Assembly (NCBI GenBank): GCA_040882285.1
Contig: JBBEBQ010000018.1
Span: 62,001 to 126,000 of the forward strand
Source: Gemmatimonadaceae bacterium
GTDB taxonomy: Bacteria > Gemmatimonadota > Gemmatimonadetes > Gemmatimonadales > Gemmatimonadaceae
Direction of reading: 5' to 3'
DNA length: 64,000 nt
Every line of letters starts with the position of its first letter. Within the stretch, counting starts at the first letter, position 1. Below the pieces are notes generated by a model that had not been told where the DNA came from, ran no database searches, and saw nothing but the letters and a program-made list of their open reading frames with translations. Below are positions 1 through 64,000 of this stretch, one piece after another. Both the position numbers and the translations under genes were made by a program.

Positions 1-2351
1 CGCCGGCGCGCGCCAGGGATTGTCGTCAGGACGATGTCAGGGTCGTACGTCAGCCGGCTCGTATCAGCGAACGTATAGCCCGCGGGTGGGGGAGCGAAGG
101 AATTCATGCGGCTTATCAGCGCTGCCCGGAGCGCATCGTTGCGGACCCAAATGATCGGAAGGACGAGCTCACCGGCGTTCTGGTCGAGAACCGGCGTGAA
201 GGTGATGCGATGCCGGACGGAGACGTTGGTGAGCGGGCTGTAGTTCTCCTCGAGGTTCCGGTCCACGAGTCCGGCGATGTCCTTGTTCATCCGGTTGGTG
301 TACAGCAGCTCCGCTTTCCACCGCGGCCCGAGAGTCTTCTCGAGTCCGATGACCCACTGATCCACATATGGCTGGCGGTAGCTCTCGACGCGGCCCGATT
401 CGTTCAGGATCGATTCGACCAGCGTCCCGAACCCCGTAAGCGGGTTGCGCATCGCGTCGCGCTCCGCTTCGGTGAAGACCGTGCGCGGATCCGAGATCGT
501 AGGCCCCTGGAGGTAGAACTGCTGGTTGCTGTACGCGTCCGCTCCCTCCGCTCGATCGAAGAAGAAGGAGCTCATTCCCTGGTGATACCGGCCCCAGTGC
601 GCTTTGAACACGAGCTCGTTCCGGGCGGTGACGTCCCACACAACGCCGAGCCGCGGGTCCACTGCCTGGTCGCGAGCGGCGCGAAAGCGGGGTCCCGCGC
701 TGTCGCTCGGCGTGAGGTAGCCCGCCCATCTTCCATACCGGACGCCGGGAGTGACCGTCAGCCCCGGGCGAATCGTGAGGTAGTCCTGCACGAACAGCGC
801 GGCATCTTCCACGTCCGACTCGAGCCGTATCTCTCCGCCCCATTCACTGGCCAGCTCACCCCACGTGGCCGGGTTGTTCGGATCGAATGCGCCGATCGAG
901 CCGCCGGAATACGGCCGCCAGGTGAGCCCGCCGTTGCGCGTGCGCTGCTGCTTCCACCACCCGCGCGTGTACTCGGCGCCGAGCACCAGCTCGTTCGCGC
1001 CCGCGGGGAGGGACTGCCGGGTCTTCCACGTGACGTTGCCGCCCAGGCTCCGCGGCTCCAGCCGGTCGTTGAAAACCGAGTTCTGGTAGCCGGGCTGGCG
1101 ACCTATGCGAAATACCTGAATCCCGGGAACCTTGTCGCCCGCGTAGCCGAGTCGCGACTCGATCGCGTCGAATCCCGCGATCCGCGCGTCGAATGAGCTT
1201 CCAGCAGTCGCGCGCGTGAACGCGAGCGAGTAGAAGTTTGCCGGAGCCGCGTACCTGCGTGCCGCGGTCGGATCGCTGATTCCATTCAGCTCGGCCCGCT
1301 CCACGTCTATGTCGGTGCGGCCGTACAACGCGTCGAGACGAACTCCGAGGGCGGGGAGCAGGCTCAGCTTGGCGAGTCCGCGCGCGTCGCTGAACTTCTG
1401 CATCGTGCTTCGGAAATCACCGTCCGCCGGCGTCGTGAGATCGGGTACCCGCACGTCGCGGGTGATCGCCTGTCCCGTGAAAAAATAGAACAGCCGGTCG
1501 CGCAGCAGCGGTCCGCGCAGCTCGCCGCTGATCTCGCGCCGCATGGTCTGCTCGGCGCCTTCTTCGTTCGACCGGACGTTGCTCGAGCTCAGGCCGGGTG
1601 CGATGTAGTTGAAGCGCAGCGCTCCCCGGAAGTCGTTGCTGCCGCTCTTGGTCACGGCGTTGATGATTCCGCCCTGGAAGCCGCCGTACTCGGCGCCGGC
1701 GCCGAGCCCGCGGACGATCAGCGACTCGATCCAGTCGATGCTCGGCGTGAGATAATCGCCGCCGAGTCCCGGGTGATTGACGCTCACTCCGTCGAGCTGA
1801 TAGTTGTTGGCCGCGTCCGCGCCGGCGCCCCACACGAATCCCTTGCGCGCGCCGGGCACGAGCTCCACGAGCGACGCCGCGTCGCGGCCCATCGGGATGA
1901 GCTTGACGTCCTCGACCGCGATCTGGCGCGTCATCTCGGTCGTGGTCGCATCGATGGCCGTCGGGCTGGCGACGACGCGCACGGTGGAGAGCTGCGTCGG
2001 GGAGCGGGTCAGCGTAACGCGGATTTGCGCCGTCTGTCCGGCGACGACGCGCAGCAGCGGCAGCTCGGCCTCGCGGAATCCGATTCGGCGCGCGCTGACG
2101 CGATACAGCCCGGGCTCGATCGTGCCGACGCGGAATCTTCCCTCGGAGTCGCTGGTGACGGCGTACGTCGCGGTGCCGTCGGTCTGTGTCAGTCGAACGG
2201 TGGACTCGCCCAGCGGCGCGCCCTCTTCAGAGACTACTACACCGATGAGCGCACCGGTGTTGACTCTCTCCTGCGCGGCGAGCGTTAGCGGGGCACAGGC
2301 GGCGGCGATGAGAAACAGGAACCGCGAAGACCAGCGTGCCTGACGAGGCAT
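1..2351 (-). CDS. TonB-dependent outer-membrane receptor, C-terminus outside window
   Basis: Continuous reading frame without a stop from 2351 to the left edge, at least 783 residues. The N-terminus is a signal peptide (hydrophobic FLFLIAAACAPLTLA then AQ). It is followed by a carboxypeptidase-regulatory-like beta-sandwich (about residues 30-110) and a plug domain with the signature residues YQLDGVSVNHPG and GGFQGGIINAVTKSGSN. The remainder reads as beta-barrel strands. Family role: energy-dependent uptake of a large or scarce ligand across the outer membrane, or SusC-like glycan import. The substrate cannot be told from sequence. An alternative ATG lies three codons upstream at 2360. No partner SusD gene is seen in the window. 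Family call is firm; ligand unknown. Confidence 0.9.
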   Translation of the reverse strand, partial: MPRQARWSSRFLFLIAAACAPLTLAAQERVNTGALIGVVVSEEGAPLGESTVRLTQTDGTATYAVTSDSEGRFRVGTIEPGLYRVSARRIGFREAELPLLRVVAGQTAQIRVTLTRSPTQLSTVRVVASPTAIDATTTEMTRQIAVEDVKLIPMGRDAASLVELVPGARKGFVWGAGADAANNYQLDGVSVNHPGLGGDYLTPSIDWIESLIVRGLGAGAEYGGFQGGIINAVTKSGSNDFRGALRFNYIAPGLSSSNVRSNEEGAEQTMRREISGELRGPLLRDRLFYFFTGQAITRDVRVPDLTTPADGDFRSTMQKFSDARGLAKLSLLPALGVRLDALYGRTDIDVERAELNGISDPTAARRYAAPANFYSLAFTRATAGSSFDARIAGFDAIESRLGYAGDKVPGIQVFRIGRQPGYQNSVFNDRLEPRSLGGNVTWKTRQSLPAGANELVLGAEYTRGWWKQQRTRNGGLTWRPYSGGSIGAFDPNNPATWGELASEWGGEIRLESDVEDAALFVQDYLTIRPGLTVTPGVRYGRWAGYLTPSDSAGPRFRAARDQAVDPRLGVVWDVTARNELVFKAHWGRYHQGMSSFFFDRAEGADAYSNQQFYLQGPTISDPRTVFTEAERDAMRNPLTGFGTLVESILNESGRVESYRQPYVDQWVIGLEKTLGPRWKAELLYTNRMNKDIAGLVDRNLEENYSPLTNVSVRHRITFTPVLDQNAGELVLPIIWVRNDALRAALISRMNSFAPPPAGYTFADTSRLTYDPDIVLTTIPGARR

Positions 2352-2417
2352 GTATTCCATGCGTGTCCGGGTGAATGGTGGATCCGGCCGAACCGCCCGA
2401 TCATCGATCTGTCGGCG

Positions 2418-2897
2418 CTATGCGAGCGTGGCGCGCAGCTTGGCCAGGTGGTGGAAGCTGTGGCGCAGCGCGTGGTCCTCGATGAAGAACTGCGTCGTCA
2501 GCGGAGCGTCGTGGTTCAGCGACACCGGCGCCGCTTTGTCCAGCTGGGCGTCGCTCAGCGCGCGTACCGCGTCGGCGGCCGCCTTGCTGTTTTTGCGAAG
2601 CAGCTCCACGGTATCGCGCTTGCCGGCGTTGGCGTTCTCGCCCGCGTGCTTGGCGTTCACGTCCGCCACCGCGGCCCACGTCACGCCGACGATCGGCTTG
2701 CCGGAGGCGAGCGTCCGCGCCAGGTCGATCTCGAGTGGGTAGATGCTGGCGACGTGATTGATGATCACGCCCGCGGTTCTGCCGTCAGGCGGAATCGTTC
2801 TCCGCCATTGGTCGTCGGACAATCCTTCAGCGAAGGCGGCGAGTGCCGCGGCACCCTGCTCGATACGATCGGCTAGCGCGTCGGCGCGTTGTCCCAT
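2418..2897 (-). CDS. DinB-like four-helix protein
   Basis: 159 residues. The pattern is typical of the DinB/YfiT-like superfamily: a long first helix, GVIINHVASIYPLEI in the position of the first metal-binding His region, and a C-terminal ALRHSFHHLAKLRATL helix with clustered histidines. Members are putative metal-dependent transferases, often thiol transferases or stress-induced proteins, and are cytoplasmic. The start has an AGGGATCA ribosome-binding site just upstream. It stands alone between the receptor and the GH20 gene, so context gives no substrate. Confidence 0.7.
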   Translation of the reverse strand: MGQRADALADRIEQGAAALAAFAEGLSDDQWRRTIPPDGRTAGVIINHVASIYPLEIDLARTLASGKPIVGVTWAAVADVNAKHAGENANAGKRDTVELLRKNSKAAADAVRALSDAQLDKAAPVSLNHDAPLTTQFFIEDHALRHSFHHLAKLRATLA

Positions 2898-3011
2898 TGA
2901 TGATCCCTGAGTTATGGTGGCGTAAGCTGCGAAACGATCCGGTCATATTGCGATGCGGGCGCGAAATGGCGCAAGCCGTCCGGGCCGCTTGCACGGCCCG
3001 CCCGTGCATGC

Positions 3012-4634
3012 TCAACGCCAGGGAATCTGCGGCGACCTGTAGAAGTTGACTCCGAGCGCCGACAATCGCGGCCCGTGCGCCGCGAGGCGCGCGCGAAAAT
3101 CCTCCCAGGTGCGTCGCTGCTGCGGCGACCAGCCGAGCTCGGCCACGGCGACGAGGCGGGGGAAAGCCATGTACTGGTAGTCGGCGAGGGTCACGACGGT
3201 CTCGGCCCACAGCGGCGCTTCGATGCCTACGATCGCGCTCTCAGGGATTCCGGCGACGAGCCGCGCGGGATCCCAGTCGTAGGAAGTGCGCACATCCACA
3301 TACCCGGCCCACTTCAAGCCGAGAGCAGTGGACGAGTCGTACTTCATGTCCAGATAAACCTTCTGGGCCGGGGAGAAAATGAAGCGCGCGCCCTGGGCGA
3401 TCGCCTCGCGCGCGGGCGCATTGGGCCGCCAGTATTGCACGACCGTCGTGGGAGCGAGCTTCGCCTCTCCGATCTCGTCCCAGCCGATCATCACCTTGCC
3501 GTGCGACTGCACGATGGACTGCACGCGGTCGATGAAGCCCCCGTACTCCTGCGCGGTCAGTGTCTTGACCTCGTCGCCGCCGATGTGGAACCAGCGGCCG
3601 GGTGTGAGCGCGCTGATCTCGCGGATCACGTCGTCGACGAACTTGTAGGTGATGTCCTTCGTCACGCACAGCGAGCTGAATCCCACGCGCGTACCGGTGT
3701 ACAGCTCCCGCGCGCGGCCGTCGCAGTTGAGCTCCGCGTACGACGCGAGGGCGGCGTTGATGTGCCCGGGCATGTCGATCTCGGGCACGATCGTGATGAA
3801 TCGCCGGCGCGCGTATTCCACGAGATCCGAGTACTCGGCCTGCGTGTAGAAGCCGCCCGCGCCCCCGCCGACGGCCGTGCTCCCGCCGTGCAGCGCGAGA
3901 TTCGGCCACGACTTGATCTCGATCCGCCAGCCCTGATCGTCGGCCAGGTGCAGGTGGAGGCGGTTGAGCTTGTACAGCGCCATCACGTCGATGAAGCGCT
4001 TCACATCCGCGGGCTTCAGGAAATGGCGCGACACGTCCAGCATGGCGCCGCGCCACTCGAAGCGCGGCCGGTCGATTATGTCACCGGCAGCGACGGCGAA
4101 CCGTTGCGGGGCCTGCCCGCGCTCGACTTCGACCGGCAGGAGCTGCCGCAGCGTCTGAATTGCGTAGAACAGTCCGGCTGGTCGCGCTGCCGCTGCCGTG
4201 ATACGGTCGGGGGCGATGGTGAGACGGTAGCCTTCCGCGCCGAGGGAGTCGAGCGACGCATCGATGAGGAGATTGATGCCTGGGGCGGCCGGTCCTGATT
4301 GCAGAGGCGAGACCGGGCGGGATTGTCCCGGCCCGACCGGGATGAGGCGGGCCAGGTCATTGGCCAGTCGGAGGGCTTCCGCGTCCGCCGGGCCGACGTG
4401 AATGCGCGTCGAGCCCGATATGACGAATGGCCGCTCACCCGCCAAGCCGCCCGCGGCGGGAGCCGGGAGCAGCGCGACCTCCGAGGGGGCCGGCACCGGC
4501 GGCCCCTGGACAGGAGCTGCTGGGGGCTCTTCCGCGTGCATGGCCGGAGGGCCGGAGCAGCCGACCGCGCCCACTCCCGCCAGGAGAAATGCAGCTCCCG
4601 CCAACGCCCTGCCGTCTCGGAGCGTAAAATTCAT
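3012..4634 (-). CDS. GH20 beta-N-acetylhexosaminidase lipoprotein
   Basis: 540 residues from the ATG at 4634, which has GGAATGAG upstream. A longer frame starts at 4667 but would put extra residues ahead of the signal peptide. Lipoprotein signal ends at Cys26 (VGAVGC). Domains: GH20b-like alpha/beta region (about 60-190), then the catalytic TIM barrel beginning near [14 protein letters not shown]. The GH20 acid/base pair is visible as Asp354-Glu355 in HIGGDE, and the barrel end carries APLWAE. Expected reaction: release of terminal GlcNAc or GalNAc from chitin oligomers, glycans or peptidoglycan fragments in the periplasm or at the cell surface. Divergent from the metalloprotease at 4677, with only about 40 bp between them. 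Confidence 0.93.
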
Positions 4635-4676
4635 GATCTCATTCCACCGTTTCACGTGAACCCACACCTCACACTC

Positions 4677-7211
4677 ATGCGATACAAGATCCTGTCCTTG
4701 GCACCAGCACTTCTGCTCGCCGCCTGTGCCCGGTCGACGACGCCTCCCGCGGCACCCTCACCAGCCGGCGCCGGACCACGCGCCGCCGCTACTCCCGGCG
4801 ACTCCGCCACGGGCGGACGCGCCGCGGCGAGCACGCCGAGCCCGCGTCCCTACAACAGGGTTATTACCCCGGAAGCTATCACCCGGCGCGGCATGTTCGC
4901 CGTACATAGGGTAGGCGACAAGCTCTTTTTCGAAATCCCGCGGAAGGAGCTGTACAAGGACATGCTCATCGTGGGCCGGTACGCCCGCGCCGCGGCGAGG
5001 GATCCCCTGACCCCGGGCGGCGGCTTCGGCTCTTACGTCGGGGACCAGTTCGGGGAGCGTACGCTGCGCTGGGACCGGAGCGGGAACAGGATCATCCTGC
5101 GGTCGCCGTCGTTCACGATCACGGCGGACACCGGCCTCTCCGTGTACCGCGCGGTCGAAGCATCCAACTATCCGCCGATCATCGCGGTGTTCAACGTGGA
5201 GTCGTGGGGCCCGGACAGCGCCGCCGTGATCGACGTCACCCGGCTTTTCACCACGGCCATTCCTGAGGTCGCGGCGATCCGCGGCAGCATCGACGCGCAG
5301 CGCTCGTTCGTTGAGCGCGCGATCGCGTTCCCGGACAATGTGGAGATCGAGGCTACCCAGACGGGAACTCCGACGCCCCCGTCCGGCATTGCCGCCCCTG
5401 GTGGTGGCGGGTCCAGCGCGCCGCGCGAGGCGCAGAGCGTGCTCGCCCACTGGAGCCTGGTACGGCTTCCCGAGCAGCCGATGATGCCGCGGCGCTTCGA
5501 CGAGCGGGTCGGGTTCTTCTCCATCCGACAGGTCGACTTCGGCACGCCCGAGCATCGCTCGGCCGTGCGCCGTTACATCACGCGCTACCGGCTGGAATGC
5601 TCGGAGCGCAGGGAAGGAGATCTCTGCTACCCGAAGAAGCCGATCACGTATTACGTGGATCCGGCGACACCCGAGGTGTGGAAGCCGTTCGTTCGCGCCG
5701 GCATAGTCGAGTGGCAGTCGGCGTACGAGGCGGCCGGCTTCAAGGATGGAATCGTCGCCGGGGAAGTGCCGGCCAACGACCCGGATTGGTCGCCCGAGGA
5801 TGTCCGTCACACCATGATCCGCTGGCTGCCGTCCACGGTCGAGAACGCCGTCGGACCGCACGTGCACGATCCGCGCACAGGGGAGATCCTGAACGGCTCG
5901 GTGCGGATGTTCCACAACATTCTCAACCTGCAGCGCGCCTGGTACTTCACGCAGGCGTCGCCGCTCGACCCTCGCGCACGCCGGCTGCCGTTTCCGGACT
6001 CGCTGATGGGCCGGCTGCTGCAGTTCGTGGTCGCGCACGAGATCGGTCATACGATCGGACTGCAGCACGACCAGATCGGCAGCTCGACGTATCCGGCCGA
6101 CAGCGTTCGCAGCCGCACGTGGACCGCGCGCATGGGACACAGCCCGAGCATCATGGATTACTCGCGGTTCAACTACGTGGCGCAGCCGGAGGACAGCATC
6201 GCGCTCAAGGATCTGATTCCGCGCGTGGGGCCGTACGACGAGTACGCGATCATGTGGGGCTACAAGCCGATCCCGGGCGTCAGGACTCCGGACCAGGAGC
6301 TGCCGGTGCTGGACCAGTGGGCCCGGATGCAGGACACGATTCCGTGGTACCGGTTCGCGGCTTCGAACGCGTTCGGCTCGACGGGGACCCAGAGCGAGGC
6401 GGTGGGTGACGCGGATCCGGTGAAGTCCACGGCGCTCGGCTTCCGTAACATCGAGCGCGTGGTCGGCTACATCGCGGCGGCGGCGATACGTCCAGGCGAG
6501 GACAACAGCGACCTGCGCGAGCTGTACGACAGGACGGTGGGGCAGTGGGCCAACGAAGCCAACCACGTCGCGACGCTCGTCGGCGGCGGGACGGTGCAGC
6601 ACAAGTCCGGCAGCCAGCCGGGTCCGGTGTACACGCCGGTGAGTCGCGCGCGGCAGGTCGAAGCCGTCCGCTTCATCAATCAGAACGTCTTCCGCACGCC
6701 CACGTATCTGATCCGCCCGGAGATCGCGGCCCGCATCGAGGCGTACGGGATGATCCGACGGATCAACAACGCGCAGGCGCGCGTGCTGAGGAACCTGCTC
6801 GACGACGGCAGGCTCAACCGGCTGCTCGAGCAGGAGGCGCTGGCCGACAGCCCGTCGGAGACGTATCTGCTGTCGCGCATGCTGGACGATCTGCGGCGCG
6901 GACTGTGGTCCGAGCTGTTCACCGCGCGGCCCGTGATCGACGCGTACCGCCGGGAATTACAGATGGATTATCTCAACGAGATAGACGAGAAGATCAATGT
7001 TCCCGCGACCACGAGAGTTGTCACGCCACCGCCGGGCTTCACTCCGTCGGCGCCGCTGTCCGATGACGCCAGGTCCCAGCTGCGCGGCGAGCTGGTGACG
7101 CTGCGGGGCGAGGTGCAGCGCGCGATCCCGAGGGCTGGTGACAGGTCGACACAGCTGCACCTGCAGGGAGCGCTGTACAGAATAGGAGCGATACTCGATC
7201 CGAAGAAATAA
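4677..7211 (+). CDS. Zinc metalloprotease lipoprotein, DUF5117/DUF4953 type
   Basis: 844 residues from the ATG at 4677; the open frame extends further upstream, but this Met begins a lipoprotein signal ([11 protein letters not shown]). The metzincin-like zinc site [12 protein letters not shown] starts at His454, and a Met-turn region [10 protein letters not shown] follows about 45 residues later. N-terminal beta-rich DUF5118/DUF5117-type segments precede the protease domain, and a long C-terminal helical region follows. Proteins of this type are secreted or lipid-anchored peptidases common in Bacteroidota and Gemmatimonadota; natural substrates are unknown. No operon partner: the neighbour upstream is divergent and the tRNA downstream is on the other strand. 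Confidence 0.88.
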
Positions 7212-7247
7212 CTATAGAGCAGTTATCAGTAAGGGAGCGCAGGCGTT

Positions 7248-7324
7248 GTGCGTTTCCTGTTTTTGCGTAGTCCGTTTGACCGTTACTACGGCCTAACGGG
7301 ACGACGGAACGACGGGAAACGCAC
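7248..7324. repeat. Long-range inverted repeat after the metalloprotease gene
   Basis: A perfect 10-bp inverted repeat, gtgcgtttcc at 7248-7257 and ggaaacgcac at 7315-7324, encloses about 57 bp that contains a further gtagt/actac pairing. It begins 36 bp after the stop of the metalloprotease and could fold as a branched structure. A loosely similar stretch (cgttac...acggcc...aac) lies near 12630 in another intergenic region. No clear poly-T follows, so a terminator role is uncertain. Confidence 0.45.
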
Positions 7325-7365
7325 AGCGCTCGCTGTTTCATCGGCGAACGTGGCTGAGAAAAAAA

Positions 7366-7438
7366 CTGGGGCGGCAGGATTCGAACCTGCAACTTCCTGA
7401 TTAACAGTCAGGCGGTCTGCCAGTTGACCTACACCCCA
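7366..7438 (-). tRNA. tRNA-Asn (GTT)
   Basis: Complete cloverleaf on the minus strand. Acceptor TGGGGTG pairs with CGCCCCA (one G-T pair); D-arm GGTC/GACC; anticodon arm CCTGA/TCAGG with loop CTGTTAA giving anticodon GTT; T-arm GCAGG/CCTGC with loop TTCGAAT. The discriminator base is G, as in bacterial tRNA-Asn. CCA is not encoded (AG then TTTTTTT-like sequence follows). Confidence 0.97.
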
Positions 7439-7478
7439 TCAAAAACGGTGACTAGTGGCTAGTGACTAGTGACTGGTG

Positions 7479-7515
7479 AAAAAGAAAAAAGCCCGCCGGA
7501 TCGAGTCTGGCGGGC
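7479..7515 (-). terminator. Rho-independent terminator-like hairpin
   Basis: Stem gcccgcc (7491-7497) with ggcgggc (7509-7515), 11-nt loop. Read on the minus strand the stem is followed by TTTTTTCTTTTT. It would end minus-strand transcription coming from the trehalose operon before the tRNA gene. Confidence 0.7.
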
Positions 7516-7699
7516 GCAGCAACGCAGTTGGAACACACGCGCGCGAGCTAGCCAGACCTCCCGGAGAGGAAATTGTGGCAATTCGACGGCAGGTAATTCA
7601 GCGCGAGCTTCATGATTGCAAGGTGAGGCGGGCGGGGGAGGATGTCAAGCAGGAGAAGAACAGTTATGCCGGAGGAGTCGGGCATCGTCGCGGAAGGTA

Positions 7700-7737
7700 G
7701 GCTCCAGGAATATTCCGTCTGGAATATCCCTGGAGCC
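7700..7737. repeat. 17-bp-stem palindrome just after the GH15 stop codon
   Basis: Positions 7700-7716 pair with 7721-7737 around a 4-nt loop (gtct), with one mismatch (7709/7728). It begins 12 bp past the GH15 stop. The core tccaggaatattcc recurs in the element at 12735-12761, also just past a minus-strand stop. There is no T-tract, so it may act as an mRNA 3'-end stabiliser or be a small dispersed repeat. Confidence 0.7.
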
Positions 7738-7748
7738 ATTCCCGTCGG

Positions 7749-9533
7749 TCAGTAGGCCTGGTCCCAGTTGGCCGACAACCTGCTGGCCGAATCGATGATC
7801 CCCACCATGCTGTAGGTCTGCACGAAGTTCCCCCACTGCTCGCACGTCCCGGGGTCTATGTCCTCCGCCAGGAGGCCGTGCCGGTTTCGGCAGGTGAGCA
7901 GGTGCTCGAACAGAACCCGCGCCTCCTCCCGCTCGCCGATGGCCGCCAGCGCGTTGATGTACCAGAAGGTGCACACGACAAACGCGTTCGTGGGCGTGCC
8001 GAAGTCGTCCGGCTCGGTGTAGCGGAAGATCATCTGTCCGCGGCGCAGCTCGCGCTCGATTGCGCGCACGGTCCCCACGAACCGCGGATCGTCGGGGCTC
8101 ACGAAGCCGACCTCGTGCAGCCGCAGCAGGCTGGCGTCGAGCGTGGAGCCGTCCATCGTCGCGACGAAACTGTTGAGCTCCGCGTTCCACGAGCGGCGGG
8201 ATATCACGGCGTGAATCCGGTCGGCGTGGGCGCGCCAGTACGCGGCCTTTTCCGGCAGCTCCAGATGCGCGGCGATTCGAGCGAGCCGGTCGCAGCCGGC
8301 CCAGCACATGACGCTGGAGAAAGTGTGCACGTGATTCGACCCGCGCAGCTCCCATATGCCCGCATCCGGCTGATCGAACAGCTTCGCCGCCTGCTCGCCC
8401 AGGTACTCGAGACGGGGGAACAGGGAATCGTCTTCCCGCCGCACGAGGCGGTGATCGAAGAACACGTGCGGCGCGGCCAGTATGGCCGAGCCGTACACGT
8501 CGTGCTGCACCTGCCTGTGCGCGTCGTTGCCGATTCGCACGGGGCCGATTCCGCGGTACCCGGGGAGCGCTTGCGCGACGTGCTCGCCGGGGACCGGGCG
8601 GCCGGTGATCCCGTACATGGGCTTGAGGGGCTCGTCACCGACGTCCGCCACGATGTTCAGGATATAGCCAAGGTATCGCTCCATCGTGCGCGTAGCGCCC
8701 AGGCGGTTGAGCGCGTTGACCACGAAGTACGCGTCGCGAATCCAGCAGTACCTGTAGTCCCAGTTGCGGGTGGTGCCCGGCGCTTCCGGGATCGAAGTCG
8801 TCACGGCCGCGATGATCGCGCCGGTGTCCTCGACCACGTTCAGCTTGAGGCTGATCGCGGCGCGAATAACCTCCTCCTGCCACTCGAACGGGATGGCCAG
8901 GGAGCGAACCCACTTTCTCCAGTGCGACAGCGTCTCCTCGAACATGTGCCGGCCGAGCGACGCGACGGAGCCCATGATCGTCTCGTCGGGTCCGAGGACG
9001 AGCGTGTGGGTGTCCTCGACGAAGAACGTGTTCTCCTCGATGACCGCGGAGATCGGGAGCGTCGTCGTGAGCCGCAGCACCGCCTCGCCGCCGTAGTACC
9101 GGACGTGGTGGCTGCCGACTGTGGTAGCCAACCGCTCTCCGCCGTAGTTCTTCATCGGCCTCAGCCGCACTCTCGCCCGGGGCGATCCGCTCACGCGCTT
9201 GATCTGTCGCACCAGCATCATCGGGCAGAACATCCGCTCGTACTGATCGAAGCGCGGCGCGAAGTCGGTAACCTCGATGCAGCCGTCGCTCGCGTCGAAC
9301 AGGCGGGTCACCAGTATGGCGGAGTTGGCGAGATACTCCTGCTCGGCGCGCGTCTGGTCCGCGAGCTCGATGGCGAATATCCCCTGCGGGTCCTCTTCCG
9401 CTCCGCGCAACAGGGAGCAGAACGCCGGGTCCCCGTCGAACCGGGGAAAACAGCACCAGCAGATGGTCCCAGCCGGGTCGACGAGCGCGCCGATCGTGCC
9501 GTTGCCTATGAGCGCCAGGTCGAGCGTGCTCAT
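7749..9533 (-). CDS. Glycoside hydrolase family 15 (glucoamylase/trehalase-like)
   Basis: 594 residues from the ATG at 9533; the open frame continues upstream inside otsB, but the 4-bp ATGA overlap (9530-9533) marks coupled translation. N-terminal beta domain (LIGNGTIGALVDPAGTICWCCFPRFDG), then an alpha/alpha6 barrel with the GH15 motifs NWDYRYCWIRDA, DAGIWELRG and AEDIDPGTCEQWGN; the two catalytic Glu lie in the latter two. No signal peptide, so cytoplasmic. With otsA and otsB upstream, the likely job is trehalose hydrolysis (family-15 trehalase) or trimming of a related alpha-glucoside. Glucoamylase is the alternative. Confidence 0.92.
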   Translation of the reverse strand: MSTLDLALIGNGTIGALVDPAGTICWCCFPRFDGDPAFCSLLRGAEEDPQGIFAIELADQTRAEQEYLANSAILVTRLFDASDGCIEVTDFAPRFDQYERMFCPMMLVRQIKRVSGSPRARVRLRPMKNYGGERLATTVGSHHVRYYGGEAVLRLTTTLPISAVIEENTFFVEDTHTLVLGPDETIMGSVASLGRHMFEETLSHWRKWVRSLAIPFEWQEEVIRAAISLKLNVVEDTGAIIAAVTTSIPEAPGTTRNWDYRYCWIRDAYFVVNALNRLGATRTMERYLGYILNIVADVGDEPLKPMYGITGRPVPGEHVAQALPGYRGIGPVRIGNDAHRQVQHDVYGSAILAAPHVFFDHRLVRREDDSLFPRLEYLGEQAAKLFDQPDAGIWELRGSNHVHTFSSVMCWAGCDRLARIAAHLELPEKAAYWRAHADRIHAVISRRSWNAELNSFVATMDGSTLDASLLRLHEVGFVSPDDPRFVGTVRAIERELRRGQMIFRYTEPDDFGTPTNAFVVCTFWYINALAAIGEREEARVLFEHLLTCRNRHGLLAEDIDPGTCEQWGNFVQTYSMVGIIDSASRLSANWDQAY

Positions 9534-10261
9534 CTGGTGTCCAGCCACCGGCGGACGGCCCGGACGTCCTTCAGCCTGAAGCGGGCGCCGGTCTTTCCGG
9601 GGCCGACCTTGATGGAGATTCCGTTCGCCTCGTTGACGACGGCGAACGCGTACTCGTCGGTCGCGTCGTCGCCGAGGAACACCGGCGTCCGCCCGCGAAA
9701 CGGCGGCTCGCGCATGAACTCCTGCACCGCGACGCCCTTGTCCTTGCCGGCGGGCTTGAGCTCCACGACGCGCTTGCCTTCCTGCAGCACGTACTCGGGC
9801 CCCAGCTCCGCGCACAGCCTGCGCATCAACGTGTGGACGTGGCCCGCGAGCTCGGGAACGGCGCGGTAGTGCAGCGCCAGCGAGAGGCCCTTCTGCTCGA
9901 GCAGGAGGCCGGAGTATTTCCTCACCTCCCGCTCGAGCCTGCCGGCCGCGCGCTCCAGCCCGTTCGACTGCTCTTCGTGGGCAGTGACGCGGCCCGTCGC
10001 GTCCCGCCTTTCCAGCCCGTGCTGGCCCGCCATGGGCAGGCAGGGCTCGCTGATGAGACTGCCGATGTCGCTGATCGATCGTCCGCTGATGAGCGCGACG
10101 GCTCCGCCGGCGAACTCGCTCAGCTCCGTGAGCAGCGTCTGCACCTCCTCGTCGAGACGCACGTCCGCGGGGGACGGGGCGATGTCCAGGAGCGTGCCGT
10201 CGAGGTCGACGAAATAGGCCCAGTCGGCGCGCGGCGCGGGCGCCGTGTCGTCAGCCTTCAT
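9530..10261 (-). CDS. otsB: Trehalose-6-phosphate phosphatase
   Basis: 243 residues, HAD superfamily. Motif I is FVDLDGTLLDIAPSP, motif II lies in ALISGRS, and the C-terminal acidic motif is FLGDDATDEYAF. The cap-region PMAGQHGLE is typical of OtsB. It removes phosphate from trehalose-6-phosphate in the cytoplasm. Its start overlaps the end of otsA by 11 bp and its stop overlaps the GH15 start, so all three are one transcription unit. Confidence 0.95.
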   Translation of the reverse strand: MKADDTAPAPRADWAYFVDLDGTLLDIAPSPADVRLDEEVQTLLTELSEFAGGAVALISGRSISDIGSLISEPCLPMAGQHGLERRDATGRVTAHEEQSNGLERAAGRLEREVRKYSGLLLEQKGLSLALHYRAVPELAGHVHTLMRRLCAELGPEYVLQEGKRVVELKPAGKDKGVAVQEFMREPPFRGRTPVFLGDDATDEYAFAVVNEANGISIKVGPGKTGARFRLKDVRAVRRWLDTR

Positions 10262-12524
10262 CAGCGTTCATCGCCGGGATCGAGCGGCTGTGGTCCCGGC
10301 GCTCGATGCGATCCGCCTTCTGCGTGTCCAACAGCCGCACGCGGCGCCGTATCGTCGCGGCGTCCATGAGCATCCTCCCGGCCCAGCGGAACACGTTGAA
10401 CTCCTGCACGAGTCCGCGCATGAGCTGCATGCGCGCCCGCTGCATGCTGGGCGTCATCGTCAGCGCCGCGTGGAGCGCCGCCGCGCACTGGTCCGCGTCG
10501 TACGGATTCACTATCAGCGCCTCGGGCAGCTCCCGCGACGCGCCGGTGAACTGGCTGAGCACGAGCACTCCCCCGAGGTCGTCGCGGGAGGCCACGAACT
10601 CCTTCGCCACCAGGTTCATTCCGTCGTGCAGACTGCTCACGAAGCAAACGTCGGCCGCGCGGTAATGCTCGAAGACGCTGTCCGGCTCGTGATGCTCCAC
10701 CGCGAGCACGATCGCGGGAGCCCCGCCCCCGAACTTGATGTTGATCGAGGCGGCCATCTCGCGGACGCGCGCGTCGTACTCCCGGTAGTGCCCGATCTTC
10801 GCGCGGGTCGGCGCCGCGATCTGCAGAAACGTGAACTTGCCCACCCAGTGAGGGTGCAGCTCGAACAGCCGCTCGACCGCGCGGAACCGCTCCTCGATGC
10901 CCTTCGTGTAATCGAGCCGGTCGATTCCGATCCCGAGCAGCTGGTTCTCCGGCAGTCCGTGGCGCGCGCGCACCGCCGTGCGGCACTCCGGCACCGGCTT
11001 GCCGAGCAGCCCCGCGGGCGGCGGCCACGCCACGGAGATCGGATACCGCCTGACGGCCGTCGTCTTTCCCTTGTAGGAGACGCTGAACGTCTCGCGGTCA
11101 GCGCGCGCCTCGAGCACCCGGTCGACCGTGTCGACGAAGTTGTTACAATGGAACTGCGTGTGGAAGCCGAGGATGCTGCTGCCGAGCAGGCCGTCCAGCA
11201 GCTCCATGCGCCAGGGGCAGATCGCGAAGGCTTCCGGATTCGGCCAGGGGATGTGCCAGAACGTGATGATGGTAGCCGCCGGCAGTCTCCGCCGGATCAT
11301 TCGCGGCAGCAGAGCGAAGTGATAGTCCTGGATCAGCACGATCGGATCGGGCGACTTCGCTTCGTCGGCGACGGCGTCGGCGAACCTCTCGTTCACGATC
11401 TGATACTGCCGCCAATCGTCCGCGCGGAACGTGGGGCGCACGTGCGAGATGTGGCACAGCGGCCATAATCCCTCGTTCGCGAAGCCGTAGTAGTAGCCAT
11501 CCTCCTCTTTCTTCGACAGCCACACGCGGCGCAGCTGGTACTCGGGACGATCCAGCGGCACGCCGATGCGGTCGCGGCTGTCCACGACTTCATGGTCGGC
11601 GGTGCCGCTGCCGTGCGCGATCCAGGTTCCCGAGCACGCGCGCATTATCGGCTCGATCGCGGTGACCACGCCGCTCGCGGGACGCTGCACCACGATCGAA
11701 TCTCCTTTCCGTACGTGGATGTACGGCTCGCGGTTCGACACCACGATGATGTCCTGGCCATGCAGCTCCCGATCGAGAATTCCGCGCAGGGTCTCCGGCG
11801 TCCATGCCAGCTGCTCGGCGTCCCGCAGCTGATGCTCGGCCTCCAGGTCGCGGATCAGCGCGCGAAGATCGTCCGCGATGGGCCGGAGCTCCGCGCTCTC
11901 GTTGTCCGTGGCCGGACGCAGCAGCCCCTCACCGCGCATCAGCGCCCGCAGGCCCTGGATCCAGCCGCGCCAGCTCAGCTGCGCGATCACGACGGTCACG
12001 ATGGAGACGAGCACGCCCAGGCCGACGAAGAAGTAGAACAGGTAGCGCTTGGTCTCCTCGCTCCGCCGCGTGATGTAGGCCATGTCCTGCACGATCACGA
12101 CGCGGGCGGCCACGGCGGATCCGTCGGCCGTGAGCGGTCGAACCGAGACCAGGAGCGGCCCCTGCTCAGCCTGGACGATGCGTCGCGCGGGAGTCGCCAG
12201 TCCTTCCAGGTTCGCGCAGTTGATCTCGCTCGGAAGCGGCCCGGTGGTCACTGGCGCGGAGCTCGGCGCCGCGCAGAGAGCCATGGCGTACAGCCGCTCG
12301 TCCTGCGTGATCCGCGTGAAGAACTGGCGGATTCTCACCGAGTCTTCCAGGGCGACCAGGGTGGCGACCGGCTCGTCGATCGTGTTCGCGATCAGGGTCG
12401 CGCGGATGTCCATATCGTTCATGAACCAGCGGAGCGTCAGGCGGTCCGCGAGCGGCATGACGAGATAGGCGAGCGCCGCCACCGTGAGCAGGAGCGGTAT
12501 TACGAACCGGAGGGATAGTCTCAC
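10251..12524 (-). CDS. otsA: Trehalose-6-phosphate synthase with N-terminal membrane sensor-like region
   Basis: 757 residues, GTG start at 12524 with TAGGGAA upstream. The C-terminal ~480 residues are a GT20 synthase: IIVVSNREPYIH, LIQDYHFALLPRMIR, ITFWHIPWPNPEAF, GIDRLDYTKGIEERF and VASRDDLGGVLVLS. It joins UDP- or ADP-glucose to glucose-6-phosphate. The first ~260 residues are unusual for OtsA: a TM helix at the N-terminus, an extracytoplasmic segment of about 125 residues, a second TM (FVGLGVLVSIVTVVIAQL) and a HAMP-like linker (ALMRGEGLL..). This is the architecture of a sensor kinase front end, so trehalose synthesis may be tied to an envelope signal. First gene of the otsA-otsB-GH15 operon. 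Confidence 0.93.
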   Translation of the reverse strand: MRLSLRFVIPLLLTVAALAYLVMPLADRLTLRWFMNDMDIRATLIANTIDEPVATLVALEDSVRIRQFFTRITQDERLYAMALCAAPSSAPVTTGPLPSEINCANLEGLATPARRIVQAEQGPLLVSVRPLTADGSAVAARVVIVQDMAYITRRSEETKRYLFYFFVGLGVLVSIVTVVIAQLSWRGWIQGLRALMRGEGLLRPATDNESAELRPIADDLRALIRDLEAEHQLRDAEQLAWTPETLRGILDRELHGQDIIVVSNREPYIHVRKGDSIVVQRPASGVVTAIEPIMRACSGTWIAHGSGTADHEVVDSRDRIGVPLDRPEYQLRRVWLSKKEEDGYYYGFANEGLWPLCHISHVRPTFRADDWRQYQIVNERFADAVADEAKSPDPIVLIQDYHFALLPRMIRRRLPAATIITFWHIPWPNPEAFAICPWRMELLDGLLGSSILGFHTQFHCNNFVDTVDRVLEARADRETFSVSYKGKTTAVRRYPISVAWPPPAGLLGKPVPECRTAVRARHGLPENQLLGIGIDRLDYTKGIEERFRAVERLFELHPHWVGKFTFLQIAAPTRAKIGHYREYDARVREMAASINIKFGGGAPAIVLAVEHHEPDSVFEHYRAADVCFVSSLHDGMNLVAKEFVASRDDLGGVLVLSQFTGASRELPEALIVNPYDADQCAAALHAALTMTPSMQRARMQLMRGLVQEFNVFRWAGRMLMDAATIRRRVRLLDTQKADRIERRDHSRSIPAMNADEG

Positions 12525-12734
12525 GAGGGTTCCCTACGTCTGCAAAGATCCCGCCGTAACGCGGGCAAGCGCCGCGGATTTCGCGGCTGGCGCGGTGTCT
12601 GTTTACAGTCCTTCAGTTGTCCTGCTGCGTCGTTACGAACGGCCAAACAGGCAACGAATTTCGCCGGCGAACGCAACGGAACGTCCAAATGTCAGTTGCC
12701 TGATGGCTGACAGCCAACAGCTCAAAACTCACGG

Positions 12735-12761
12735 CCAGGATTCCGCCTGGAATATTCCTGG
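12735..12761. repeat. Palindromic element after the M3 peptidase stop
   Basis: ccagg/cctgg and ttcc/ggaa arms around a gcct loop with a 3-nt bulge, starting about 14 bp past the stop at 12775. It shares the tccaggaatattcc core, read on the other strand, with the element at 7700-7737. The rest of the 12525-12774 gap shows no gene. Confidence 0.55.
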
Positions 12762-12774
12762 ACTTGCCCCGCCA

Positions 12775-14943
12775 TTAAGGCGTAATCGTGCTGAACCCGC
12801 GCTTCGCCATCAGCGCCTCGATCCGCGGATCCCGTCCCCGAAAGGCACGGTACGCGTCGGCGGGATCCATCGTGTTGCCGATCGAGAAGATGTGCTGCCG
12901 CAGCCGCGCGGCGACCGCGGGATCGTACAGGCCGCCCGCCTCGACGAAGGCCTGGTACGCGTCCGCCGTCAGCACGTCGGACCACAGATAGCTGTAGTAA
13001 CCCGCGGAGTAGCCGTCACCGGCGAAGACGTGCAGGAAGTGCGGCGTCCGGTGCCGCATGACGATCTCCCGCGGCATCCCCAGCTCGGCGAGCGTCTCGC
13101 GCTCGAACGCGTCGGCGTCTATCGGCCGGTCACCGGCCAGATGCATGCGCATGTCCACGATCGCGCTGCCGAGGTATTCCGTCGTGGCGAAGCCCTGGTT
13201 GAACTTCGACGCCCGCTCGATCCGGTCCACGAGCGTTTGCGGGATCGGCTCGCCCGTCCGGTAGTGCAGCGCGAACCGCTGCAGCACTTCCGGCGTGGAC
13301 AGCCAGTGCTCCAACAGCTGCGAGGGGAACTCCACGTAATCGCGCGGCACCGCCGTGCCGGACAGCGACGGGTAGTTCACGCTCGACGACAGCCCGTGCA
13401 GCGCGTGCCCGAACTCGTGAAACAGGGTGGTCGCGTCGTCCCACGAGATCAGCACGGCCTCGCCGGGCGCCCCCTCCACGAAGTTCGAGTTGTTCGACAC
13501 GATCGTCGTGACGTCGGCGTCGAACCGCTCCTGCCTCCGGTACGAGTTCATCCACGCGCCCGAGCGCTTGCCGTCGCGCGCGTAGGGGTCGAAGTACCAG
13601 AGCCCCACGTGCCGCCCGGTGGCCCGGTCCTTGACCTCCCACACTCGCACGTCGGGGTGGTACACGGGCACCGTCACGGGCGTGAAGTCGAACCCGAACA
13701 GCTCGCCGGCCACCCAGAACATTCCTTCGCGCAGGCGCTCGAGCTGGAGGTACGGCTTGACCTCGTTCTGATCCAGATCGTAGCGCTGCTTCCGGACCCT
13801 CTCCGCGTAATACCGGTAGTCCCACGGCTCGATGGTGATGTTCTGTCCTTCGGCGCGCGCGAGCGCCTGCATGTCGCGCACTTCCTCGGCGACGCGCGCG
13901 ACCGCGGGACGCCAGACGGCCTCGAGCAGCTCGACCGCCCGCTCGGGCGTCTTCGCCATGGTGTTCTCGAGGCGCCAGTGCGCGTGCGTCGCGTACCCCA
14001 GCAGCTTCGCCCGCTCGGCCCGCAGCGCGAGTATCTCCGAGATGATGGCGTTGTTGTTGTGCGCGCCCGGGTTGTCGCCGCGATCGACGAACATCCGCCA
14101 TACCCGCTCGCGCAGCTCTCGGTTGTCGGCGTACGTCAGGAATGGATCCACCGAAGAGCGGGTGTTGCTGATCAGCCAGCCCGTCTGACCCTTTGCCGTG
14201 GCCGCCGCCGCGGCGGCGTCCCGCAGCGACCGCGGCAGCCCCACCAGCTCCGATTCGCTCGTCAGCAGCAGCGTCTGGCCCTCGTCCGCCAGCACGTTCT
14301 GACTGAACGACGTGTACAGCGCCGCTAGCCGCTGGTTGATCACCGACAGCCGGCTTTTCGCCGCGTCGTCGAGCCGCGCGCCGGCGCGCACGAAGCTGGT
14401 GTGGTACAGCCACGCCAGCCGCTGCTGCTCCGGCGTGAGCGACGCCTTCTCCGGCGAGATGTACACCGCGTCGATGCGGCGGAATAGCGCCGCGTTCTGC
14501 GTGATGCGGTCCGAGTGCGCTGCCAGCTTGGGCGCCATCTCCCGCTCGATCGGCCGGAACTCGTCGGTGTTCATCGTCGAGCTCCAGATGCCGTAGGAGG
14601 TCGTCACCCGGTCGAGCTTGCGGCCGGTCCGCTCCAGCGCCGCGAGCGTGTTCTCGAACGTCGGCGGCGCGGGATCGGTCGCTATGCGCTCGACCTCGGC
14701 CAGCTCCTCGGCCATCGCGGTCTCGAGAGCCGGCTTGAAGTCGGCGACGGTGATCCGGTCGAACGGCGGAATTCCGCCGTACGGTCCGGTCCACTCCTGG
14801 AGGAGCGGGCTTGCCGGCGCCGGCGCGCCTGCATCCGGCGGAGGAGTAGCTTGCGTGGTCGTCGTCACGACAGGCGCGCAGGCGAGAGCGATGCCGAGCG
14901 CGACGAGCGCGGCAGCGCGGTGTGGCGGGATCCGGGAGAGCAT
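12775..14943 (-). CDS. M3 family metallopeptidase lipoprotein (Dcp/oligopeptidase A type)
   Basis: 722 residues from the ATG at 14943. The open frame runs 40 codons further upstream, but this Met starts a lipoprotein signal (LVALGIALAC). The M3 zinc motif HEFGHALHGL begins at His509, with the downstream Glu region typical of the family (YVEFPSQLLEHW). Dcp-like peptidases remove dipeptides from or cut short peptides; here the protein should be lipid-anchored and periplasmic. No Shine-Dalgarno is seen, but a -10-like TAATCT lies 7 nt upstream of the start (see separate entry). Confidence 0.93.
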   Translation of the reverse strand: MLSRIPPHRAAALVALGIALACAPVVTTTTQATPPPDAGAPAPASPLLQEWTGPYGGIPPFDRITVADFKPALETAMAEELAEVERIATDPAPPTFENTLAALERTGRKLDRVTTSYGIWSSTMNTDEFRPIEREMAPKLAAHSDRITQNAALFRRIDAVYISPEKASLTPEQQRLAWLYHTSFVRAGARLDDAAKSRLSVINQRLAALYTSFSQNVLADEGQTLLLTSESELVGLPRSLRDAAAAAATAKGQTGWLISNTRSSVDPFLTYADNRELRERVWRMFVDRGDNPGAHNNNAIISEILALRAERAKLLGYATHAHWRLENTMAKTPERAVELLEAVWRPAVARVAEEVRDMQALARAEGQNITIEPWDYRYYAERVRKQRYDLDQNEVKPYLQLERLREGMFWVAGELFGFDFTPVTVPVYHPDVRVWEVKDRATGRHVGLWYFDPYARDGKRSGAWMNSYRRQERFDADVTTIVSNNSNFVEGAPGEAVLISWDDATTLFHEFGHALHGLSSSVNYPSLSGTAVPRDYVEFPSQLLEHWLSTPEVLQRFALHYRTGEPIPQTLVDRIERASKFNQGFATTEYLGSAIVDMRMHLAGDRPIDADAFERETLAELGMPREIVMRHRTPHFLHVFAGDGYSAGYYSYLWSDVLTADAYQAFVEAGGLYDPAVAARLRQHIFSIGNTMDPADAYRAFRGRDPRIEALMAKRGFSTITP

Positions 14944-14950
14944 GGCAAGG

Positions 14951-14956
14951 AGATTA
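14951..14956 (-). promoter_or_regulatory. -10-like hexamer placed for a leaderless transcript
   Basis: TAATCT on the minus strand, followed by 7 nt and then the ATG of the M3 peptidase. No ribosome-binding site is present. The same geometry is seen at 17898 and 17995. Confidence 0.4.
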
Positions 14957-15047
14957 GGCTGTGGCGTAACTGGAACGTGGCGCCGGAGTCGGCGATGAAG
15001 TGCACCTTCGAAGGCTACGAGCGACCCACTATAGTGGCAAGGGGCGC

Positions 15048-15542
15048 TCAGGGCGTAATGCACCCCGCGGTCGTGACTGTGTATGTGATCGCGGCGATCT
15101 TCCAGCCCTCGGCCGTACGGACAAGATGCGCGGCGTCGTGGCCGCAGTGGCTGAAGGTGCTTCCTCTGCGGAAGTCATACGGGGCCCACAGCGAAGCGAT
15201 GTCTCCCGCGACCTCGACGCGCGGATCCCACATCCGCTCCACGAGCGCGTCCGTCGCGCGGCCGATTGATGCCGCGAACGCGGGCACGGAGAGCACGTTC
15301 ACCCGCGGCGGCGCCCCCGGTGTGCTCCGGATGGAGACGAGCTGCGCGTTCGGCGCGAACGCGGTTTTGATTGCCGCGGTGTCGCGCGCGCGCATCGCGT
15401 CGAATAGCGACTGGACCGCGGCGACGACGGCGTCTCTGTCGGCGGCCGAAACGGCGGTCGTGCCTGTCGATCGCGCGCCGGTGCCCGCGGCGGCACAGCC
15501 CAGCGCGCCGAGCGCGGCGCACCACAGCAGCAGTCTCTTCAT
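15048..15542 (-). CDS. NTF2-like (SnoaL/DUF4440) lipoprotein
   Basis: 164 residues from the ATG at 15542 with GGGGATC upstream. Lipoprotein signal LLWCAALGALGC. The rest is an NTF2-like fold: helix AVQSLFDAMRARDTAAIKTAFAPNAQLVS, then strand-rich sequence ending in WKIAAITYTV. Such small cone-shaped domains bind small hydrophobic ligands or act as enzymes; no catalytic set is recognisable here. It lies divergent to the ChaN-like gene with 55 bp between starts. Confidence 0.75.
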   Translation of the reverse strand: MKRLLLWCAALGALGCAAAGTGARSTGTTAVSAADRDAVVAAVQSLFDAMRARDTAAIKTAFAPNAQLVSIRSTPGAPPRVNVLSVPAFAASIGRATDALVERMWDPRVEVAGDIASLWAPYDFRRGSTFSHCGHDAAHLVRTAEGWKIAAITYTVTTAGCITP

Positions 15543-15597
15543 GACGATCCCCGTTCGAGGTTGCGTGTCGACGTGCCGCCCGCGAAGATACGCGATC

Positions 15598-16533
15598 ATG
15601 CTCTCATTCGCCCGACCCGTCCTTGTAGCTCTGCTGGTGGGGTCGGCCGGGTGCATTCCTGCCGTGGCGCCGATCGCGACCGCGCCCAGGCCCGCCGCGC
15701 GCTATCGCGTCGTGGCTACCGACGCGCGGCGGGAAACGACGTTCGAGCGGATGGCCGTGCGTCTGAGCGGCGCCAAGGTGGTCTTCTTCGGCGAGCAGCA
15801 CGACGATCCGCGGACGCACGCGGCCGAAGTCGAGCTGCTGCACGCGCTCGCGCGGTCCGGGCGGCCGGTGATCGTCTCGCTGGAGATGTTCGAGCGGGAC
15901 GTCCAGGGCGCGCTCGACGATTATCTGGCGGGGCGGATCACCGAGGCGGATTTTCTCGCCCGCTCGCGGCCGTGGCCGCGCTACGCCACGGACTACCGCG
16001 GTCTCGTCGAGCTGGCCAAGGCGCGCGGCTGGCGGGTGCTCGCGGCCAACGTGCCGCGGCCCATGGCGTCGGCGGTGGGCAGGGCGGGGCTGAGCGTGCT
16101 GGACACCCTGTCGGTCCCGGGCCGGTCCCACGCGGCGCGCGAGCTGTCGTGCCCGAACGACGATTACCGCGCGCGCTTTCTGGCGGAGACCCGGTCGCAC
16201 AGCGCCGGATCCGGACCGGCGCCGCAGCCGGGCGACACGCTGCCGACTGCGGTCGCCGAGCGATTTTACCTCGCGCAGTGCGTCAAGGATGAGACGATGG
16301 CGGAGTCGATCGTGGCCGCGCTGCGGCGCGCTCCGCGCAACGCGATTGCCGTGCACTACAACGGCTCCTTTCACAGCGACTACGGACACGGAGTTGCGGA
16401 GCGGGTCGCGCGGCGCGAGCCGCGCTGGAAGCTGGCGGTCGTCACGGCGGTCCCCGCGAGAGATCCGGCCCTGGCGCCGGTCGCGCCGAACGCGGGCCGC
16501 GCCGACTTTCTGATCTTTACGCGCCGGGACTAG
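15598..16533 (+). CDS. ChaN-like haem-binding lipoprotein (DUF399)
   Basis: 311 residues. Start at the ATG of MLSFARP, which opens a lipoprotein signal ending GSAGC; longer frames upstream run through the neighbouring gene. Family signatures: VVFFGEQHDDPRTH, VIVSLEMFERDVQ and a C-terminal VHYNGSFHSDYGHG. ChaN (Campylobacter) dimerises around stacked haems and is iron-regulated, acting in the envelope. A haem-linked lipoprotein fits this neighbourhood of haem and cytochrome genes. Its 3' end overlaps the convergent DUF1279 gene by 17 bp. Confidence 0.85.
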   Translation: MLSFARPVLVALLVGSAGCIPAVAPIATAPRPAARYRVVATDARRETTFERMAVRLSGAKVVFFGEQHDDPRTHAAEVELLHALARSGRPVIVSLEMFERDVQGALDDYLAGRITEADFLARSRPWPRYATDYRGLVELAKARGWRVLAANVPRPMASAVGRAGLSVLDTLSVPGRSHAARELSCPNDDYRARFLAETRSHSAGSGPAPQPGDTLPTAVAERFYLAQCVKDETMAESIVAALRRAPRNAIAVHYNGSFHSDYGHGVAERVARREPRWKLAVVTAVPARDPALAPVAPNAGRADFLIFTRRD

Positions 16534-16801
16534 CGGGCGCGCGCTTCGGGCCGCCGCGGTGCCGGAGGCGCCCGACGACCGGAGTGAGCACGAGGGTCGC
16601 GGCGATGCGCAGCGGCTGCGTCAGCTTGGTGGCGAGGTACGCCGCGGTCCACGCGCCGGCGTTGGCGGCCACGCCGTCGGGCGCCCAACCCGCGTTGATC
16701 GCCAGGTAGATGCCGACGAGCACGCCGAAGAACAGCGTCATGTAAATCGTGAAGGCGACGAGTCCGTACTCCGCGAGCAGGTGCTTGAGCTTCGCGCCCA
16801 T
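16517..16801 (-). CDS. DUF1279 small membrane protein
   Basis: 94 residues with two predicted membrane helices (LVAFTIYMTLFFGVLVGIYLA and about 50-75). The pattern KHLLAEYGLVAFTIYMT..F is typical of the DUF1279/FAM210 family, whose bacterial role is unknown. Strong GGAGGTAA ribosome-binding site that overlaps the stop region of the TolB-like gene 3 bp upstream, so the two are co-transcribed. Confidence 0.8.
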   Translation of the reverse strand: MGAKLKHLLAEYGLVAFTIYMTLFFGVLVGIYLAINAGWAPDGVAANAGAWTAAYLATKLTQPLRIAATLVLTPVVGRLRHRGGPKRAPASPGA

Positions 16802-16804
16802 CCG

Positions 16805-17890
16805 TTACCTCCAGTCCGCGATGAAGACGTTGCTCTCCCCGCTGCGCGTCGCGCCCCGGCTCGACGCCCAGATCAGCTTGCGCCCGTCGGGGCTGAACAT
16901 CGGAAAGCCGTCGAAGCCGGGATCCGTCGTGATCTGCTCGAGGCCGGCGCCGGTCTCGTCGATCATGTAGAGATCGAAGTTGCCGCTGCGCGGATCCCGG
17001 TAATTGGAGGAGAAGATGATGCGGCTCCCGTCGGGCGTCCACGACGGGCCGAAGTTCGCGCCGCCGAGGCGGGTGATCTGCCGCTGGTCCGAGCCGTCCG
17101 CGTTCATGATGAACAGCTCGACGCGGCTCGGCCGCACGAGGTTCTGGGCGAGCAGCGAGCGGTACCGCGCCAGCTCGGCGGGATCAGCCGGGTGATTGGC
17201 GCGATACACGATCTTCTTCCCGTCCGGCGACCACCACGGGCCGCCGTCGTAGCCGGGCGTGTGCGTGAGCCGCCGCACGTCGGTGCCGTCCACGTTCATC
17301 GTGTAGATCTCGAGGTCGCCCGACTCGAGCGACGTGAACACGATGCGCTTGCCGTCGGGCGAGAGGACGCCTTCGGCCGTGTACACGTCGTAATGCGTGA
17401 GCCGCGTCGTGTTGGTCCCGTCGCGATCCACCGCGTAGATGTCGTACGGGTCGAGCGGCCAGACGTAGCCCGCGGACGGATCCGGCTTCGGCGGGCACCT
17501 GTCCTGGTGCGCGGTGGTGGAGGCGAAGAACAATCGTCTGGCGTCGGGGAAGAACCAGCCGCAAGTGGTCTTGCCGCGCCCGTCGGAGACGCGGCGCAGC
17601 CCGCTGCCGTCCACGCGCATCACGTACTGCTGGTCGCACGGGTACTCGAGCTGCGCGCTCTGGAAAGTGATCCACTGCCCGTCGCGGCTGAAGTAGGCTT
17701 CCGCGTTCTGGCCGCCCGCCGTGAGCTGGCGAATCGCCGCGAAGCGGCTCTCTCCCTGCGAGGGCGCGACGGTGTAGCTCGCGAGGACGACGCCGGCTTC
17801 GCCCGCCGGTCCGGCTGCTTCGGGAATCGATGGTTGAACGCAGCCGGCGGCGATGCATGCCAGCGCGGCTGCGGCGCGAGATCTGTGCAT
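16805..17890 (-). CDS. TolB-like WD40/PD40 beta-propeller lipoprotein
   Basis: 361 residues from the ATG at 17890, giving a lipoprotein signal ALACIAAGC. Repeated PD40-type blades are visible: FSRDGQWITFQS, FFPDARRLFFAS, LSPDGKRIVFTS, WSPDGKKIVYRA, WTPDGSRIIFSS and FSPDGRKLIWAS. Such propellers act as periplasmic protein-interaction platforms. It is not TolB itself, as no tol-pal genes are nearby. The start is preceded by TATAAT and 7 nt, with no ribosome-binding site; an upstream in-frame ATG at 17899 overlaps that hexamer. Confidence 0.85.
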   Translation of the reverse strand: MHRSRAAAALACIAAGCVQPSIPEAAGPAGEAGVVLASYTVAPSQGESRFAAIRQLTAGGQNAEAYFSRDGQWITFQSAQLEYPCDQQYVMRVDGSGLRRVSDGRGKTTCGWFFPDARRLFFASTTAHQDRCPPKPDPSAGYVWPLDPYDIYAVDRDGTNTTRLTHYDVYTAEGVLSPDGKRIVFTSLESGDLEIYTMNVDGTDVRRLTHTPGYDGGPWWSPDGKKIVYRANHPADPAELARYRSLLAQNLVRPSRVELFIMNADGSDQRQITRLGGANFGPSWTPDGSRIIFSSNYRDPRSGNFDLYMIDETGAGLEQITTDPGFDGFPMFSPDGRKLIWASSRGATRSGESNVFIADWR

Positions 17891-17897
17891 CGGAGGC

Positions 17898-17903
17898 ATT
17901 ATA
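17898..17903 (-). promoter_or_regulatory. Perfect -10 box (TATAAT) for the TolB-like gene
   Basis: TATAAT on the minus strand lies 7 nt before the ATG at 17890. A transcript from it would start at or next to the start codon, i.e. leaderless. The -35 region is weak. Confidence 0.5.
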
Positions 17904-17994
17904 GCGGGGCGACCGCCGTGGCGAAGCGCCAAGGTCAGGGTTTTTGCGACACACCGTGGGGCTTTACCGGAATTACGGTGCGTCTTCCGGGCGC

Positions 17995-18000
17995 TATCTT
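17995..18000 (+). promoter_or_regulatory. -10-like hexamer (TATCTT) for the ccm operon
   Basis: TATCTT lies 6 nt before the ccmA ATG at 18007, which has no ribosome-binding site. It diverges from the TATAAT at 17898 in a region of about 115 bp. Confidence 0.4.
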
Positions 18001-18006
18001 CGTTCG

Positions 18007-18711
18007 ATGCATACCGGCCATCCCGAGCGCGCGATGCACCTGAGCGGCCTGGGCAAACGCTTCGGCGCGCGCTGGGTGCTGCGCGGCGTGACGCTCGAGG
18101 TAGCGCGCGGCGAGGCCGTGGGCCTGCTGGGCGCCAACGGCAGCGGCAAGAGCACGATCCTGCGAATCCTCGGGACGCTGCTGAATCCGACCGTCGGCAG
18201 CGCGACCGTCGACGGGCTCGACATCGTCCGCGACGCGAGCGCGGTGCGTGGCCGCGTCGGGTACCTCGCGCACACCATGGGGCTGTACGACGATCTCACC
18301 GCGCGCGAGAACCTTCGCTTCGCGGCGGACATGCTGGGGCTGGGTTACGCCGCCGTCGAGGAGAGTCTCGAACGCGTCGGCCTGACCAATGTCGCGGGCG
18401 ACAGGGTGCGTGGATTCTCCGCGGGAATGCAGCGGCGGCTCGGGATCGCCCGCCTGATCCTGCGCGCTCCGCGCATCCTGCTGCTGGACGAGCCGTACAG
18501 CAATCTCGACGCGGAAGGCATCGACTTGATGAACTCCATTCTCGGCGAAGTCGTGCGCTCGGGCGGGGCCGCGCTCGTCGCGCTCCACGAGCTGGCTCCC
18601 GCGCGCGGAATTCTCGCGCGCACCGTGAGCCTCGTCGATGGGCGGATCGAGCCCGTGAGTCAAGCGCTCGCTGCCGGCGAGTGGACGGGACCGATCTCGG
18701 TGGTGCGCTGA
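18007..18711 (+). CDS. ccmA: Haem exporter ATP-binding protein CcmA
   Basis: 234 residues. ABC ATPase motifs in order: Walker A GANGSGKST, signature FSAGMQRRLG, Walker B ILLLDEPYSNLD and H-loop ALHE. First gene of a complete System I cytochrome c maturation operon, where CcmAB with CcmC drives release of holo-CcmE from the haem handling complex. Its stop overlaps the ccmB start by 1 bp (TGATG). An upstream TTG (17944) is also in frame but less likely. Confidence 0.95.
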   Translation: MHTGHPERAMHLSGLGKRFGARWVLRGVTLEVARGEAVGLLGANGSGKSTILRILGTLLNPTVGSATVDGLDIVRDASAVRGRVGYLAHTMGLYDDLTARENLRFAADMLGLGYAAVEESLERVGLTNVAGDRVRGFSAGMQRRLGIARLILRAPRILLLDEPYSNLDAEGIDLMNSILGEVVRSGGAALVALHELAPARGILARTVSLVDGRIEPVSQALAAGEWTGPISVVR

Positions 18712-19397
18712 TGGCGTGGCGCGACGACTGGCGGCGGGTTCGCGCCATCGCGCGAAAGGACGTGACTACCGAGCTGCGCGCGAAGGCGGGGTTCAACAGC
18801 GTCGCATCGCTCGGTGTGACGATCCTGATCCTGCTCGGGCTCGCGCTCGGCCCCGACGCGCAGGCGCTCCGGGACGCGGCGGTCGGTGCTGTCTGGCTCG
18901 CCCTGCTGTTCTCCGGCGTGCTCGCGTTCAACCGGTCGTTTCAGGTCGAGCTGGAGAGCGGCGCGCTCGAGCCGCTGCTGCAGTATCCCGGACCGCGCTG
19001 GACGATCTTCGCCGGCAAGCTCCTCGGCAACCTGATCTTCCTGACGCTCATGGTCGCGATAGTCGTGGCCGTCGGCGTCGTTCTGTTTAGCGTCCGGATA
19101 CCGTCCAGGTGGCCCACGTTGCTGGGCGTGCTCGCGCTCGGAGTTATAGGTTTGGTGGTGCTGGGCACCTTCTACGCGTCGATGGCGAGCCGCAGCCGCG
19201 CCCGGGAGGTGTTGCTCCCGCTGCTGCTCTTCCCGATGCTGGTGCCCGTGCTCGTCGCGGCGACCACGGCGTCGAAAGCGCTGCTCGGGGCCGATCTGAT
19301 GCACGACGCGGACGCCTGGATCCGGCTGCTAGCCGCGTACGACGTGATCTTCCTGATAGCCACGTTCCTCGCCTTCGAACATGTCATTGAGGCCTGA
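18711..19397 (+). CDS. ccmB: Haem exporter membrane protein CcmB
   Basis: 228 residues, six hydrophobic segments. Family features: KDVTTELRAKAGF at the N-terminus, FNRSFQVELESGALEPLLQYPG and LGTFYASMASRSRAREVLLPLLLFPM. Inner-membrane permease partner of CcmA. Sits between ccmA and ccmC with overlaps at both ends. Confidence 0.95.
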   Translation: MAWRDDWRRVRAIARKDVTTELRAKAGFNSVASLGVTILILLGLALGPDAQALRDAAVGAVWLALLFSGVLAFNRSFQVELESGALEPLLQYPGPRWTIFAGKLLGNLIFLTLMVAIVVAVGVVLFSVRIPSRWPTLLGVLALGVIGLVVLGTFYASMASRSRAREVLLPLLLFPMLVPVLVAATTASKALLGADLMHDADAWIRLLAAYDVIFLIATFLAFEHVIEA

Positions 19398-20118
19398 ACA
19401 TCAATCGATGCCCACCAACGATCAATCACTCGATACACGCTTACCGCGCCGCACCGGGATCTGGCTCGCGTTCGCAAGCTTCGCCGTGCTCGGCGCGGCT
19501 CAGGCCTATTCCATTCGCAATTCGCCCGCCGAAGGCGACATGGGGCATCTGCAGAAGATCATGTACGTGCACGTGCCCGCCGCGTGGATGACCTTCCTCG
19601 CGTTCTTCGTGGTGCTCGTGTTCAGCGTGCTCTACCTGTGGCGCCGCAGGGAGACCGACGACCTGATCGCCGCCTCGGCCGCGGAGGTCGGAGCGGTATT
19701 CAACGGCCTCACCCTGGCGCTCGGAATGATCTGGGGGCGGCCGACGTGGGGGGTGTGGTGGACGTGGGACGCGCGGCTGACTTCCACGCTCGTGCTGTTC
19801 CTGATCTTCGTCGGCTACCTGGCGCTGCGCGGATTCGTGGACGACGCCGGGCAGCGCGCCCGCTGGAGCGCCGCCGTGGGGATCATCGGAGCCATCAACG
19901 TGCCGATAGTGTACATGTCGGTCATGTGGTGGCGGACGCTGCATCAGCAGCCGTCGAGCCCGTCCACGCTCGACCCGGCCTACACGCTGGGCCTGCGGCT
20001 GAATGCGATCGCGCTGCTGCTGGTGATGATCTACTTCATTCGCAAGCGCTACGAGATAGCCCGCCTCGAGCTGGCGGCCGAGCAGACGGCCCAGGCGGCC
20101 GCCATGGGAGGAAGGTGA
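19381..20118 (+). CDS. ccmC: Haem-handling protein CcmC
   Basis: 245 residues from the ATG at 19381 (overlapping ccmB by 17 bp); a second ATG at 19408 would give 236. Six TM helices with the tryptophan-rich WWD motif WGRPTWGVWWTWDARLTS and conserved histidines in MYVHVPAAW and TLHQQPSS. It attaches haem to CcmE at the outer face of the cytoplasmic membrane. Confidence 0.95.
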   Translation: MSLRPEHQSMPTNDQSLDTRLPRRTGIWLAFASFAVLGAAQAYSIRNSPAEGDMGHLQKIMYVHVPAAWMTFLAFFVVLVFSVLYLWRRRETDDLIAASAAEVGAVFNGLTLALGMIWGRPTWGVWWTWDARLTSTLVLFLIFVGYLALRGFVDDAGQRARWSAAVGIIGAINVPIVYMSVMWWRTLHQQPSSPSTLDPAYTLGLRLNAIALLLVMIYFIRKRYEIARLELAAEQTAQAAAMGGR

Positions 20119-20119
20119 G

Positions 20120-20269
20120 ATGATCGCGTCCAACGAGACGTTCGTGATCGCGGCGTACGCGCTCACGTGGGTGGTTCTATTGGGTTACGTGTGGCGGCTC
20201 GTCAGCAAGGACGGACGGGCTCGCGCCGACTATGCCCGCGTCAGCGGGCGGGGAGAGGATCTGCGATGA
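20120..20269 (+). CDS. ccmD: Small CcmD-type membrane protein
   Basis: 49 residues: one TM helix (FVIAAYALTWVVLLGYVWRL) followed by a basic tail, starting 2 bp after the ccmC stop, with a GGAGGAAGG ribosome-binding site inside the ccmC end. Its ATGA overlap with ccmE and its place in the order ccmC-D-E identify it. CcmD helps release holo-CcmE from CcmABC. Sequence alone would be too short to name. Confidence 0.85.
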   Translation: MIASNETFVIAAYALTWVVLLGYVWRLVSKDGRARADYARVSGRGEDLR

Positions 20270-20709
20270 AGCGCGCATGGGTGCTGGGCGGCGGGGCCGT
20301 GATAATCGGCGTATTCGCCTGGCTGCTGTTTGGCGGTCTCGAGAAGAACATGGTTTTCTTTCTGACGCCCCAGGAGCTGCTCGCGAAAGGCACGGAAGGC
20401 GTCGGCGTTCCCGTCCGACTCGGCGGGCAGGTGAAGCCCGGCTCGGTGAAGTGGGACGCGCAGGCGCTCGACCTGCGCTTCACGGTGACCGACGGCGGCG
20501 GTGAGATGCCCGTACGCTCGACCGGCGCTCCGCCGCAGATGTTCCGCGACGGCATGGGCGTGATCGTCGAGGGGCGCGTGGGCACGGGCGGCGTGTTCGA
20601 AGCTTCGAACCTGATGGTGAAGCACTCGAACGAGTACCGCGCGCCGAAGCCCGGCGAGGAAGCGCACGAGAAGTACAGGACGCTCATCCAGCAGTCTTCC
20701 ACGCCGTGA
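20266..20709 (+). CDS. ccmE: Cytochrome c haem chaperone CcmE
   Basis: 147 residues. N-terminal TM anchor, then the OB-fold with VPVRLGGQVKPGSVKW. The haem-binding motif HxxxY is present as His120 and Tyr124 in MVKHSNEYRAP. It carries haem covalently in the periplasm from CcmC to CcmF. ATG overlaps the ccmD stop; the ccmF GTG overlaps its own stop. Confidence 0.96.
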   Translation: MKRAWVLGGGAVIIGVFAWLLFGGLEKNMVFFLTPQELLAKGTEGVGVPVRLGGQVKPGSVKWDAQALDLRFTVTDGGGEMPVRSTGAPPQMFRDGMGVIVEGRVGTGGVFEASNLMVKHSNEYRAPKPGEEAHEKYRTLIQQSSTP

Positions 20710-22730
20710 TCGGACTCCTCGCGCACAACGCGTTGCTGGTGTCGGTGGCCACGGTTGTGTTCGGGGCTGTCATCGCGCCGATCGCGATCCGTACGGGCCG
20801 GCGGGAATGGCTGCAGCTGACTTACGGCGCGGTCTACACGAACTTTCTGCTGGTCACCATCGCGACCGTGGCGATGGTCGTCGCGCTGGTGATCCACGAC
20901 TTCTCGGTGTCGTACGTGGCGGCCGTGGGCAGCCGCTCGACCCCGCTGCTGTTCACGATCATCTCGCTCTGGGGCGCGCTCGAGGGATCGATTCTGTTCT
21001 GGGCGTGGGTCCTGGCGCTGTACGCGGCGGCGGTCGTGTGGCTGCACCACCGGCGCCCGGGCAATCTCGTGCCGTACGCCGCGATGACGATGCTGGCGGT
21101 CGCGGCATTCTTCGGGATACTGCTGGTGGGCCCCGCCGACCCGTTCGTGCCCGTGTTTCCCGTGCCGTCCGACGGGCCCGGACCGAACACGCTGCTGCAG
21201 AATCACGTGCTGATGGCGGTGCATCCGCCGTTGCTGTACCTCGGCTACGTCGGGATGACGGTGCCGTTCGCGTTCGCCGTAGGGGCCATCGTATCCCGGG
21301 AAGCGAACTCGAACGACTGGGCCATTCTCTCCCGCCGCTGGATGCTGGCGGCTTGGGCGTTCCTCGGCGCGGCGATCATCGCCGGGATGTGGTGGTCGTA
21401 CGAGGTGCTCGGGTGGGGCGGATACTGGGCGTGGGATCCGGTCGAGAACGCGTCGTTTTTGCCCTGGCTCACCGCGACGGCGTATCTGCACTCGGTGATG
21501 GTGCAGGAGCGGCGCAACATGCTGCGGCTGTGGACGCTGAACCTGTGCGTGGCGACGTTCGTGCTGACGATCTTCGGCACGTTCCTGACCCGCTCGGGAA
21601 TCCTCTCGTCCGTGCACGCGTTCACGACCGGCAACATCGGCTACTTCTTCCTCGCGTTCATCGCGATCGTGCTCGTGTCTACGCTCGTGCTCGTGGCCGG
21701 CAACTCGGAGCACATCCGCACCAGGGCGAATTTGGGCGGCGCGGCGTCGCGCGAGACGGTGTTCCTGCTGAACAATCTCTTCCTCACCGCGGTGATGCTG
21801 ACGGTGCTCGTGGGAACGCTGTACCCGCTCATCGCCGAGGCGATACGCGGCGTGAAGGTCAGCGTCGGCGAGCCGTTCTTCAACCGGATGACGATCCCGG
21901 CGATGGTGGCGCTGATCTTTCTCATGGGAGTGGGACCTGCGCTGCCGTGGGGCAGCACGACGTGGACGGAAGCGCGCAGGCGGCTGCTGCCGCCGCTGAT
22001 CGCGGCGGCCGTGATGGGCGTCATCGCGGTGCTCGCCGGCGCGCGGGGAGTGTACTCGATTCTCGCGTTCGCGTTCGTCGGCTACGCGGCAGTTGGCAAT
22101 CTCCGGGAGTACTGGGTCGGTATGAAGGCGCGGCGCCGCGCGCACGGGGAAGGGTGGGGCACGGCACTCGTGCGGCTGATCGGCGGCAACCGGCGGCGGT
22201 ACGGCGGGTACGTCGCGCACATCGGGATCCTGTTCGTCGCGCTCGGCGTGGCCGCGTCGTCCACCTTCCGCTCGGAGCGTGAAGCCACGCTGGTGCCGGG
22301 GCAGACGCTCACGGTGGCGGGGCAGACGGTCCGGCTGAAGAACGTATGGGGGCGCGAGGAGCCGCAGCGCTCCGTGATCGGCGCGACGATGGACGTATTG
22401 GGCAGGGACAGCGCGGTCATCGGCACGATCCACCCGCGGATGAACTTCTATCGCGTATCCGACGAGCCGGTGCCGACGCCCGACGTGCGCAGCAGCATCA
22501 AGGGCGATCTGTACGTGAACCTGATGGCGTTCGAGAGTAACGGCGCCAACGCGACGGTCAAGGTGATCGTCGAGCCGCTCGTGCCGTGGATCTGGTTCGG
22601 CGGGCTGGTGATCGTGCTCGGCGCGCTCATCGGCATGTTCCATGGCGGGCGTCGGCGCACCCCCAGCGCGCCAACGCCGCCGGAGCAGTCCGCGGCGGAG
22701 GAGCCGGTCCTGACCGGAGCCGGCGAGTGA
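20706..22730 (+). CDS. ccmF: Cytochrome c haem lyase subunit CcmF
   Basis: 674 residues, GTG start in a 4-bp overlap. Multi-TM protein with the WWD haem-handling motif MWWSYEVLGWGGYWAWDP and conserved VHPPLLYLGYVG and FGTFLTRSG. With CcmH it ligates haem to apocytochrome CxxCH sites. At least fifty CxxCH sites are encoded in this same window, which gives the operon an obvious local workload. Confidence 0.97.
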   Translation: MIGLLAHNALLVSVATVVFGAVIAPIAIRTGRREWLQLTYGAVYTNFLLVTIATVAMVVALVIHDFSVSYVAAVGSRSTPLLFTIISLWGALEGSILFWAWVLALYAAAVVWLHHRRPGNLVPYAAMTMLAVAAFFGILLVGPADPFVPVFPVPSDGPGPNTLLQNHVLMAVHPPLLYLGYVGMTVPFAFAVGAIVSREANSNDWAILSRRWMLAAWAFLGAAIIAGMWWSYEVLGWGGYWAWDPVENASFLPWLTATAYLHSVMVQERRNMLRLWTLNLCVATFVLTIFGTFLTRSGILSSVHAFTTGNIGYFFLAFIAIVLVSTLVLVAGNSEHIRTRANLGGAASRETVFLLNNLFLTAVMLTVLVGTLYPLIAEAIRGVKVSVGEPFFNRMTIPAMVALIFLMGVGPALPWGSTTWTEARRRLLPPLIAAAVMGVIAVLAGARGVYSILAFAFVGYAAVGNLREYWVGMKARRRAHGEGWGTALVRLIGGNRRRYGGYVAHIGILFVALGVAASSTFRSEREATLVPGQTLTVAGQTVRLKNVWGREEPQRSVIGATMDVLGRDSAVIGTIHPRMNFYRVSDEPVPTPDVRSSIKGDLYVNLMAFESNGANATVKVIVEPLVPWIWFGGLVIVLGALIGMFHGGRRRTPSAPTPPEQSAAEEPVLTGAGE

Positions 22731-23317
22731 ACTGGAAGCGCGCCGCCATCGCCACGCTCGCCGCCGCGCCGGTGATCGCGCTGTTCGCGTTCGGCTTCAC
22801 ACGGAATCCGAGCGAGATCCCTTCGCCGCTTCCGGGACGACCCGCGCCGCCGTTCGCGCTGCCGGTATTCGCCACCGGCGAGCCGCCGCTCGCTCGCGAC
22901 GTCGGCGACACCATCCGGCTCGGCGATCTGGCCGGCAAGGTCGTCGTCGTCAACTTCTGGGCGTCGTGGTGCCTCGCCTGCCGCGACGAGCACGCCGCGC
23001 TCAGCGAGACCGCCCGGGAGTACGCCGACAAGCCGGCGCAGTTCATCGGCGTGCTGTATCACGATCGTCCGGCCAACGGACTGCGCTGGATCGAAGGCAT
23101 GGGCGGCCAGAGCTATCCTTCCGTCACCGACGACCGGTCGCGCACGGCGATCGACTACGGCCTGTACGGCGTGCCCGAGACGTTCATCGTCGATCCCGGC
23201 GGCCGCATCGCGTACAAGCACATCGGTCCCATCACGGCGGGCGTGTTGCGCTTCTGGATAGACTCTCTCGCGCCGAGTCCGGCGCTCGATACGGTACCGG
23301 CCGGATCCGGCCTGTGA
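22727..23317 (+). CDS. ccmG: Thioredoxin-like CcmG/DsbE
   Basis: 196 residues, GTG start overlapping the ccmF stop. N-terminal membrane anchor, then a thioredoxin fold with the active site FWASWCLACRDEH (Cys82, Cys85) and cis-Pro region GVPETFIVD. It keeps CxxCH cysteines reduced in the periplasm before haem attachment. Confidence 0.94.
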   Translation: MNWKRAAIATLAAAPVIALFAFGFTRNPSEIPSPLPGRPAPPFALPVFATGEPPLARDVGDTIRLGDLAGKVVVVNFWASWCLACRDEHAALSETAREYADKPAQFIGVLYHDRPANGLRWIEGMGGQSYPSVTDDRSRTAIDYGLYGVPETFIVDPGGRIAYKHIGPITAGVLRFWIDSLAPSPALDTVPAGSGL

Positions 23318-23748
23318 CGCGACGGTCGCTCATGACCGCCGCCGCCGTGGCGGCGCTGGTCGGGTTCGCCGCCGGAGGCCGGTCCCAGGAAGCTCCGGGC
23401 GCAGCGGCGCAGGAGGCCGCCGACGCCGAGCTGGAGGCGCGAACGACCGCGGTCGCTTCCACGCTCCGCTGCCCGGTGTGCCAGGGGGAATCCATTCAGG
23501 ACTCGCCGTCGGAGCTCGCGCAGGACATGCGCGCGCTCGTGCGCGAGCAGCTCCGCGCCGGCAAGACGCCCGAGGAAGTGAAAGCGTACTTCGTCGGGAG
23601 ATACGGCGAATGGATTCTGCTCGAGCCCAGGATGACGGGGCTCAACATCCTGCTGTATGTCTTTCCCGTGATACTCGTGCTCGGAGGACTGGCCTTCGTA
23701 GTCGTGTTGGTCAGGAAGTGGAGCGCGTCCCAGCCAAAACCGGAGTAG
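23314..23748 (+). CDS. ccmH: Cytochrome c maturation protein CcmH
   Basis: 144 residues, GTG start overlapping ccmG by 4 bp. Signal sequence, then the hallmark LRCPVCQ (Cys53, Cys56) with ESIQDSPSELAQDMR, and a C-terminal TM helix. Apocytochrome thiol-handling partner of CcmF. This is the short form without a fused CcmI domain; the next gene may supply a TPR part. Confidence 0.93.
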   Translation: MTRRSLMTAAAVAALVGFAAGGRSQEAPGAAAQEAADAELEARTTAVASTLRCPVCQGESIQDSPSELAQDMRALVREQLRAGKTPEEVKAYFVGRYGEWILLEPRMTGLNILLYVFPVILVLGGLAFVVVLVRKWSASQPKPE

Positions 23749-23759
23749 CGGCAGAGATC

Positions 23760-24470
23760 ATGACGAACCGAAAGGAACCCGCGGCAAGTCCGAGGTACTG
23801 CACCGCCTGCGGCACCGAACTCGCGGCGGGCGCCCGCTTCTGCCACCGTTGCGGCGCCCCGGTAGACGGGCCGCGCGTCCCCGCGGCGACTGCGCCCGGC
23901 TTCTCGCGAGCGCTGCCGTGGAGTGTGCTCGCCCTCGCGCTGGTCGCGCTGATCGCGCTGGTGTTCGCGCGGAACGATCTCCGTCCTGTGCCCCCCGACA
24001 TGGGCTCGGCCCCGCTCGGCGGCCCCATGGGCGCAGGCGTGCCGGACATCTCGAGCATGTCTCCGCAGGAGCGCGCCGACCGCCTGTTCAACCGCGTCAT
24101 GAGCCTCGCGAGCGAAGGGAAGGCGGACAGCGCGGCGTTCTTCAGTCCCATGGCGCTCAGCGCGTTCGACGCGCTCGCGCCGCACAACGCGCATCAGCGG
24201 TACGACATCGGCCTGATCGCGCTGGTGTCAGGTCGTCCGGAGCTGGCCGCCGCGCAGGCCGATACGATTCTCGCGCAGCGGCCCACGCATCTGCTGGGGC
24301 TCGCGCTGGCCATCCGCGCAGCGGACGCCCGCCGCGACGCGGCGGCGCGCGCGGGATTTCAGCGCCGGCTGATCGCGGCCGAGCAGACCGAACTGGCGAC
24401 GGGCCTGCAGGAATACGGCGACCACAACCCGGACATCATCGAGGCGCTCAGAGCAGCCCGGGCTCCGTAA
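23760..24470 (+). CDS. Zinc-ribbon, single-TM protein with TPR-like C-terminus
   Basis: 236 residues. Zinc ribbon YCTACGTELAAGARFCHRCGAP (four Cys) at 13-33, one TM helix at about 52-70 (LPWSVLALALVALIALVFA), then a helical region with repeat-like ALSAFDALAPHNAHQRYDIGL and PELAAAQADTILAQRPTH. It is the last gene of the ccm operon, 11 bp after ccmH, where other bacteria carry the TPR protein CcmI. It may stand in for CcmI as an apocytochrome chaperone, but the N-terminal zinc ribbon would then be cytoplasmic; this is inference. Its end overlaps the convergent hemY by 23 bp. Confidence 0.7.
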   Translation: MTNRKEPAASPRYCTACGTELAAGARFCHRCGAPVDGPRVPAATAPGFSRALPWSVLALALVALIALVFARNDLRPVPPDMGSAPLGGPMGAGVPDISSMSPQERADRLFNRVMSLASEGKADSAAFFSPMALSAFDALAPHNAHQRYDIGLIALVSGRPELAAAQADTILAQRPTHLLGLALAIRAADARRDAAARAGFQRRLIAAEQTELATGLQEYGDHNPDIIEALRAARAP

Positions 24471-25830
24471 GCCGCCGCGCCGCCGTGCGGCCGACCCGCA
24501 CGCCGTCGCTGGCGGCGTCGGCGAACGCCACGCCCCGCAGTCCGTTCCCCGTGATGCTCAGTCCGGGTAGCGCGTCGATCGCGGCCGAGATGCGCGCAAC
24601 TCGCGCGGGGTGTCCGATCTCGTACTGCGGGATCGCGCGCGGCACGCGCACTACGTGCTCGAGCAGCGGTGTGTCGGTGAGGTGGTAGAGCTTCGCGACC
24701 TCGGCGCGCGCCAGCGCCGCGAGCCCGGATTCCGACAGGGCGCCGGCGTCCGGGTCCACTGCTCCGCCGAACATCGCGCGCACCAGCAAATGCCCGGCCG
24801 GGCCTCGCCCCTCATAAAGATGGGTCTCCCAGAGAGTGCCGAGCATGCGGAAACCTTCCCCGCGGGCGACGAGCAAGCCGAAGCCGACCGGGAGCTTCGC
24901 GGCGGCGGCCGGCCCGAAGCCGAGCGCGACGACTCCAACCGGAGGGCACGCGATCCCGGTCAGCTCCGCCGCCGCCCGCTCGTCGTGCGGCCGCAGCAGC
25001 GGCGCCATCGCCCACGGCTCGCCGGCGAGAACGACCGCGTCTGCCGGGATCGCTTCCGCGTCCCCATCGACCACCACGCTCCAGCCGTCCCCGGTGCGCC
25101 GCAGCGCGCGCACGCCGGCGTTGCACCGGACGGTGAATCCACCGCGCTCGGCGAGCGCGCGCGGGAGCTGCTGCATGCCGTGCCGGAACGACGTCAGCGT
25201 GCCGGAGCTCATGCTCCCGCGGCGCGCGATCATTCCGCGGATGACCGATCCGTGCTCGCGTTCCAGCGCGGCCATTCGCGGAAACGCCGCGCGCAGCGAG
25301 AGCCGTCGCGCGTCACCCGCGAAGATGCCGAGCGCCATCGGCAGTACCATGCGGTCGGCGACCTGGGCGCCGAGGCGGCGCGCCGCGAAGCTCCACACGG
25401 ACTCGTCGTCGTTCGTCTCGCGCCTCCTCGGCACGAACGGCTCCGCCAGCATGCGCGCCACGCCGAGGGGGCCGAGAATTCCTTCGGTCAGCAGTCCGAC
25501 CGGGTTCGGCACCACGCGGCGGATCTTCCCCGCGCGATAGAGAAACCGCACTCGCGCCGCGCGGTTCGCCGGCACGCGGTCGTGCGCGAGGCCGATCGCC
25601 TCGATCAGGCCATCCATCTCCGGCCGCCCGCTCAGGTACCCCGACGGCCCGTCTTCGACCAGCCATCCGTCGCGCGCGACGCTGTTCGCCTTGCCTCCGA
25701 CGTGCTCGCCGCGCTCGAGCACGAGCACTTCGAGACCGCCCTGCGCGCCCGAAGCCTCCTGGCGCGCCGCCCACGCCGCCGCCAGGCCGGAGATACCCCC
25801 GCCGATGACGACGAGCCGGCGTGCTCTCAC
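24448..25830 (-). CDS. hemY: Protoporphyrinogen/coproporphyrinogen oxidase HemY
   Basis: 460 residues, GTG start at 25830 overlapping the hemN stop. FAD-binding GGGISGLAAAW, VLVLERGEHVGGKANS and DGPSGYL near the N-terminus and a C-terminal LPGLSITGNGLRGVAFADA typical of the HemY/PgoX family. It oxidises proto- (or copro-) porphyrinogen. It is the last gene of the haem chain; an oxygen-independent HemN sits just before it, which argues for the classical protoporphyrin route. Confidence 0.92.
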   Translation of the reverse strand: MRARRLVVIGGGISGLAAAWAARQEASGAQGGLEVLVLERGEHVGGKANSVARDGWLVEDGPSGYLSGRPEMDGLIEAIGLAHDRVPANRAARVRFLYRAGKIRRVVPNPVGLLTEGILGPLGVARMLAEPFVPRRRETNDDESVWSFAARRLGAQVADRMVLPMALGIFAGDARRLSLRAAFPRMAALEREHGSVIRGMIARRGSMSSGTLTSFRHGMQQLPRALAERGGFTVRCNAGVRALRRTGDGWSVVVDGDAEAIPADAVVLAGEPWAMAPLLRPHDERAAAELTGIACPPVGVVALGFGPAAAAKLPVGFGLLVARGEGFRMLGTLWETHLYEGRGPAGHLLVRAMFGGAVDPDAGALSESGLAALARAEVAKLYHLTDTPLLEHVVRVPRAIPQYEIGHPARVARISAAIDALPGLSITGNGLRGVAFADAASDGVRVGRTAARRLTEPGLL

Positions 25831-27260
25831 ACCGTGCGGCTGAATACCGGCCGGGACTCGGCGTCGTGCTTTTCGCGCTGGTAGCGGTCGAAGCACATGG
25901 CGAGGTTGCGCACGAACAGCTCGCCCACCGGAGTCGCCTCGATCCGGCCGTGGCCGAGCTGCACCAGGCCTTCGCGCTCGTGGTCGGCGAGCAGCGCGAG
26001 ATCGTCCGCGAAGTAGCTCGCGAAGTCGAGTCCGAACCGGCGGGAGATGTCGGCGGTGTCCACCCGGAAGTTGCACATCAGCTCGTGAATCACGGCGCGC
26101 CGTACCTCGTCGTCGGCCGAGCGCGCCACGCCGCGCATGACGGGAAGCCGCCCCGCGCGGATGCGCTCTTCGTACGTGGAGAGCTTCTTCTCGTTCTGCA
26201 CGTAGGCGCCGCGCACGTCGCCAATCGCGGAGATTCCGATGCCGAGCACGTCGTCACCGGGGATCACGGCGTATCCCTGGAAGTTTCTCCGCAGCCGCCC
26301 ATCGTGCTTCGCCAGCGCGAGCTCGTCGTCGGGCCGCGCGAAGTGATCCATCCCGATGGGCTCGTATCCGGCGCGCAGGAACCGCTCGCGCGCCATCGCG
26401 AACAGCGCGACCTTCGTGCGCGCATCGGGAAGCTGGTCTTCCTCGATCTTCTTCTGGTGGCCGCGCACCCAGGGGACGAACGCGAACGAGTAGACGGCGG
26501 CGCGATCGACTCCGAGCGCGATCACCGAGTCCACGGTTCGCTCGAAGCTCTCCGGCGTCTGCAGCGGGAGGCCATAGATGAGGTCCACGTTGATGCCGCG
26601 GAATCCGCGCCGGCGCGCGTGCCCGACCAGCGCGGCCGTCTGCTCGAGCGGCTGCACGCGGTTGATCGCCTCCTGCACTTCCGGCGTCAGGTCCTGCACG
26701 CCGAATGAGATGCGGTTGAATCCCAGATCCGCGAGCGCGTCTATGTGCTCGGTCGTAGTCACGCGCGGGTCGGCCTCCAATGCCAGCTCGGCGCCGGGCG
26801 CGGGCCGGAAGTGTTGCAGCGTGTGGCCAAGGAGGTCGGTGAGCTGCGCGGGGGAGAAGTAAGTGGGCGTGCCTCCGCCCAGATGCAGCTGCGCGAACCG
26901 GCGCCGGTTGGGGAGCCGCTCGGCCAGCAGCTCGACCTCGCGCTTCACCAGCTCCAGGTACGGCTCCGCCACGTCCCGGTGCTTCGTGATGATCACGTGA
27001 CAGCCACAGAACAGGCACCGCTGCTCGCAGAACGGCAGATGCATGTACAGCGAGAGCGGCGCATCGCCGAGTTGGTCAGCCGCCGCCAGGCGCTCTACGT
27101 AATCGTCGGTGCCGACGCCTTCATGGAACTCGACCGCCGTGGGATAACTGGTGTATCGCGGTCCGGGGCGGTCGTGCCGCGCCAGCAGCTCCGCGGTGAC
27201 CTCCCGGCCCACCGGGCGCATGTCTTCGCCGGTATCGTGCGCGCGCCGCGGATCGCTCAT
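25827..27260 (-). CDS. hemN: Oxygen-independent coproporphyrinogen III oxidase HemN
   Basis: 477 residues from the ATG at 27260, overlapping the hemE stop (ATGA). Radical SAM site PFCEQRCLFCGC with the extra HemN-type Cys, then HLGGGTPTY, FNRISFGVQDL and NVDLIYGLP. It decarboxylates coproporphyrinogen III without oxygen, so haem can be made anaerobically, consistent with the anaerobic-type respiratory genes nearby. Confidence 0.95.
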   Translation of the reverse strand: MSDPRRAHDTGEDMRPVGREVTAELLARHDRPGPRYTSYPTAVEFHEGVGTDDYVERLAAADQLGDAPLSLYMHLPFCEQRCLFCGCHVIITKHRDVAEPYLELVKREVELLAERLPNRRRFAQLHLGGGTPTYFSPAQLTDLLGHTLQHFRPAPGAELALEADPRVTTTEHIDALADLGFNRISFGVQDLTPEVQEAINRVQPLEQTAALVGHARRRGFRGINVDLIYGLPLQTPESFERTVDSVIALGVDRAAVYSFAFVPWVRGHQKKIEEDQLPDARTKVALFAMARERFLRAGYEPIGMDHFARPDDELALAKHDGRLRRNFQGYAVIPGDDVLGIGISAIGDVRGAYVQNEKKLSTYEERIRAGRLPVMRGVARSADDEVRRAVIHELMCNFRVDTADISRRFGLDFASYFADDLALLADHEREGLVQLGHGRIEATPVGELFVRNLAMCFDRYQREKHDAESRPVFSRTV

Positions 27261-28276
27261 CGTGGATTCTCCTCGTGCACCGCCGCGACGAGCGCGTGCA
27301 CGCTCTCGATGGGAGTCTCGGGCATGATGCCGTGGCCGAGATTCATGACGTGCCCGCGCGCGGGCATGCGCTCGAGCAGCGCGCGCGCGGCCCTCCGCGT
27401 CGGCTCCGGGCCGGCGAGCAGAACCGCGGGGTCGAGGTTGCCTTGCAGCGCCTTCGAGGCGGGGAGCCGGGTCCGCAGCGAGGGAAGATCCTCCCGCCAG
27501 TCCACCGCGAGCGCTTCGGAGGGGAGCGCCGCGTACGCGTCCACGAGGTGCGGCGCGTCCTGCACGAACATGATCCGCGGAACGCCGAGCGAATGCGTCT
27601 CCGCGAAGAAGCGGGCGAGATGCGGCTGCACCAGCCGGGCCCAGTCGGCGAGCGAGAGTATTCCACCCCAGGTGTCGAACAGCTGCACCGCGTCCGCGCC
27701 CGCGCGCACCTGGGCGGTGACGTAGCGGACAGCCAGCGTCGTGAGCTTGTCGAGCAGCGCGGCGAGCAGGCCTTCGTCGCGCGCCGCGAGCGCGCGAAGG
27801 GCGGGGAAGCCGGGGCTTCCGCGTCCCTGCACGAGATACGCGGCCAGAGACCACGGTGCGCCCGCGAAGCCGAGCAGCGCCGCGCGCCCGGCCAGCTCGC
27901 GCTTGACGATCCCGAGCGCCTCCATCACTTCCGGCGCGATCCGGCCGGCGTCGGGCTCGGCAAGCGCATCGACGTCGGCCGCGGTGCGCACGGGCTTGGC
28001 GATCACGGGGCCGGGGTCGAACCGGACGGACAGTCCCAGCGCTCCGACGGGGCTCATCAGGTCGGCGAAGATGATGGCGCCGTCGAGCGGGAAGCGGGCC
28101 AGCGGCTGCAGCGTCACCTCGGCCGCCAGCGTGGCGCTGCCCGAGAGCTCCTCGAAGCTGTGGCGCTCGCGCAGGGCGCGGTACTCGGGGAGGTAGCGCC
28201 CGGCCTGGCGCATCACCCACACCGGTCTCCGGTCCGTCGCTTCGCCGCGCAGGGCCCGGATCAGCCGGTCGTTCAT
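27257..28276 (-). CDS. hemE: Uroporphyrinogen decarboxylase
   Basis: 339 residues. Signatures RPVWVMRQAGRYLPEYR, FPLDGAIIFADLMSP and the C-terminal GHGIMPETP. Converts uroporphyrinogen III to coproporphyrinogen III. Overlaps the response-regulator stop by 4 bp and the hemN start by 4 bp. Confidence 0.96.
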   Translation of the reverse strand: MNDRLIRALRGEATDRRPVWVMRQAGRYLPEYRALRERHSFEELSGSATLAAEVTLQPLARFPLDGAIIFADLMSPVGALGLSVRFDPGPVIAKPVRTAADVDALAEPDAGRIAPEVMEALGIVKRELAGRAALLGFAGAPWSLAAYLVQGRGSPGFPALRALAARDEGLLAALLDKLTTLAVRYVTAQVRAGADAVQLFDTWGGILSLADWARLVQPHLARFFAETHSLGVPRIMFVQDAPHLVDAYAALPSEALAVDWREDLPSLRTRLPASKALQGNLDPAVLLAGPEPTRRAARALLERMPARGHVMNLGHGIMPETPIESVHALVAAVHEENPR

Positions 28277-28998
28277 TGGGCGGCGTCCTCGCCCGCTGCG
28301 ACGAACCGGTAGCCGATCCCGCGCACGGTATGGAAGAAGCGCGGCTGCTCCGGGTCGGGCTCGAACCGCTTGCGCAGGCGAGCGATGAAGTTGTCGATCG
28401 TGCGGGAGGAGGGCAGCACGTCGTCGCCCCACACTCTCTCGAGGATCTCGTCGCGCCACACGACCTCGCCTTCCCGCTCGACCAGCACCTTCAGGATCAT
28501 TGCTTCCTTCTGGGTCAGAATCTGGTCGCGGCCGTCGAACGAGCGGCCGCGGAAGCTGCGGAAGTCGAACTCGTTCCCGCCGAAGCGCGCGACGGGCTCG
28601 AGCGCGGTCATCGCGTCGTAGCGCAGGCGCCGGCGCAGGATCGCGCCGACGCGCAGCAGCAGCTCCCGCAACTGGAACGGCTTCGGGAGATAATCGTCGC
28701 CGCCAACCTCGAGTCCGCGGATGCGGTCACCCCCGCCGCCCTTCGCCGTGAGGAACAGCACGGGCGTGTCCCGCCCTTCGCGCCGCGCCGTCTGACACAC
28801 GGTGAAGCCGTCCATCCCGGGAAGCATCACGTCGAGGATTACGAGCCCGTACTCGTGCCGGCGGATTCTGTCGAGCGCCACGGCGCCGTCGTTCACGACC
28901 TCGATCGCGTACCCTTCGGCCTCGAGGTTCTCGCGAATCCCGCGTGCGAGGTTGATCTCGTCTTCCACGACCAGGATGCGCGGCGCGCCGGTGCTCAC
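28273..28998 (-). CDS. OmpR-family response regulator within the haem operon
   Basis: 241 residues, GTG start at 28998. Receiver domain with acidic pocket VVEDE, phosphoacceptor in LVILDVMLPGMDG and Lys in DDYLPKPF. C-terminal winged helix RTIDNFIARLRKRFEPDP..HTVRGIGYRF. The GTG overlaps the kinase stop and its stop overlaps the hemE start, so it is made together with haem enzymes. Target genes unknown; control of haem or cytochrome genes is a natural guess. Confidence 0.92.
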   Translation of the reverse strand: MSTGAPRILVVEDEINLARGIRENLEAEGYAIEVVNDGAVALDRIRRHEYGLVILDVMLPGMDGFTVCQTARREGRDTPVLFLTAKGGGGDRIRGLEVGGDDYLPKPFQLRELLLRVGAILRRRLRYDAMTALEPVARFGGNEFDFRSFRGRSFDGRDQILTQKEAMILKVLVEREGEVVWRDEILERVWGDDVLPSSRTIDNFIARLRKRFEPDPEQPRFFHTVRGIGYRFVAAGEDAAQ

Positions 28999-30098
28999 TC
29001 GCGCCTCGCGGCCGAAGGCCAGGTAACGATGAAGCGCGCGCCGCCGCCGGGGCCCGCGCTCTCCGCGGTGACCCGTCCGCCGTCGAGCTCGACGTAGCGC
29101 GAGACCAGATACAGCCCGAGGCCGGTCCCGCTCGCGCGCGCGGGTCCGCCGCCGTCCACGCGATAGAACTTCTCGAAGAGGCGCGCCGCCTCGTGCTGGG
29201 GAAATCCCGCGCCGTCGTCGCCTACTTCGAGCTGAACCCAAGCGTCTGCCTCGGTGCCACGCACCGTCACTCGCCGCCCTCCGCTCGCCGCGCGAATCCC
29301 GTTGTGGAGCAAGTTGCGCAGAACCGTGCGCACGCCCTCCGGGTCCGCCCAGACCGCGAGCGATTCGGGAACGTCGGTCTGCAGAGTTACCTCCTGTTCG
29401 GTCGCCTGCTCGCTCAGCTCGTCCACGACCGCCCGGACCGACTCCGCCAGCGGGACGCGCTCCGGCGCTGAGCGGGTCTCGGTTGCGGCGAGCCGCGACG
29501 CGTCGAGGATATTGGCGATCATCCGCTGCAGCCGGCCAAGATCGGCGAGCAGTCGCTGCACGAGCTCCGCTCGCCGCTGCGCGGGCGGATCGCGCAGCGC
29601 GAGCGTCTCCACCGACAGGCGGACACTCGCGAGTGGGCTCTGCAGCTCGTGCGAGACCGCGGCGAGAAAATCCTCCTGCCGGTGCCGGAGCCGCGCCTGC
29701 TCCCGAAGCGTGCGGTACACTACGGCCATCGCGGCGAGAAGCACGGCCAGAAAAAACGCGCCCTCCCACGCATATCGATTGAGCCGGCGGGCGCGCGCCG
29801 ACTCGAGCCGCGCAAGAACGCTCGGCGCCACTCCCACGGTGGTCGAGTCCGCCGCGAGCGCGAGCGCCGGATAGATTCGCTGCACGTCAGGCCACGGCAC
29901 GCCGGAGCCGAGCAGCGAACGGGCCGACTCCGCCTGCGCCTCGTACGCCTCGCGCAGCTCGGCCTGGACCCGTGCCGTGTATCGCACTTCGTCGGCCATC
30001 CAATACACCGCCTGCGCGCTGCTCACCGCGAGCAGCACGAGGAATCCCACCTGGAGCGGGCGCGTGTACTGCCGGGCTCGCCGAGCGCGCGGCGTCAC
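28995..30098 (-). CDS. Sensor histidine kinase within the haem operon
   Basis: 367 residues from the GTG at 30098 that overlaps the hemA stop (GTGA); an open frame continues into hemA but is a shadow. Two TM helices (about 17-37 and 122-143) flank a periplasmic helix region of about 85 residues with no recognisable sensor fold. HisKA motif AVSHELQSPLASVRLSVE, N-box RNLLHNGIRAAS, G-boxes GDDGAGFP and GTGLGLYLVSRY. Cognate partner of the overlapping response regulator. Confidence 0.92.
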   Translation of the reverse strand: MTPRARRARQYTRPLQVGFLVLLAVSSAQAVYWMADEVRYTARVQAELREAYEAQAESARSLLGSGVPWPDVQRIYPALALAADSTTVGVAPSVLARLESARARRLNRYAWEGAFFLAVLLAAMAVVYRTLREQARLRHRQEDFLAAVSHELQSPLASVRLSVETLALRDPPAQRRAELVQRLLADLGRLQRMIANILDASRLAATETRSAPERVPLAESVRAVVDELSEQATEQEVTLQTDVPESLAVWADPEGVRTVLRNLLHNGIRAASGGRRVTVRGTEADAWVQLEVGDDGAGFPQHEAARLFEKFYRVDGGGPARASGTGLGLYLVSRYVELDGGRVTAESAGPGGGARFIVTWPSAARRE

Positions 30099-31435
30099 GC
30101 CTCGTCTTCCACGGGCTCGAAGAAGGCGCTGCCGGCGCTCAGCATAGCCTGGTGCAGCTCGCGCGCGAGCTCGGGCTCGCTGTTCTGGAAGAAAGCCTCC
30201 ACCGCGGCGGGTCCCGCCTGAAACGCCAGATCGCGCAACCCGACCGAAGGTACATGCGCGAAGCGCCGGGCCAGAGTCTCCGCCCACCGGCGAATCGAAT
30301 CGCGCTCCTGCTCGCCCAGCCCGGCGAGGTCGCGCTCGAAGAGTCGCTCCACTCCCTCCAGCGCGGTGCGCTGATAGCGCAGGCGCATCTGCGCGATCAT
30401 CGGGCCGATCAGCCGCTCCTCGGCGTGACGCCGCAGGTCGGTGAGCGCTTCGTCCACGATCGCCCGCGCGTCCGCGAACTCGAGCAGGATCCGCCCCCGG
30501 TCGGCGGCTGCTTCATCGCTGATGTCGTCCATCCCCAGCCGGGGGACGTCGGCGGCGACGGCGTCTTCGGGCGCGACGTTGGCGGGCACGCCCAGGTCCA
30601 CCACCAGCGGCGCCTCTCCGGAAGAAGTACGCGCGGCCAGCCGCTCGAGGTCACCGCGCGAGAGCACGGGCTCGCGCGCCCCTGTCGCGACCACCACCGC
30701 TTCGACGTCGTCCGGCGCGGACCGGAATTCGTCGAGCGCGCGGCTCTCGCCACCAACGTCTGCCGCCAGGATCCGGGCCCGCTCCGGCGTCCGGTTGACG
30801 ATGATGACGCGAGTGCCGGCCGCGGCGAGCGCGCGCGCGCATTGCTCGGTCATCGGCGAGACACCGATCAGCGCGACGCTGCCCGGCGTGCGCCCGATGC
30901 GCTCCAATACGTGCCTCAGAGCTATCTCGGCGAGCGATACGCGGCCGATCCGCCCTTCGGTGACCGGGCGGACGCGCTTGGCCACCTTCAACGCTTCGGT
31001 GAACACGGTGTCGAGCCGTGGACCGAGCAGCCCAAGCGCCCGCGACTGGTCGACTGCTTCACGAACCTGCCCGGTCACTTCGCTCTCGCCGACGCGGGCG
31101 GAGTCGAGTCCGGCGGTCATCAGAAAGAGGTGCTCGGCCGCGCCCTCGCCCTGCCAGACGCGCAGCGTCTGCTCCGCTTCGCCGGGGTGCGGCTCTCTTC
31201 CGGCCAGGGCCGCGAAGACCTTGCGCCGGCACGCAGCGATCGGCGTCGCGCCGTCGATCGCGAACGCGACCTCCACGCGGTTGCACGTCGCCACGTACAC
31301 GAGCTCGCGGACTCCGAGCTCCGCGGCGAGCAGCGGTACCCGCTCCGCCCGCTCCTCGCGGGAGATGGTGAACGCGCCGAGTACGTCGGACCGCCGGTGT
31401 CGCCACGAGATGCCAACTACGCCTATGCGATGCAT
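30095..31435 (-). CDS. hemA: Glutamyl-tRNA reductase
   Basis: 446 residues from the ATG at 31435, which has GGAGCGG upstream; in-frame starts at 31447 and 31489 are possible. Catalytic Cys in YVATCNRVEV, the HLFLMTAGLDSARVGESEV segment, NADPH-binding GVSPMTEQCARALAAAGT and a C-terminal helical dimerisation region. First committed step of the C5 haem pathway from charged tRNA-Glu. First gene of the hemA-HK-RR-hemE-hemN-hemY chain. Confidence 0.95.
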   Translation of the reverse strand: MHRIGVVGISWRHRRSDVLGAFTISREERAERVPLLAAELGVRELVYVATCNRVEVAFAIDGATPIAACRRKVFAALAGREPHPGEAEQTLRVWQGEGAAEHLFLMTAGLDSARVGESEVTGQVREAVDQSRALGLLGPRLDTVFTEALKVAKRVRPVTEGRIGRVSLAEIALRHVLERIGRTPGSVALIGVSPMTEQCARALAAAGTRVIIVNRTPERARILAADVGGESRALDEFRSAPDDVEAVVVATGAREPVLSRGDLERLAARTSSGEAPLVVDLGVPANVAPEDAVAADVPRLGMDDISDEAAADRGRILLEFADARAIVDEALTDLRRHAEERLIGPMIAQMRLRYQRTALEGVERLFERDLAGLGEQERDSIRRWAETLARRFAHVPSVGLRDLAFQAGPAAVEAFFQNSEPELARELHQAMLSAGSAFFEPVEDEA

Positions 31436-31487
31436 GCGCCGCTCCATCCAGCGGGTCGAAGCAGAGAGAAGGGGATCGCCTGCGCCC

Positions 31488-31518
31488 ATTGTAGCGCGCT
31501 CCGGCCGGCCTGTGTCAC
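31488..31518 (-). promoter_or_regulatory. Candidate sigma70-type promoter of hemA
   Basis: TACAAT (31493 to 31488) as -10 and GTGACA (31518 to 31513) as -35 with a 19-bp spacer, about 50 bp upstream of the hemA start. Spacer is longer than ideal. Confidence 0.35.
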
Positions 31519-31584
31519 AGTCTCGTCATGGCCGCGGAATTTCGGCGAAAATCCGACACGCAGGTCGGCGGATCCCCGACGGCG

Positions 31585-32607
31585 TCAGTCCGCGGCCAGC
31601 GCCGCGACTACGTCCAGAAACGCGGGCTCGGCAGCAACGGAGCCGACGCGGATGAAGTGCTCGCCACCGGCTTCGACGAAGGACTCGCGTCCGCGGATTC
31701 CGATCTCCTCGATCGTCTCGAGCCCGTCCGTCAGGAATCCAGGCGTGATGACCGCGACGCTGCGTATGCCCCGGCGAGGCAGCTCCTCCAGAATGGTCGC
31801 CGTCGCCGGTTTGAGCCAAGGCTCGGGACCGAACACCGATTGATACGCCAGCGTTGCCCGCTCGCGGGGCCAGTCGATCGCTCCGAGGAAAGCACGCGTG
31901 GTGGCTTCGCAATCACGTGTGTACGTGCCGCCTTCGCGGCGGTCATACCGGACTGGTATCCCGTGGAACGAGACGACGAGGTGCTCAACATCGTGCCCGG
32001 CTTCGCGCAGCGCGCGGTGCCACTGATCCGCCATGGCCCGCACGTAACCCGGGTCGTCCGGCTGCATGAGCCGCTCGACAAGTTGGGCAGTGATTCCGGC
32101 GCGGGCGGCCGCTTCGCGGGCGCGCAGGAACGCCGTTCCGGTCGTGGCGTCCGTGCGCTGCGGAAAGAGCGGACACACGATCACCGGCCCCGTGCCCTCG
32201 CGGGCCAGCCGCCGCATCACGGTGTCGAGCGAGGGCTCGCCATAGCGATAGGCCGCACTCACCTGGAAACGGCTGCCCGAGCGATCCCGTACTCCGGCCA
32301 CGATCGCTTCGGTCTCGACTCGCAGGGGCGAGCCGTCCGTGCCCCAGATGGACTCGTACTGCTCAGCGACGCGTGCCGGACGCTTGCGGAGCACGATGCC
32401 GCGCAGAATCGGCTGCCAGATCAACCGCGGCCAGTCCACGACCGCCGGGTCGCTGAGGAACTCGTCCAGGAACTCGCGCACGGCGGCGGCCGTCGGCTCG
32501 CGGGGAGTTCCCAGATTTACCAGCACGAGTTGAGTCGCGTCGCGGGTCGTCACGGTGGTCAACTTAACCACCGCGACGCCCGCAACGGGCGGAACGGCGG
32601 TGAGCAT
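31585..32607 (-). CDS. hemH: Ferrochelatase
   Basis: 340 residues as drawn; the true start may be a later GTG since homologues begin close to LVLVNLGTP. Catalytic His in VVSFHGIPVRY and conserved acidic GLETIEEIGI. Inserts Fe2+ into protoporphyrin IX at the end of the pathway. About 150 bp upstream of hemA on the same strand; co-transcription is possible but a hemA promoter candidate lies between. Confidence 0.95.
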   Translation of the reverse strand: MLTAVPPVAGVAVVKLTTVTTRDATQLVLVNLGTPREPTAAAVREFLDEFLSDPAVVDWPRLIWQPILRGIVLRKRPARVAEQYESIWGTDGSPLRVETEAIVAGVRDRSGSRFQVSAAYRYGEPSLDTVMRRLAREGTGPVIVCPLFPQRTDATTGTAFLRAREAAARAGITAQLVERLMQPDDPGYVRAMADQWHRALREAGHDVEHLVVSFHGIPVRYDRREGGTYTRDCEATTRAFLGAIDWPRERATLAYQSVFGPEPWLKPATATILEELPRRGIRSVAVITPGFLTDGLETIEEIGIRGRESFVEAGGEHFIRVGSVAAEPAFLDVVAALAAD

Positions 32608-32712
32608 GAATCAGGCATTCACCTACGCTCGCTGCGGGATATCCCGATTGCAGCGGTGCCCCCGCCTGAGCTTCCTTAGCGCGACATCGACGCGCGTCGA
32701 GGAGGCAGCACC

Positions 32713-32856
32713 ATGAAGTCCCGACGTCGGCCTCGGCCGATGCTGGACGGCAGGGAAACGCGGCACCTGATCGAGGCAGACATCGATCACGGTTTGCCGT
32801 TCGTTTCCCGGGATCGCGCGCTTCGCAGATGTCTTTCCCGTTTTTTTTCTGTGTAA
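32713..32856 (+). CDS. Possible small basic protein, 47 residues
   Basis: Short frame preceded by a textbook AGGAGG at 32700-32705 and 7-nt spacing. Product is rich in Arg (MKSRRRPRPMLDGR..) with no recognisable family, and the last codons run through a T-tract (32840-32848). It lies in the 277-bp gap between hemH (divergent) and the EB_dh cytochrome. It could be a real small protein or leader peptide, or chance; evidence is the ribosome-binding site only. Confidence 0.3.
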   Translation: MKSRRRPRPMLDGRETRHLIEADIDHGLPFVSRDRALRRCLSRFFSV

Positions 32857-32884
32857 TAATCCCCTGAGCGCGGAGACGCTTTTT

Positions 32885-34300
32885 ATGAACACCAGGCTTT
32901 TTTTGACCCCGGCTGCCTTGCTGCTGGTTGCGGGTTTCGCAGCGGCCTGTAACGGAGACGACGCCACCGGACCTGGGCTCGCTGGCGCAAATTTCGCCTC
33001 GGTCCAGAAAATTCTTACAGAGGACTGCGGCTCTTGTCACGGCGCGTCCTCGGGCCGGTTCTTCATGGTCACCATGGACTCCGCCCAGTTGCAGCAGTCA
33101 GGGCTCGTGGACCCGGCGAACCCCGCCCAGAGCCTGATCGTGCTCAAGCCGACGAACGCGACGCCGCACGGCGGCGGCGCGGTGGCGAGTTATTCCGAAG
33201 GCGACCGGACGCTCGTGATGGACTGGATAGCGACGCTCCCGCCGGCAGCGCCGAGCGTGGTCGAGGCGATCAAGGTGGGCGCGGGCACCTCGATTCCCGT
33301 CCCGACAGTCGACGGCTTTTTCGATCTGGTCTGGAATCAGGCGGCCCGGGTGCGCCTCCGCGTCGCTGATGGCTGGGGCGAGGCCGAGTTCGTGACGATC
33401 CAGGCTGCGTACGACGCAACCTACCTGTACATGGTGATCTCCTGGGACGACGACAAGGCGAGCATCCGGCGTCAGCCCTGGGTCAAGCAGGCCGACGGCA
33501 CGTGGAAGAAGCTACCCGGGAAGAGCCCGCTGCCGGCCGATGGAATCACCTGGGCGTCGTACATGGGCGGGGCGTTCGACGAGGAAGACAACGCGCGGTT
33601 CAACTACGAGGACAAGCTGTCGGTCATGTGGAACACCTACGGGCCCACTACGGTCGCCGGCTTCGAGCAGAGCGGCTGCGCGGTGCTCTGCCACGATCCC
33701 AGCAACAGCAATGGACCGGGAACGACGTACAACTACACGACGCAACAGCAGGCGGCGAAGATGTACACCAACAACCCTGGAGAGATCGCCGACATGTGGC
33801 ACTGGAAGCTCGTGCGCGGCAACCAGCATGCCAAGGCCGACGACCAATACGTGCACTACTGGGTTCCCGGACCGACCGGTGCGAGCGGTGGTGGTCGTGC
33901 CGGTGACGCCGGCGGCGGAGGCTACTCCGACAATCTCGCTACGGCCGGTGCGCCAACTTACCGGGGCTCGAGCAGCAGCGCTCCACCCTACTACATCTTC
34001 GACAGTGAGAAGGTGCTGCTCACCACCGCTGCGCTCAACGCGCTAGCCGTGGGCTCGGAGATTCCCGGAATCATCACGAGCGGCCCGGGCGGTTTCCGCG
34101 CGGACGTGGACGCGAAGGGCCTGCACAACACCGGTACGTGGGCCGTCGAGTTCCGCCGGAGGCTGGTCACCGGCGACGTGAACGACGTGCAGTTCGACAA
34201 TCTGACGAGGCAATACTCGTTCGGCGTGGCGATCTTCGACAACGCGCAGATCGAGCACCGTTACTCACCAATGGTCGCCAGGCTGGCGTTCAAGCCCTGA
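32885..34300 (+). CDS. Cytochrome c / ethylbenzene-dehydrogenase-like haem lipoprotein
   Basis: 471 residues. Lipoprotein signal to Cys22 (AGFAAAC). One c-type haem site CGSCH (48-52) in an N-terminal cytochrome domain (about 35-120), then an EB_dh-type domain from about 140 (FFDLVWNQAARVRLRV.., YLYMVISWDDD..) resembling the haem b subunit of ethylbenzene/DMS dehydrogenases, with an extra CAVLCHD. Ends in the usual EB_dh tail (FGVAIFDNAQIEHRYSP). Likely a periplasmic electron-transfer protein carrying c and b haem. GGAG precedes the start. No catalytic molybdenum subunit of the EBDH type sits next to it. Confidence 0.82.
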   Translation: MNTRLFLTPAALLLVAGFAAACNGDDATGPGLAGANFASVQKILTEDCGSCHGASSGRFFMVTMDSAQLQQSGLVDPANPAQSLIVLKPTNATPHGGGAVASYSEGDRTLVMDWIATLPPAAPSVVEAIKVGAGTSIPVPTVDGFFDLVWNQAARVRLRVADGWGEAEFVTIQAAYDATYLYMVISWDDDKASIRRQPWVKQADGTWKKLPGKSPLPADGITWASYMGGAFDEEDNARFNYEDKLSVMWNTYGPTTVAGFEQSGCAVLCHDPSNSNGPGTTYNYTTQQQAAKMYTNNPGEIADMWHWKLVRGNQHAKADDQYVHYWVPGPTGASGGGRAGDAGGGGYSDNLATAGAPTYRGSSSSAPPYYIFDSEKVLLTTAALNALAVGSEIPGIITSGPGGFRADVDAKGLHNTGTWAVEFRRRLVTGDVNDVQFDNLTRQYSFGVAIFDNAQIEHRYSPMVARLAFKP

Positions 34301-34490
34301 GCGGGTAGGCGCGTGGCTCGACGTACGCATGGCGATCGCAGCGATCTCGGTGGCAAGGCGGAATTGGCTTTGTCATCGTGATCGCTCCTGGCGCGTCGTC
34401 GGCGGGTGTGCGTGGGCACGATGAACCACAACAAGCTCTTCCCGCGTCGCCAGGTCGCCCGCAAAGGGGGACCATCAATTCGGAGGATCT

Positions 34491-35015
34491 ATGTTCTTTT
34501 CATTTAACAGGATCGGCATTGCCGGAGCAGCCGGAGTTCTTGTCGTGGGCGCCTCCGCCTGCGAGCAGGGGCCGGCTGCTCGTGTTCCGACAGGTGGCGA
34601 TGCGGCTGGCCGGGTCGCGATGGCTCCGGCTGGAGGCATGTACGATCCAGCAATCACGGTGTACAAGGAGCCGACGTGAGGCTGCTGCGGTGAGTGGATA
34701 GAGAGACAGCGGTCAGCCGGGTTCCGGGTCGACGCGAGGGACATGGCCGACGTCACGCCCGCGAAAGATCAGCACGGCGTTCCTCATTCTCTCCGCACTT
34801 GCCACACCGCCGTCGTGAACGGCTACGTGATCGAAGGACACGTTCCACCCGAAGACATCCGGCGGCTCCTGCGGGAGAAACCGGCGGTCGCCGGTATCGG
34901 GGTGGCCGGCATGCCGCGCGGCTCCCCGGGAATGGAGCAGGGAGCCACCAAGGATCCCTACAGTGTCATCGCCTGGTTGAAGGACGGCTCCACGTCGGTA
35001 TACGCGCGCCACTGA
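34491..35015 (+). CDS. DUF411 protein with in-frame UGA at a conserved Cys: candidate selenoprotein
   Basis: One frame of 175 codons interrupted only by TGA at 34677-34679 (codon 63). Upstream part: strong GGAGG site, lipoprotein signal to Cys24 (VVGASAC), linker, then ITVYKEPT. Downstream, same frame: GCCGEWIERQRSAGF, HGVPHSLRTCHTAVV, NGYVIEGHVPPEDIRRLL, GVAGMPRGSPGME and DGSTSVYARH. This is the full DUF411 pattern, in which family members read PTCGCC; here the first Cys codon is UGA, giving T-U-G-C-C. DUF411 proteins are periplasmic, metal/copper-resistance linked, and the CxCC motif probably binds metal or acts in redox. Conservation on both sides of the UGA argues against simple decay. 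A stem-loop starts right after the UGA. Alternatives: nonsense mutation (pseudogene) or a sequencing error. A standard caller would split it into 34491-34679 and 34743-35015. Confidence 0.75.
34680..34718 (+). promoter_or_regulatory. Possible bacterial SECIS-like stem-loop after the in-frame UGA
   Basis: Starting with the base after UGA, ggct (34680-34683) pairs with agcc (34715-34718) and gctg (34684-34687) with cagc (34707-34710), leaving a 4-nt bulge on the 3' side and a G-rich 19-nt loop. Position fits bacterial SECIS elements, which lie directly downstream of UGA inside the coding region. The large loop is not the compact apical loop of E. coli fdhF, so this is tentative. Confidence 0.35.
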
Positions 35016-35067
35016 GCGTTGAAGCAGCCCGGCCCCGCCACAGTCCGTGACGGGACCGATCCGATAC

Positions 35068-36036
35068 TTACGATACTACCGGCCGGTCGGTCCTGGCAGG
35101 CCCGGCAGCTGCGTCGTCCGCGTCCTCGGCCAGGGGCAAGTTCTTGGCTCCATTCTTCGGAACGTGGCCGGCCGCGCCCATGAGTCCCATCAGCGACGGC
35201 ACGTTCAGCGAGTCGGCCAGCCCCGACGGCACGACCATCAGCGAGCCGCGCTTCACGATGCTCTCGTACAGCATGTTCATCGCGCGCAGGTTCATCGCCG
35301 CCGGGTGGTCGCGGTACGCGTCCGCCGCCTCCACGAACTTGTGAGCGATCTCGGTCTCGGCGGTTCCGAGGATGATACGCGCCTGCCGCTCGCGCTCCGC
35401 CTGCGCCTGCCGCGACATCGCATCCTCAAGCGCGGCGGGGATGATGACGTCGCGGATCTCGACCGACTGCACCTGGATCCCCCAGTTCTTCATCTTTTCC
35501 TCGAGCGCCACCTTGAGCCCGTGGCCCAGCTCGATCCGGGACTGGATCAGCTCCGCCAGGTCGTGCTTGCCGATGGCGTCGCGCAGCGCCGTCTGCGCCG
35601 ACAGGATCACGGCCTCGTCGTAGTCCTGCACCTCGAGGGCGGCGCGCTCGGCGTCGCGCACGATCCAGAACGCGATGGCGTCGACGTTCACCGGCACCGT
35701 GTCGCGCGTCAGGCACGATTCCGCGCCGAACGCGGTGGTGCGGATACGCTGGTCGATCACGTACGCCACGCGGTCGAGGATCGGCACGATCCCGAAATAG
35801 CCGGGACCGCGCAGTCCGCGGTAGCGGCCGAGCCGCATCAGGACCGCGCGCTCCCATTGATCGGTGTACTTGATGGCCGCTGCGAAGAACATCCATACAC
35901 CCACGCCCGCGATGACCACGAGCGGCAAGGGGAGGCCCAGGAGATACAAGGCCCCAGCCACGCCGGCACCAGCGATCAGCCCCGCGGCGAGCGCGGCGAT
36001 CGAGTACCGGGTGTCGTTCGGAGAATGTCTGGTCAT
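35068..36036 (-). CDS. Slipin/stomatin-like SPFH (band 7) protein
   Basis: 322 residues, GAGGTAG upstream of the ATG. Two close hydrophobic segments at the N-terminus, then an SPFH domain (WERAVLMRLGRYRGLRGPGYFGIVPILD, RDTVPVNVDAIAFW, ALRDAIGKHDLAELI) and a coiled, Ala/Glu/Arg-rich region EDAMSRQAQAERERQARIILGTAE. Slipins scaffold membrane domains. It lies 45 bp downstream of the NrfD gene on the same strand, so it may be expressed with the oxidoreductase complex. No NfeD partner is next to it. Confidence 0.88.
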   Translation of the reverse strand: MTRHSPNDTRYSIAALAAGLIAGAGVAGALYLLGLPLPLVVIAGVGVWMFFAAAIKYTDQWERAVLMRLGRYRGLRGPGYFGIVPILDRVAYVIDQRIRTTAFGAESCLTRDTVPVNVDAIAFWIVRDAERAALEVQDYDEAVILSAQTALRDAIGKHDLAELIQSRIELGHGLKVALEEKMKNWGIQVQSVEIRDVIIPAALEDAMSRQAQAERERQARIILGTAETEIAHKFVEAADAYRDHPAAMNLRAMNMLYESIVKRGSLMVVPSGLADSLNVPSLMGLMGAAGHVPKNGAKNLPLAEDADDAAAGPARTDRPVVS

Positions 36037-36081
36037 TTCACTACCTCACGAGAAGAAGTCGACTGGCGACAGGGCCAGCCG

Positions 36082-37371
36082 TTACCGCGTCCGCACGGGG
36101 CGGATGTCCCTACGTTGCGTGCGGGTGCTGCGTGGACGGACGATCCGCGCAGCGCCCGCGTCCTCGACATAGGGACTGCGCACCTCACCGAGCTCGATCG
36201 GTAGCGCCACGCGCACGAGCACGGTGAGGACGAACATGCCGAGCGCCCACACCCCGGCGGTGACGCCGAGCTCGACGAGACTGGGCGTGTACTCGACGAT
36301 CTCGCCGAGCGGCGACGGGATGAATCCCGGCACCACCAGGCCGATCCCCTTTTCGATCCAGATGCCGACGAACAGAGCCACGCAGGCGGGAATCAGCCAG
36401 CGCGGATTGTTCCGCACCGGGTGGATCATGAGCGCGATCGTTGCCACCGTGCTGAGCGCGATCGCCGTCCAGATCCACGGTACCAGCGCGTTGTGTCCGT
36501 CGAGGCCGAAGAAGAGGTACCTGGCGTTGATGCCATGATGCGTCGGCGAATAGAACTTGTAAAAGAGCTCCGAGCCAAGCATCACGAGGTTGATCTGCGC
36601 CGCGACGGTAGTTATCAGCGCGAGCTTCGAGAACGCTCCTTCGGATATTTCGTACTCGGTCTCCCTGCGGATGAACCAGAGCAGGAGAATCACGAACGCC
36701 GGGCCGGCGGTGAATGCCGACGCCAGGAAGCGCGGGCCCAGCAACGCGGTGTTCCAGAACGGCCGGGCCGGCAGTCCCGCCAGGAGGAACGCCGTGACCA
36801 GGTGGATGCTCACCGCCCACATCACGGCGATGTACATCCAGGGGATGTACTTCCTCTTGTCCGGCTGACGGCCGGAGAAGCGACTGTACAGGATATAGAA
36901 CGGGATGACGAGATTGAGCGCCAGATAGCCGTTCAGCACCAGGACATCCCAGGCCAGCAGGGAACGGGGCCAGTTCAGGAACCCGATGCCGGGCATGAGG
37001 TGCCAGCCGCCGAGCGGGTTGCCGATGTCCACGACCACGAATGCAAGGCACATGACCAGCGCGGCCACCGCGACCGCCTCCGCCATGAGCACCGCGCGGC
37101 CGAAATCCACATCCTTCAGGATATAGGCTGGCAGCACCAGCATCATGGCGGCCGCCGCGAGACCGACGAGGAAAGTGAAGTTGGAGATATACAGCCCCCA
37201 GCTTACGTGATCGTTCATGCCCGTGACGCCCAGTCCATAGCGCAGCTGCAGAGAGTACGCGTACGCCCCGACGAGCATGATGAGCGTGAGGCCGCCCATC
37301 CACACGTGGTAGCGCCGGCCCCCGGAGGTCGCCGAATGCAGTGCGCTCAGCGCGAACGGCTTCAGGTGCAA
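36082..37371 (-). CDS. NrfD/PsrC-type quinone-interacting membrane subunit
   Basis: 429 residues, TTG start at 37371 with GAGGCG just upstream and 7 bp after the ferredoxin stop. About ten TM helices; NDHVSWGLYISNFTFLVGLAAAAMM and HLVTAFLLAGLPARPFWNTALLGPRFLASAF are typical of the HmeC/DsrP-like branch of the NrfD family. It should exchange electrons with the quinone pool and pass them to or from the iron-sulfur subunit encoded just upstream. Last redox gene of the minus-strand cluster. Confidence 0.9.
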   Translation of the reverse strand: MHLKPFALSALHSATSGGRRYHVWMGGLTLIMLVGAYAYSLQLRYGLGVTGMNDHVSWGLYISNFTFLVGLAAAAMMLVLPAYILKDVDFGRAVLMAEAVAVAALVMCLAFVVVDIGNPLGGWHLMPGIGFLNWPRSLLAWDVLVLNGYLALNLVIPFYILYSRFSGRQPDKRKYIPWMYIAVMWAVSIHLVTAFLLAGLPARPFWNTALLGPRFLASAFTAGPAFVILLLWFIRRETEYEISEGAFSKLALITTVAAQINLVMLGSELFYKFYSPTHHGINARYLFFGLDGHNALVPWIWTAIALSTVATIALMIHPVRNNPRWLIPACVALFVGIWIEKGIGLVVPGFIPSPLGEIVEYTPSLVELGVTAGVWALGMFVLTVLVRVALPIELGEVRSPYVEDAGAARIVRPRSTRTQRRDIRPVRTR

Positions 37372-37378
37372 TGTCGCC

Positions 37379-38356
37379 TCAGTCGGTGAAGTACCAGAAG
37401 CGCGGCTCGATCTTCAGGTCCTCTTTCAACCGGAACACGCGCTTGTTCGCGAGGATCCAGCGGATCTCCGAGTTTGGATCCAGAAGATTTCCAAAGACAC
37501 GCGCGCCCGTCGGGCACGCCTCGACGCAAGCCGGGAGCTGGCCTTTCCGAGTGCGGTGAATGCAGAAGTGGCATTTCTCCACGACGCCCGTCTTGCGCGC
37601 GCGGTTGCCGAGGTAGTGCTGATTCGTGTTCAGCTCGGCGACCGGCACTTCTGGCTCGCTCCAGTTGAACCGGCGCGCCCAGTAGGGGCACGCTGCCATG
37701 CAGTAGCGGCAGCCGATGCACCAGTCGTAGTCCACGACGGTGATGCCGTCCGGTTCCTGCCAGGTCGCGCCCACGGGACACACCTTCACGCACGGCGGGT
37801 CGGCGCACTGGAAGCACTGCGTGCCAATGTAGAAGTGGCCCTCCGCGGGCACCTCGTGCTGGAACGTCGCGTCGGCGTGATCGAAGTCGATCACCCCGTC
37901 TTCCATCTCGAAGATGCGGATGTACTCCGTGGCGGCGCGGCGGTCGAGGTTGTTCTCGTTGATGCAGGCCTCGACGCAGCTCCGGAATCCCTTGCACTTC
38001 GAGATGTTGAAGGCGTAGCCGAACACCACTCCGGGCTGGGCGCCGGTGGATTGAATGGTCACGTCCACACCGCGCTTCAATTCCGCCAGGCGCTCGAGCC
38101 GCGCGATCGTCTCGGCCCGCTCGGCGTCGGTCATCGTGCGATAGTTGCCTTTGATGTACTCGCGCCAGGCGAGCAGCTTGGCTTCCTTCGACTCCGGAGT
38201 CGCGGCGCTGACCGGCGCGCAGGCGGCCACGGCGCTGGTACCGGCTGCCGCTCCGCCGAGGAGGATGCTCAGCGCGCGCCGGCGGTCGACACGCTTTTGC
38301 AGCAGCGTCTGCCCGGCCGCGTCGCGCGGCACGTCGGTCGTCGGGTCGGAGGTCAT
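37379..38356 (-). CDS. Tat-exported iron-sulfur subunit (DsrO/HmeA/TmcB-like) with an altered cluster
   Basis: 325 residues from the ATG at 38356. Tat-like signal DRRRALSILLGGAAAG. Four cluster-binding stretches: CKGFRSCVEAC (121-131), CFQCADPPCVKVCP (181-194), CIGCRYCMAACP and CHFCIHRTRKGQLPACVEACP. In the first stretch the residue that should be the second Cys is Phe124, so that cluster may be [3Fe-4S]. Expected to sit on the periplasmic side, wiring the NrfD subunit to the NapA-like protein and cytochromes. Overlaps the tetrahaem gene by 4 bp. Confidence 0.9.
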   Translation of the reverse strand: MTSDPTTDVPRDAAGQTLLQKRVDRRRALSILLGGAAAGTSAVAACAPVSAATPESKEAKLLAWREYIKGNYRTMTDAERAETIARLERLAELKRGVDVTIQSTGAQPGVVFGYAFNISKCKGFRSCVEACINENNLDRRAATEYIRIFEMEDGVIDFDHADATFQHEVPAEGHFYIGTQCFQCADPPCVKVCPVGATWQEPDGITVVDYDWCIGCRYCMAACPYWARRFNWSEPEVPVAELNTNQHYLGNRARKTGVVEKCHFCIHRTRKGQLPACVEACPTGARVFGNLLDPNSEIRWILANKRVFRLKEDLKIEPRFWYFTD

Positions 38357-39111
38357 TTGCCTGGGCCTCGGATTCGCTCTATGCGCGGAGCGCGGAAGGG
38401 GATGCGCGGCTCGAGCGCCGGCTGGTGCGGGTCGTGGCAGTCGGCGCAGCCCATCAGCACGCGGCGTCCCTGCCACCCGTCGAGCCGCTTGCCGTGCGCG
38501 CCGGCAGCCCACGACTCGGCCTGCGAGAAGTGACATTGCGCGCACAGCCGGTACGTGTGATCGAGAGTGGCGTGCTCGCCGCTCTTGAGCGCGAGCAGCT
38601 CGACGTTGTCCGCCGCGTGGCAGGTGGAGCACGTTCCGCCGGTCTGCCGCGGATGCACCGCCTCGATGTTCTGGTGCGCGTCGGCGACGCGGTCGTCGGC
38701 CAGCACGATCCGCCGTCCGAGATGACACGACGTGCACGGGTACTGGCCGAGATCGGCCGCGCGCGACCGGAGCGACGTCCGCCGCGTGATGCGGCCGAAC
38801 CGGCGGGACATGGCCGACGCCGGATCGCCCGTGCGGAGCGCGACCTCGAACGGCCGATCGCCCGGCCCGTGCCAGAGATCCACGGGCGCGGCGGGCACCG
38901 TCCCGAGCGCGCCCGGCTGGACGGCCGTATCGACGCGCGCGGGGATTACCGAATCCGATTGCGCGCGAGCCACGTCGGAGACGGGCGTGCCCGGCGGCGT
39001 GCCCAGCTCGGCGCGCTCGTCCTCGGGGGTGCGCTCGCGCTCGCGGCAGGCGAAGCTCGTCCCGAGGAGCGCGACCCACATCACCACCGTGAGAACGCGG
39101 CCGTATCTCAT
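38353..39111 (-). CDS. Tetrahaem cytochrome c lipoprotein
   Basis: 252 residues from the ATG at 39111; the signal ends at VALLGTSFAC. Four CxxCH sites: CTSCH, CSTCH, CAQCH and CADCH, with several extra His as distal ligands (HPRQTGG, HATLDHTYR, HGKRLDG). Resembles class III / NrfH-associated multihaem proteins but no named family is clear. ATGA-type overlaps with genes on both sides place it within the complex operon. Confidence 0.85.
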   Translation of the reverse strand: MRYGRVLTVVMWVALLGTSFACRERERTPEDERAELGTPPGTPVSDVARAQSDSVIPARVDTAVQPGALGTVPAAPVDLWHGPGDRPFEVALRTGDPASAMSRRFGRITRRTSLRSRAADLGQYPCTSCHLGRRIVLADDRVADAHQNIEAVHPRQTGGTCSTCHAADNVELLALKSGEHATLDHTYRLCAQCHFSQAESWAAGAHGKRLDGWQGRRVLMGCADCHDPHQPALEPRIPFRAPRIERIRGPGK

Positions 39112-39923
39112 GACGCGCCCCCGCGCGGGCCGCCGTCGGTGCGCGTCGGCCGCACGAATTCGGCCGTCGCGTCTTCGCTGGGGAGATGGCACTGCTTGCA
39201 ATCGGCGCGCTCCGGATGGGTGGTCCGGATCTCAGCGACCGCGGCCGGCGCGGCGTGACACGAGAGACAGTTGCCACGGAACACCAGAGTGTGCGGAATC
39301 GGCGCCGGCCCGCTGCCGGCGGTGCGTTGCGCCACGCCCGGCCACGCGAGCGGTCTCCAGTCCACGGTAGACTCCGTCCAGCGACCGGCCTCAGGCGTGT
39401 GACACTGGCGGCAACGCGCGCTCGGATCCGTGGACGGGAGGGCGATCGCCATCAGCTCTCCGTCGCCCACGTGGCATTGCAGGCAGGCGCCCATCTCCGG
39501 GTGCGGGGTGATCGGCACGTACGCACCGAACCTCTGGGAGAAGCCGCCGCGCTCGTGACAGGTATTGCACCCGCCATTCTGGAATTCATCGGGGGTGAGC
39601 CCGTGCGGGATGCGCGGGGGTGCGCCCGGATACGCCCGCAGGTTGCGCCAGGTGGCGAGCGTGCGGGGATGCGCCGAGCGTCGCGGCTCCGCTCCGGGAT
39701 CGATCGCCAGGACTCCGGCGTGGGTGCGAAACACGTCCGCTTCGCCCGGGATCGGCGGATCCCCCGCCGCGAACAGCGCCGGGCGAATCTCCGCCGGCTC
39801 CGCCGCCCGCTTCGCCGCGACGTCGCCGAACGCGACGACGATGGCCGCGATCGCAACCACCACCGACGCTATCAGGAAGAGCCGCGTGGGGATTCCCTGC
39901 AGCCGGTTGTCGCGCGGGTTCAC
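39108..39923 (-). CDS. Pentahaem cytochrome c, NapB-like in part
   Basis: 271 residues, GTG start at 39923 in a GTGA overlap with the preceding stop. One N-terminal TM/signal anchor (FLIASVVVAIAAIVVAFG). Five CxxCH sites: CNTCH, CLQCH, CRQCH, CLSCH and CKQCH. The segment PPRIPHGLTPDEFQNGGCNTCH recalls the first haem region of NapB, but NapB is a dihaem protein of about 150 residues, so this is an enlarged relative or a distinct cytochrome. Its place after the NapA-like gene suggests it takes or gives electrons to it. Confidence 0.82.
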   Translation of the reverse strand: MNPRDNRLQGIPTRLFLIASVVVAIAAIVVAFGDVAAKRAAEPAEIRPALFAAGDPPIPGEADVFRTHAGVLAIDPGAEPRRSAHPRTLATWRNLRAYPGAPPRIPHGLTPDEFQNGGCNTCHERGGFSQRFGAYVPITPHPEMGACLQCHVGDGELMAIALPSTDPSARCRQCHTPEAGRWTESTVDWRPLAWPGVAQRTAGSGPAPIPHTLVFRGNCLSCHAAPAAVAEIRTTHPERADCKQCHLPSEDATAEFVRPTRTDGGPRGGAS

Positions 39924-42265
39924 GAGACATTCCTTCCGCCCAGCCGCTCGACGCGCACCGCGCAGATGGTGGTGTCCGGTTGCCCCGAGAGCGGGCAGAA
40001 CGCATCCAGCATCAGCTGCCTTACCAGGACGCCCTCGTCGAACGACGGCGCGAAAAGCTGACCACGCGGAGGCCGCGAGCGGTAGTCGATGCGCGCCTCG
40101 ATTTCTATCGCCCCGCGCCGACTCGCCAGCCTGACCATCTCCCGGTTCCGTATTCCGAGCCGGTTCGCGTCTTCCCGATTCATCTCGAGATACGCCCGCG
40201 GCACGGAGCGATGGAGCGTCGGGATCCGCTGCGTCATAGCACCGCCGCCGAAGTGCTCGAGCACCGCGCCCACTGTGAGCCAGAACGGGTACGCGCGGTC
40301 GGGCGATTCCGCCGGCGGCTCGTGCGGGCGCAGCCAGATCCAGGCCCGGTGGTCGGCGTGGCCGTAGAAGTCGAAGTCGCCGCGCGCGCGGTCCGCCGCC
40401 GGGTCGTGCGCCGTGTTGTACCGCCATTTCGTCTCGCGCCCAACGACGAGCGGCCAGATCACGCCGGGACGCGCGCGCAGCTCGGAGATCGAGGGAAGCG
40501 CGCTGCGGTCCTCGGTGTGGAACCGGCGGTACTCCTCCCATATCCTGGCGACGTGATCGCGCCGCTCCCAGGGAAAGAGCCGCGTGAGCCCCATCCGCCG
40601 GGCGACCTCGATCATCTGCCACGCGTCGCTCATCGCCTCGCCCGGCGGAGCGACGATCTGCTCGAAGTGCTGTGCCCGGCGCTCGACGTTGGCGAAGATC
40701 CCCTCGCGCTCCAGCCACATCGCCGCCGGAAGCACGACGTCCGCCGCGTCGCTCGTGGGCGTCGGATACGCCTCCGATACCACTAGAAAGCGGCCGTCCT
40801 TCGCGGCCGCGCGGCGGTACCGGCTCAGATTGGGCAGGCTCACCATGGGGTTGGTGGCCTGTATCCACAGGAAGCGAATGTCCCCCCGATCGAGCGCGCG
40901 GAACAGCGGCAGGGCGGTGCGCGTGGGGCGGGTGGCTATCGCGTCGGCGGGAATGCCCCAGATCGCGGCGGCCCGGCGGCGGTCGGCCGCGCTCGAGACC
41001 AGCCCGCCCGGAAGCGTGTGGGTCAGCGAGCCCGCGTCGTGTACGGCGTTCCCACCGCTCGGCTGGCCGTGGAGGCTCAGCGCGGCGTTCCCGGGCGACG
41101 CGACCTTGCCGACGAGGAGATGGATGTTGTACAGCACGTTGTTCAGCCAGGTGCCGCGGGAATGCCGGTTCGCCTCCTCGCCCCACACCGTCATCACCTT
41201 GCGCGCGCGGTCGCCGTACAGCGAGGCCAGCCAGCGGATATCGCCCGCGCTGAGGCCGGAGATCTGTTGGGCGCGCTCCGCGGTGTACGGAGCGAGAAAC
41301 GACTCGTAGTCGCCCCAGTTCGCGGCGATCGCCTCGTCCGCGACCAGCGCGTCGTCGGTGAGCCCGTGGCCGATTCCTGTCTGGCCGCGCTTGAAGGCGA
41401 CGTGCCGGTCGACGAACTCACGGTCGACCCATTTGCGCGCGACGATCTCGCGGGCTATCGCGTTGGCGAGCGCCAGCCCCGAGTGCGGCCTGTGCAGGAG
41501 CGAGCGGTCGGCGGCGTAGCTCGTCCGCGTCGTGCGGGTAGTGAGGTCCACGATTCGGACCGAGCGGTCGCGCCGCCTCCGGTCGAGCATGCGTGAAAAG
41601 AGGACCGGATCGGTTTCGGCGAGATTGATGTCCCAGAGGACGAAGACGTCGGCGTGTTCGACGTCCTCGTAGCAGCCGATCGCGCCGTCGAGACCGAAGC
41701 TCGTCTGGAGCCCGGCCATCGCGCTCGCCGCGTAAAGGCGGGAGCTCGATTCGACGTTGTTGGTGCCGATTCCGCCCTTGAACAGCTTGGACGCGACGTA
41801 CGCGTCCGGAATTGTCCATTGCGCGGAGCCGTAGATCGCGACGCTGTCCTTGCCGTGGCGCTGAATGGTCTCACGCAGGCGCTGCGCCACGAGATCCAAC
41901 GCCTCGCTCATAGGCGCTTCGGACAGCCCGGGCCCGCGACGGATCATGGCACGAGCAATGCGATCCCGCCCGTACAATGCCTGCACCGAGTAGTAGCCCT
42001 TCGCGCACGCCAGCCCCTTGCCGACCGCCGAGGCGGGGTTTCCCTTGACGGCCCCAGCGCGGCCGTTCTCGATCGCAATGAGGAGCCCGCAGCCGACGCC
42101 GCACATCCGGCAGGGCGCCTTGCGCCAGTCTATCGCAGACTCCGCGTCCTGTGAGTATCCGGCGGTCGCGGACAGCAGCGTGCCCGGCGCCAAAGCCGAC
42201 CCGGCGGTGGCGGCCGAGACGGCGGCGATCCCCTTGAGGAACTCTCTCCGTTCGACACTTCTCAT
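39920..42265 (-). CDS. NapA-like molybdopterin oxidoreductase lacking the Mo-ligand Cys
   Basis: 781 residues from the ATG at 42265, which opens a Tat signal (ERREFLKGIAAVSAA). [4Fe-4S] site C52, C55, C59 and C87 with the following Lys (CAKGYY). The fold follows NapA closely (GSAQWTIPDAYVASKLFKGGIGTNN, CYEDVEHADVFVLWDINLAETDPVLFSRM, VMTVWGEEANRHSRGT, C-terminal QLFAPSFDEGVLVRQLMLDAFCP). In NapA the Mo-binding Cys lies in RHCMAS; here the sequence is RLYAAS, with Tyr178 in that place. Either molybdenum is bound without protein thiolate or the cofactor is lost, as in QrcB and ActB. Hence not simply called nitrate reductase. First gene of the five-gene redox operon. Confidence 0.88.
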   Translation of the reverse strand: MRSVERREFLKGIAAVSAATAGSALAPGTLLSATAGYSQDAESAIDWRKAPCRMCGVGCGLLIAIENGRAGAVKGNPASAVGKGLACAKGYYSVQALYGRDRIARAMIRRGPGLSEAPMSEALDLVAQRLRETIQRHGKDSVAIYGSAQWTIPDAYVASKLFKGGIGTNNVESSSRLYAASAMAGLQTSFGLDGAIGCYEDVEHADVFVLWDINLAETDPVLFSRMLDRRRRDRSVRIVDLTTRTTRTSYAADRSLLHRPHSGLALANAIAREIVARKWVDREFVDRHVAFKRGQTGIGHGLTDDALVADEAIAANWGDYESFLAPYTAERAQQISGLSAGDIRWLASLYGDRARKVMTVWGEEANRHSRGTWLNNVLYNIHLLVGKVASPGNAALSLHGQPSGGNAVHDAGSLTHTLPGGLVSSAADRRRAAAIWGIPADAIATRPTRTALPLFRALDRGDIRFLWIQATNPMVSLPNLSRYRRAAAKDGRFLVVSEAYPTPTSDAADVVLPAAMWLEREGIFANVERRAQHFEQIVAPPGEAMSDAWQMIEVARRMGLTRLFPWERRDHVARIWEEYRRFHTEDRSALPSISELRARPGVIWPLVVGRETKWRYNTAHDPAADRARGDFDFYGHADHRAWIWLRPHEPPAESPDRAYPFWLTVGAVLEHFGGGAMTQRIPTLHRSVPRAYLEMNREDANRLGIRNREMVRLASRRGAIEIEARIDYRSRPPRGQLFAPSFDEGVLVRQLMLDAFCPLSGQPDTTICAVRVERLGGRNVS

Positions 42266-42526
42266 CGCGCGCCTTGGATTGAGGCCGGCGGCCGCGGCCG
42301 AACCGATTCCCGCGGCCGGTGCACGTGGCCCCATGGATAGCGCTTCGAGCAACCCGGCGGGAATCATCCAATGCCCGATATGCCCTGCCTGATCTCCCGA
42401 CAGGTTCTCGGAAGTTCACCGACAGAGCTAAAGGGAATTCCTGACTTTCACGGTTCTTGCACGGTATCCATCTTTGAGTCGTTCTATGGGTAGTCCAACT
42501 GGAGTGCCTTCTCGGGGGTCTTGGTG

Positions 42527-44119
42527 ATGAGTCACTTGGTGCGCAATCTTCGATCGACGCTCACGCGCATTCCCTCTGTTCCTTCGCTCGCCGCGGCTGT
42601 CATCGTCCTCGCGGCCGCCGGCTGCTCCGGCGACAACGTGGTCTTCCGCGACCGGGCGCCGTTCAATCCGCCGCCCGATGCCGCATCCGGCTTCCTCGGC
42701 TACTACGATGCCGACACGAAGCAGACGACGTGTGGCAACTGTCACTCCGGTTTCCAGGCGAGCTGGGTTACGACCGCGCACGCGAGTGCGCACGCCACGC
42801 TCGAGGCTTCTTCGGCGAAGCAGGATTTCTGCTACAGCTGCCACACGGTCACCGGCAAGGGGAACGTCGTTGGTGGAACCACCGCCGGATACGACAAGGT
42901 GAAGGTGGACACGTACAACGACGTTCAGTGCGAGAGCTGCCATGGCCCCGGCCTGCAGCACGTCGAAGGCGTGAGCCAGGGAACGCTCGTACGGCCGCTC
43001 GCGAAGCTGAGCATGACAGGCAGCGGCAACTGCGGCGACTGCCACTCCGGAGTACACCAGCCGTTCGCGGAGGAATGGAAGGAATCGCGACACGCCTTTG
43101 TCGACCCTTCGCGCGCATCCAGGGAAAGCTGCCTGGGCTGTCATGACGGACGCGGCGCGCTGGCGCGGTTCGGCGAAGACGGCAACTATGTGGAAAAGGA
43201 TGTCGCAACAGCGTATCAGCCTACGACCTGCGCCGTCTGCCACGACCCGCACGGCTCGGCCAATACGAAGCAGCTGCGGTTTTCGATCAGCGCGGCGGAT
43301 CCCGAGTTGAACCTCTGCATGCGCTGTCACCTGCGGGTCGCCGTGCCGGAGCTGACTGGTTACGCCGCAACGCGACCACACGCCCCGCAAGGCGCCATGC
43401 TGCTCGGCTTTGCCGGCTGGCGTCCCCCGGGGTTCCAGTACGACACGGCGCGGATCTTCGGGTCGCACGCTACGACCAAGAATCCGAGACTGTGCGCCGG
43501 CTGCCATGTCAACAGCTTCACCGTCACCGACAAGGCGACGGGAGCGTTCGCCTTCCAATCGACCGGTCACCTGATGCGCCCGGTTCCCTGTCTCGACGCG
43601 ACCGGCAAGCCGACGGCCGACAAGACCTGCGCATATACCTCGACGGCCCGAACGTGGCAGAGCTGCACGGCCTCCGGATGTCACGGGAGCGCTGAGGTAG
43701 CCGCGAACATCTTCAATGACTCCCGCGCGCTTATGAAGTCCTTCACGGACCAGCTCTGGGCGGATCTGGACCACAGCCATTACCTCGAGGCCACCCCCAG
43801 GGACGCCGGCATGCTGGCAACGTTGAAGGCGACGCGCCCGGGCGAGTGGAGCAACACCGATAACATGACCACGCCGGCCGAAGGAGCCGAATTCAACGCC
43901 CGGTTGTGCGGCGAGTACGACCAGTCGAACAGCGACAACTCGAAAGGCGTGCACAATCCCTTCTTGTGTCGGGCCTTGCTCATCGCCACTATCAACTACG
44001 TACGATCGTACTACTCGCTGCCCGGGCCGTCCCTCGCCGAGCAGCGCAGCCTCAACCGGATCAATGACCCAGAATTTCTCCAGGCGGTGCAGCTTTCTCG
44101 CAGGACGCCGGGAAGGTAA
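42527..44119 (+). CDS. Multihaem cytochrome c lipoprotein (8 CxxCH + 1 CX4CH)
   Basis: 530 residues from the ATG at 42527 with GGGGG upstream; a TTG two codons earlier is possible. Lipoprotein signal VIVLAAAGC. Haem sites CGNCH, CYSCH, CESCH, CGDCH, CLGCH, CAVCH, CMRCH and CAGCH plus CTASGCH. The haem-rich part (about 70-330) looks like a cytochrome c554/nitrite-reductase-like fold of paired haems; the last ~130 residues are haem-free. First gene of the plus-strand conduit cluster, divergent from the NapA-like gene across 260 bp. Confidence 0.87.
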   Translation: MSHLVRNLRSTLTRIPSVPSLAAAVIVLAAAGCSGDNVVFRDRAPFNPPPDAASGFLGYYDADTKQTTCGNCHSGFQASWVTTAHASAHATLEASSAKQDFCYSCHTVTGKGNVVGGTTAGYDKVKVDTYNDVQCESCHGPGLQHVEGVSQGTLVRPLAKLSMTGSGNCGDCHSGVHQPFAEEWKESRHAFVDPSRASRESCLGCHDGRGALARFGEDGNYVEKDVATAYQPTTCAVCHDPHGSANTKQLRFSISAADPELNLCMRCHLRVAVPELTGYAATRPHAPQGAMLLGFAGWRPPGFQYDTARIFGSHATTKNPRLCAGCHVNSFTVTDKATGAFAFQSTGHLMRPVPCLDATGKPTADKTCAYTSTARTWQSCTASGCHGSAEVAANIFNDSRALMKSFTDQLWADLDHSHYLEATPRDAGMLATLKATRPGEWSNTDNMTTPAEGAEFNARLCGEYDQSNSDNSKGVHNPFLCRALLIATINYVRSYYSLPGPSLAEQRSLNRINDPEFLQAVQLSRRTPGR

Positions 44120-44137
44120 GACGATCCTCTTTTTCAA

Positions 44138-46183
44138 ATGATCGGCACTGAGCTCAGCGCCGCCGCGCGAGGTTTGTACTCGGCGGCGGCGCTTCAGCAA
44201 ACGGAGGTCCCCCCGGCTGACTCGGTCCTGGTCGAGTCGCCGCTGCCGGGCGGCGTCGCGCAGGTCGTCCGGTTCCTCCTGAACACCGTCCCGCCATGGG
44301 TGCAGGTCGGCGGCGTGATTCTCGCCGCTGCGCTCGGGGCGGCGCTGGTCTGGTTTCTCTTCACCCGCCGCCGCCCTCTGCGCGACTGGCTCGGGTCACG
44401 CAGCCGCGGCGTGCAGCTGGCAGTCGCGGCGGCGGCTATTCTCGTTGTCGTGATCGCGGGCAGCGTGGGCGCCGCGACGTGGAACTACACGCAGCACTCG
44501 AACGACTTCTGCATCGGCTGTCATGTGATGAACCCGGCGTTCCAGCGGTTCTCCGCCGATGAGAACAAGCACGCGGAGCTGTCCTGTCACGACTGTCACG
44601 AGCAACCGATATCCGCCAGCCTCCGGCAGATATACGTGTGGATCAAGGAGCGGCCGGAGGATATCGGCGAGCACGCGAAGGTTCCGAACGACGTGTGCGC
44701 CACGTGCCACGTGACCGCGGACACCGCGCGGTGGCAGCACGTCGCGGCCACGGCCGGCCATCGCGTCCATCTCGAGTCGGATTCCACCGCGCTGAAGGAC
44801 ATGCAGTGCGTGACCTGCCATGGCGTCGAGGTGCACCGCTTCCGGCCGGTGAAGGAGACGTGCGGCCAGAGTGGGTGTCACGAGACGAAGGACACCGACA
44901 TAGTGCTCGGCAAGATGGCCGACCAGACGGTGCGGCATTGCACGACCTGCCATCAATTCACGACCGACGTGCCCGCGCTCGCGACCACCGACTCGGCGCG
45001 CGGCACGCTCGTCCCGGGCAGGGCGCAGTGTCTCGGCTGCCACGAGATGCGGCGGCTGCTCGCGGATTTCGACGAGGATCGCGACCCGCACGGCGGGAAG
45101 TGCGGCACCTGTCACAACCCGCACGAGCAGAAAACGCCCGAGGCCGCCAGAGAGACGTGCGCCAGCGCGGGATGCCACTCGAACTGGCGCGACGAGCCAT
45201 TTCACGTGGGCGCGAATCACCGGCAGGTCGCCGCGCAGTGTCTCACCTGCCACATACCGCATCGATCGAAAGTAGATGCCAGCAATTGCGAGGGTTGCCA
45301 CCTGAGCGTGCGCCAGCGCAGCCAGCGGAGGCCGCCGCTGCCTTTCGACACTTCCGCCGCGCTGCGGCGCTCGGCCGCGCCGGTTTCGCCGCAACCACAT
45401 GGCGGAGTCGTCAGCAGCGCGGTGGAGCAGCGCGTCTGGCCCGGGGGAACGGCGCCGCCACGCGCCGGGAAGACAGATCCGCCGTGGCCCCGCCGGATCT
45501 TGCGGCTCAGGTCGGAGAACCCCGCTCCGCCTGTGCCTCTGAGCGCGGCGGGGTCGCCCGCCGCGGCCGACGGCTTTCCGCATTCGAGGCACACGAAACT
45601 CGCGTGCCTCGTATGTCATGAGACCGGCTCCGGCCACGGCCGGCTGACCTTCACGCCTCCCCGCGGCTGCGCGATTTGCCATCACCAGGCACCGGAGCAG
45701 GCGCGCTGCGCTTCCTGCCACCGCACGGCGGAATACAGCGCTCCCAGGACCGTGAGCGTGACCGTCGCCGTGCCCGCGCACCAGCCGCGCGCGCGGCCGG
45801 TGGATTTCCTGCACTCACCCCATCGTTCAAGCGCGTGCGTCGACTGTCATACCACGCCCGTGACCCTCGCGCCGGGGCGCGACAAGGCGCAGTGCAAGGA
45901 CTGCCACTCCGAGCACCACGCGGCCGGCCGCACCTGCGCTACCTGCCATTCGGCGGTGGACCCGGGGCCGTCGCATCAGACGCTGGAGATCGCCCATCAG
46001 CGCTGCGACGCGTGCCATACGGCGACGACGATCGCGCGGCTGACGCCGACGCGGAGCTTCTGCGGCACCTGTCACACGGAGCAGGCGCAGGACCATTACG
46101 TCCAGAAGGAATGCAGCGTCTGTCACTTCCTCGCTGAACCAGCCGCCTACCGTCCGAAGCTCAGCACGCGACCGGCGGGATGA
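44138..46183 (+). CDS. Large membrane-anchored NapC/NrfH-like multihaem cytochrome (about 20 haems)
   Basis: 681 residues. Two TM helices (about 55-75 and 91-112), then a NapC/NirT-like start (FCIGCHVMNPAFQRF, SCHDCHEQP) and a long chain of haem sites: 18 CxxCH and two CX4CH (CGQSGCH, CASAGCH). A low-complexity Pro/Arg/Ala stretch (about 395-470) splits it into an N-terminal half of 11 sites and a C-terminal half of 9. Expected role: quinol oxidation or electron relay from the inner membrane through the periplasm. No clear ribosome-binding site; 18 bp after the previous gene. Its stop overlaps the barrel gene start (ATGA). Confidence 0.85.
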   Translation: MIGTELSAAARGLYSAAALQQTEVPPADSVLVESPLPGGVAQVVRFLLNTVPPWVQVGGVILAAALGAALVWFLFTRRRPLRDWLGSRSRGVQLAVAAAAILVVVIAGSVGAATWNYTQHSNDFCIGCHVMNPAFQRFSADENKHAELSCHDCHEQPISASLRQIYVWIKERPEDIGEHAKVPNDVCATCHVTADTARWQHVAATAGHRVHLESDSTALKDMQCVTCHGVEVHRFRPVKETCGQSGCHETKDTDIVLGKMADQTVRHCTTCHQFTTDVPALATTDSARGTLVPGRAQCLGCHEMRRLLADFDEDRDPHGGKCGTCHNPHEQKTPEAARETCASAGCHSNWRDEPFHVGANHRQVAAQCLTCHIPHRSKVDASNCEGCHLSVRQRSQRRPPLPFDTSAALRRSAAPVSPQPHGGVVSSAVEQRVWPGGTAPPRAGKTDPPWPRRILRLRSENPAPPVPLSAAGSPAAADGFPHSRHTKLACLVCHETGSGHGRLTFTPPRGCAICHHQAPEQARCASCHRTAEYSAPRTVSVTVAVPAHQPRARPVDFLHSPHRSSACVDCHTTPVTLAPGRDKAQCKDCHSEHHAAGRTCATCHSAVDPGPSHQTLEIAHQRCDACHTATTIARLTPTRSFCGTCHTEQAQDHYVQKECSVCHFLAEPAAYRPKLSTRPAG

Positions 46184-47661
46184 GCGTGTCGCGCGCGCTG
46201 ATCGCCGCGTGCGCGCTCGCGGTGTGGTCCGCCCCCGCGGTCGCGCAGGACTATCGCGTCCGGCTGGACGCGCGGGCGCAGGCCGTGTCCTTTCGCGGGC
46301 TCGTCGCCGACAGCATTCCCGCGGGCGACGCGGTGCCAAGCGCCAACGGGGGGCTCGAGACTCCTGACGGCTTCGCGGTACGGTGCGGCGGCGGCGCGTA
46401 CTGCTATTTCTTCCGTCCCGGTCCCGAGCTGCGCGGCGTTCCCGCTACGATCTCGGCGAGTCTTGCGATGTGGGGTCTGGGCTTCGAAGGGCTCGCGCTG
46501 CACGCGACCGGCCGCGTCGTGGGAGATCTCGGCGGGGACGACGTCTGGCCCGGGACCGAGCCTTCCGTGCAGCTCATCGAGGGCTATCTCGATTATCGTC
46601 GCTCCAGCTACATTGCCCGGGCGGGGAGGCAGCTCCTCACGTCGCGGCTCGAGCCGATGGGATACGACGGTATCTGGCTCAACGCCCGCCTCGACAAGTA
46701 CTCCGTCGAGCTCACCGGCTACGGCGGCTGGGGGCTCGGCCAGGCGGCGGTCGTAGCCGCGTCCAATCCTGCGCTCAACCCGCTCGACGAGTGGCGGCCG
46801 CGCGATCGACAGATCGTCGCGGGAGCGGAAGCCGCGTGGCTGTACCGCGGCGTGGACGTGCGCGCCGAATATCGGCGGGAGATCGATCCCGAGGACAATA
46901 ACTTCGTGTCCGAGCGCAGCGGCGTGTCGTTCCATGGCCGCGCGCGATCGTTTCTGGCGACCGGTGGGCTCGACTACAACATCGCCGAGGGCCGCCTGGG
47001 AAACGCCGATCTGACGCTCACGTATCTGCGTCCGCGCTACTCGGTGTCGGCTGGAGCGCGGCGGTACCGGCCTTACTTCAGTCTGTGGACGCTGTGGGGC
47101 GCGTTCAGCCCGGTGCCATACTCGGCTGTGAACGCGTCCGCCGAGGTCCGTCCGACCGGATGGCTGTCGCTGCATGCTCGCGGCGAGCGATACCGGTACC
47201 AGGACGCGGAGGTCTCCACCGCGCTCGTCCCTGATCTCGAGGATCGCGGCTGGCGGATGACGTCGGGCGCGACAGCGACGCTGAATGCGCGCTGGATGCT
47301 CGATGCCAACTACGGTCTCGAGTACGGGCCGGGTGCTTCCGCGCGCTTCGCGGATGCGTCCGTGACATTCACCCCCGGCGCGGGCTTCTCGTTCGATGTG
47401 TACGGCGGCGCGCTGGCGCGTCCGCTCGAGCTGCGATATTACGACGCGACGAGCCGGTGGCTCGGCGCGCGCGCGGAATGGCAGAGTAGCGGCCGGCAGC
47501 GCGTGTGGGCGGATGTCGCGCGCGTCAGTGACGAGCGCGACAGACCCGACGCCGGAGCTTCCTCGCTCGCGCAGTTCCGGCTGCGTGGCGGCGTGAGCGT
47601 CGCGTTCGGATCGGGCGCCGACCGCACGCCGCTGCCTCGCGCGAGGCCGCTCGCGCGATGA
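46180..47661 (+). CDS. Outer-membrane beta-barrel, likely porin of a porin-cytochrome conduit
   Basis: 493 residues. Signal peptide ending APAVAQ. The rest is alternating amphipathic strands with aromatic girdles (LLTSRLEPMGYDGIWLNARLDKYSVELTGYGGWG, ADLTLTYLRPRYSV, SLHARGERYRYQD, WMLDANYGLEYG). No family name can be read from the sequence. It overlaps a 20-haem and a 16-haem cytochrome gene by 4 bp each, the arrangement seen in MtrCAB/PioAB/OmbB-type conduits, where a barrel insulates a haem wire across the outer membrane. Confidence 0.75.
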   Translation: MSVSRALIAACALAVWSAPAVAQDYRVRLDARAQAVSFRGLVADSIPAGDAVPSANGGLETPDGFAVRCGGGAYCYFFRPGPELRGVPATISASLAMWGLGFEGLALHATGRVVGDLGGDDVWPGTEPSVQLIEGYLDYRRSSYIARAGRQLLTSRLEPMGYDGIWLNARLDKYSVELTGYGGWGLGQAAVVAASNPALNPLDEWRPRDRQIVAGAEAAWLYRGVDVRAEYRREIDPEDNNFVSERSGVSFHGRARSFLATGGLDYNIAEGRLGNADLTLTYLRPRYSVSAGARRYRPYFSLWTLWGAFSPVPYSAVNASAEVRPTGWLSLHARGERYRYQDAEVSTALVPDLEDRGWRMTSGATATLNARWMLDANYGLEYGPGASARFADASVTFTPGAGFSFDVYGGALARPLELRYYDATSRWLGARAEWQSSGRQRVWADVARVSDERDRPDAGASSLAQFRLRGGVSVAFGSGADRTPLPRARPLAR

Positions 47662-49136
47662 GGCCGCTGAGCCGGAGATGGCTGGCCGCGCTGGCGCTCG
47701 CCGTGCTTGCCGGCGGCGCGCTCGTCGCCGCGCCTTTCGGCGATTCACAGCCGCAGGAGCGGTTCCCGCACACGAAGCACGCGAACCTCTTTCCGTTGTG
47801 CACAACATGTCACGCCGGCGTGGTCGAGCCGGGACAGGCCATGCTCCCCAATCCGGCTGGCTGCGCGTCGTGCCATGACGGTGTAGTCGAACAGCGAGTA
47901 TCCTGGCAGCCGCCCGCCGGGCCGCGCGGCAGCAACGTGCGATTCACCCACGATGCGCATCACCGCGCGGTCACCGCGCGCGACCCGGCCGACAGCACGC
48001 TGATTCGAAACTGTTCCGAATGTCACACGCGGGAAGGGGAGCCGCGCATGGCCGTGCGGCACGCATCGTCCCGCCGGTGCCTGGCATGCCACGGACTTAC
48101 CGAGCCGCATGTGGACAACCCTCCCGCCGCTTGCGCCAAGTGCCACGTGCCACTGACCGACGCGCCGGGCGTGACGGCCGCGGAGATCGCCGGCTTCCCC
48201 AAGCCACGCTCGCACGATGCGCCCGATTTCCGCCTGGGCGGGCACGGCAAGCTCGCGAAGGCGACGCAGGGCGGAGGCCGCGTAGGCATCGCGGCGAGCT
48301 GCGCCACCTGTCACGCGCGGAACCTGTGCATCTCCTGTCACGTCAACGCGGCCGAGTCGCCCGTGATCACGGCGCTGGAGCTGGACGACAGATCGCCGGT
48401 GTTCGCGTTGTTGCAGCCGGTTCCGGCCAGCCATTCGCGGCCGGATTTCCTTCGCACGCACGGGCGCGATGCGGAGCGGGGAACGGCGTCGTGCGCCACG
48501 TGCCACACCCGCGAGAGCTGCATGACCTGCCACGCGAGTGGCGCGCCCAGCGCGGTAGCGACGCTCCCAACCGCGGGGCCGAATCGCGCGGCCGGCGCGC
48601 AGCTCGTGCGCGAGCCGCCGCCAAGCCACACGCGGGATTTCAGGGAGAAGCACGGACCCGAAGCGAGCGCGCGGCCGCGCACGTGCCAGACGTGTCACGT
48701 TCGCTCGATGTGCCTCACCTGTCACCGTCCGGACGTCGGCCCGCAGGCGCGCTATCACCCGGCATCCTTCATCACCCGTCATCCCAGCGCGGCCTACTCA
48801 CGCGCGGCCAGTTGCAGCGACTGCCACAACCCCGCGCAATTCTGCCAGAGCTGTCACCAGCAGGCTGGTGTAGTCGCGACGCGGCGAATCGGCGCGACCG
48901 GATATCACGACGCCTTCCGCGGCTTCACCTTCGGCCACGGCCAGGCCGCGCGACAGAGTCTCGAGTCGTGCGCCTCGTGTCACGCGGAGCGCGATTGCAC
49001 CGCGTGCCATTCGGCCGTGGGCGGCGGCTTCCGCTTCAACCCGCACGGCCCCGGCTTCAACGCCGCCCGGATGCGGTCGAAGAACCCATCGCTGTGCATC
49101 GCGTGTCACGGTACCGCGATCCCGACCGCACGCTAG
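47658..49136 (+). CDS. 16-haem periplasmic or extracellular cytochrome c
   Basis: 492 residues. Signal/anchor LAALALAVLAGGALVAA. Sixteen CxxCH sites, many in close pairs about 10-15 residues apart (CATCHARNLCISCH, CATCHTRESCMTCH, CQTCHVRSMCLTCH, CSDCHNPAQFCQSCH, CASCHAERDCTACH), suggesting an internally repeated five-fold haem-pair module. Repeated SHxxDF/RxxHG segments lie between pairs and probably give distal His ligands. Very likely the partner of the barrel encoded just upstream. Confidence 0.85.
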   Translation: MRPLSRRWLAALALAVLAGGALVAAPFGDSQPQERFPHTKHANLFPLCTTCHAGVVEPGQAMLPNPAGCASCHDGVVEQRVSWQPPAGPRGSNVRFTHDAHHRAVTARDPADSTLIRNCSECHTREGEPRMAVRHASSRRCLACHGLTEPHVDNPPAACAKCHVPLTDAPGVTAAEIAGFPKPRSHDAPDFRLGGHGKLAKATQGGGRVGIAASCATCHARNLCISCHVNAAESPVITALELDDRSPVFALLQPVPASHSRPDFLRTHGRDAERGTASCATCHTRESCMTCHASGAPSAVATLPTAGPNRAAGAQLVREPPPSHTRDFREKHGPEASARPRTCQTCHVRSMCLTCHRPDVGPQARYHPASFITRHPSAAYSRAASCSDCHNPAQFCQSCHQQAGVVATRRIGATGYHDAFRGFTFGHGQAARQSLESCASCHAERDCTACHSAVGGGFRFNPHGPGFNAARMRSKNPSLCIACHGTAIPTAR

Positions 49137-49163
49137 CTTCAACCCAACGGAGATTATTCGACC

Positions 49164-49610
49164 ATGCTTGATTCACCTGTACGACGCTTCACGCTTCCGC
49201 TGTTCGCCGCCCTGCTCGTTCTCGGTTGTAGCGGCAAGGATGAAGCGCCGATGATTCCGCTCGACCAGGCGACGTCGCCTGGCCTTTCACCGCACGGGAC
49301 CGTTCCCACCATCACCGGTGAAGCCAAGGTCGCGCTCGACAGCGGCAACACGCTGTACAGCGCGAAGTCCTACGCCCTCGCGCTCGCGCAGTATCGCCGC
49401 GCCGCGTCCCTGGCCCCCTCGGCGGAGGCGCCACTGTTTGGCATGCTCATGGTGGCCACCGTGACGAAAGACTCCCGGCTCGCGGACAGCGCTACCGCGC
49501 AGCTGCGCGCGCTGAATGGGTCCGCCGCGGGGGCAGGGGTAACGGACTCCGCGCTGGCGGACGTTCACGCCGGCGTTACGATGCCGCCTCCGTCGGGGGT
49601 GAAGCAGTAG
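49164..49610 (+). CDS. Small lipoprotein with TPR-like helices
   Basis: 148 residues, GGAG ribosome-binding site. Lipoprotein signal AALLVLGC. Central part (ALDSGNTLYSAKSYALALAQYRRAASLAPSAEAPLFGML) reads as one or two TPR-type hairpins; C-terminus is Pro/Ala-rich. Last gene of the conduit cluster, 27 bp after the 16-haem cytochrome. May help assemble the complex; no function known. Confidence 0.7.
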   Translation: MLDSPVRRFTLPLFAALLVLGCSGKDEAPMIPLDQATSPGLSPHGTVPTITGEAKVALDSGNTLYSAKSYALALAQYRRAASLAPSAEAPLFGMLMVATVTKDSRLADSATAQLRALNGSAAGAGVTDSALADVHAGVTMPPPSGVKQ

Positions 49611-49651
49611 GGAATGGCTGCCGGTGGGTCGGTCGTACCAGCCCTACTCGA

Positions 49652-51001
49652 TCAAAACCCGGCGGACAGCAGGAACGTCTGCAACGTGTTGCCGCCACCG
49701 CCGGGATTCATCGGCTCTTGTCCCGCGGCATAAGCACTGCCGCTGAACTTGGTGAATGTCCAGTGCAAGCCGACATTCTGCGCGACCATCCAATTCACGC
49801 CGAAGGTGATTGCGTCGTCGCCGCTGTTCGCTGCAGCGCGGCCGGTGTCCGCGCTGCGATACGCGCCCAGCACCGTCAGGCGCGGATTCTTCCTGACGCC
49901 AAGCTCGGCCGTCACCGTCGAGGCAGAACGGTCTCTCGCCATCGAGTTGAACAGGTTCTGGTCTGCGCCCCGGGCGCTCGCGCCGGACTTGCCGTGAGTG
50001 AAATAAAGCCCGAGCGGCAATCCCCTCACCGCGCCTTGGGCCTGAGCATCAACCGCGAAGGCACTGGTTGCGAAATTGTCCACTCCAGTTCCAGCCTCAT
50101 TGGCCGTCGCCGCGGAACCGCTCCACGATTGAATTCCGATGCCCAGATCCCAGTTGCCCACGGTCGGAGTGAATGCCGCGCGCAGATACAGCGCGGTGGG
50201 CGCGCCGTTTGCCACCCCTTCGGCGAAGGCGAAATGGTTGGGTGACCAAGTGGTCACGTTGACGAACCACTTAGGGTCGACGAGCACGAAGGCGACGCCC
50301 TCGGCCGCCGTCGCGGTGCCGATGTACTGCTGCGCCGAAACCGCGGTGCGATTCTCGTTGACGCGGACGTTGCGCACAGCGCCGGTGTTGAGCAGCTCGA
50401 AGCCGTAGGCGACGCCCAGTGCATCGGTGCTGAAGGGAATGACATTGGCCCGGATGCTGCTACCCAACCTGAAGGTGAAGGGCAGCTTGAAGGCGGCAAC
50501 AAAAGGCGCCGAGCCGTTGGCCAGCTGGCCTTCGACCACGAAGCCGGCATGTTCGCTCACGCGCCCGCCCAGCAGCAGCGCGAACTCGTCAGGGAACTGG
50601 AGCTCGCCCGCGTTGGTCGTGCGTTCTCCAGGAGCGTCGGTACCGTTGGTTTTCTGGTAGAGGATCTTCAGGAAGATGCTGGCGTTCAGAGCCGACGGCA
50701 GCGACAGTCGCTCACCGTTGACCGTCTCCTGGGGGCCCATCTTGGTAAAGCCCGCCGCTTTGAATCCCCGGCCAAACGGGGTGAGTGCGGGATACTTCTG
50801 GAAGTGGCACGAGGAGCAAGCCAGACCGGTCTGGCGCGAGAATGCGGGAAACGCGTACCCGGTGGTGGGTCTTTGCCCGAAGGCCTGATGCATGTCGGCG
50901 GGCGCGGCCGCGCGCGCAGCGGGGATGATCGCAAGGCCCGCCGCGACCACAGCGCGAATCCATTGGCGACCGGAGATGTCGCAAAGACAGTGCGCCTGCA
51001 T
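49652..51001 (-). CDS. Outer-membrane barrel with one N-terminal c-type haem site
   Basis: 449 residues, GGGAGGA upstream. Signal AVVAAGLAIIPAARAAA, then GYAFPAFSRQTGLACSSCHFQ with a single CxxCH (62-66), then KYPALTPFGRGFKAAGF and a strand-rich barrel ending in LLSAGF, a typical C-terminal Phe. The same layout, one haem site at the front of a barrel, is in the gene at 51688. Homologues are often annotated as cytochrome c or porin-like proteins of metal- or methane-cycling bacteria; role unproven. Codon use looks somewhat less GC-skewed than neighbours, as judged by eye. Confidence 0.75.
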   Translation of the reverse strand: MQAHCLCDISGRQWIRAVVAAGLAIIPAARAAAPADMHQAFGQRPTTGYAFPAFSRQTGLACSSCHFQKYPALTPFGRGFKAAGFTKMGPQETVNGERLSLPSALNASIFLKILYQKTNGTDAPGERTTNAGELQFPDEFALLLGGRVSEHAGFVVEGQLANGSAPFVAAFKLPFTFRLGSSIRANVIPFSTDALGVAYGFELLNTGAVRNVRVNENRTAVSAQQYIGTATAAEGVAFVLVDPKWFVNVTTWSPNHFAFAEGVANGAPTALYLRAAFTPTVGNWDLGIGIQSWSGSAATANEAGTGVDNFATSAFAVDAQAQGAVRGLPLGLYFTHGKSGASARGADQNLFNSMARDRSASTVTAELGVRKNPRLTVLGAYRSADTGRAAANSGDDAITFGVNWMVAQNVGLHWTFTKFSGSAYAAGQEPMNPGGGGNTLQTFLLSAGF

Positions 51002-51165
51002 GTGTCAATCCTCCCGGAAGGGCGGGCCGCCAAACGGAAATTACGGGAAGCGTCCCGGTGGCGCTGAGCGGTGGTGGGGATCCGGCACCCTGATCGCCGT
51101 CGCCGTGCCGCGGTGGACGCGGCAGGCCGAGACCCAGGATAAACCGGCTGCGGATAACGAGAACG

Positions 51166-51187
51166 GGCTCCCGATGTGTCGGGAGCC
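51166..51187 (-). terminator. Hairpin after the single-haem cytochrome gene
   Basis: Perfect 9-bp stem ggctcccga/tcgggagcc with loop tgtg, about 50 bp past the stop at 51238 on the minus strand. Followed by CGTTCTCGTT rather than a strong T-run, so termination efficiency is uncertain. Confidence 0.5.
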
Positions 51188-51237
51188 GGCTCTGTTAACG
51201 ACCGCGTACCGCGTAATACGGGGTAACACCGGTGGAA

Positions 51238-51633
51238 CTAGCCCGGCGCCCGAGCCCCCGGCAGCGTGCGCACATACTGCACGACCGCCGCCATCTCTTC
51301 CTCCGTCAGGACGTCACTCCAGGACTTCATGTCCTTGCCCTTCCCGTTGCGCAGTACCACGAGGATGGAGTCGTCGGACAGGCCGGCGAGGAACGCCGAA
51401 TCGTTGAGCACCTTGATGGTCGGGTACTTCCTTCTGGTCTCCGCGGACGGCTCGCCGGCGGCGCCGTGACACGTCCGGCAGTTTCTCCGGTAGAGCATCT
51501 GCCCATCCTCGTCCAGCGTGAGTATGGGCATGAGCGCCGCGTCGAACGAGGCCACCGCGCGCGCCGGGGTTCGCGCCGCCCCGATCAGGACGGCGCCTCC
51601 CAGGACGCAGAACGAGAGAATACGCCTTCGCAT
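51238..51633 (-). CDS. Single-haem cytochrome c
   Basis: 131 residues, GGAAGGA upstream. Signal peptide, then a class I cytochrome c with CRTCH and Met-ligand region KGKDMKSWSD. The domain is close to identical to the first cytochrome domain of the NrfD fusion at 52913 (YRRNCRTCHGA.GEPSAET, LAGLSDDS.LVVLRNGKGKDMKSW), with no gaps over about 78 codons, so one arose from the other recently. Likely a periplasmic electron shuttle for the same complex. Confidence 0.92.
   Translation of the reverse strand: MRRRILSFCVLGGAVLIGAARTPARAVASFDAALMPILTLDEDGQMLYRRNCRTCHGAAGEPSAETRRKYPTIKVLNDSAFLAGLSDDSILVVLRNGKGKDMKSWSDVLTEEEMAAVVQYVRTLPGARAPG
51261..51495. repeat. Duplicated cytochrome c segment (copy also at 54181-54415)
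   Basis: The two 235-bp stretches align without any gap (offset 2920 bp) and keep long identical runs such as ctcacgaccgcc-type, gacttcatgtc and ggtctccgcgga. Both encode the same part of a cytochrome c domain. They point to a segmental duplication within the operon, and could recombine to delete the intervening genes. Confidence 0.8.
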
Positions 51634-51687
51634 AAGTCCTTCCTGTCTGCTGAATTGGTTGTCGACTGGTCCTCGGGCCCCCGCCGG

Positions 51688-52869
51688 CTAGAAGTTGAGC
51701 ATGACCTCCAGCGCGAAACCGGTCTTCTTCAGCGCGCCCGGCGGGCGCGGAATGTCGAGCGTGTACTCGGCGCCGAGCCGCAGGTACTCGGGCAGGCTTA
51801 CCGGCAGCACGCTCCCGAGGACGAATCGCTCGTTGCCCTGGTCCGCGACATCCTTGTTCGTATCGAGGAACTCGTAGCGCCCGAACAGCGTCAGTGAGTT
51901 CGGGAACGTATATCCGCCGTACACCCAGTAGGCCGATCCGGTCATCGACGACGAAGGGGAGACGCTGACGGGGAGATCTCTGTCTCTGCTGTAGACGTAG
52001 CCGCCGAGCAGCTCGACGGTCTTGAAGATCTTGTTGGCCGTGAGCGCCAGCCGCGTGTAGTGCGCCGTGCCGGTTACATCGGGGTCGAGATCCGCGACCG
52101 CGCCGGAGTAGACCGCCGCGCCGATCCCGGAGCCCGCATCGTCATAGACGAACTGCTCGATCACCGCGAAATCCTTCGTCGAGGGGGAAGCGCCCTCCAT
52201 TCCGTTCCCCTCCGGGTTGACGCCATTCAGCACCTCGAACGACAGCCGGTTCTTGCCAAGCACGAAGAATGTCTCCACGCCCAGCTGATCCCTCGACAAC
52301 CGGAACGGAACCGCCTTCGTGGTGGCGTTCCCGACGGGCGTCGGCCTGTTGATCCCGGTCGGGCGGTCGAATCCGGCCACGCCGCCGCTGATCAGCCAGT
52401 GCATCTGCCCAACGCGAGCGCCCCAGTACCTCGACTCGCGTCCCCAGACGCCCTGCATGGCCGCCATGACACCGGTCTCATCCGCTTCATGCTCCACCTC
52501 GACGAAGACGCCGTAGTTCTTGCCCAGCGACCCGGCGGCAAAGAGGGTTGCGTCGACGAACCGGAACGCGTTGGTCGAGGCCGACTCTGTCTCGGTCTTT
52601 GCGTACACGTACCGGAAACGGAAACGGGTCGCCAGGTATTGGGAGACGTTTCTCACTTCCTGGTTTTCTCCGATTTCTTCGGGCATCCGGAACCCGGCCC
52701 ATTTGAACGCGAACCCTTTCGCGTTAAGCCGCGGCACGGCCGGCGAATGGCAGCCGGAGCAGTTCATGTTGTACTTCCGGGCAAACGCGGGGATGGCTTG
52801 AGCCTCCTTCGGCACGAGACCCACCGCTCCTACGACCAACGCCGCCAACAGCATGATCTTGGCTCGCAT
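51688..52869 (-). CDS. Outer-membrane barrel with one N-terminal c-type haem site
   Basis: 393 residues, AGGAGGCG upstream. Signal peptide, then AIPAFARKYNMNCSGCHSPAVPRLN with one CxxCH (37-41) and a barrel ending in VMLNF. Strands such as FRFRYVYAKTETES and YGVFVEVEHE show the alternating pattern. Same architecture as the gene at 49652 but little sequence identity by eye. Lies 43 bp after the NrfD fusion, so in the same operon; may connect periplasmic cytochromes to the outer membrane or surface. Confidence 0.78.
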   Translation of the reverse strand: MRAKIMLLAALVVGAVGLVPKEAQAIPAFARKYNMNCSGCHSPAVPRLNAKGFAFKWAGFRMPEEIGENQEVRNVSQYLATRFRFRYVYAKTETESASTNAFRFVDATLFAAGSLGKNYGVFVEVEHEADETGVMAAMQGVWGRESRYWGARVGQMHWLISGGVAGFDRPTGINRPTPVGNATTKAVPFRLSRDQLGVETFFVLGKNRLSFEVLNGVNPEGNGMEGASPSTKDFAVIEQFVYDDAGSGIGAAVYSGAVADLDPDVTGTAHYTRLALTANKIFKTVELLGGYVYSRDRDLPVSVSPSSSMTGSAYWVYGGYTFPNSLTLFGRYEFLDTNKDVADQGNERFVLGSVLPVSLPEYLRLGAEYTLDIPRPPGALKKTGFALEVMLNF

Positions 52870-52912
52870 CGACGCCTCCTGACGTCAGAGAATTCCTTCT
52901 TGCTACGGGGTA

Positions 52913-55900
52913 CTACTTTCTTGATCGAGCCGGCCAACGGGCGGCGGTGTTGGGCCACCCGCGTGCCAGGTCGCCAGCCGGCGTGTGCCGATCAGCTGCG
53001 AGACCACGCAGCTTGAGCAGTTGCCAAACAGTGAACGCATAGGTGCTCCACACGCAGAGCAGGAGCAGGGTGATGCCTGCTAGTAGTCCGATGGGTGCGC
53101 GTGTGGACCAGAGCGCGCGCGGGAAAACACTGATTTCCTGCCGTAACGGTACGCTGCCCGAGAGTACAGCTTCGGCCTGGGCTCCCTTCACCGCATCCGG
53201 TGCGAGCAAGGCGACGCGAAATCGTACGTCGCCGCGCAAATCGCCAGGGAGCGTGAGCGGAAACGAGACGGCAGCGGTTCCGTCATCGAACGTTTCGCTC
53301 TCTCCGAGCGGGAGTAACCCGAAATGCCGAGGCGCGAAGAAACCGACCGTGATCCCTGCGGCCGGCTGTCCGCCTATCGTCACGGACGCGACGAGCATTT
53401 CCTCGTCGCCTTCCGTGGCTCTGCCCAGTTCGATTCGCGCATCCCCCGCCGCCAGCCCCAAGCTCCCGGCCGAGGCCGCGGTGGATGTGCCGAGCTCGCC
53501 GGCGATCGGCGCGCCTGGCAACGCCGCCGGGGGCGCGTGCGCCCCCGTCCCGCCGACTGGTGCGCGCCCCGTCGGTCGGCCCCCCAAACTGCGCATGTGA
53601 TGGACGACGATCCACCGCTCTTCATCGGTGAGGTCAGCTCGCGTACTCGGCATGTCGCCGCGTCCCTCGGTGATCTTCCAGAAGAGCGTACCGTCGCTCT
53701 GCGCCTGGACGGCCGACGTCGTAAGGTTGCTGACCTTCGTATCCAGGTTGGCTGCCCTCGGACCGTCGCCGTGCCCCAGCCTGCCGTGGCAGGACGCGCA
53801 CTCTTGCCGGAAGATCTCCCGGCCGCGCGCGGCCACCTCCGGACTCTCGGGTATCGGGTTGGTCCGCCGTGCTTGGCGTGCCGGTGCGACCCAATCGCGG
53901 CCTGGCTCGGCCCCGGTCACCAGTGTTGGCGCGACAACTGTGGTAGGCGTGGCGGGTGTAGGCGTGGCGGGTGTAGGCGCGGCGGGTGTAGGCGTGGCGG
54001 GTGTAGGCGTGGCGGGTGTAGGCGCGGCGGGTGTAGGCGCGGCGGGTGTAGGCGCGGCGGGCAAGGTGGGTGCGGTAAGCGCGGCGCGCGACGTGTCCGC
54101 CGGGCTGGGTGGTATCGAATCGATGTTCCGCGGCGGGCGCTCCGCAGCAACCGGGGCAGCATCTCTCGACTGGGCCTGCGGCAGCGTGCGGATGAAGCTC
54201 ACGACCGCCGCCATCTCGGCTTCGGTCAGAATGTCACTCCACGACTTCATGTCTTTGCCTTTCCCGTTGCGCAAGACGACCAACATGGAGTCATCGGACA
54301 AGCCGGCTAGAAACGCCGAGTCGCTGAGAGTCGGGATCGTCGAGTACTTCCTTTTGGTCTCCGCGGAGGGCTCGCCCGTGGCGCCGTGGCAAGTGCGGCA
54401 GTTCCTTCGATAGACCGCGCGCCCTTCCTCAATCTGCGCGGCACCCTGCGCCCGAGCTGAGTTGGTGGGGAAGAGAGGCGTCAACAGGGTGCAGCCAGCG
54501 ACAAAAAGTGCGAGCCATAGCGTTGCAGGTAGCGGTGACACCGGTTGCTGGCGCGTCATGGTAGGAGCCTCCATCGCACGGGCCTTCGTTTCGGCCACAT
54601 CCTCGGCCGTCTCCCAGATCGAGAGGATGGGGAACAGCCGGGAAAACAGCGTGAACAGGAGCAGGAACGCCGCGAACGCGCCGGCCGTAATCGCCCACTC
54701 GACGGGACTCGGGAAGTACCAGGTCGAGACGCCCGCCGCCTCGGCGGGGATGAACGGGGTCTGCAGAGTGGGAATGACGATGAGGTAGCGCTTCACCCAC
54801 ATTCCGACGTTCACCAGAACCGATGCCGTCACGATCGAACTGATGGAACGTCTTCCCGGAAAGAGCAGGAATCCAATGGGAGCGAACAGTCCGATGACGA
54901 CCCACAGCCAGAAGGAAAGACCGTACGCCGTATGCCCGGCGAGCAGCTCCATGAGACGCCTATCGGCCTCCAGCCCGCCGTACCAGGCCGTCAGGTACTC
55001 GCTCAGCGTGAAGTACGCATACAGCAACGTGAGCACCAGCAGGATCTTTCCCAGGTTCCGGAAGTGCAGGGGCAGCAGGTACCGCTCCAGCCGGTAGGCC
55101 CGCCGGAAAATCACCATTGCGGTGATGATCGCGGCGGTACCGGAGAAGATCGCGCCGACGACGAAGTAGGGTCCGAAGATGGTGCTGTGCCATCCGGGAC
55201 GCAGCGTCATCCCGAAGACCCAGGAGACGACGGTATGCACGGAGATCGCGACGGGAATAATGATTGCGGCCATCGCTCCGAGCGCTATCGCGAGGCGGCG
55301 GCGATGCTCCGCTGACTCGCGATACCCGAGTGACATCGCCTCATAGAATCGCACGAGTCTGGGAGAGCGCCCGCGCTCCCGGGCGTGCCGCGCGAGTATC
55401 GGCATGTCCGGGATCATCGCCACGTACAGGTACAACATGCTTCCGGTTAGGTACGTGGTGATCGAGACCACGTCCCACAGGATTGGCGACTGCAGCCGGC
55501 CGTGGATGAATACGTTCAGGAGCCGGTCGGGGCGCCCCATGTCGATCAACACCATCGGTGCGCCGACCATGAGAGCGAAGACGGTGATCGCCTCGGCCAT
55601 GCGCGTGATCGGCCGGCGCCAGCCGGCATCAGTCACCCTGAGGATCGCGGAGATGAGTGTGCCGGCATGGCTGATGCCGATGAAAAAGACGAAGTTGGCC
55701 ATGTACGTGCCCCACGAGACGTAATTCCGCATCTCGGTCACGCGGAGCCCGTTCACGAGTTGCATGATCCACGCGGTGGCGCCTACCGACATCACAGCCA
55801 GTAGTCCCACGATCCAGAGCCGCCCGCCGCGCCCCAAGGGGTCGAGGGTGGACAGCAGATCGGATTCGACGGCTGCAGTGTCGTGGTCTTCGCGCCGCGT

Positions 55901-55933
55901 GCCGTGCGAGGTGGCTCGGATCACCTGGCTCAT
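52913..55933 (-). CDS. NrfD-like quinone-interacting subunit fused to two cytochrome c domains
   Basis: 1006 residues. 1-450: ten-helix NrfD/ActC-like membrane domain (YVSWGTYMANFVFFIGISHAG, FGPYFVVGAIFSGTAAI). 459-495: MTRQQ.., hydrophobic LWLALFVAGC then ARAQG, which looks like a former lipoprotein signal at a fusion joint. 505-590: cytochrome c with CRTCH (512-516). 620-668: APTPA/TPTPA repeat linker. 700-780: second cytochrome c with CASCH (712-716). 840-950: beta-rich domain. 960-985: final TM helix. Predicted to move electrons directly from quinol to attached cytochromes. ATG overlaps the iron-sulfur gene stop. Confidence 0.88.
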   Translation of the reverse strand: MSQVIRATSHGTRREDHDTAAVESDLLSTLDPLGRGGRLWIVGLLAVMSVGATAWIMQLVNGLRVTEMRNYVSWGTYMANFVFFIGISHAGTLISAILRVTDAGWRRPITRMAEAITVFALMVGAPMVLIDMGRPDRLLNVFIHGRLQSPILWDVVSITTYLTGSMLYLYVAMIPDMPILARHARERGRSPRLVRFYEAMSLGYRESAEHRRRLAIALGAMAAIIIPVAISVHTVVSWVFGMTLRPGWHSTIFGPYFVVGAIFSGTAAIITAMVIFRRAYRLERYLLPLHFRNLGKILLVLTLLYAYFTLSEYLTAWYGGLEADRRLMELLAGHTAYGLSFWLWVVIGLFAPIGFLLFPGRRSISSIVTASVLVNVGMWVKRYLIVIPTLQTPFIPAEAAGVSTWYFPSPVEWAITAGAFAAFLLLFTLFSRLFPILSIWETAEDVAETKARAMEAPTMTRQQPVSPLPATLWLALFVAGCTLLTPLFPTNSARAQGAAQIEEGRAVYRRNCRTCHGATGEPSAETKRKYSTIPTLSDSAFLAGLSDDSMLVVLRNGKGKDMKSWSDILTEAEMAAVVSFIRTLPQAQSRDAAPVAAERPPRNIDSIPPSPADTSRAALTAPTLPAAPTPAAPTPAAPTPATPTPATPTPAAPTPATPTPATPTTVVAPTLVTGAEPGRDWVAPARQARRTNPIPESPEVAARGREIFRQECASCHGRLGHGDGPRAANLDTKVSNLTTSAVQAQSDGTLFWKITEGRGDMPSTRADLTDEERWIVVHHMRSLGGRPTGRAPVGGTGAHAPPAALPGAPIAGELGTSTAASAGSLGLAAGDARIELGRATEGDEEMLVASVTIGGQPAAGITVGFFAPRHFGLLPLGESETFDDGTAAVSFPLTLPGDLRGDVRFRVALLAPDAVKGAQAEAVLSGSVPLRQEISVFPRALWSTRAPIGLLAGITLLLLCVWSTYAFTVWQLLKLRGLAADRHTPAGDLARGWPNTAARWPARSRK
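53941..54060. repeat. 15-bp tandem repeat, 8 copies
   Basis: Unit gtgtaggcgyggcgg, 8 copies with only T/C variation at one position (plus one altered base in the first copy). On the coding strand it gives the APTPA/TPTPA linker between two cytochrome domains. Unit length is a multiple of three, so copy-number changes keep the frame. Confidence 0.95.
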
Positions 55934-56919
55934 CGCTGCGCTTCGTGCGCATGGGGGCGCTGCTTGGCATCGGGTTCGCCGGGGGCAGGGTAGCGCCGAT
56001 TTACCGGCGGCAGGTAATAGACGCGTGGTTTCGTTCCAAGCTCTTCGAGGTAGCGGTACCCACCCTTGTCTCGAAGTAGCTGCGACAACCTGACGGTTTG
56101 TGTCGCTTGTTCGGTGTTCGCCTCTGCGCCCTCTCCGCTGTCGGCATGGGCTTCATCAGGGCCGTTGGAGACAGCGTCTTCGTTCTCATCGCCGAACCAG
56201 ATCGCCCCCATGGGGCACGCCCCCGCGCAATGCGGAAGTTTTCCCTCGCGTGCCATGTCGGGGCAGAAATCGCACTTCTCCGTTGTCCCTACACGCCGGG
56301 GGTAGCCCCACTCGGGGGAATAGCCGCGCGCGGTGGCTGCGGGAGAATTGTCGGGCCGGCCCCAGTTGAACGTCCGCACGGAGTAGGGGCAGGCGGCCAT
56401 GCAGAACCGGCAACCGATGCACCGCTCGGAGTCCACCAGCACGATCCCGTCCTGCCGCTTGAAAGTCGCGCTGACCGGGCACACACGTGTGCACGGCGGG
56501 TCGTCACAGTGGAAACACGGGCGAGGGAACCAGTAGGGAGCGCCGTTCTCGGAATCCTTCATCTGGAAGATCCGCAGCCACTGGCGATCGGGTGGGACGA
56601 AATGCGCGTCGGAGCACGCCGTTACGCACTTCCCGCAGCCATCGCACGCCGCGAGGTCGATCACCATGACCCACTTACGTCCGGGAACTCCTCTCCTTAC
56701 CTGCTCCGGGAGCGGTGGGGGGCTGGTCGCGGGCGAACCCGCCAGCACGGCCACCAGCTCTCCCTCCGCCGTGAGCGCGAGTCTGTTGGCGCCCGGGTTA
56801 CTCAGGGCTCCGTCCGCGGCGGGGCCGGACTGCAACAAGCTCGTGGCCCCGACACCAGCCGCCACCCCGCCCGCCGCCCCCAAGCCCGCCCGCAAGAAAT
56901 CACGTCGCTGCATCGTCAT
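55930..56919 (-). CDS. Tat-exported four-cluster ferredoxin subunit (DsrO/HmeA-like)
   Basis: 329 residues from the ATG at 56919 (MQRRD at 56913 is an alternative). Tat signal QRRDFLRAGLGAAGG. Four complete [4Fe-4S] motifs: CDGCGKCVTAC, CFHCDDPPCTRVCP, CIGCRFCMAACP and CDFCPDMAREGKLPHCAGACP. Electron-transfer partner of the NrfD fusion, whose start overlaps its stop. It differs from the paralogue at 37379, which has lost one Cys of the first cluster. No molybdopterin subunit is encoded with this second module. Confidence 0.92.
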   Translation of the reverse strand: MTMQRRDFLRAGLGAAGGVAAGVGATSLLQSGPAADGALSNPGANRLALTAEGELVAVLAGSPATSPPPLPEQVRRGVPGRKWVMVIDLAACDGCGKCVTACSDAHFVPPDRQWLRIFQMKDSENGAPYWFPRPCFHCDDPPCTRVCPVSATFKRQDGIVLVDSERCIGCRFCMAACPYSVRTFNWGRPDNSPAATARGYSPEWGYPRRVGTTEKCDFCPDMAREGKLPHCAGACPMGAIWFGDENEDAVSNGPDEAHADSGEGAEANTEQATQTVRLSQLLRDKGGYRYLEELGTKPRVYYLPPVNRRYPAPGEPDAKQRPHAHEAQR

Positions 56920-56992
56920 CGGTTTGCGATCGCCTCTGTCCAGCGTGCAGTCGTGGCGGCATCGACCCCGAGCCCGCCCGTTCGCCCGATGA

Positions 56993-57030
56993 TCCGCGGC
57001 TCCGCGGCTCCGCGGCTCCGCGGCTCCGCG
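56993..57030. repeat. 8-bp tandem repeat tccgcggc
   Basis: About 4.75 copies of tccgcggc in a row, each containing the palindrome ccgcgg, 75-110 bp upstream of the iron-sulfur gene start. Confidence 0.9.
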
Positions 57031-57210
57031 TGGACGCGCGGTCCCGCACGGCGGCTCCAGAGGCACGTGCCGCGCCGCGGTGCGAGCTTGGTCGCCACGC
57101 CTGTGCGCCGTGGCGCAAGCGCTGGCCGGACAATGCGTTGCGCCTCAAAATCGCGTCCCCGCTCCAGCGCGCGCCGCCATGCGCGGCGCTCGCAGCTGGG
57201 ACATTGCCTG

Positions 57211-57263
57211 GCGCACTGTGACAGGGCGTGGCGCACCGTGACAGGGCGTGGCGCACCGTCGCG
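57211..57263. repeat. 20-bp direct repeat, 2.6 copies
   Basis: gcgcactgtgacagggcgtg (57211-57230), then gcgcaccgtgacagggcgtg (57231-57250), then gcgcaccgtcgcg. The 20-bp spacing is close to two helical turns, so copies face the same side of the DNA, as tandem activator sites do. Binding protein unknown; the NtrC-type regulator encoded next door is a candidate. Confidence 0.75.
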
Positions 57264-57483
57264 TCGCGATCAGTGCAGCACGATGCCGCGACTACCGCGG
57301 CACGACCGGCGCAACGCGCGGCGGGCTGCGTCGTCTTCGCGGGGGGGCACTGCACCAGACAGCAGTAGCGTTTTTTCACTTGCCAAGTGCCACCGCACTA
57401 CATATTGACTTGACGAGTTACCCTTCCGCACTGGTGCCTAGAATGCGGCATGCACCGCGCTTGGCTGCAACCCACGGCCGTTG

Positions 57484-59777
57484 ATGATCAACGTCAACAA
57501 GCTGTTCCCGCGGTTGAGCATCCGCGTCAAGCTCGCGATCGCATTCGCACTCGTGGCGCTTGGACCGCTGGCTGTCGTGTCATTCATCGGCGCGCGCGAG
57601 ACGGTGTCTCAGATCGAGGCCAGTGCGCGCAATACGCTCGAGCACGACCTCGAGATGGCCGAGGCCGAGACCGCGCTCACGCTCAGCTCGACGGAAGGTC
57701 ACATGAACCTCATCGCCAACGTCGTGTTGGGGCCGTTGCTCCGCGCCGGCGCCGTCTCCGCGCGTGAGCGCCTGGACGCCGAACGTATCGTGCGGACGCT
57801 CCTTGCCACCGAGCCGTCGCTGTACCAGGCGAAGCTCATCGACGCCGACGGCCGCTACCGGTCGCTCGTGCGCGCGTCGGGTCCGCCGCTGAACGCAGAG
57901 GAGATGGACGGGGGCGAGTACTACGCCTGGCGCGCCAGCTCACTCCAGCCGCACACGCGATTGCTCTTCGCCATCGAGGTGGCGGGCCCCGAAGATCCCG
58001 TCCTCCGGAAGCCGATGCCGGCGGTAGCCATCCTGCTTCCCGTGCACGCGCCGAACGGCGAATTCCGCGGTGTCGTGGTCGGCGAGGCGTACGCCTCGGC
58101 GCTCTTCTCGCATCTCGATCATTCGTCGGCGGGATTCGGCGGCATCACGGGACTGGTCGACGGCGACGGGCACTTTCTCTACCACTCGGTTCGCAAGCGC
58201 AACTGGGCCACCCTCCTGGCCGCGCACGATCGGCTGAGCGTGCGCAGCGACTTTCCGGACGACGTCGCATCGGCTATCACCTCGGGACGCACGGGCACGG
58301 TGATGACGCCCGACCGGAAGCTGGTCAGTTTCCGGCCCCTCTCGCTGGGTCCGTCCTCCAGGGCCAGACTCTCGCTCTATCGCGTCGTGCCCATCGCCAC
58401 GGTCGCAGCGCCAGCGCGCTCGTTCGTGTTGCTCGTCCTCCTCGCCGCGGGCTTGGCGACGCTGCTCGTGCTGGGCCTCGCCATGCTCGCGGCGAACGAG
58501 TTCACCAAACCGATCTTCCGGATCCGCGATGCCGCCTGGCAGCTCGCCCGTGGCGAAGCCGTGCGACAGCCGAGCGTCGAGACGAATGACGAGTTCGAGG
58601 ATCTCGCGAATGACTTCGCGCGGGTGGCCGAGCAGGTCGCGCGGCATCGCGCGCAGCGAGAAGCGCTCATCGCGGAGCGAACCCGCCTGCTCGAGCACAC
58701 CCACGCCGAGTTGACCGACATTCTCAAGCATTCCGCCGACGGCATCATCGGGCTCGACCCTTCCGGCGTCGTCACCATCTGGAACGACGGCGCCGAGCGG
58801 CTCCTCGGCTATTCGGCGTCGGAGGCCCTGGGCCGGGATATCAACGCCATTCTCCGGCCCAGCGGCGAGCGGGCCCGCCGCGAGCAGGCGGCGATGCGCC
58901 GTGAGCTGGAGCGGGAGCACGCGGTGGTGAACTTCCTCACCGAAGTGCTCGCCAAGGACGGCACGACCATTCAGATAAGTCTCACGGCCACGCTCATCGT
59001 CGGCGCGGACGGTGACGCGCTCGGTTCTTCCTACATCGTCCGCGACAACCGGCTGCAGTCCCGCCTCGAGGACCAGATGCGGCGGTCCGAACGGCTGGCG
59101 GCCATCAGCGTCATGGCGGCCGGGCTGGCGCACGAGATCAACAACCCGCTGGCCATCATCGGCAACCGCATCGAGTGCATGCAACGCGACGTACTGGGTA
59201 AGTGGAGCGATACCTCGCTGGCTGCGGACCTCGACGTGCTACAGCAACACGTGGCGCGGCTGCGACAGCTGACGACGAGCCTGCTGCGGTTCGCGCGGGA
59301 CGACCGCGGCGAAGCGGGGCCGGTCGCGCTCGGCGCGCTTGCCGAGAGCACCGTGGCGCTCCTCCACCGGACGATGGCGACGCGCCGTTTGCATCTGCGG
59401 CTCGACGTCGAGACCGGCGTGCCCGACGTCATCGGGTACGAGAAAGCCATCGAAACCGTCATCGTAAATCTGCTGCTCAACGCGGCAGATGCCACGCCGC
59501 CGGACGGAACCGTGACGCTGTCCATCCGGCGCAGCGCCGACGGGGAAGCGGTGGAAATCGAGGTGCGAGATACCGGCTACGGGCTGGCGCCCGAGCTGAG
59601 CGAGCGCGTCTTCGATCCCTTCTTCACGACGAAGGGACCCGGGCACGGCACTGGCCTCGGCCTCACGGTGTGCCGCAGCATCGTCGATCGCCATGGTGGC
59701 GTCATCGCCGTCGACGCGCCACCCGACGGCGGCTGCCGGTTCATCGTCAGCATCCCCCTCCAACCGATGGTCGCAAC

Positions 59778-59802
<25 letters not shown>
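57484..59802 (+). CDS. Membrane sensor histidine kinase (Cache-HAMP-PAS-HisKA-HATPase)
   Basis: 772 residues from the ATG at 57484 (TTG one codon before is in frame). TM1 about 16-36; extracytoplasmic Cache-like domain about 40-305; TM2 312-336; HAMP 337-390; PAS 408-520; phospho-acceptor His550 in GLAHEINNPLAII; ATPase with LLLNAADATPPDG, DTGYG and HGTGLGLTVC. HisKA type matches kinases that pair with NtrC regulators. Its end overlaps the regulator start by 25 bp. The ligand is unknown; the place next to redox genes suggests an electron acceptor or metal. Confidence 0.93.
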
Positions 59803-61171
<1,369 letters not shown>

Positions 61172-61172
<1 letters not shown>

Positions 61173-61822
61173 TGAAAGGTCGGCTGATGGCTGGCGTCGT
61201 CCTCGCTGGCGCACTGTTTTCCCCGCCCGCGCGCCTGACCGCGCAGCCCGGCGTCGTTTCCGGAACGGTCACCACTCCAGCGCCGGGCATACGTGGCGTC
61301 GTCGTGTACCTGATTCCCACCGCGTCAACTCAGGTGCCGGCAGTCGAGCCGGCGAGCGCCCAGATAGATCAGCTCGGTCTGCGGTTCGTGCCGTCCGTCA
61401 TCGCCGTCTCCCCGGGGTCGACTGTGTCCTTCCCGAACAGCGATCCCGTGATGCACAACGTCTTCAGCCCCAGTATGGGCGCCGGCGGTTTCGACCTCGG
61501 CACGTACCCGCAGGGCGAGCGGCGCAGCTTCGCCTTCAAAGTGGAAGGCGTCCACGTGATCTTCTGTCACGTGCATCCGGAGATGGTGGCCTATGTCGTC
61601 GTGGTCGCGTCGCCGTATCGCACCGTCACGGACGACGAGGGCCGCTTCGAGGTTGCTGGTGTGGCGCCGGGTACCTATCACCTCCGCACGTGGCATCGGC
61701 GACTGCGGACACGGGATCAGGTCGTCGCAGTTACCGCCAACGGCGCCGTGCGCGTCGACCTGACACTGGAGTACGGCGTGCCGCTGAATCTCCGCGCGGC
61801 GGTGCAGCGCCACCCGCGGTAA
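61172..61822 (+). CDS. Secreted cupredoxin with C-terminal carboxypeptidase-regulatory-like domain
   Basis: 216 residues. ATG overlaps the regulator stop (TGATG), with GGAAGAG upstream. Signal peptide to LTAQ. Plastocyanin-like domain with copper ligands His95 (PVMHNVFSP) and Cys132, His135, Met138 (FCHVHPEM), then a short beta-sandwich TVTDDEGRFEVAGVAPGTYHLRTW. A type 1 copper electron carrier in the periplasm; may feed or drain the neighbouring cytochromes. Coupling to a sigma54 two-component system suggests it is a controlled respiratory component rather than housekeeping. Confidence 0.88.
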
Positions 61823-61929
61823 TCCGCGCGAGCTTCAGTCCACCCTCCAGCTCGAAGAAAGCGACTCGCGCTTTCGGTCGCCGCAGTCCGCCCGTAGCTT
61901 CTGGCGCAACTTTCCGAGGGTGGCCGGAT

Positions 61930-62148
61930 GGGGTGCTGCAGGCTCGCCGTGAGCAGCACCTCGGCGGTGAACCGCTCCGAGCCTACGGAGCTGGCGAGAT
62001 CGGGGTGCAGCACCTTGACCGCCACCTTGCGGTTGTGCCGCACGTCGGTCGCGCGATACACCGACGCCATGCCTCCTGTCCCCACCAGTCCTTCGAGCTG
62101 GTAGGACGAACCGAGGGCGTGCCGGAGGCGATCAAGCTGGTCGGACAT
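61930..62148 (-). pseudogene. N-terminal remnant of a Pkn-type Ser/Thr protein kinase
   Basis: The first 73 codons match the start of bacterial Pkn kinases: YQLEGLVGTGGMASVYRATD (glycine-rich loop), VAVKVLHPDL (catalytic Lys) and LTASLQHP. After LQHP the kinase sequence stops and the frame runs on as unrelated residues to 61717; no HRD or DFG motif is found. The rest appears deleted, with the breakpoint at about 61930 facing the redox island. It follows the MtfA-like gene on the same strand by 21 bp. Confidence 0.75.
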
Positions 62149-62169
62149 CAGCAGACAGTGGCAGCGCCC

Positions 62170-62958
62170 TCAGTCGGGCGCAAGCTCGGCGGAGTACGCG
62201 GCGGGATCCTGGCGAAAGAATCTGCGCAGCTCCGCGTACAACGCGGGATGCCTCGAGCGGAGCGCCCTGGGCCGCTCGAAGAAAGCTTCCGTGCAGACGG
62301 CGAAGAACTCGGCGGGATTGGTCGCGCCGTACGTGTCGAGCAGCGTCGGCGTCTCCGCGTCCTGCGCGCGCCTCAGCGCCTCGAACTCCGCGCTCATGAT
62401 GCGCGCCCAGGCGACGTACTCGCCGCGCGTGTCCAGCGCGGGCACTCCGTCCACCTCGCGGTTCTCGAAGTCGAGCTGATGCGCGAACTCGTGCAGAATG
62501 AGGTTCGCCCCGCTCTCGGGATCGGCGGCCCCGTGCCGCGCGGAATCCCAGGCGAGGACGAGCGCTTTCATCCCCGGCGCCGTGTGGCCGAGTCGGTCCT
62601 CGCCGCCCTCCTCCCAGATACCACCCCCGACGTGCCGCTCCTCCCGCGCGACGTAGCCCGACGGGTAGACGAGTATCGACGTCAGCTCCGGGTAGTAATC
62701 GCTCTCGCGGTGGAGCAGGAGGACGCACGCCTGGCCGGCGATCGTTACGCGGATCTCCTCGGTCAGCTCCAGTCCGCCGCACCCTTCGAAGTGCTTCTCC
62801 GCGAGGAAGACCTGGACGTGTCCGAGCAGCTCGGCCTGGTCCCCGGGAGGCAGGCGCCGAAAGATGGAAAGATTTCGCTCGAGGATCGCGCGCCAGGCGG
62901 GGGGCGCCGGCTTCGCGCGAAGTCGCTCGCGCCGCCGGCGCGAAATTCCGAATGGCAT
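62170..62958 (-). CDS. MtfA-like zinc peptidase (M90)
   Basis: 262 residues. Zinc motif HEFAHQLDFENR starting at His156, with downstream acidic EFFAVCTEAFFERP giving the third ligand, as in MtfA. N-terminal WRAILERNLSIFRRLP and LVYPSGY are also family features. MtfA acts in the cytoplasm and in E. coli links to the Mlc regulator of glucose uptake; that partner is not seen here. Confidence 0.92.
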   Translation of the reverse strand: MPFGISRRRRERLRAKPAPPAWRAILERNLSIFRRLPPGDQAELLGHVQVFLAEKHFEGCGGLELTEEIRVTIAGQACVLLLHRESDYYPELTSILVYPSGYVAREERHVGGGIWEEGGEDRLGHTAPGMKALVLAWDSARHGAADPESGANLILHEFAHQLDFENREVDGVPALDTRGEYVAWARIMSAEFEALRRAQDAETPTLLDTYGATNPAEFFAVCTEAFFERPRALRSRHPALYAELRRFFRQDPAAYSAELAPD

Positions 62959-63009
62959 CCGGTAAAGCTAAGGTCGGGCAAGTCCCAGCCCGCCGCGCGC
63001 CGCGCTCCC

Positions 63010-64000
63010 TCAGCTCGCTCCTTTCTCTCGGAGGTATTCCGCCAGCGCGGTGCGCTCGCCGTACACGGCCCAGTCGAGCGGCGTTCCCTCGTAGACCTTG
63101 TCCCTCATGTCGAGCCGGGCGCCGCGCTCGACGAGCATGCGCACGACGTCGGCGTGGCTCGACCATACGGCGTGATGCAGCGGCGTGCCGTGCGAGTGGA
63201 AGCCCTCCGGATTGTACACGCTCGGATCCACGCCGGCGTCGAGCAGCAGGCGAACGACCTCGGCGTGTCCGAGCTGCGCCGCGAGAGCGAGCGACGCCTG
63301 CCGGTCGTGCGCGTCGGCGTGCGGGAGCATCCGCGCTACCTCCGCCGTTCGCCCCAGACCCGCCACCGCCGGCAGCGTGTCGACGCGCGCGCCGCGCCCG
63401 GCGAGCATCTCCGCGGTGTCCACGAACCCGAAGCTGAGCGCGGTCATCACGGCGGACTGGTAGGCGGTGCCGGGACCGTCGAGCGCCGCGCCGTGATCGA
63501 GCAGGGTCTCGGCCAGCGCGCCCTGGAGGCCGGCCGCATGCGGCGGGGAGCTCGACACGAGCATGCTGAGCGTCGTGCACTTCTCGTCGTACATGTCGGC
63601 CAGCGCGTCCGGCTCGGCCCCGGCGCTCAAAAGCAGCTGCCCGATGGCGACGGCGTTCGGCGGCGTCTTCTGCCGGTAGTCTTCCACGCCGTTGGCGGCG
63701 ACGTAGTGCAGCAGCGTGGCCTGGTGGGCGCGGGCCGAGCGCGAATGCACGAGCTTCGGATCTTTCTCGAGCATGACGCGCAGCGCGTCGATGTCGCCGG
63801 AGACGATGGCGTCGACCGCGGCCTCGAACCGCGCGACCGCCTTGTCCACGCGCACGGTCTCGGCGAACCTGGCCAGGTCTTCCCAATTCTCGAAGTGGTA
63901 CTCACGTGCCAGCACGAGCTGGGCGTCCGCCGGGGCGAGAGTCGTCGTGCGAACGGCGCTCACGGGATGGCCGCGAAAGCGGGGGTGGATCCACTTGAAC
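63010..64000 (-). CDS. Ankyrin-repeat protein, N-terminus outside window
   Basis: The frame is open to the right edge (330 residues visible). A GTG at 63963 could be read as a start, but the sequence before it (FKWIHPRFRGHP) continues sensibly, so the gene most likely begins outside. After the REYHFENWEDLARF motif come five or so ankyrin units, e.g. TLLHYVAANG, AVMTALSFGFVDTAEMLAGRGARVD, ASLALAAQLGHAEVVRLLLDAGVDP, TPLHHAVWSSHADVVRMLVERGARLD and TPLDWAVYG. Protein-binding scaffold; partner unknown. Confidence 0.85.
   Translation of the reverse strand, partial: FKWIHPRFRGHPVSAVRTTTLAPADAQLVLAREYHFENWEDLARFAETVRVDKAVARFEAAVDAIVSGDIDALRVMLEKDPKLVHSRSARAHQATLLHYVAANGVEDYRQKTPPNAVAIGQLLLSAGAEPDALADMYDEKCTTLSMLVSSSPPHAAGLQGALAETLLDHGAALDGPGTAYQSAVMTALSFGFVDTAEMLAGRGARVDTLPAVAGLGRTAEVARMLPHADAHDRQASLALAAQLGHAEVVRLLLDAGVDPSVYNPEGFHSHGTPLHHAVWSSHADVVRMLVERGARLDMRDKVYEGTPLDWAVYGERTALAEYLREKGAS

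Follow-up and report, generated by a model that had tools for sequence, protein, structure and literature searches.

An in-frame UGA at a metal-binding cysteine points to a widespread, apparently uncatalogued family of DUF411/CopG selenoproteins

Reports on CopG describe periplasmic proteins that bind a tetranuclear copper cluster through a CxCC motif and two methionines (PMC7558416), with a proposed role in the oxidation of Cu(I) or in handing copper on (PMC7558416, PMC8456105). Selenocysteine (Sec) has been catalogued at heavy-metal handling sites of other proteins from environmental bacteria; the metal-related entries of a 2026 catalogue include CopZ-like 2Fe-2S proteins, an NF041115 UxxU metal-binding family, the SO_0444 Cu/Zn efflux transporter and the mercuric transport protein (PMC13188914). 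These are similar to the proteins described here in where Sec is placed, but they belong to unrelated families and include neither a DUF411 protein nor any entry listed with a UGCC motif. The same inventory, which covers 119 prokaryotic selenoprotein families and subfamilies, has no entry for DUF411, CopG or UGCC (PMC13188914), in agreement with a sequence-only reading of this locus that knew of no described DUF411 selenoprotein. A search of non-subscription papers combining selenoprotein with DUF411, 'copper resistance protein CopG' or the UGCC motif likewise found no such report.

We analysed a stretch of 64,000 nucleotides from a Gemmatimonadaceae genome (hereafter the window), which carries a DUF411/CopG-type gene with a TGA inside its frame. 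The parts of the gene are as follows.

34482 to 34486, plus strand: GGAGG, a probable ribosome-binding site, read directly in the sequence.
34491 to 35015, plus strand: DUF411/CopG-type gene of 174 codons with an in-frame UGA, stop codon included, from the translation.
34491 to 34562, plus strand: predicted N-terminal signal sequence, possibly a lipoprotein signal ending in ASAC (Cys24), from the translation.
34677 to 34679, plus strand: UGA codon, proposed Sec63, at the first Cys of the CxCC metal motif, from alignment to the CGCC of CopG and the same codon elsewhere.
34680 to 34688, plus strand: codons for Gly64-Cys65-Cys66, the remainder of the UGCC motif, from the sequence and translation.
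34680 to 34718, plus strand: local stem-loop immediately 3' of the UGA, an unconfirmed candidate insertion signal that is not of the family type, from folding.

The frame is open from the ATG at 34491 to the TGA at 34677-34679 and open again to the TGA at 35013-35015, with zero frameshifts. The sequence-only reading had proposed that two frames in the same phase join by readthrough at 34677, and they do form a single DUF411 frame of which this TGA is the sole interruption. The readthrough product (...ITVYKEPT-U-GCCGEWIERQ...CHT...GMPRGSPGM..., 174 amino acids, with U at residue 63) contains the motifs U63-G-C65-C66-G-E-W and C104-H-T, as well as M141 and M148. It scored 87.7 bits against the Pfam DUF411 model PF04214 (cut-off 27) and had zero matches among NCBIfam models. 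In a phmmer comparison with the CopG structure 6WIS (E = 1e-30), 120 residues aligned and U63 lay opposite the first Cys of CGCC, confirming that the UGA falls on a conserved Cys with family similarity on both sides. The window protein thus shares its domain over 120 residues with CopG/CutG (DUF411, PF04214; Pseudomonas aeruginosa CopG, PDB 6WIS and 6WJE). CxCC (with U for the first C), CHT and both methionines are present, with C104, M141 and M148 kept; GMP and PGM are also conserved, and both proteins are exported, the window protein by prediction. The difference is that the first Cys of CxCC is a UGA in the window gene and throughout the new family, and copper binding by the Sec form is putative.

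The half of the gene downstream of the UGA had been judged unlike a decaying pseudogene, and this held. Across the 112 codons 3' of the UGA the frame meets neither another stop nor a frameshift, and changes are confined to 2 of 42 conserved family columns, which equals the family median (the list holds 43 columns, one of which is a padding letter). GC content by codon position also resembles that of working homologues. A separate open reading frame starting at 34743 fared less well: an ATG is present and opens a frame of 90 amino acids, but it is simply the next in-frame ATG downstream of the TGA, and homology runs unbroken across the site. Re-initiation there would omit the conserved GCC..W directly after the UGA. 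For UGA being read as some other amino acid, the gene's own end is a TGA, which argues against wholesale reassignment, and the genome encodes a tRNA-Sec with anticodon UCA. We therefore regard re-initiation or an alternative amino acid as the most improbable of the readings considered.

To survey the same codon elsewhere, we scanned 84,980 species genomes (one genome per species) with a DNA pattern, which returned at least 119 matching stretches, although about one-third of the matches listed arose by chance and lacked a DUF411 frame. UGA at exactly this codon (UGCC) recurs in at least 85 other DUF411 genes, from about nine phyla. Among the matches listed, the UGA-DUF411 genes are open upstream and mostly have 110-116 open codons after the UGA; their record titles name Acidobacteria, Gemmatimonadota, Chloroflexi, Beta-, Gamma- and Deltaproteobacteria, Rokubacteria, Tectomicrobia, Acidimicrobiia/Ilumatobacter and Thermodesulfovibrionia. 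DUF411 genes are common in the order of the source genome, most of them with CGCC, but G065, G073, G081, G185, G187, G192, G198 and G217 have UGA at this codon. Relatives that have the gene show either UGA or Cys at the codon, and their frames are intact, with none of the frame damage that the sequence-only reading had named as counter-evidence. Across 395 Gemmatimonadota genomes, 15 stop codons occur at the site in a DUF411 context and all are TGA; the absence of TAA and TAG is weak evidence, as a one-step change from TGY reaches only TGA. One candidate of the same kind, G091, was rejected because its TGA is the normal gene end and the site itself has CGCC.

Two observations concern individual members. 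UGA-DUF411 genes L066 and L156 come from environmental metagenome-assembled genome (MAG) records titled Bordetella parapertussis, but their sequences group with betaproteobacterial MAGs, and the species label looks wrong. Three actinobacterial proteins (L113, L115 and L147) branch off very far from the rest (length 1.45), carry the motif VWRDPG-UGCC and are perhaps a separate origin or subfamily.

Co-occurrence of UGA-DUF411 with selA is specific. We found selA in 27 of the 28 UGA-DUF411 genomes tested (26 above the cut-off and one as a fragment), compared with 5 of 22 controls, these being genomes that hold only a chance match to the pattern (Fisher 4e-8). The exception, G124, is perhaps explained by incompleteness. 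The UGA copy is the sole DUF411 gene in 26 of the 28 genomes; the remaining two genomes, G125 (L238 and L252) and G123 (L250 and L253), have two DUF411 copies, each listing one internal TGA. The UGA genes are thus not redundant duplicates undergoing decay.

The source genome is itself equipped to insert Sec. As noted earlier from the sequence, the window has no sel genes, and an Rfam scan of it returned a single tRNA and nothing else; the genome-wide search that had been proposed located selA, selB, selD and selC (tRNA-Sec) elsewhere, so the genome does not lack Sec machinery. The matches comprised tRNA-Sec (68.6 bits, anticodon UCA), selA (566 bits), selB (including the C-terminal end of the model) and selD (374 bits), the last with its own in-frame UGA at the UxxK site. 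This Sec-type selD (L018:1531; G000:C6 at about 124313) has its TGA within CAGUASKMGPGD and adjoins selC, with tRNA-Sec about 1 kb downstream. SelD and the window DUF411 gene thus both have an in-frame UGA and the same decoding machinery. They differ in that selD has a compact hairpin, GGGUCC-AGG-GGACCU, 17 nt 3' of its UGA and of the usual bacterial SECIS form, whereas the window DUF411 gene is without one.

At the level of the family, RNA evidence for Sec insertion is strong. In published bacterial SECIS elements, a small apical loop lies 16-37 nt after the UGA and has a G early in it, in most cases as G[G/U] (PMC13188914). Under a strict rule (a perfect stem of at least 4 bp, a G[G/U] loop 16-24 nt after the UGA and -6 kcal/mol or better), a hairpin was found in 44 of 88 Sec genes compared with 2 of 65 Cys genes (p = 2e-11), a contrast that lineage may partly explain, as the Cys set is drawn from Gemmatimonadota only; half of the Sec genes fail this rule. 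When the sets were matched for protein motif and the threshold was set at -5 kcal/mol, the hairpin was present in 49 of 85 Sec genes and 3 of 38 Cys genes (p = 6e-8). One pairing register (columns i+j=52) is prominent in Sec genes, with little of it in Cys genes; in this register, pair 22-30 alternates among G-C, A-U and G-U, and 18-34 and 17-35 covary. Folding energies relative to synonymous shuffles agree with the Sec/Cys contrast. A looser test accepted a G at either of the first two loop positions and scored the constrained hairpin of greatest stability; Sec and Cys genes could not be told apart by it (medians -12.0 and -12.1), and we count it as failed. What computation shows is an unbroken frame, a UGA conserved across phyla, Sec machinery that is present in the genome and co-occurs with such genes, and a SECIS-type hairpin in the family; taken together, these observations indicate that UGA-DUF411 is almost certainly a true selenoprotein family.

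For the window copy itself, RNA evidence is weak. Downstream of the UGCC motif it has WIERQ, compared with W[VIM]x[HY][LM] in nearly all others, and as a result two pairs of the hairpin common to the family, 20-32 and 22-30, are broken. The sequence-only reading had pointed to a stem-loop starting at the base after the TGA. This fold is real (-15.5 kcal/mol, 41 nt), but 28% of synonymous shuffles fold as well as the window stem (34680-34718), the family hairpin is absent and the fold offers no SECIS evidence; the suggested check against a bacterial SECIS model downstream of 34677 likewise gave no clear hairpin of the published form. These features are as would be expected if the family were true selenoproteins and the window copy had lost its insertion signal, stopping at codon 62 as an early pseudogene.

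The origin of the gene bears on this question. No other UGA copy was seen in the taxonomic family of the source genome, where DUF411 otherwise has Cys, and UGA-DUF411 was not found in the other three genomes of the same genus. In G003, one of these, hemH adjoins the SPFH gene, with neither the ethylbenzene-dehydrogenase-domain gene nor DUF411 between them; in G001, the start of the ethylbenzene-dehydrogenase-domain gene is present and UGA-DUF411 is absent. The segment missing from G003 corresponds to 32540-35145 of the window (the ethylbenzene-dehydrogenase-domain gene at 32885-34300 plus UGA-DUF411). Gain by transfer is a likely source of the window gene, and loss in other members of the genus could also account for its patchiness. 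The source genome has a second DUF411 with CPCC in place of CGCC (L059; G000:C20:45388-45840), a paralogue present in 4 of 4 genomes of the genus. Patchiness and the presence of this paralogue, like the disrupted hairpin, would fit early decay. Against it stand the uninterrupted codons after the UGA, the few altered conserved columns and the codon-position GC typical of working homologues, although decay could be too recent to have left a mark. Overall, we consider an early pseudogene unlikely.

A second explanation makes this an ordinary Cys-type DUF411 gene whose TGA arose by chance through a nonsense mutation, or by an error in sequencing or assembly. TGC or TGT becomes TGA by a single base change, other DUF411 genes of the taxonomic family have Cys and a Cys gene would be expected to lack the hairpin. 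The genome, however, is Sec-competent, and the stop coincides with the one codon at which UGA recurs in at least 85 other genes; the rows nearest to the window protein in a tree are mostly Sec forms, with weak support, and an error at exactly this codon is very unlikely. We judge this explanation to be very improbable. The reading of the gene as a DUF411 selenoprotein is instead supported by the recurrence of the UGA in at least 85 other genomes and by the Sec machinery, and Sec is probably inserted at the UGA of the window copy. Taken as a whole, this reading (an exported DUF411/CopG copper protein whose UGA at 34677 is decoded as Sec by the genome's own SelA/SelB/SelD/tRNA-Sec, and which belongs to a widespread, apparently uncatalogued family) is very likely correct.

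Homology to CopG suggests a probable role in periplasmic copper chemistry, with Sec as a ligand of the cluster. Sec forms retain the other conserved CopG residues, and some UGA-DUF411 genes lie near genes for CusF, CopI/plastocyanin, multicopper oxidase or Cu-ATPase, but the gene neighbourhoods show no conserved partner and most differ. By analogy, the most likely mechanism would be a copper site with one selenolate ligand; the main alternative would be that Sec and Cys form a redox pair whose substrate is copper or a similar metal. SelA, SelB, SelD and tRNA-Sec would decode the UGA at 34677 to give the full-length product, with the SelB of this genome accepting an unusual insertion signal. 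Sec63, together with Cys65, Cys66 and the conserved methionines, would then bind and redox-cycle periplasmic copper, and the selenolate may alter the site's affinity or its redox behaviour. More tentatively, and with rather less confidence than doubt, we propose that in this family, which spans about nine phyla, Sec coordinates a multinuclear copper cluster of the CopG type, giving a native selenolate-copper site, and that the window member is decoded through a non-standard insertion signal.

If the selenoprotein reading is correct, a common family is added to the known selenoproteome, one whose genes standard gene callers would truncate at the UGA even where it is the sole DUF411 gene. It would also join selenium to copper handling, with Sec where CopG has a Cys ligand of the copper cluster; the benefit of selenium at a copper site could therefore be tested directly by comparing natural Sec and Cys variants at this position. 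The window copy would probe how much deviation from the SECIS model a working UGA tolerates.

Further along the window, on the minus strand at 36082-38353, lie genes for NrfD-type and 4Fe-4S proteins, with cytochrome-like genes in the region. The NrfD-type and 4Fe-4S genes gave their best matches to DsrP (401 bits, above the cut-off) and DsrO (190 bits, just below it).
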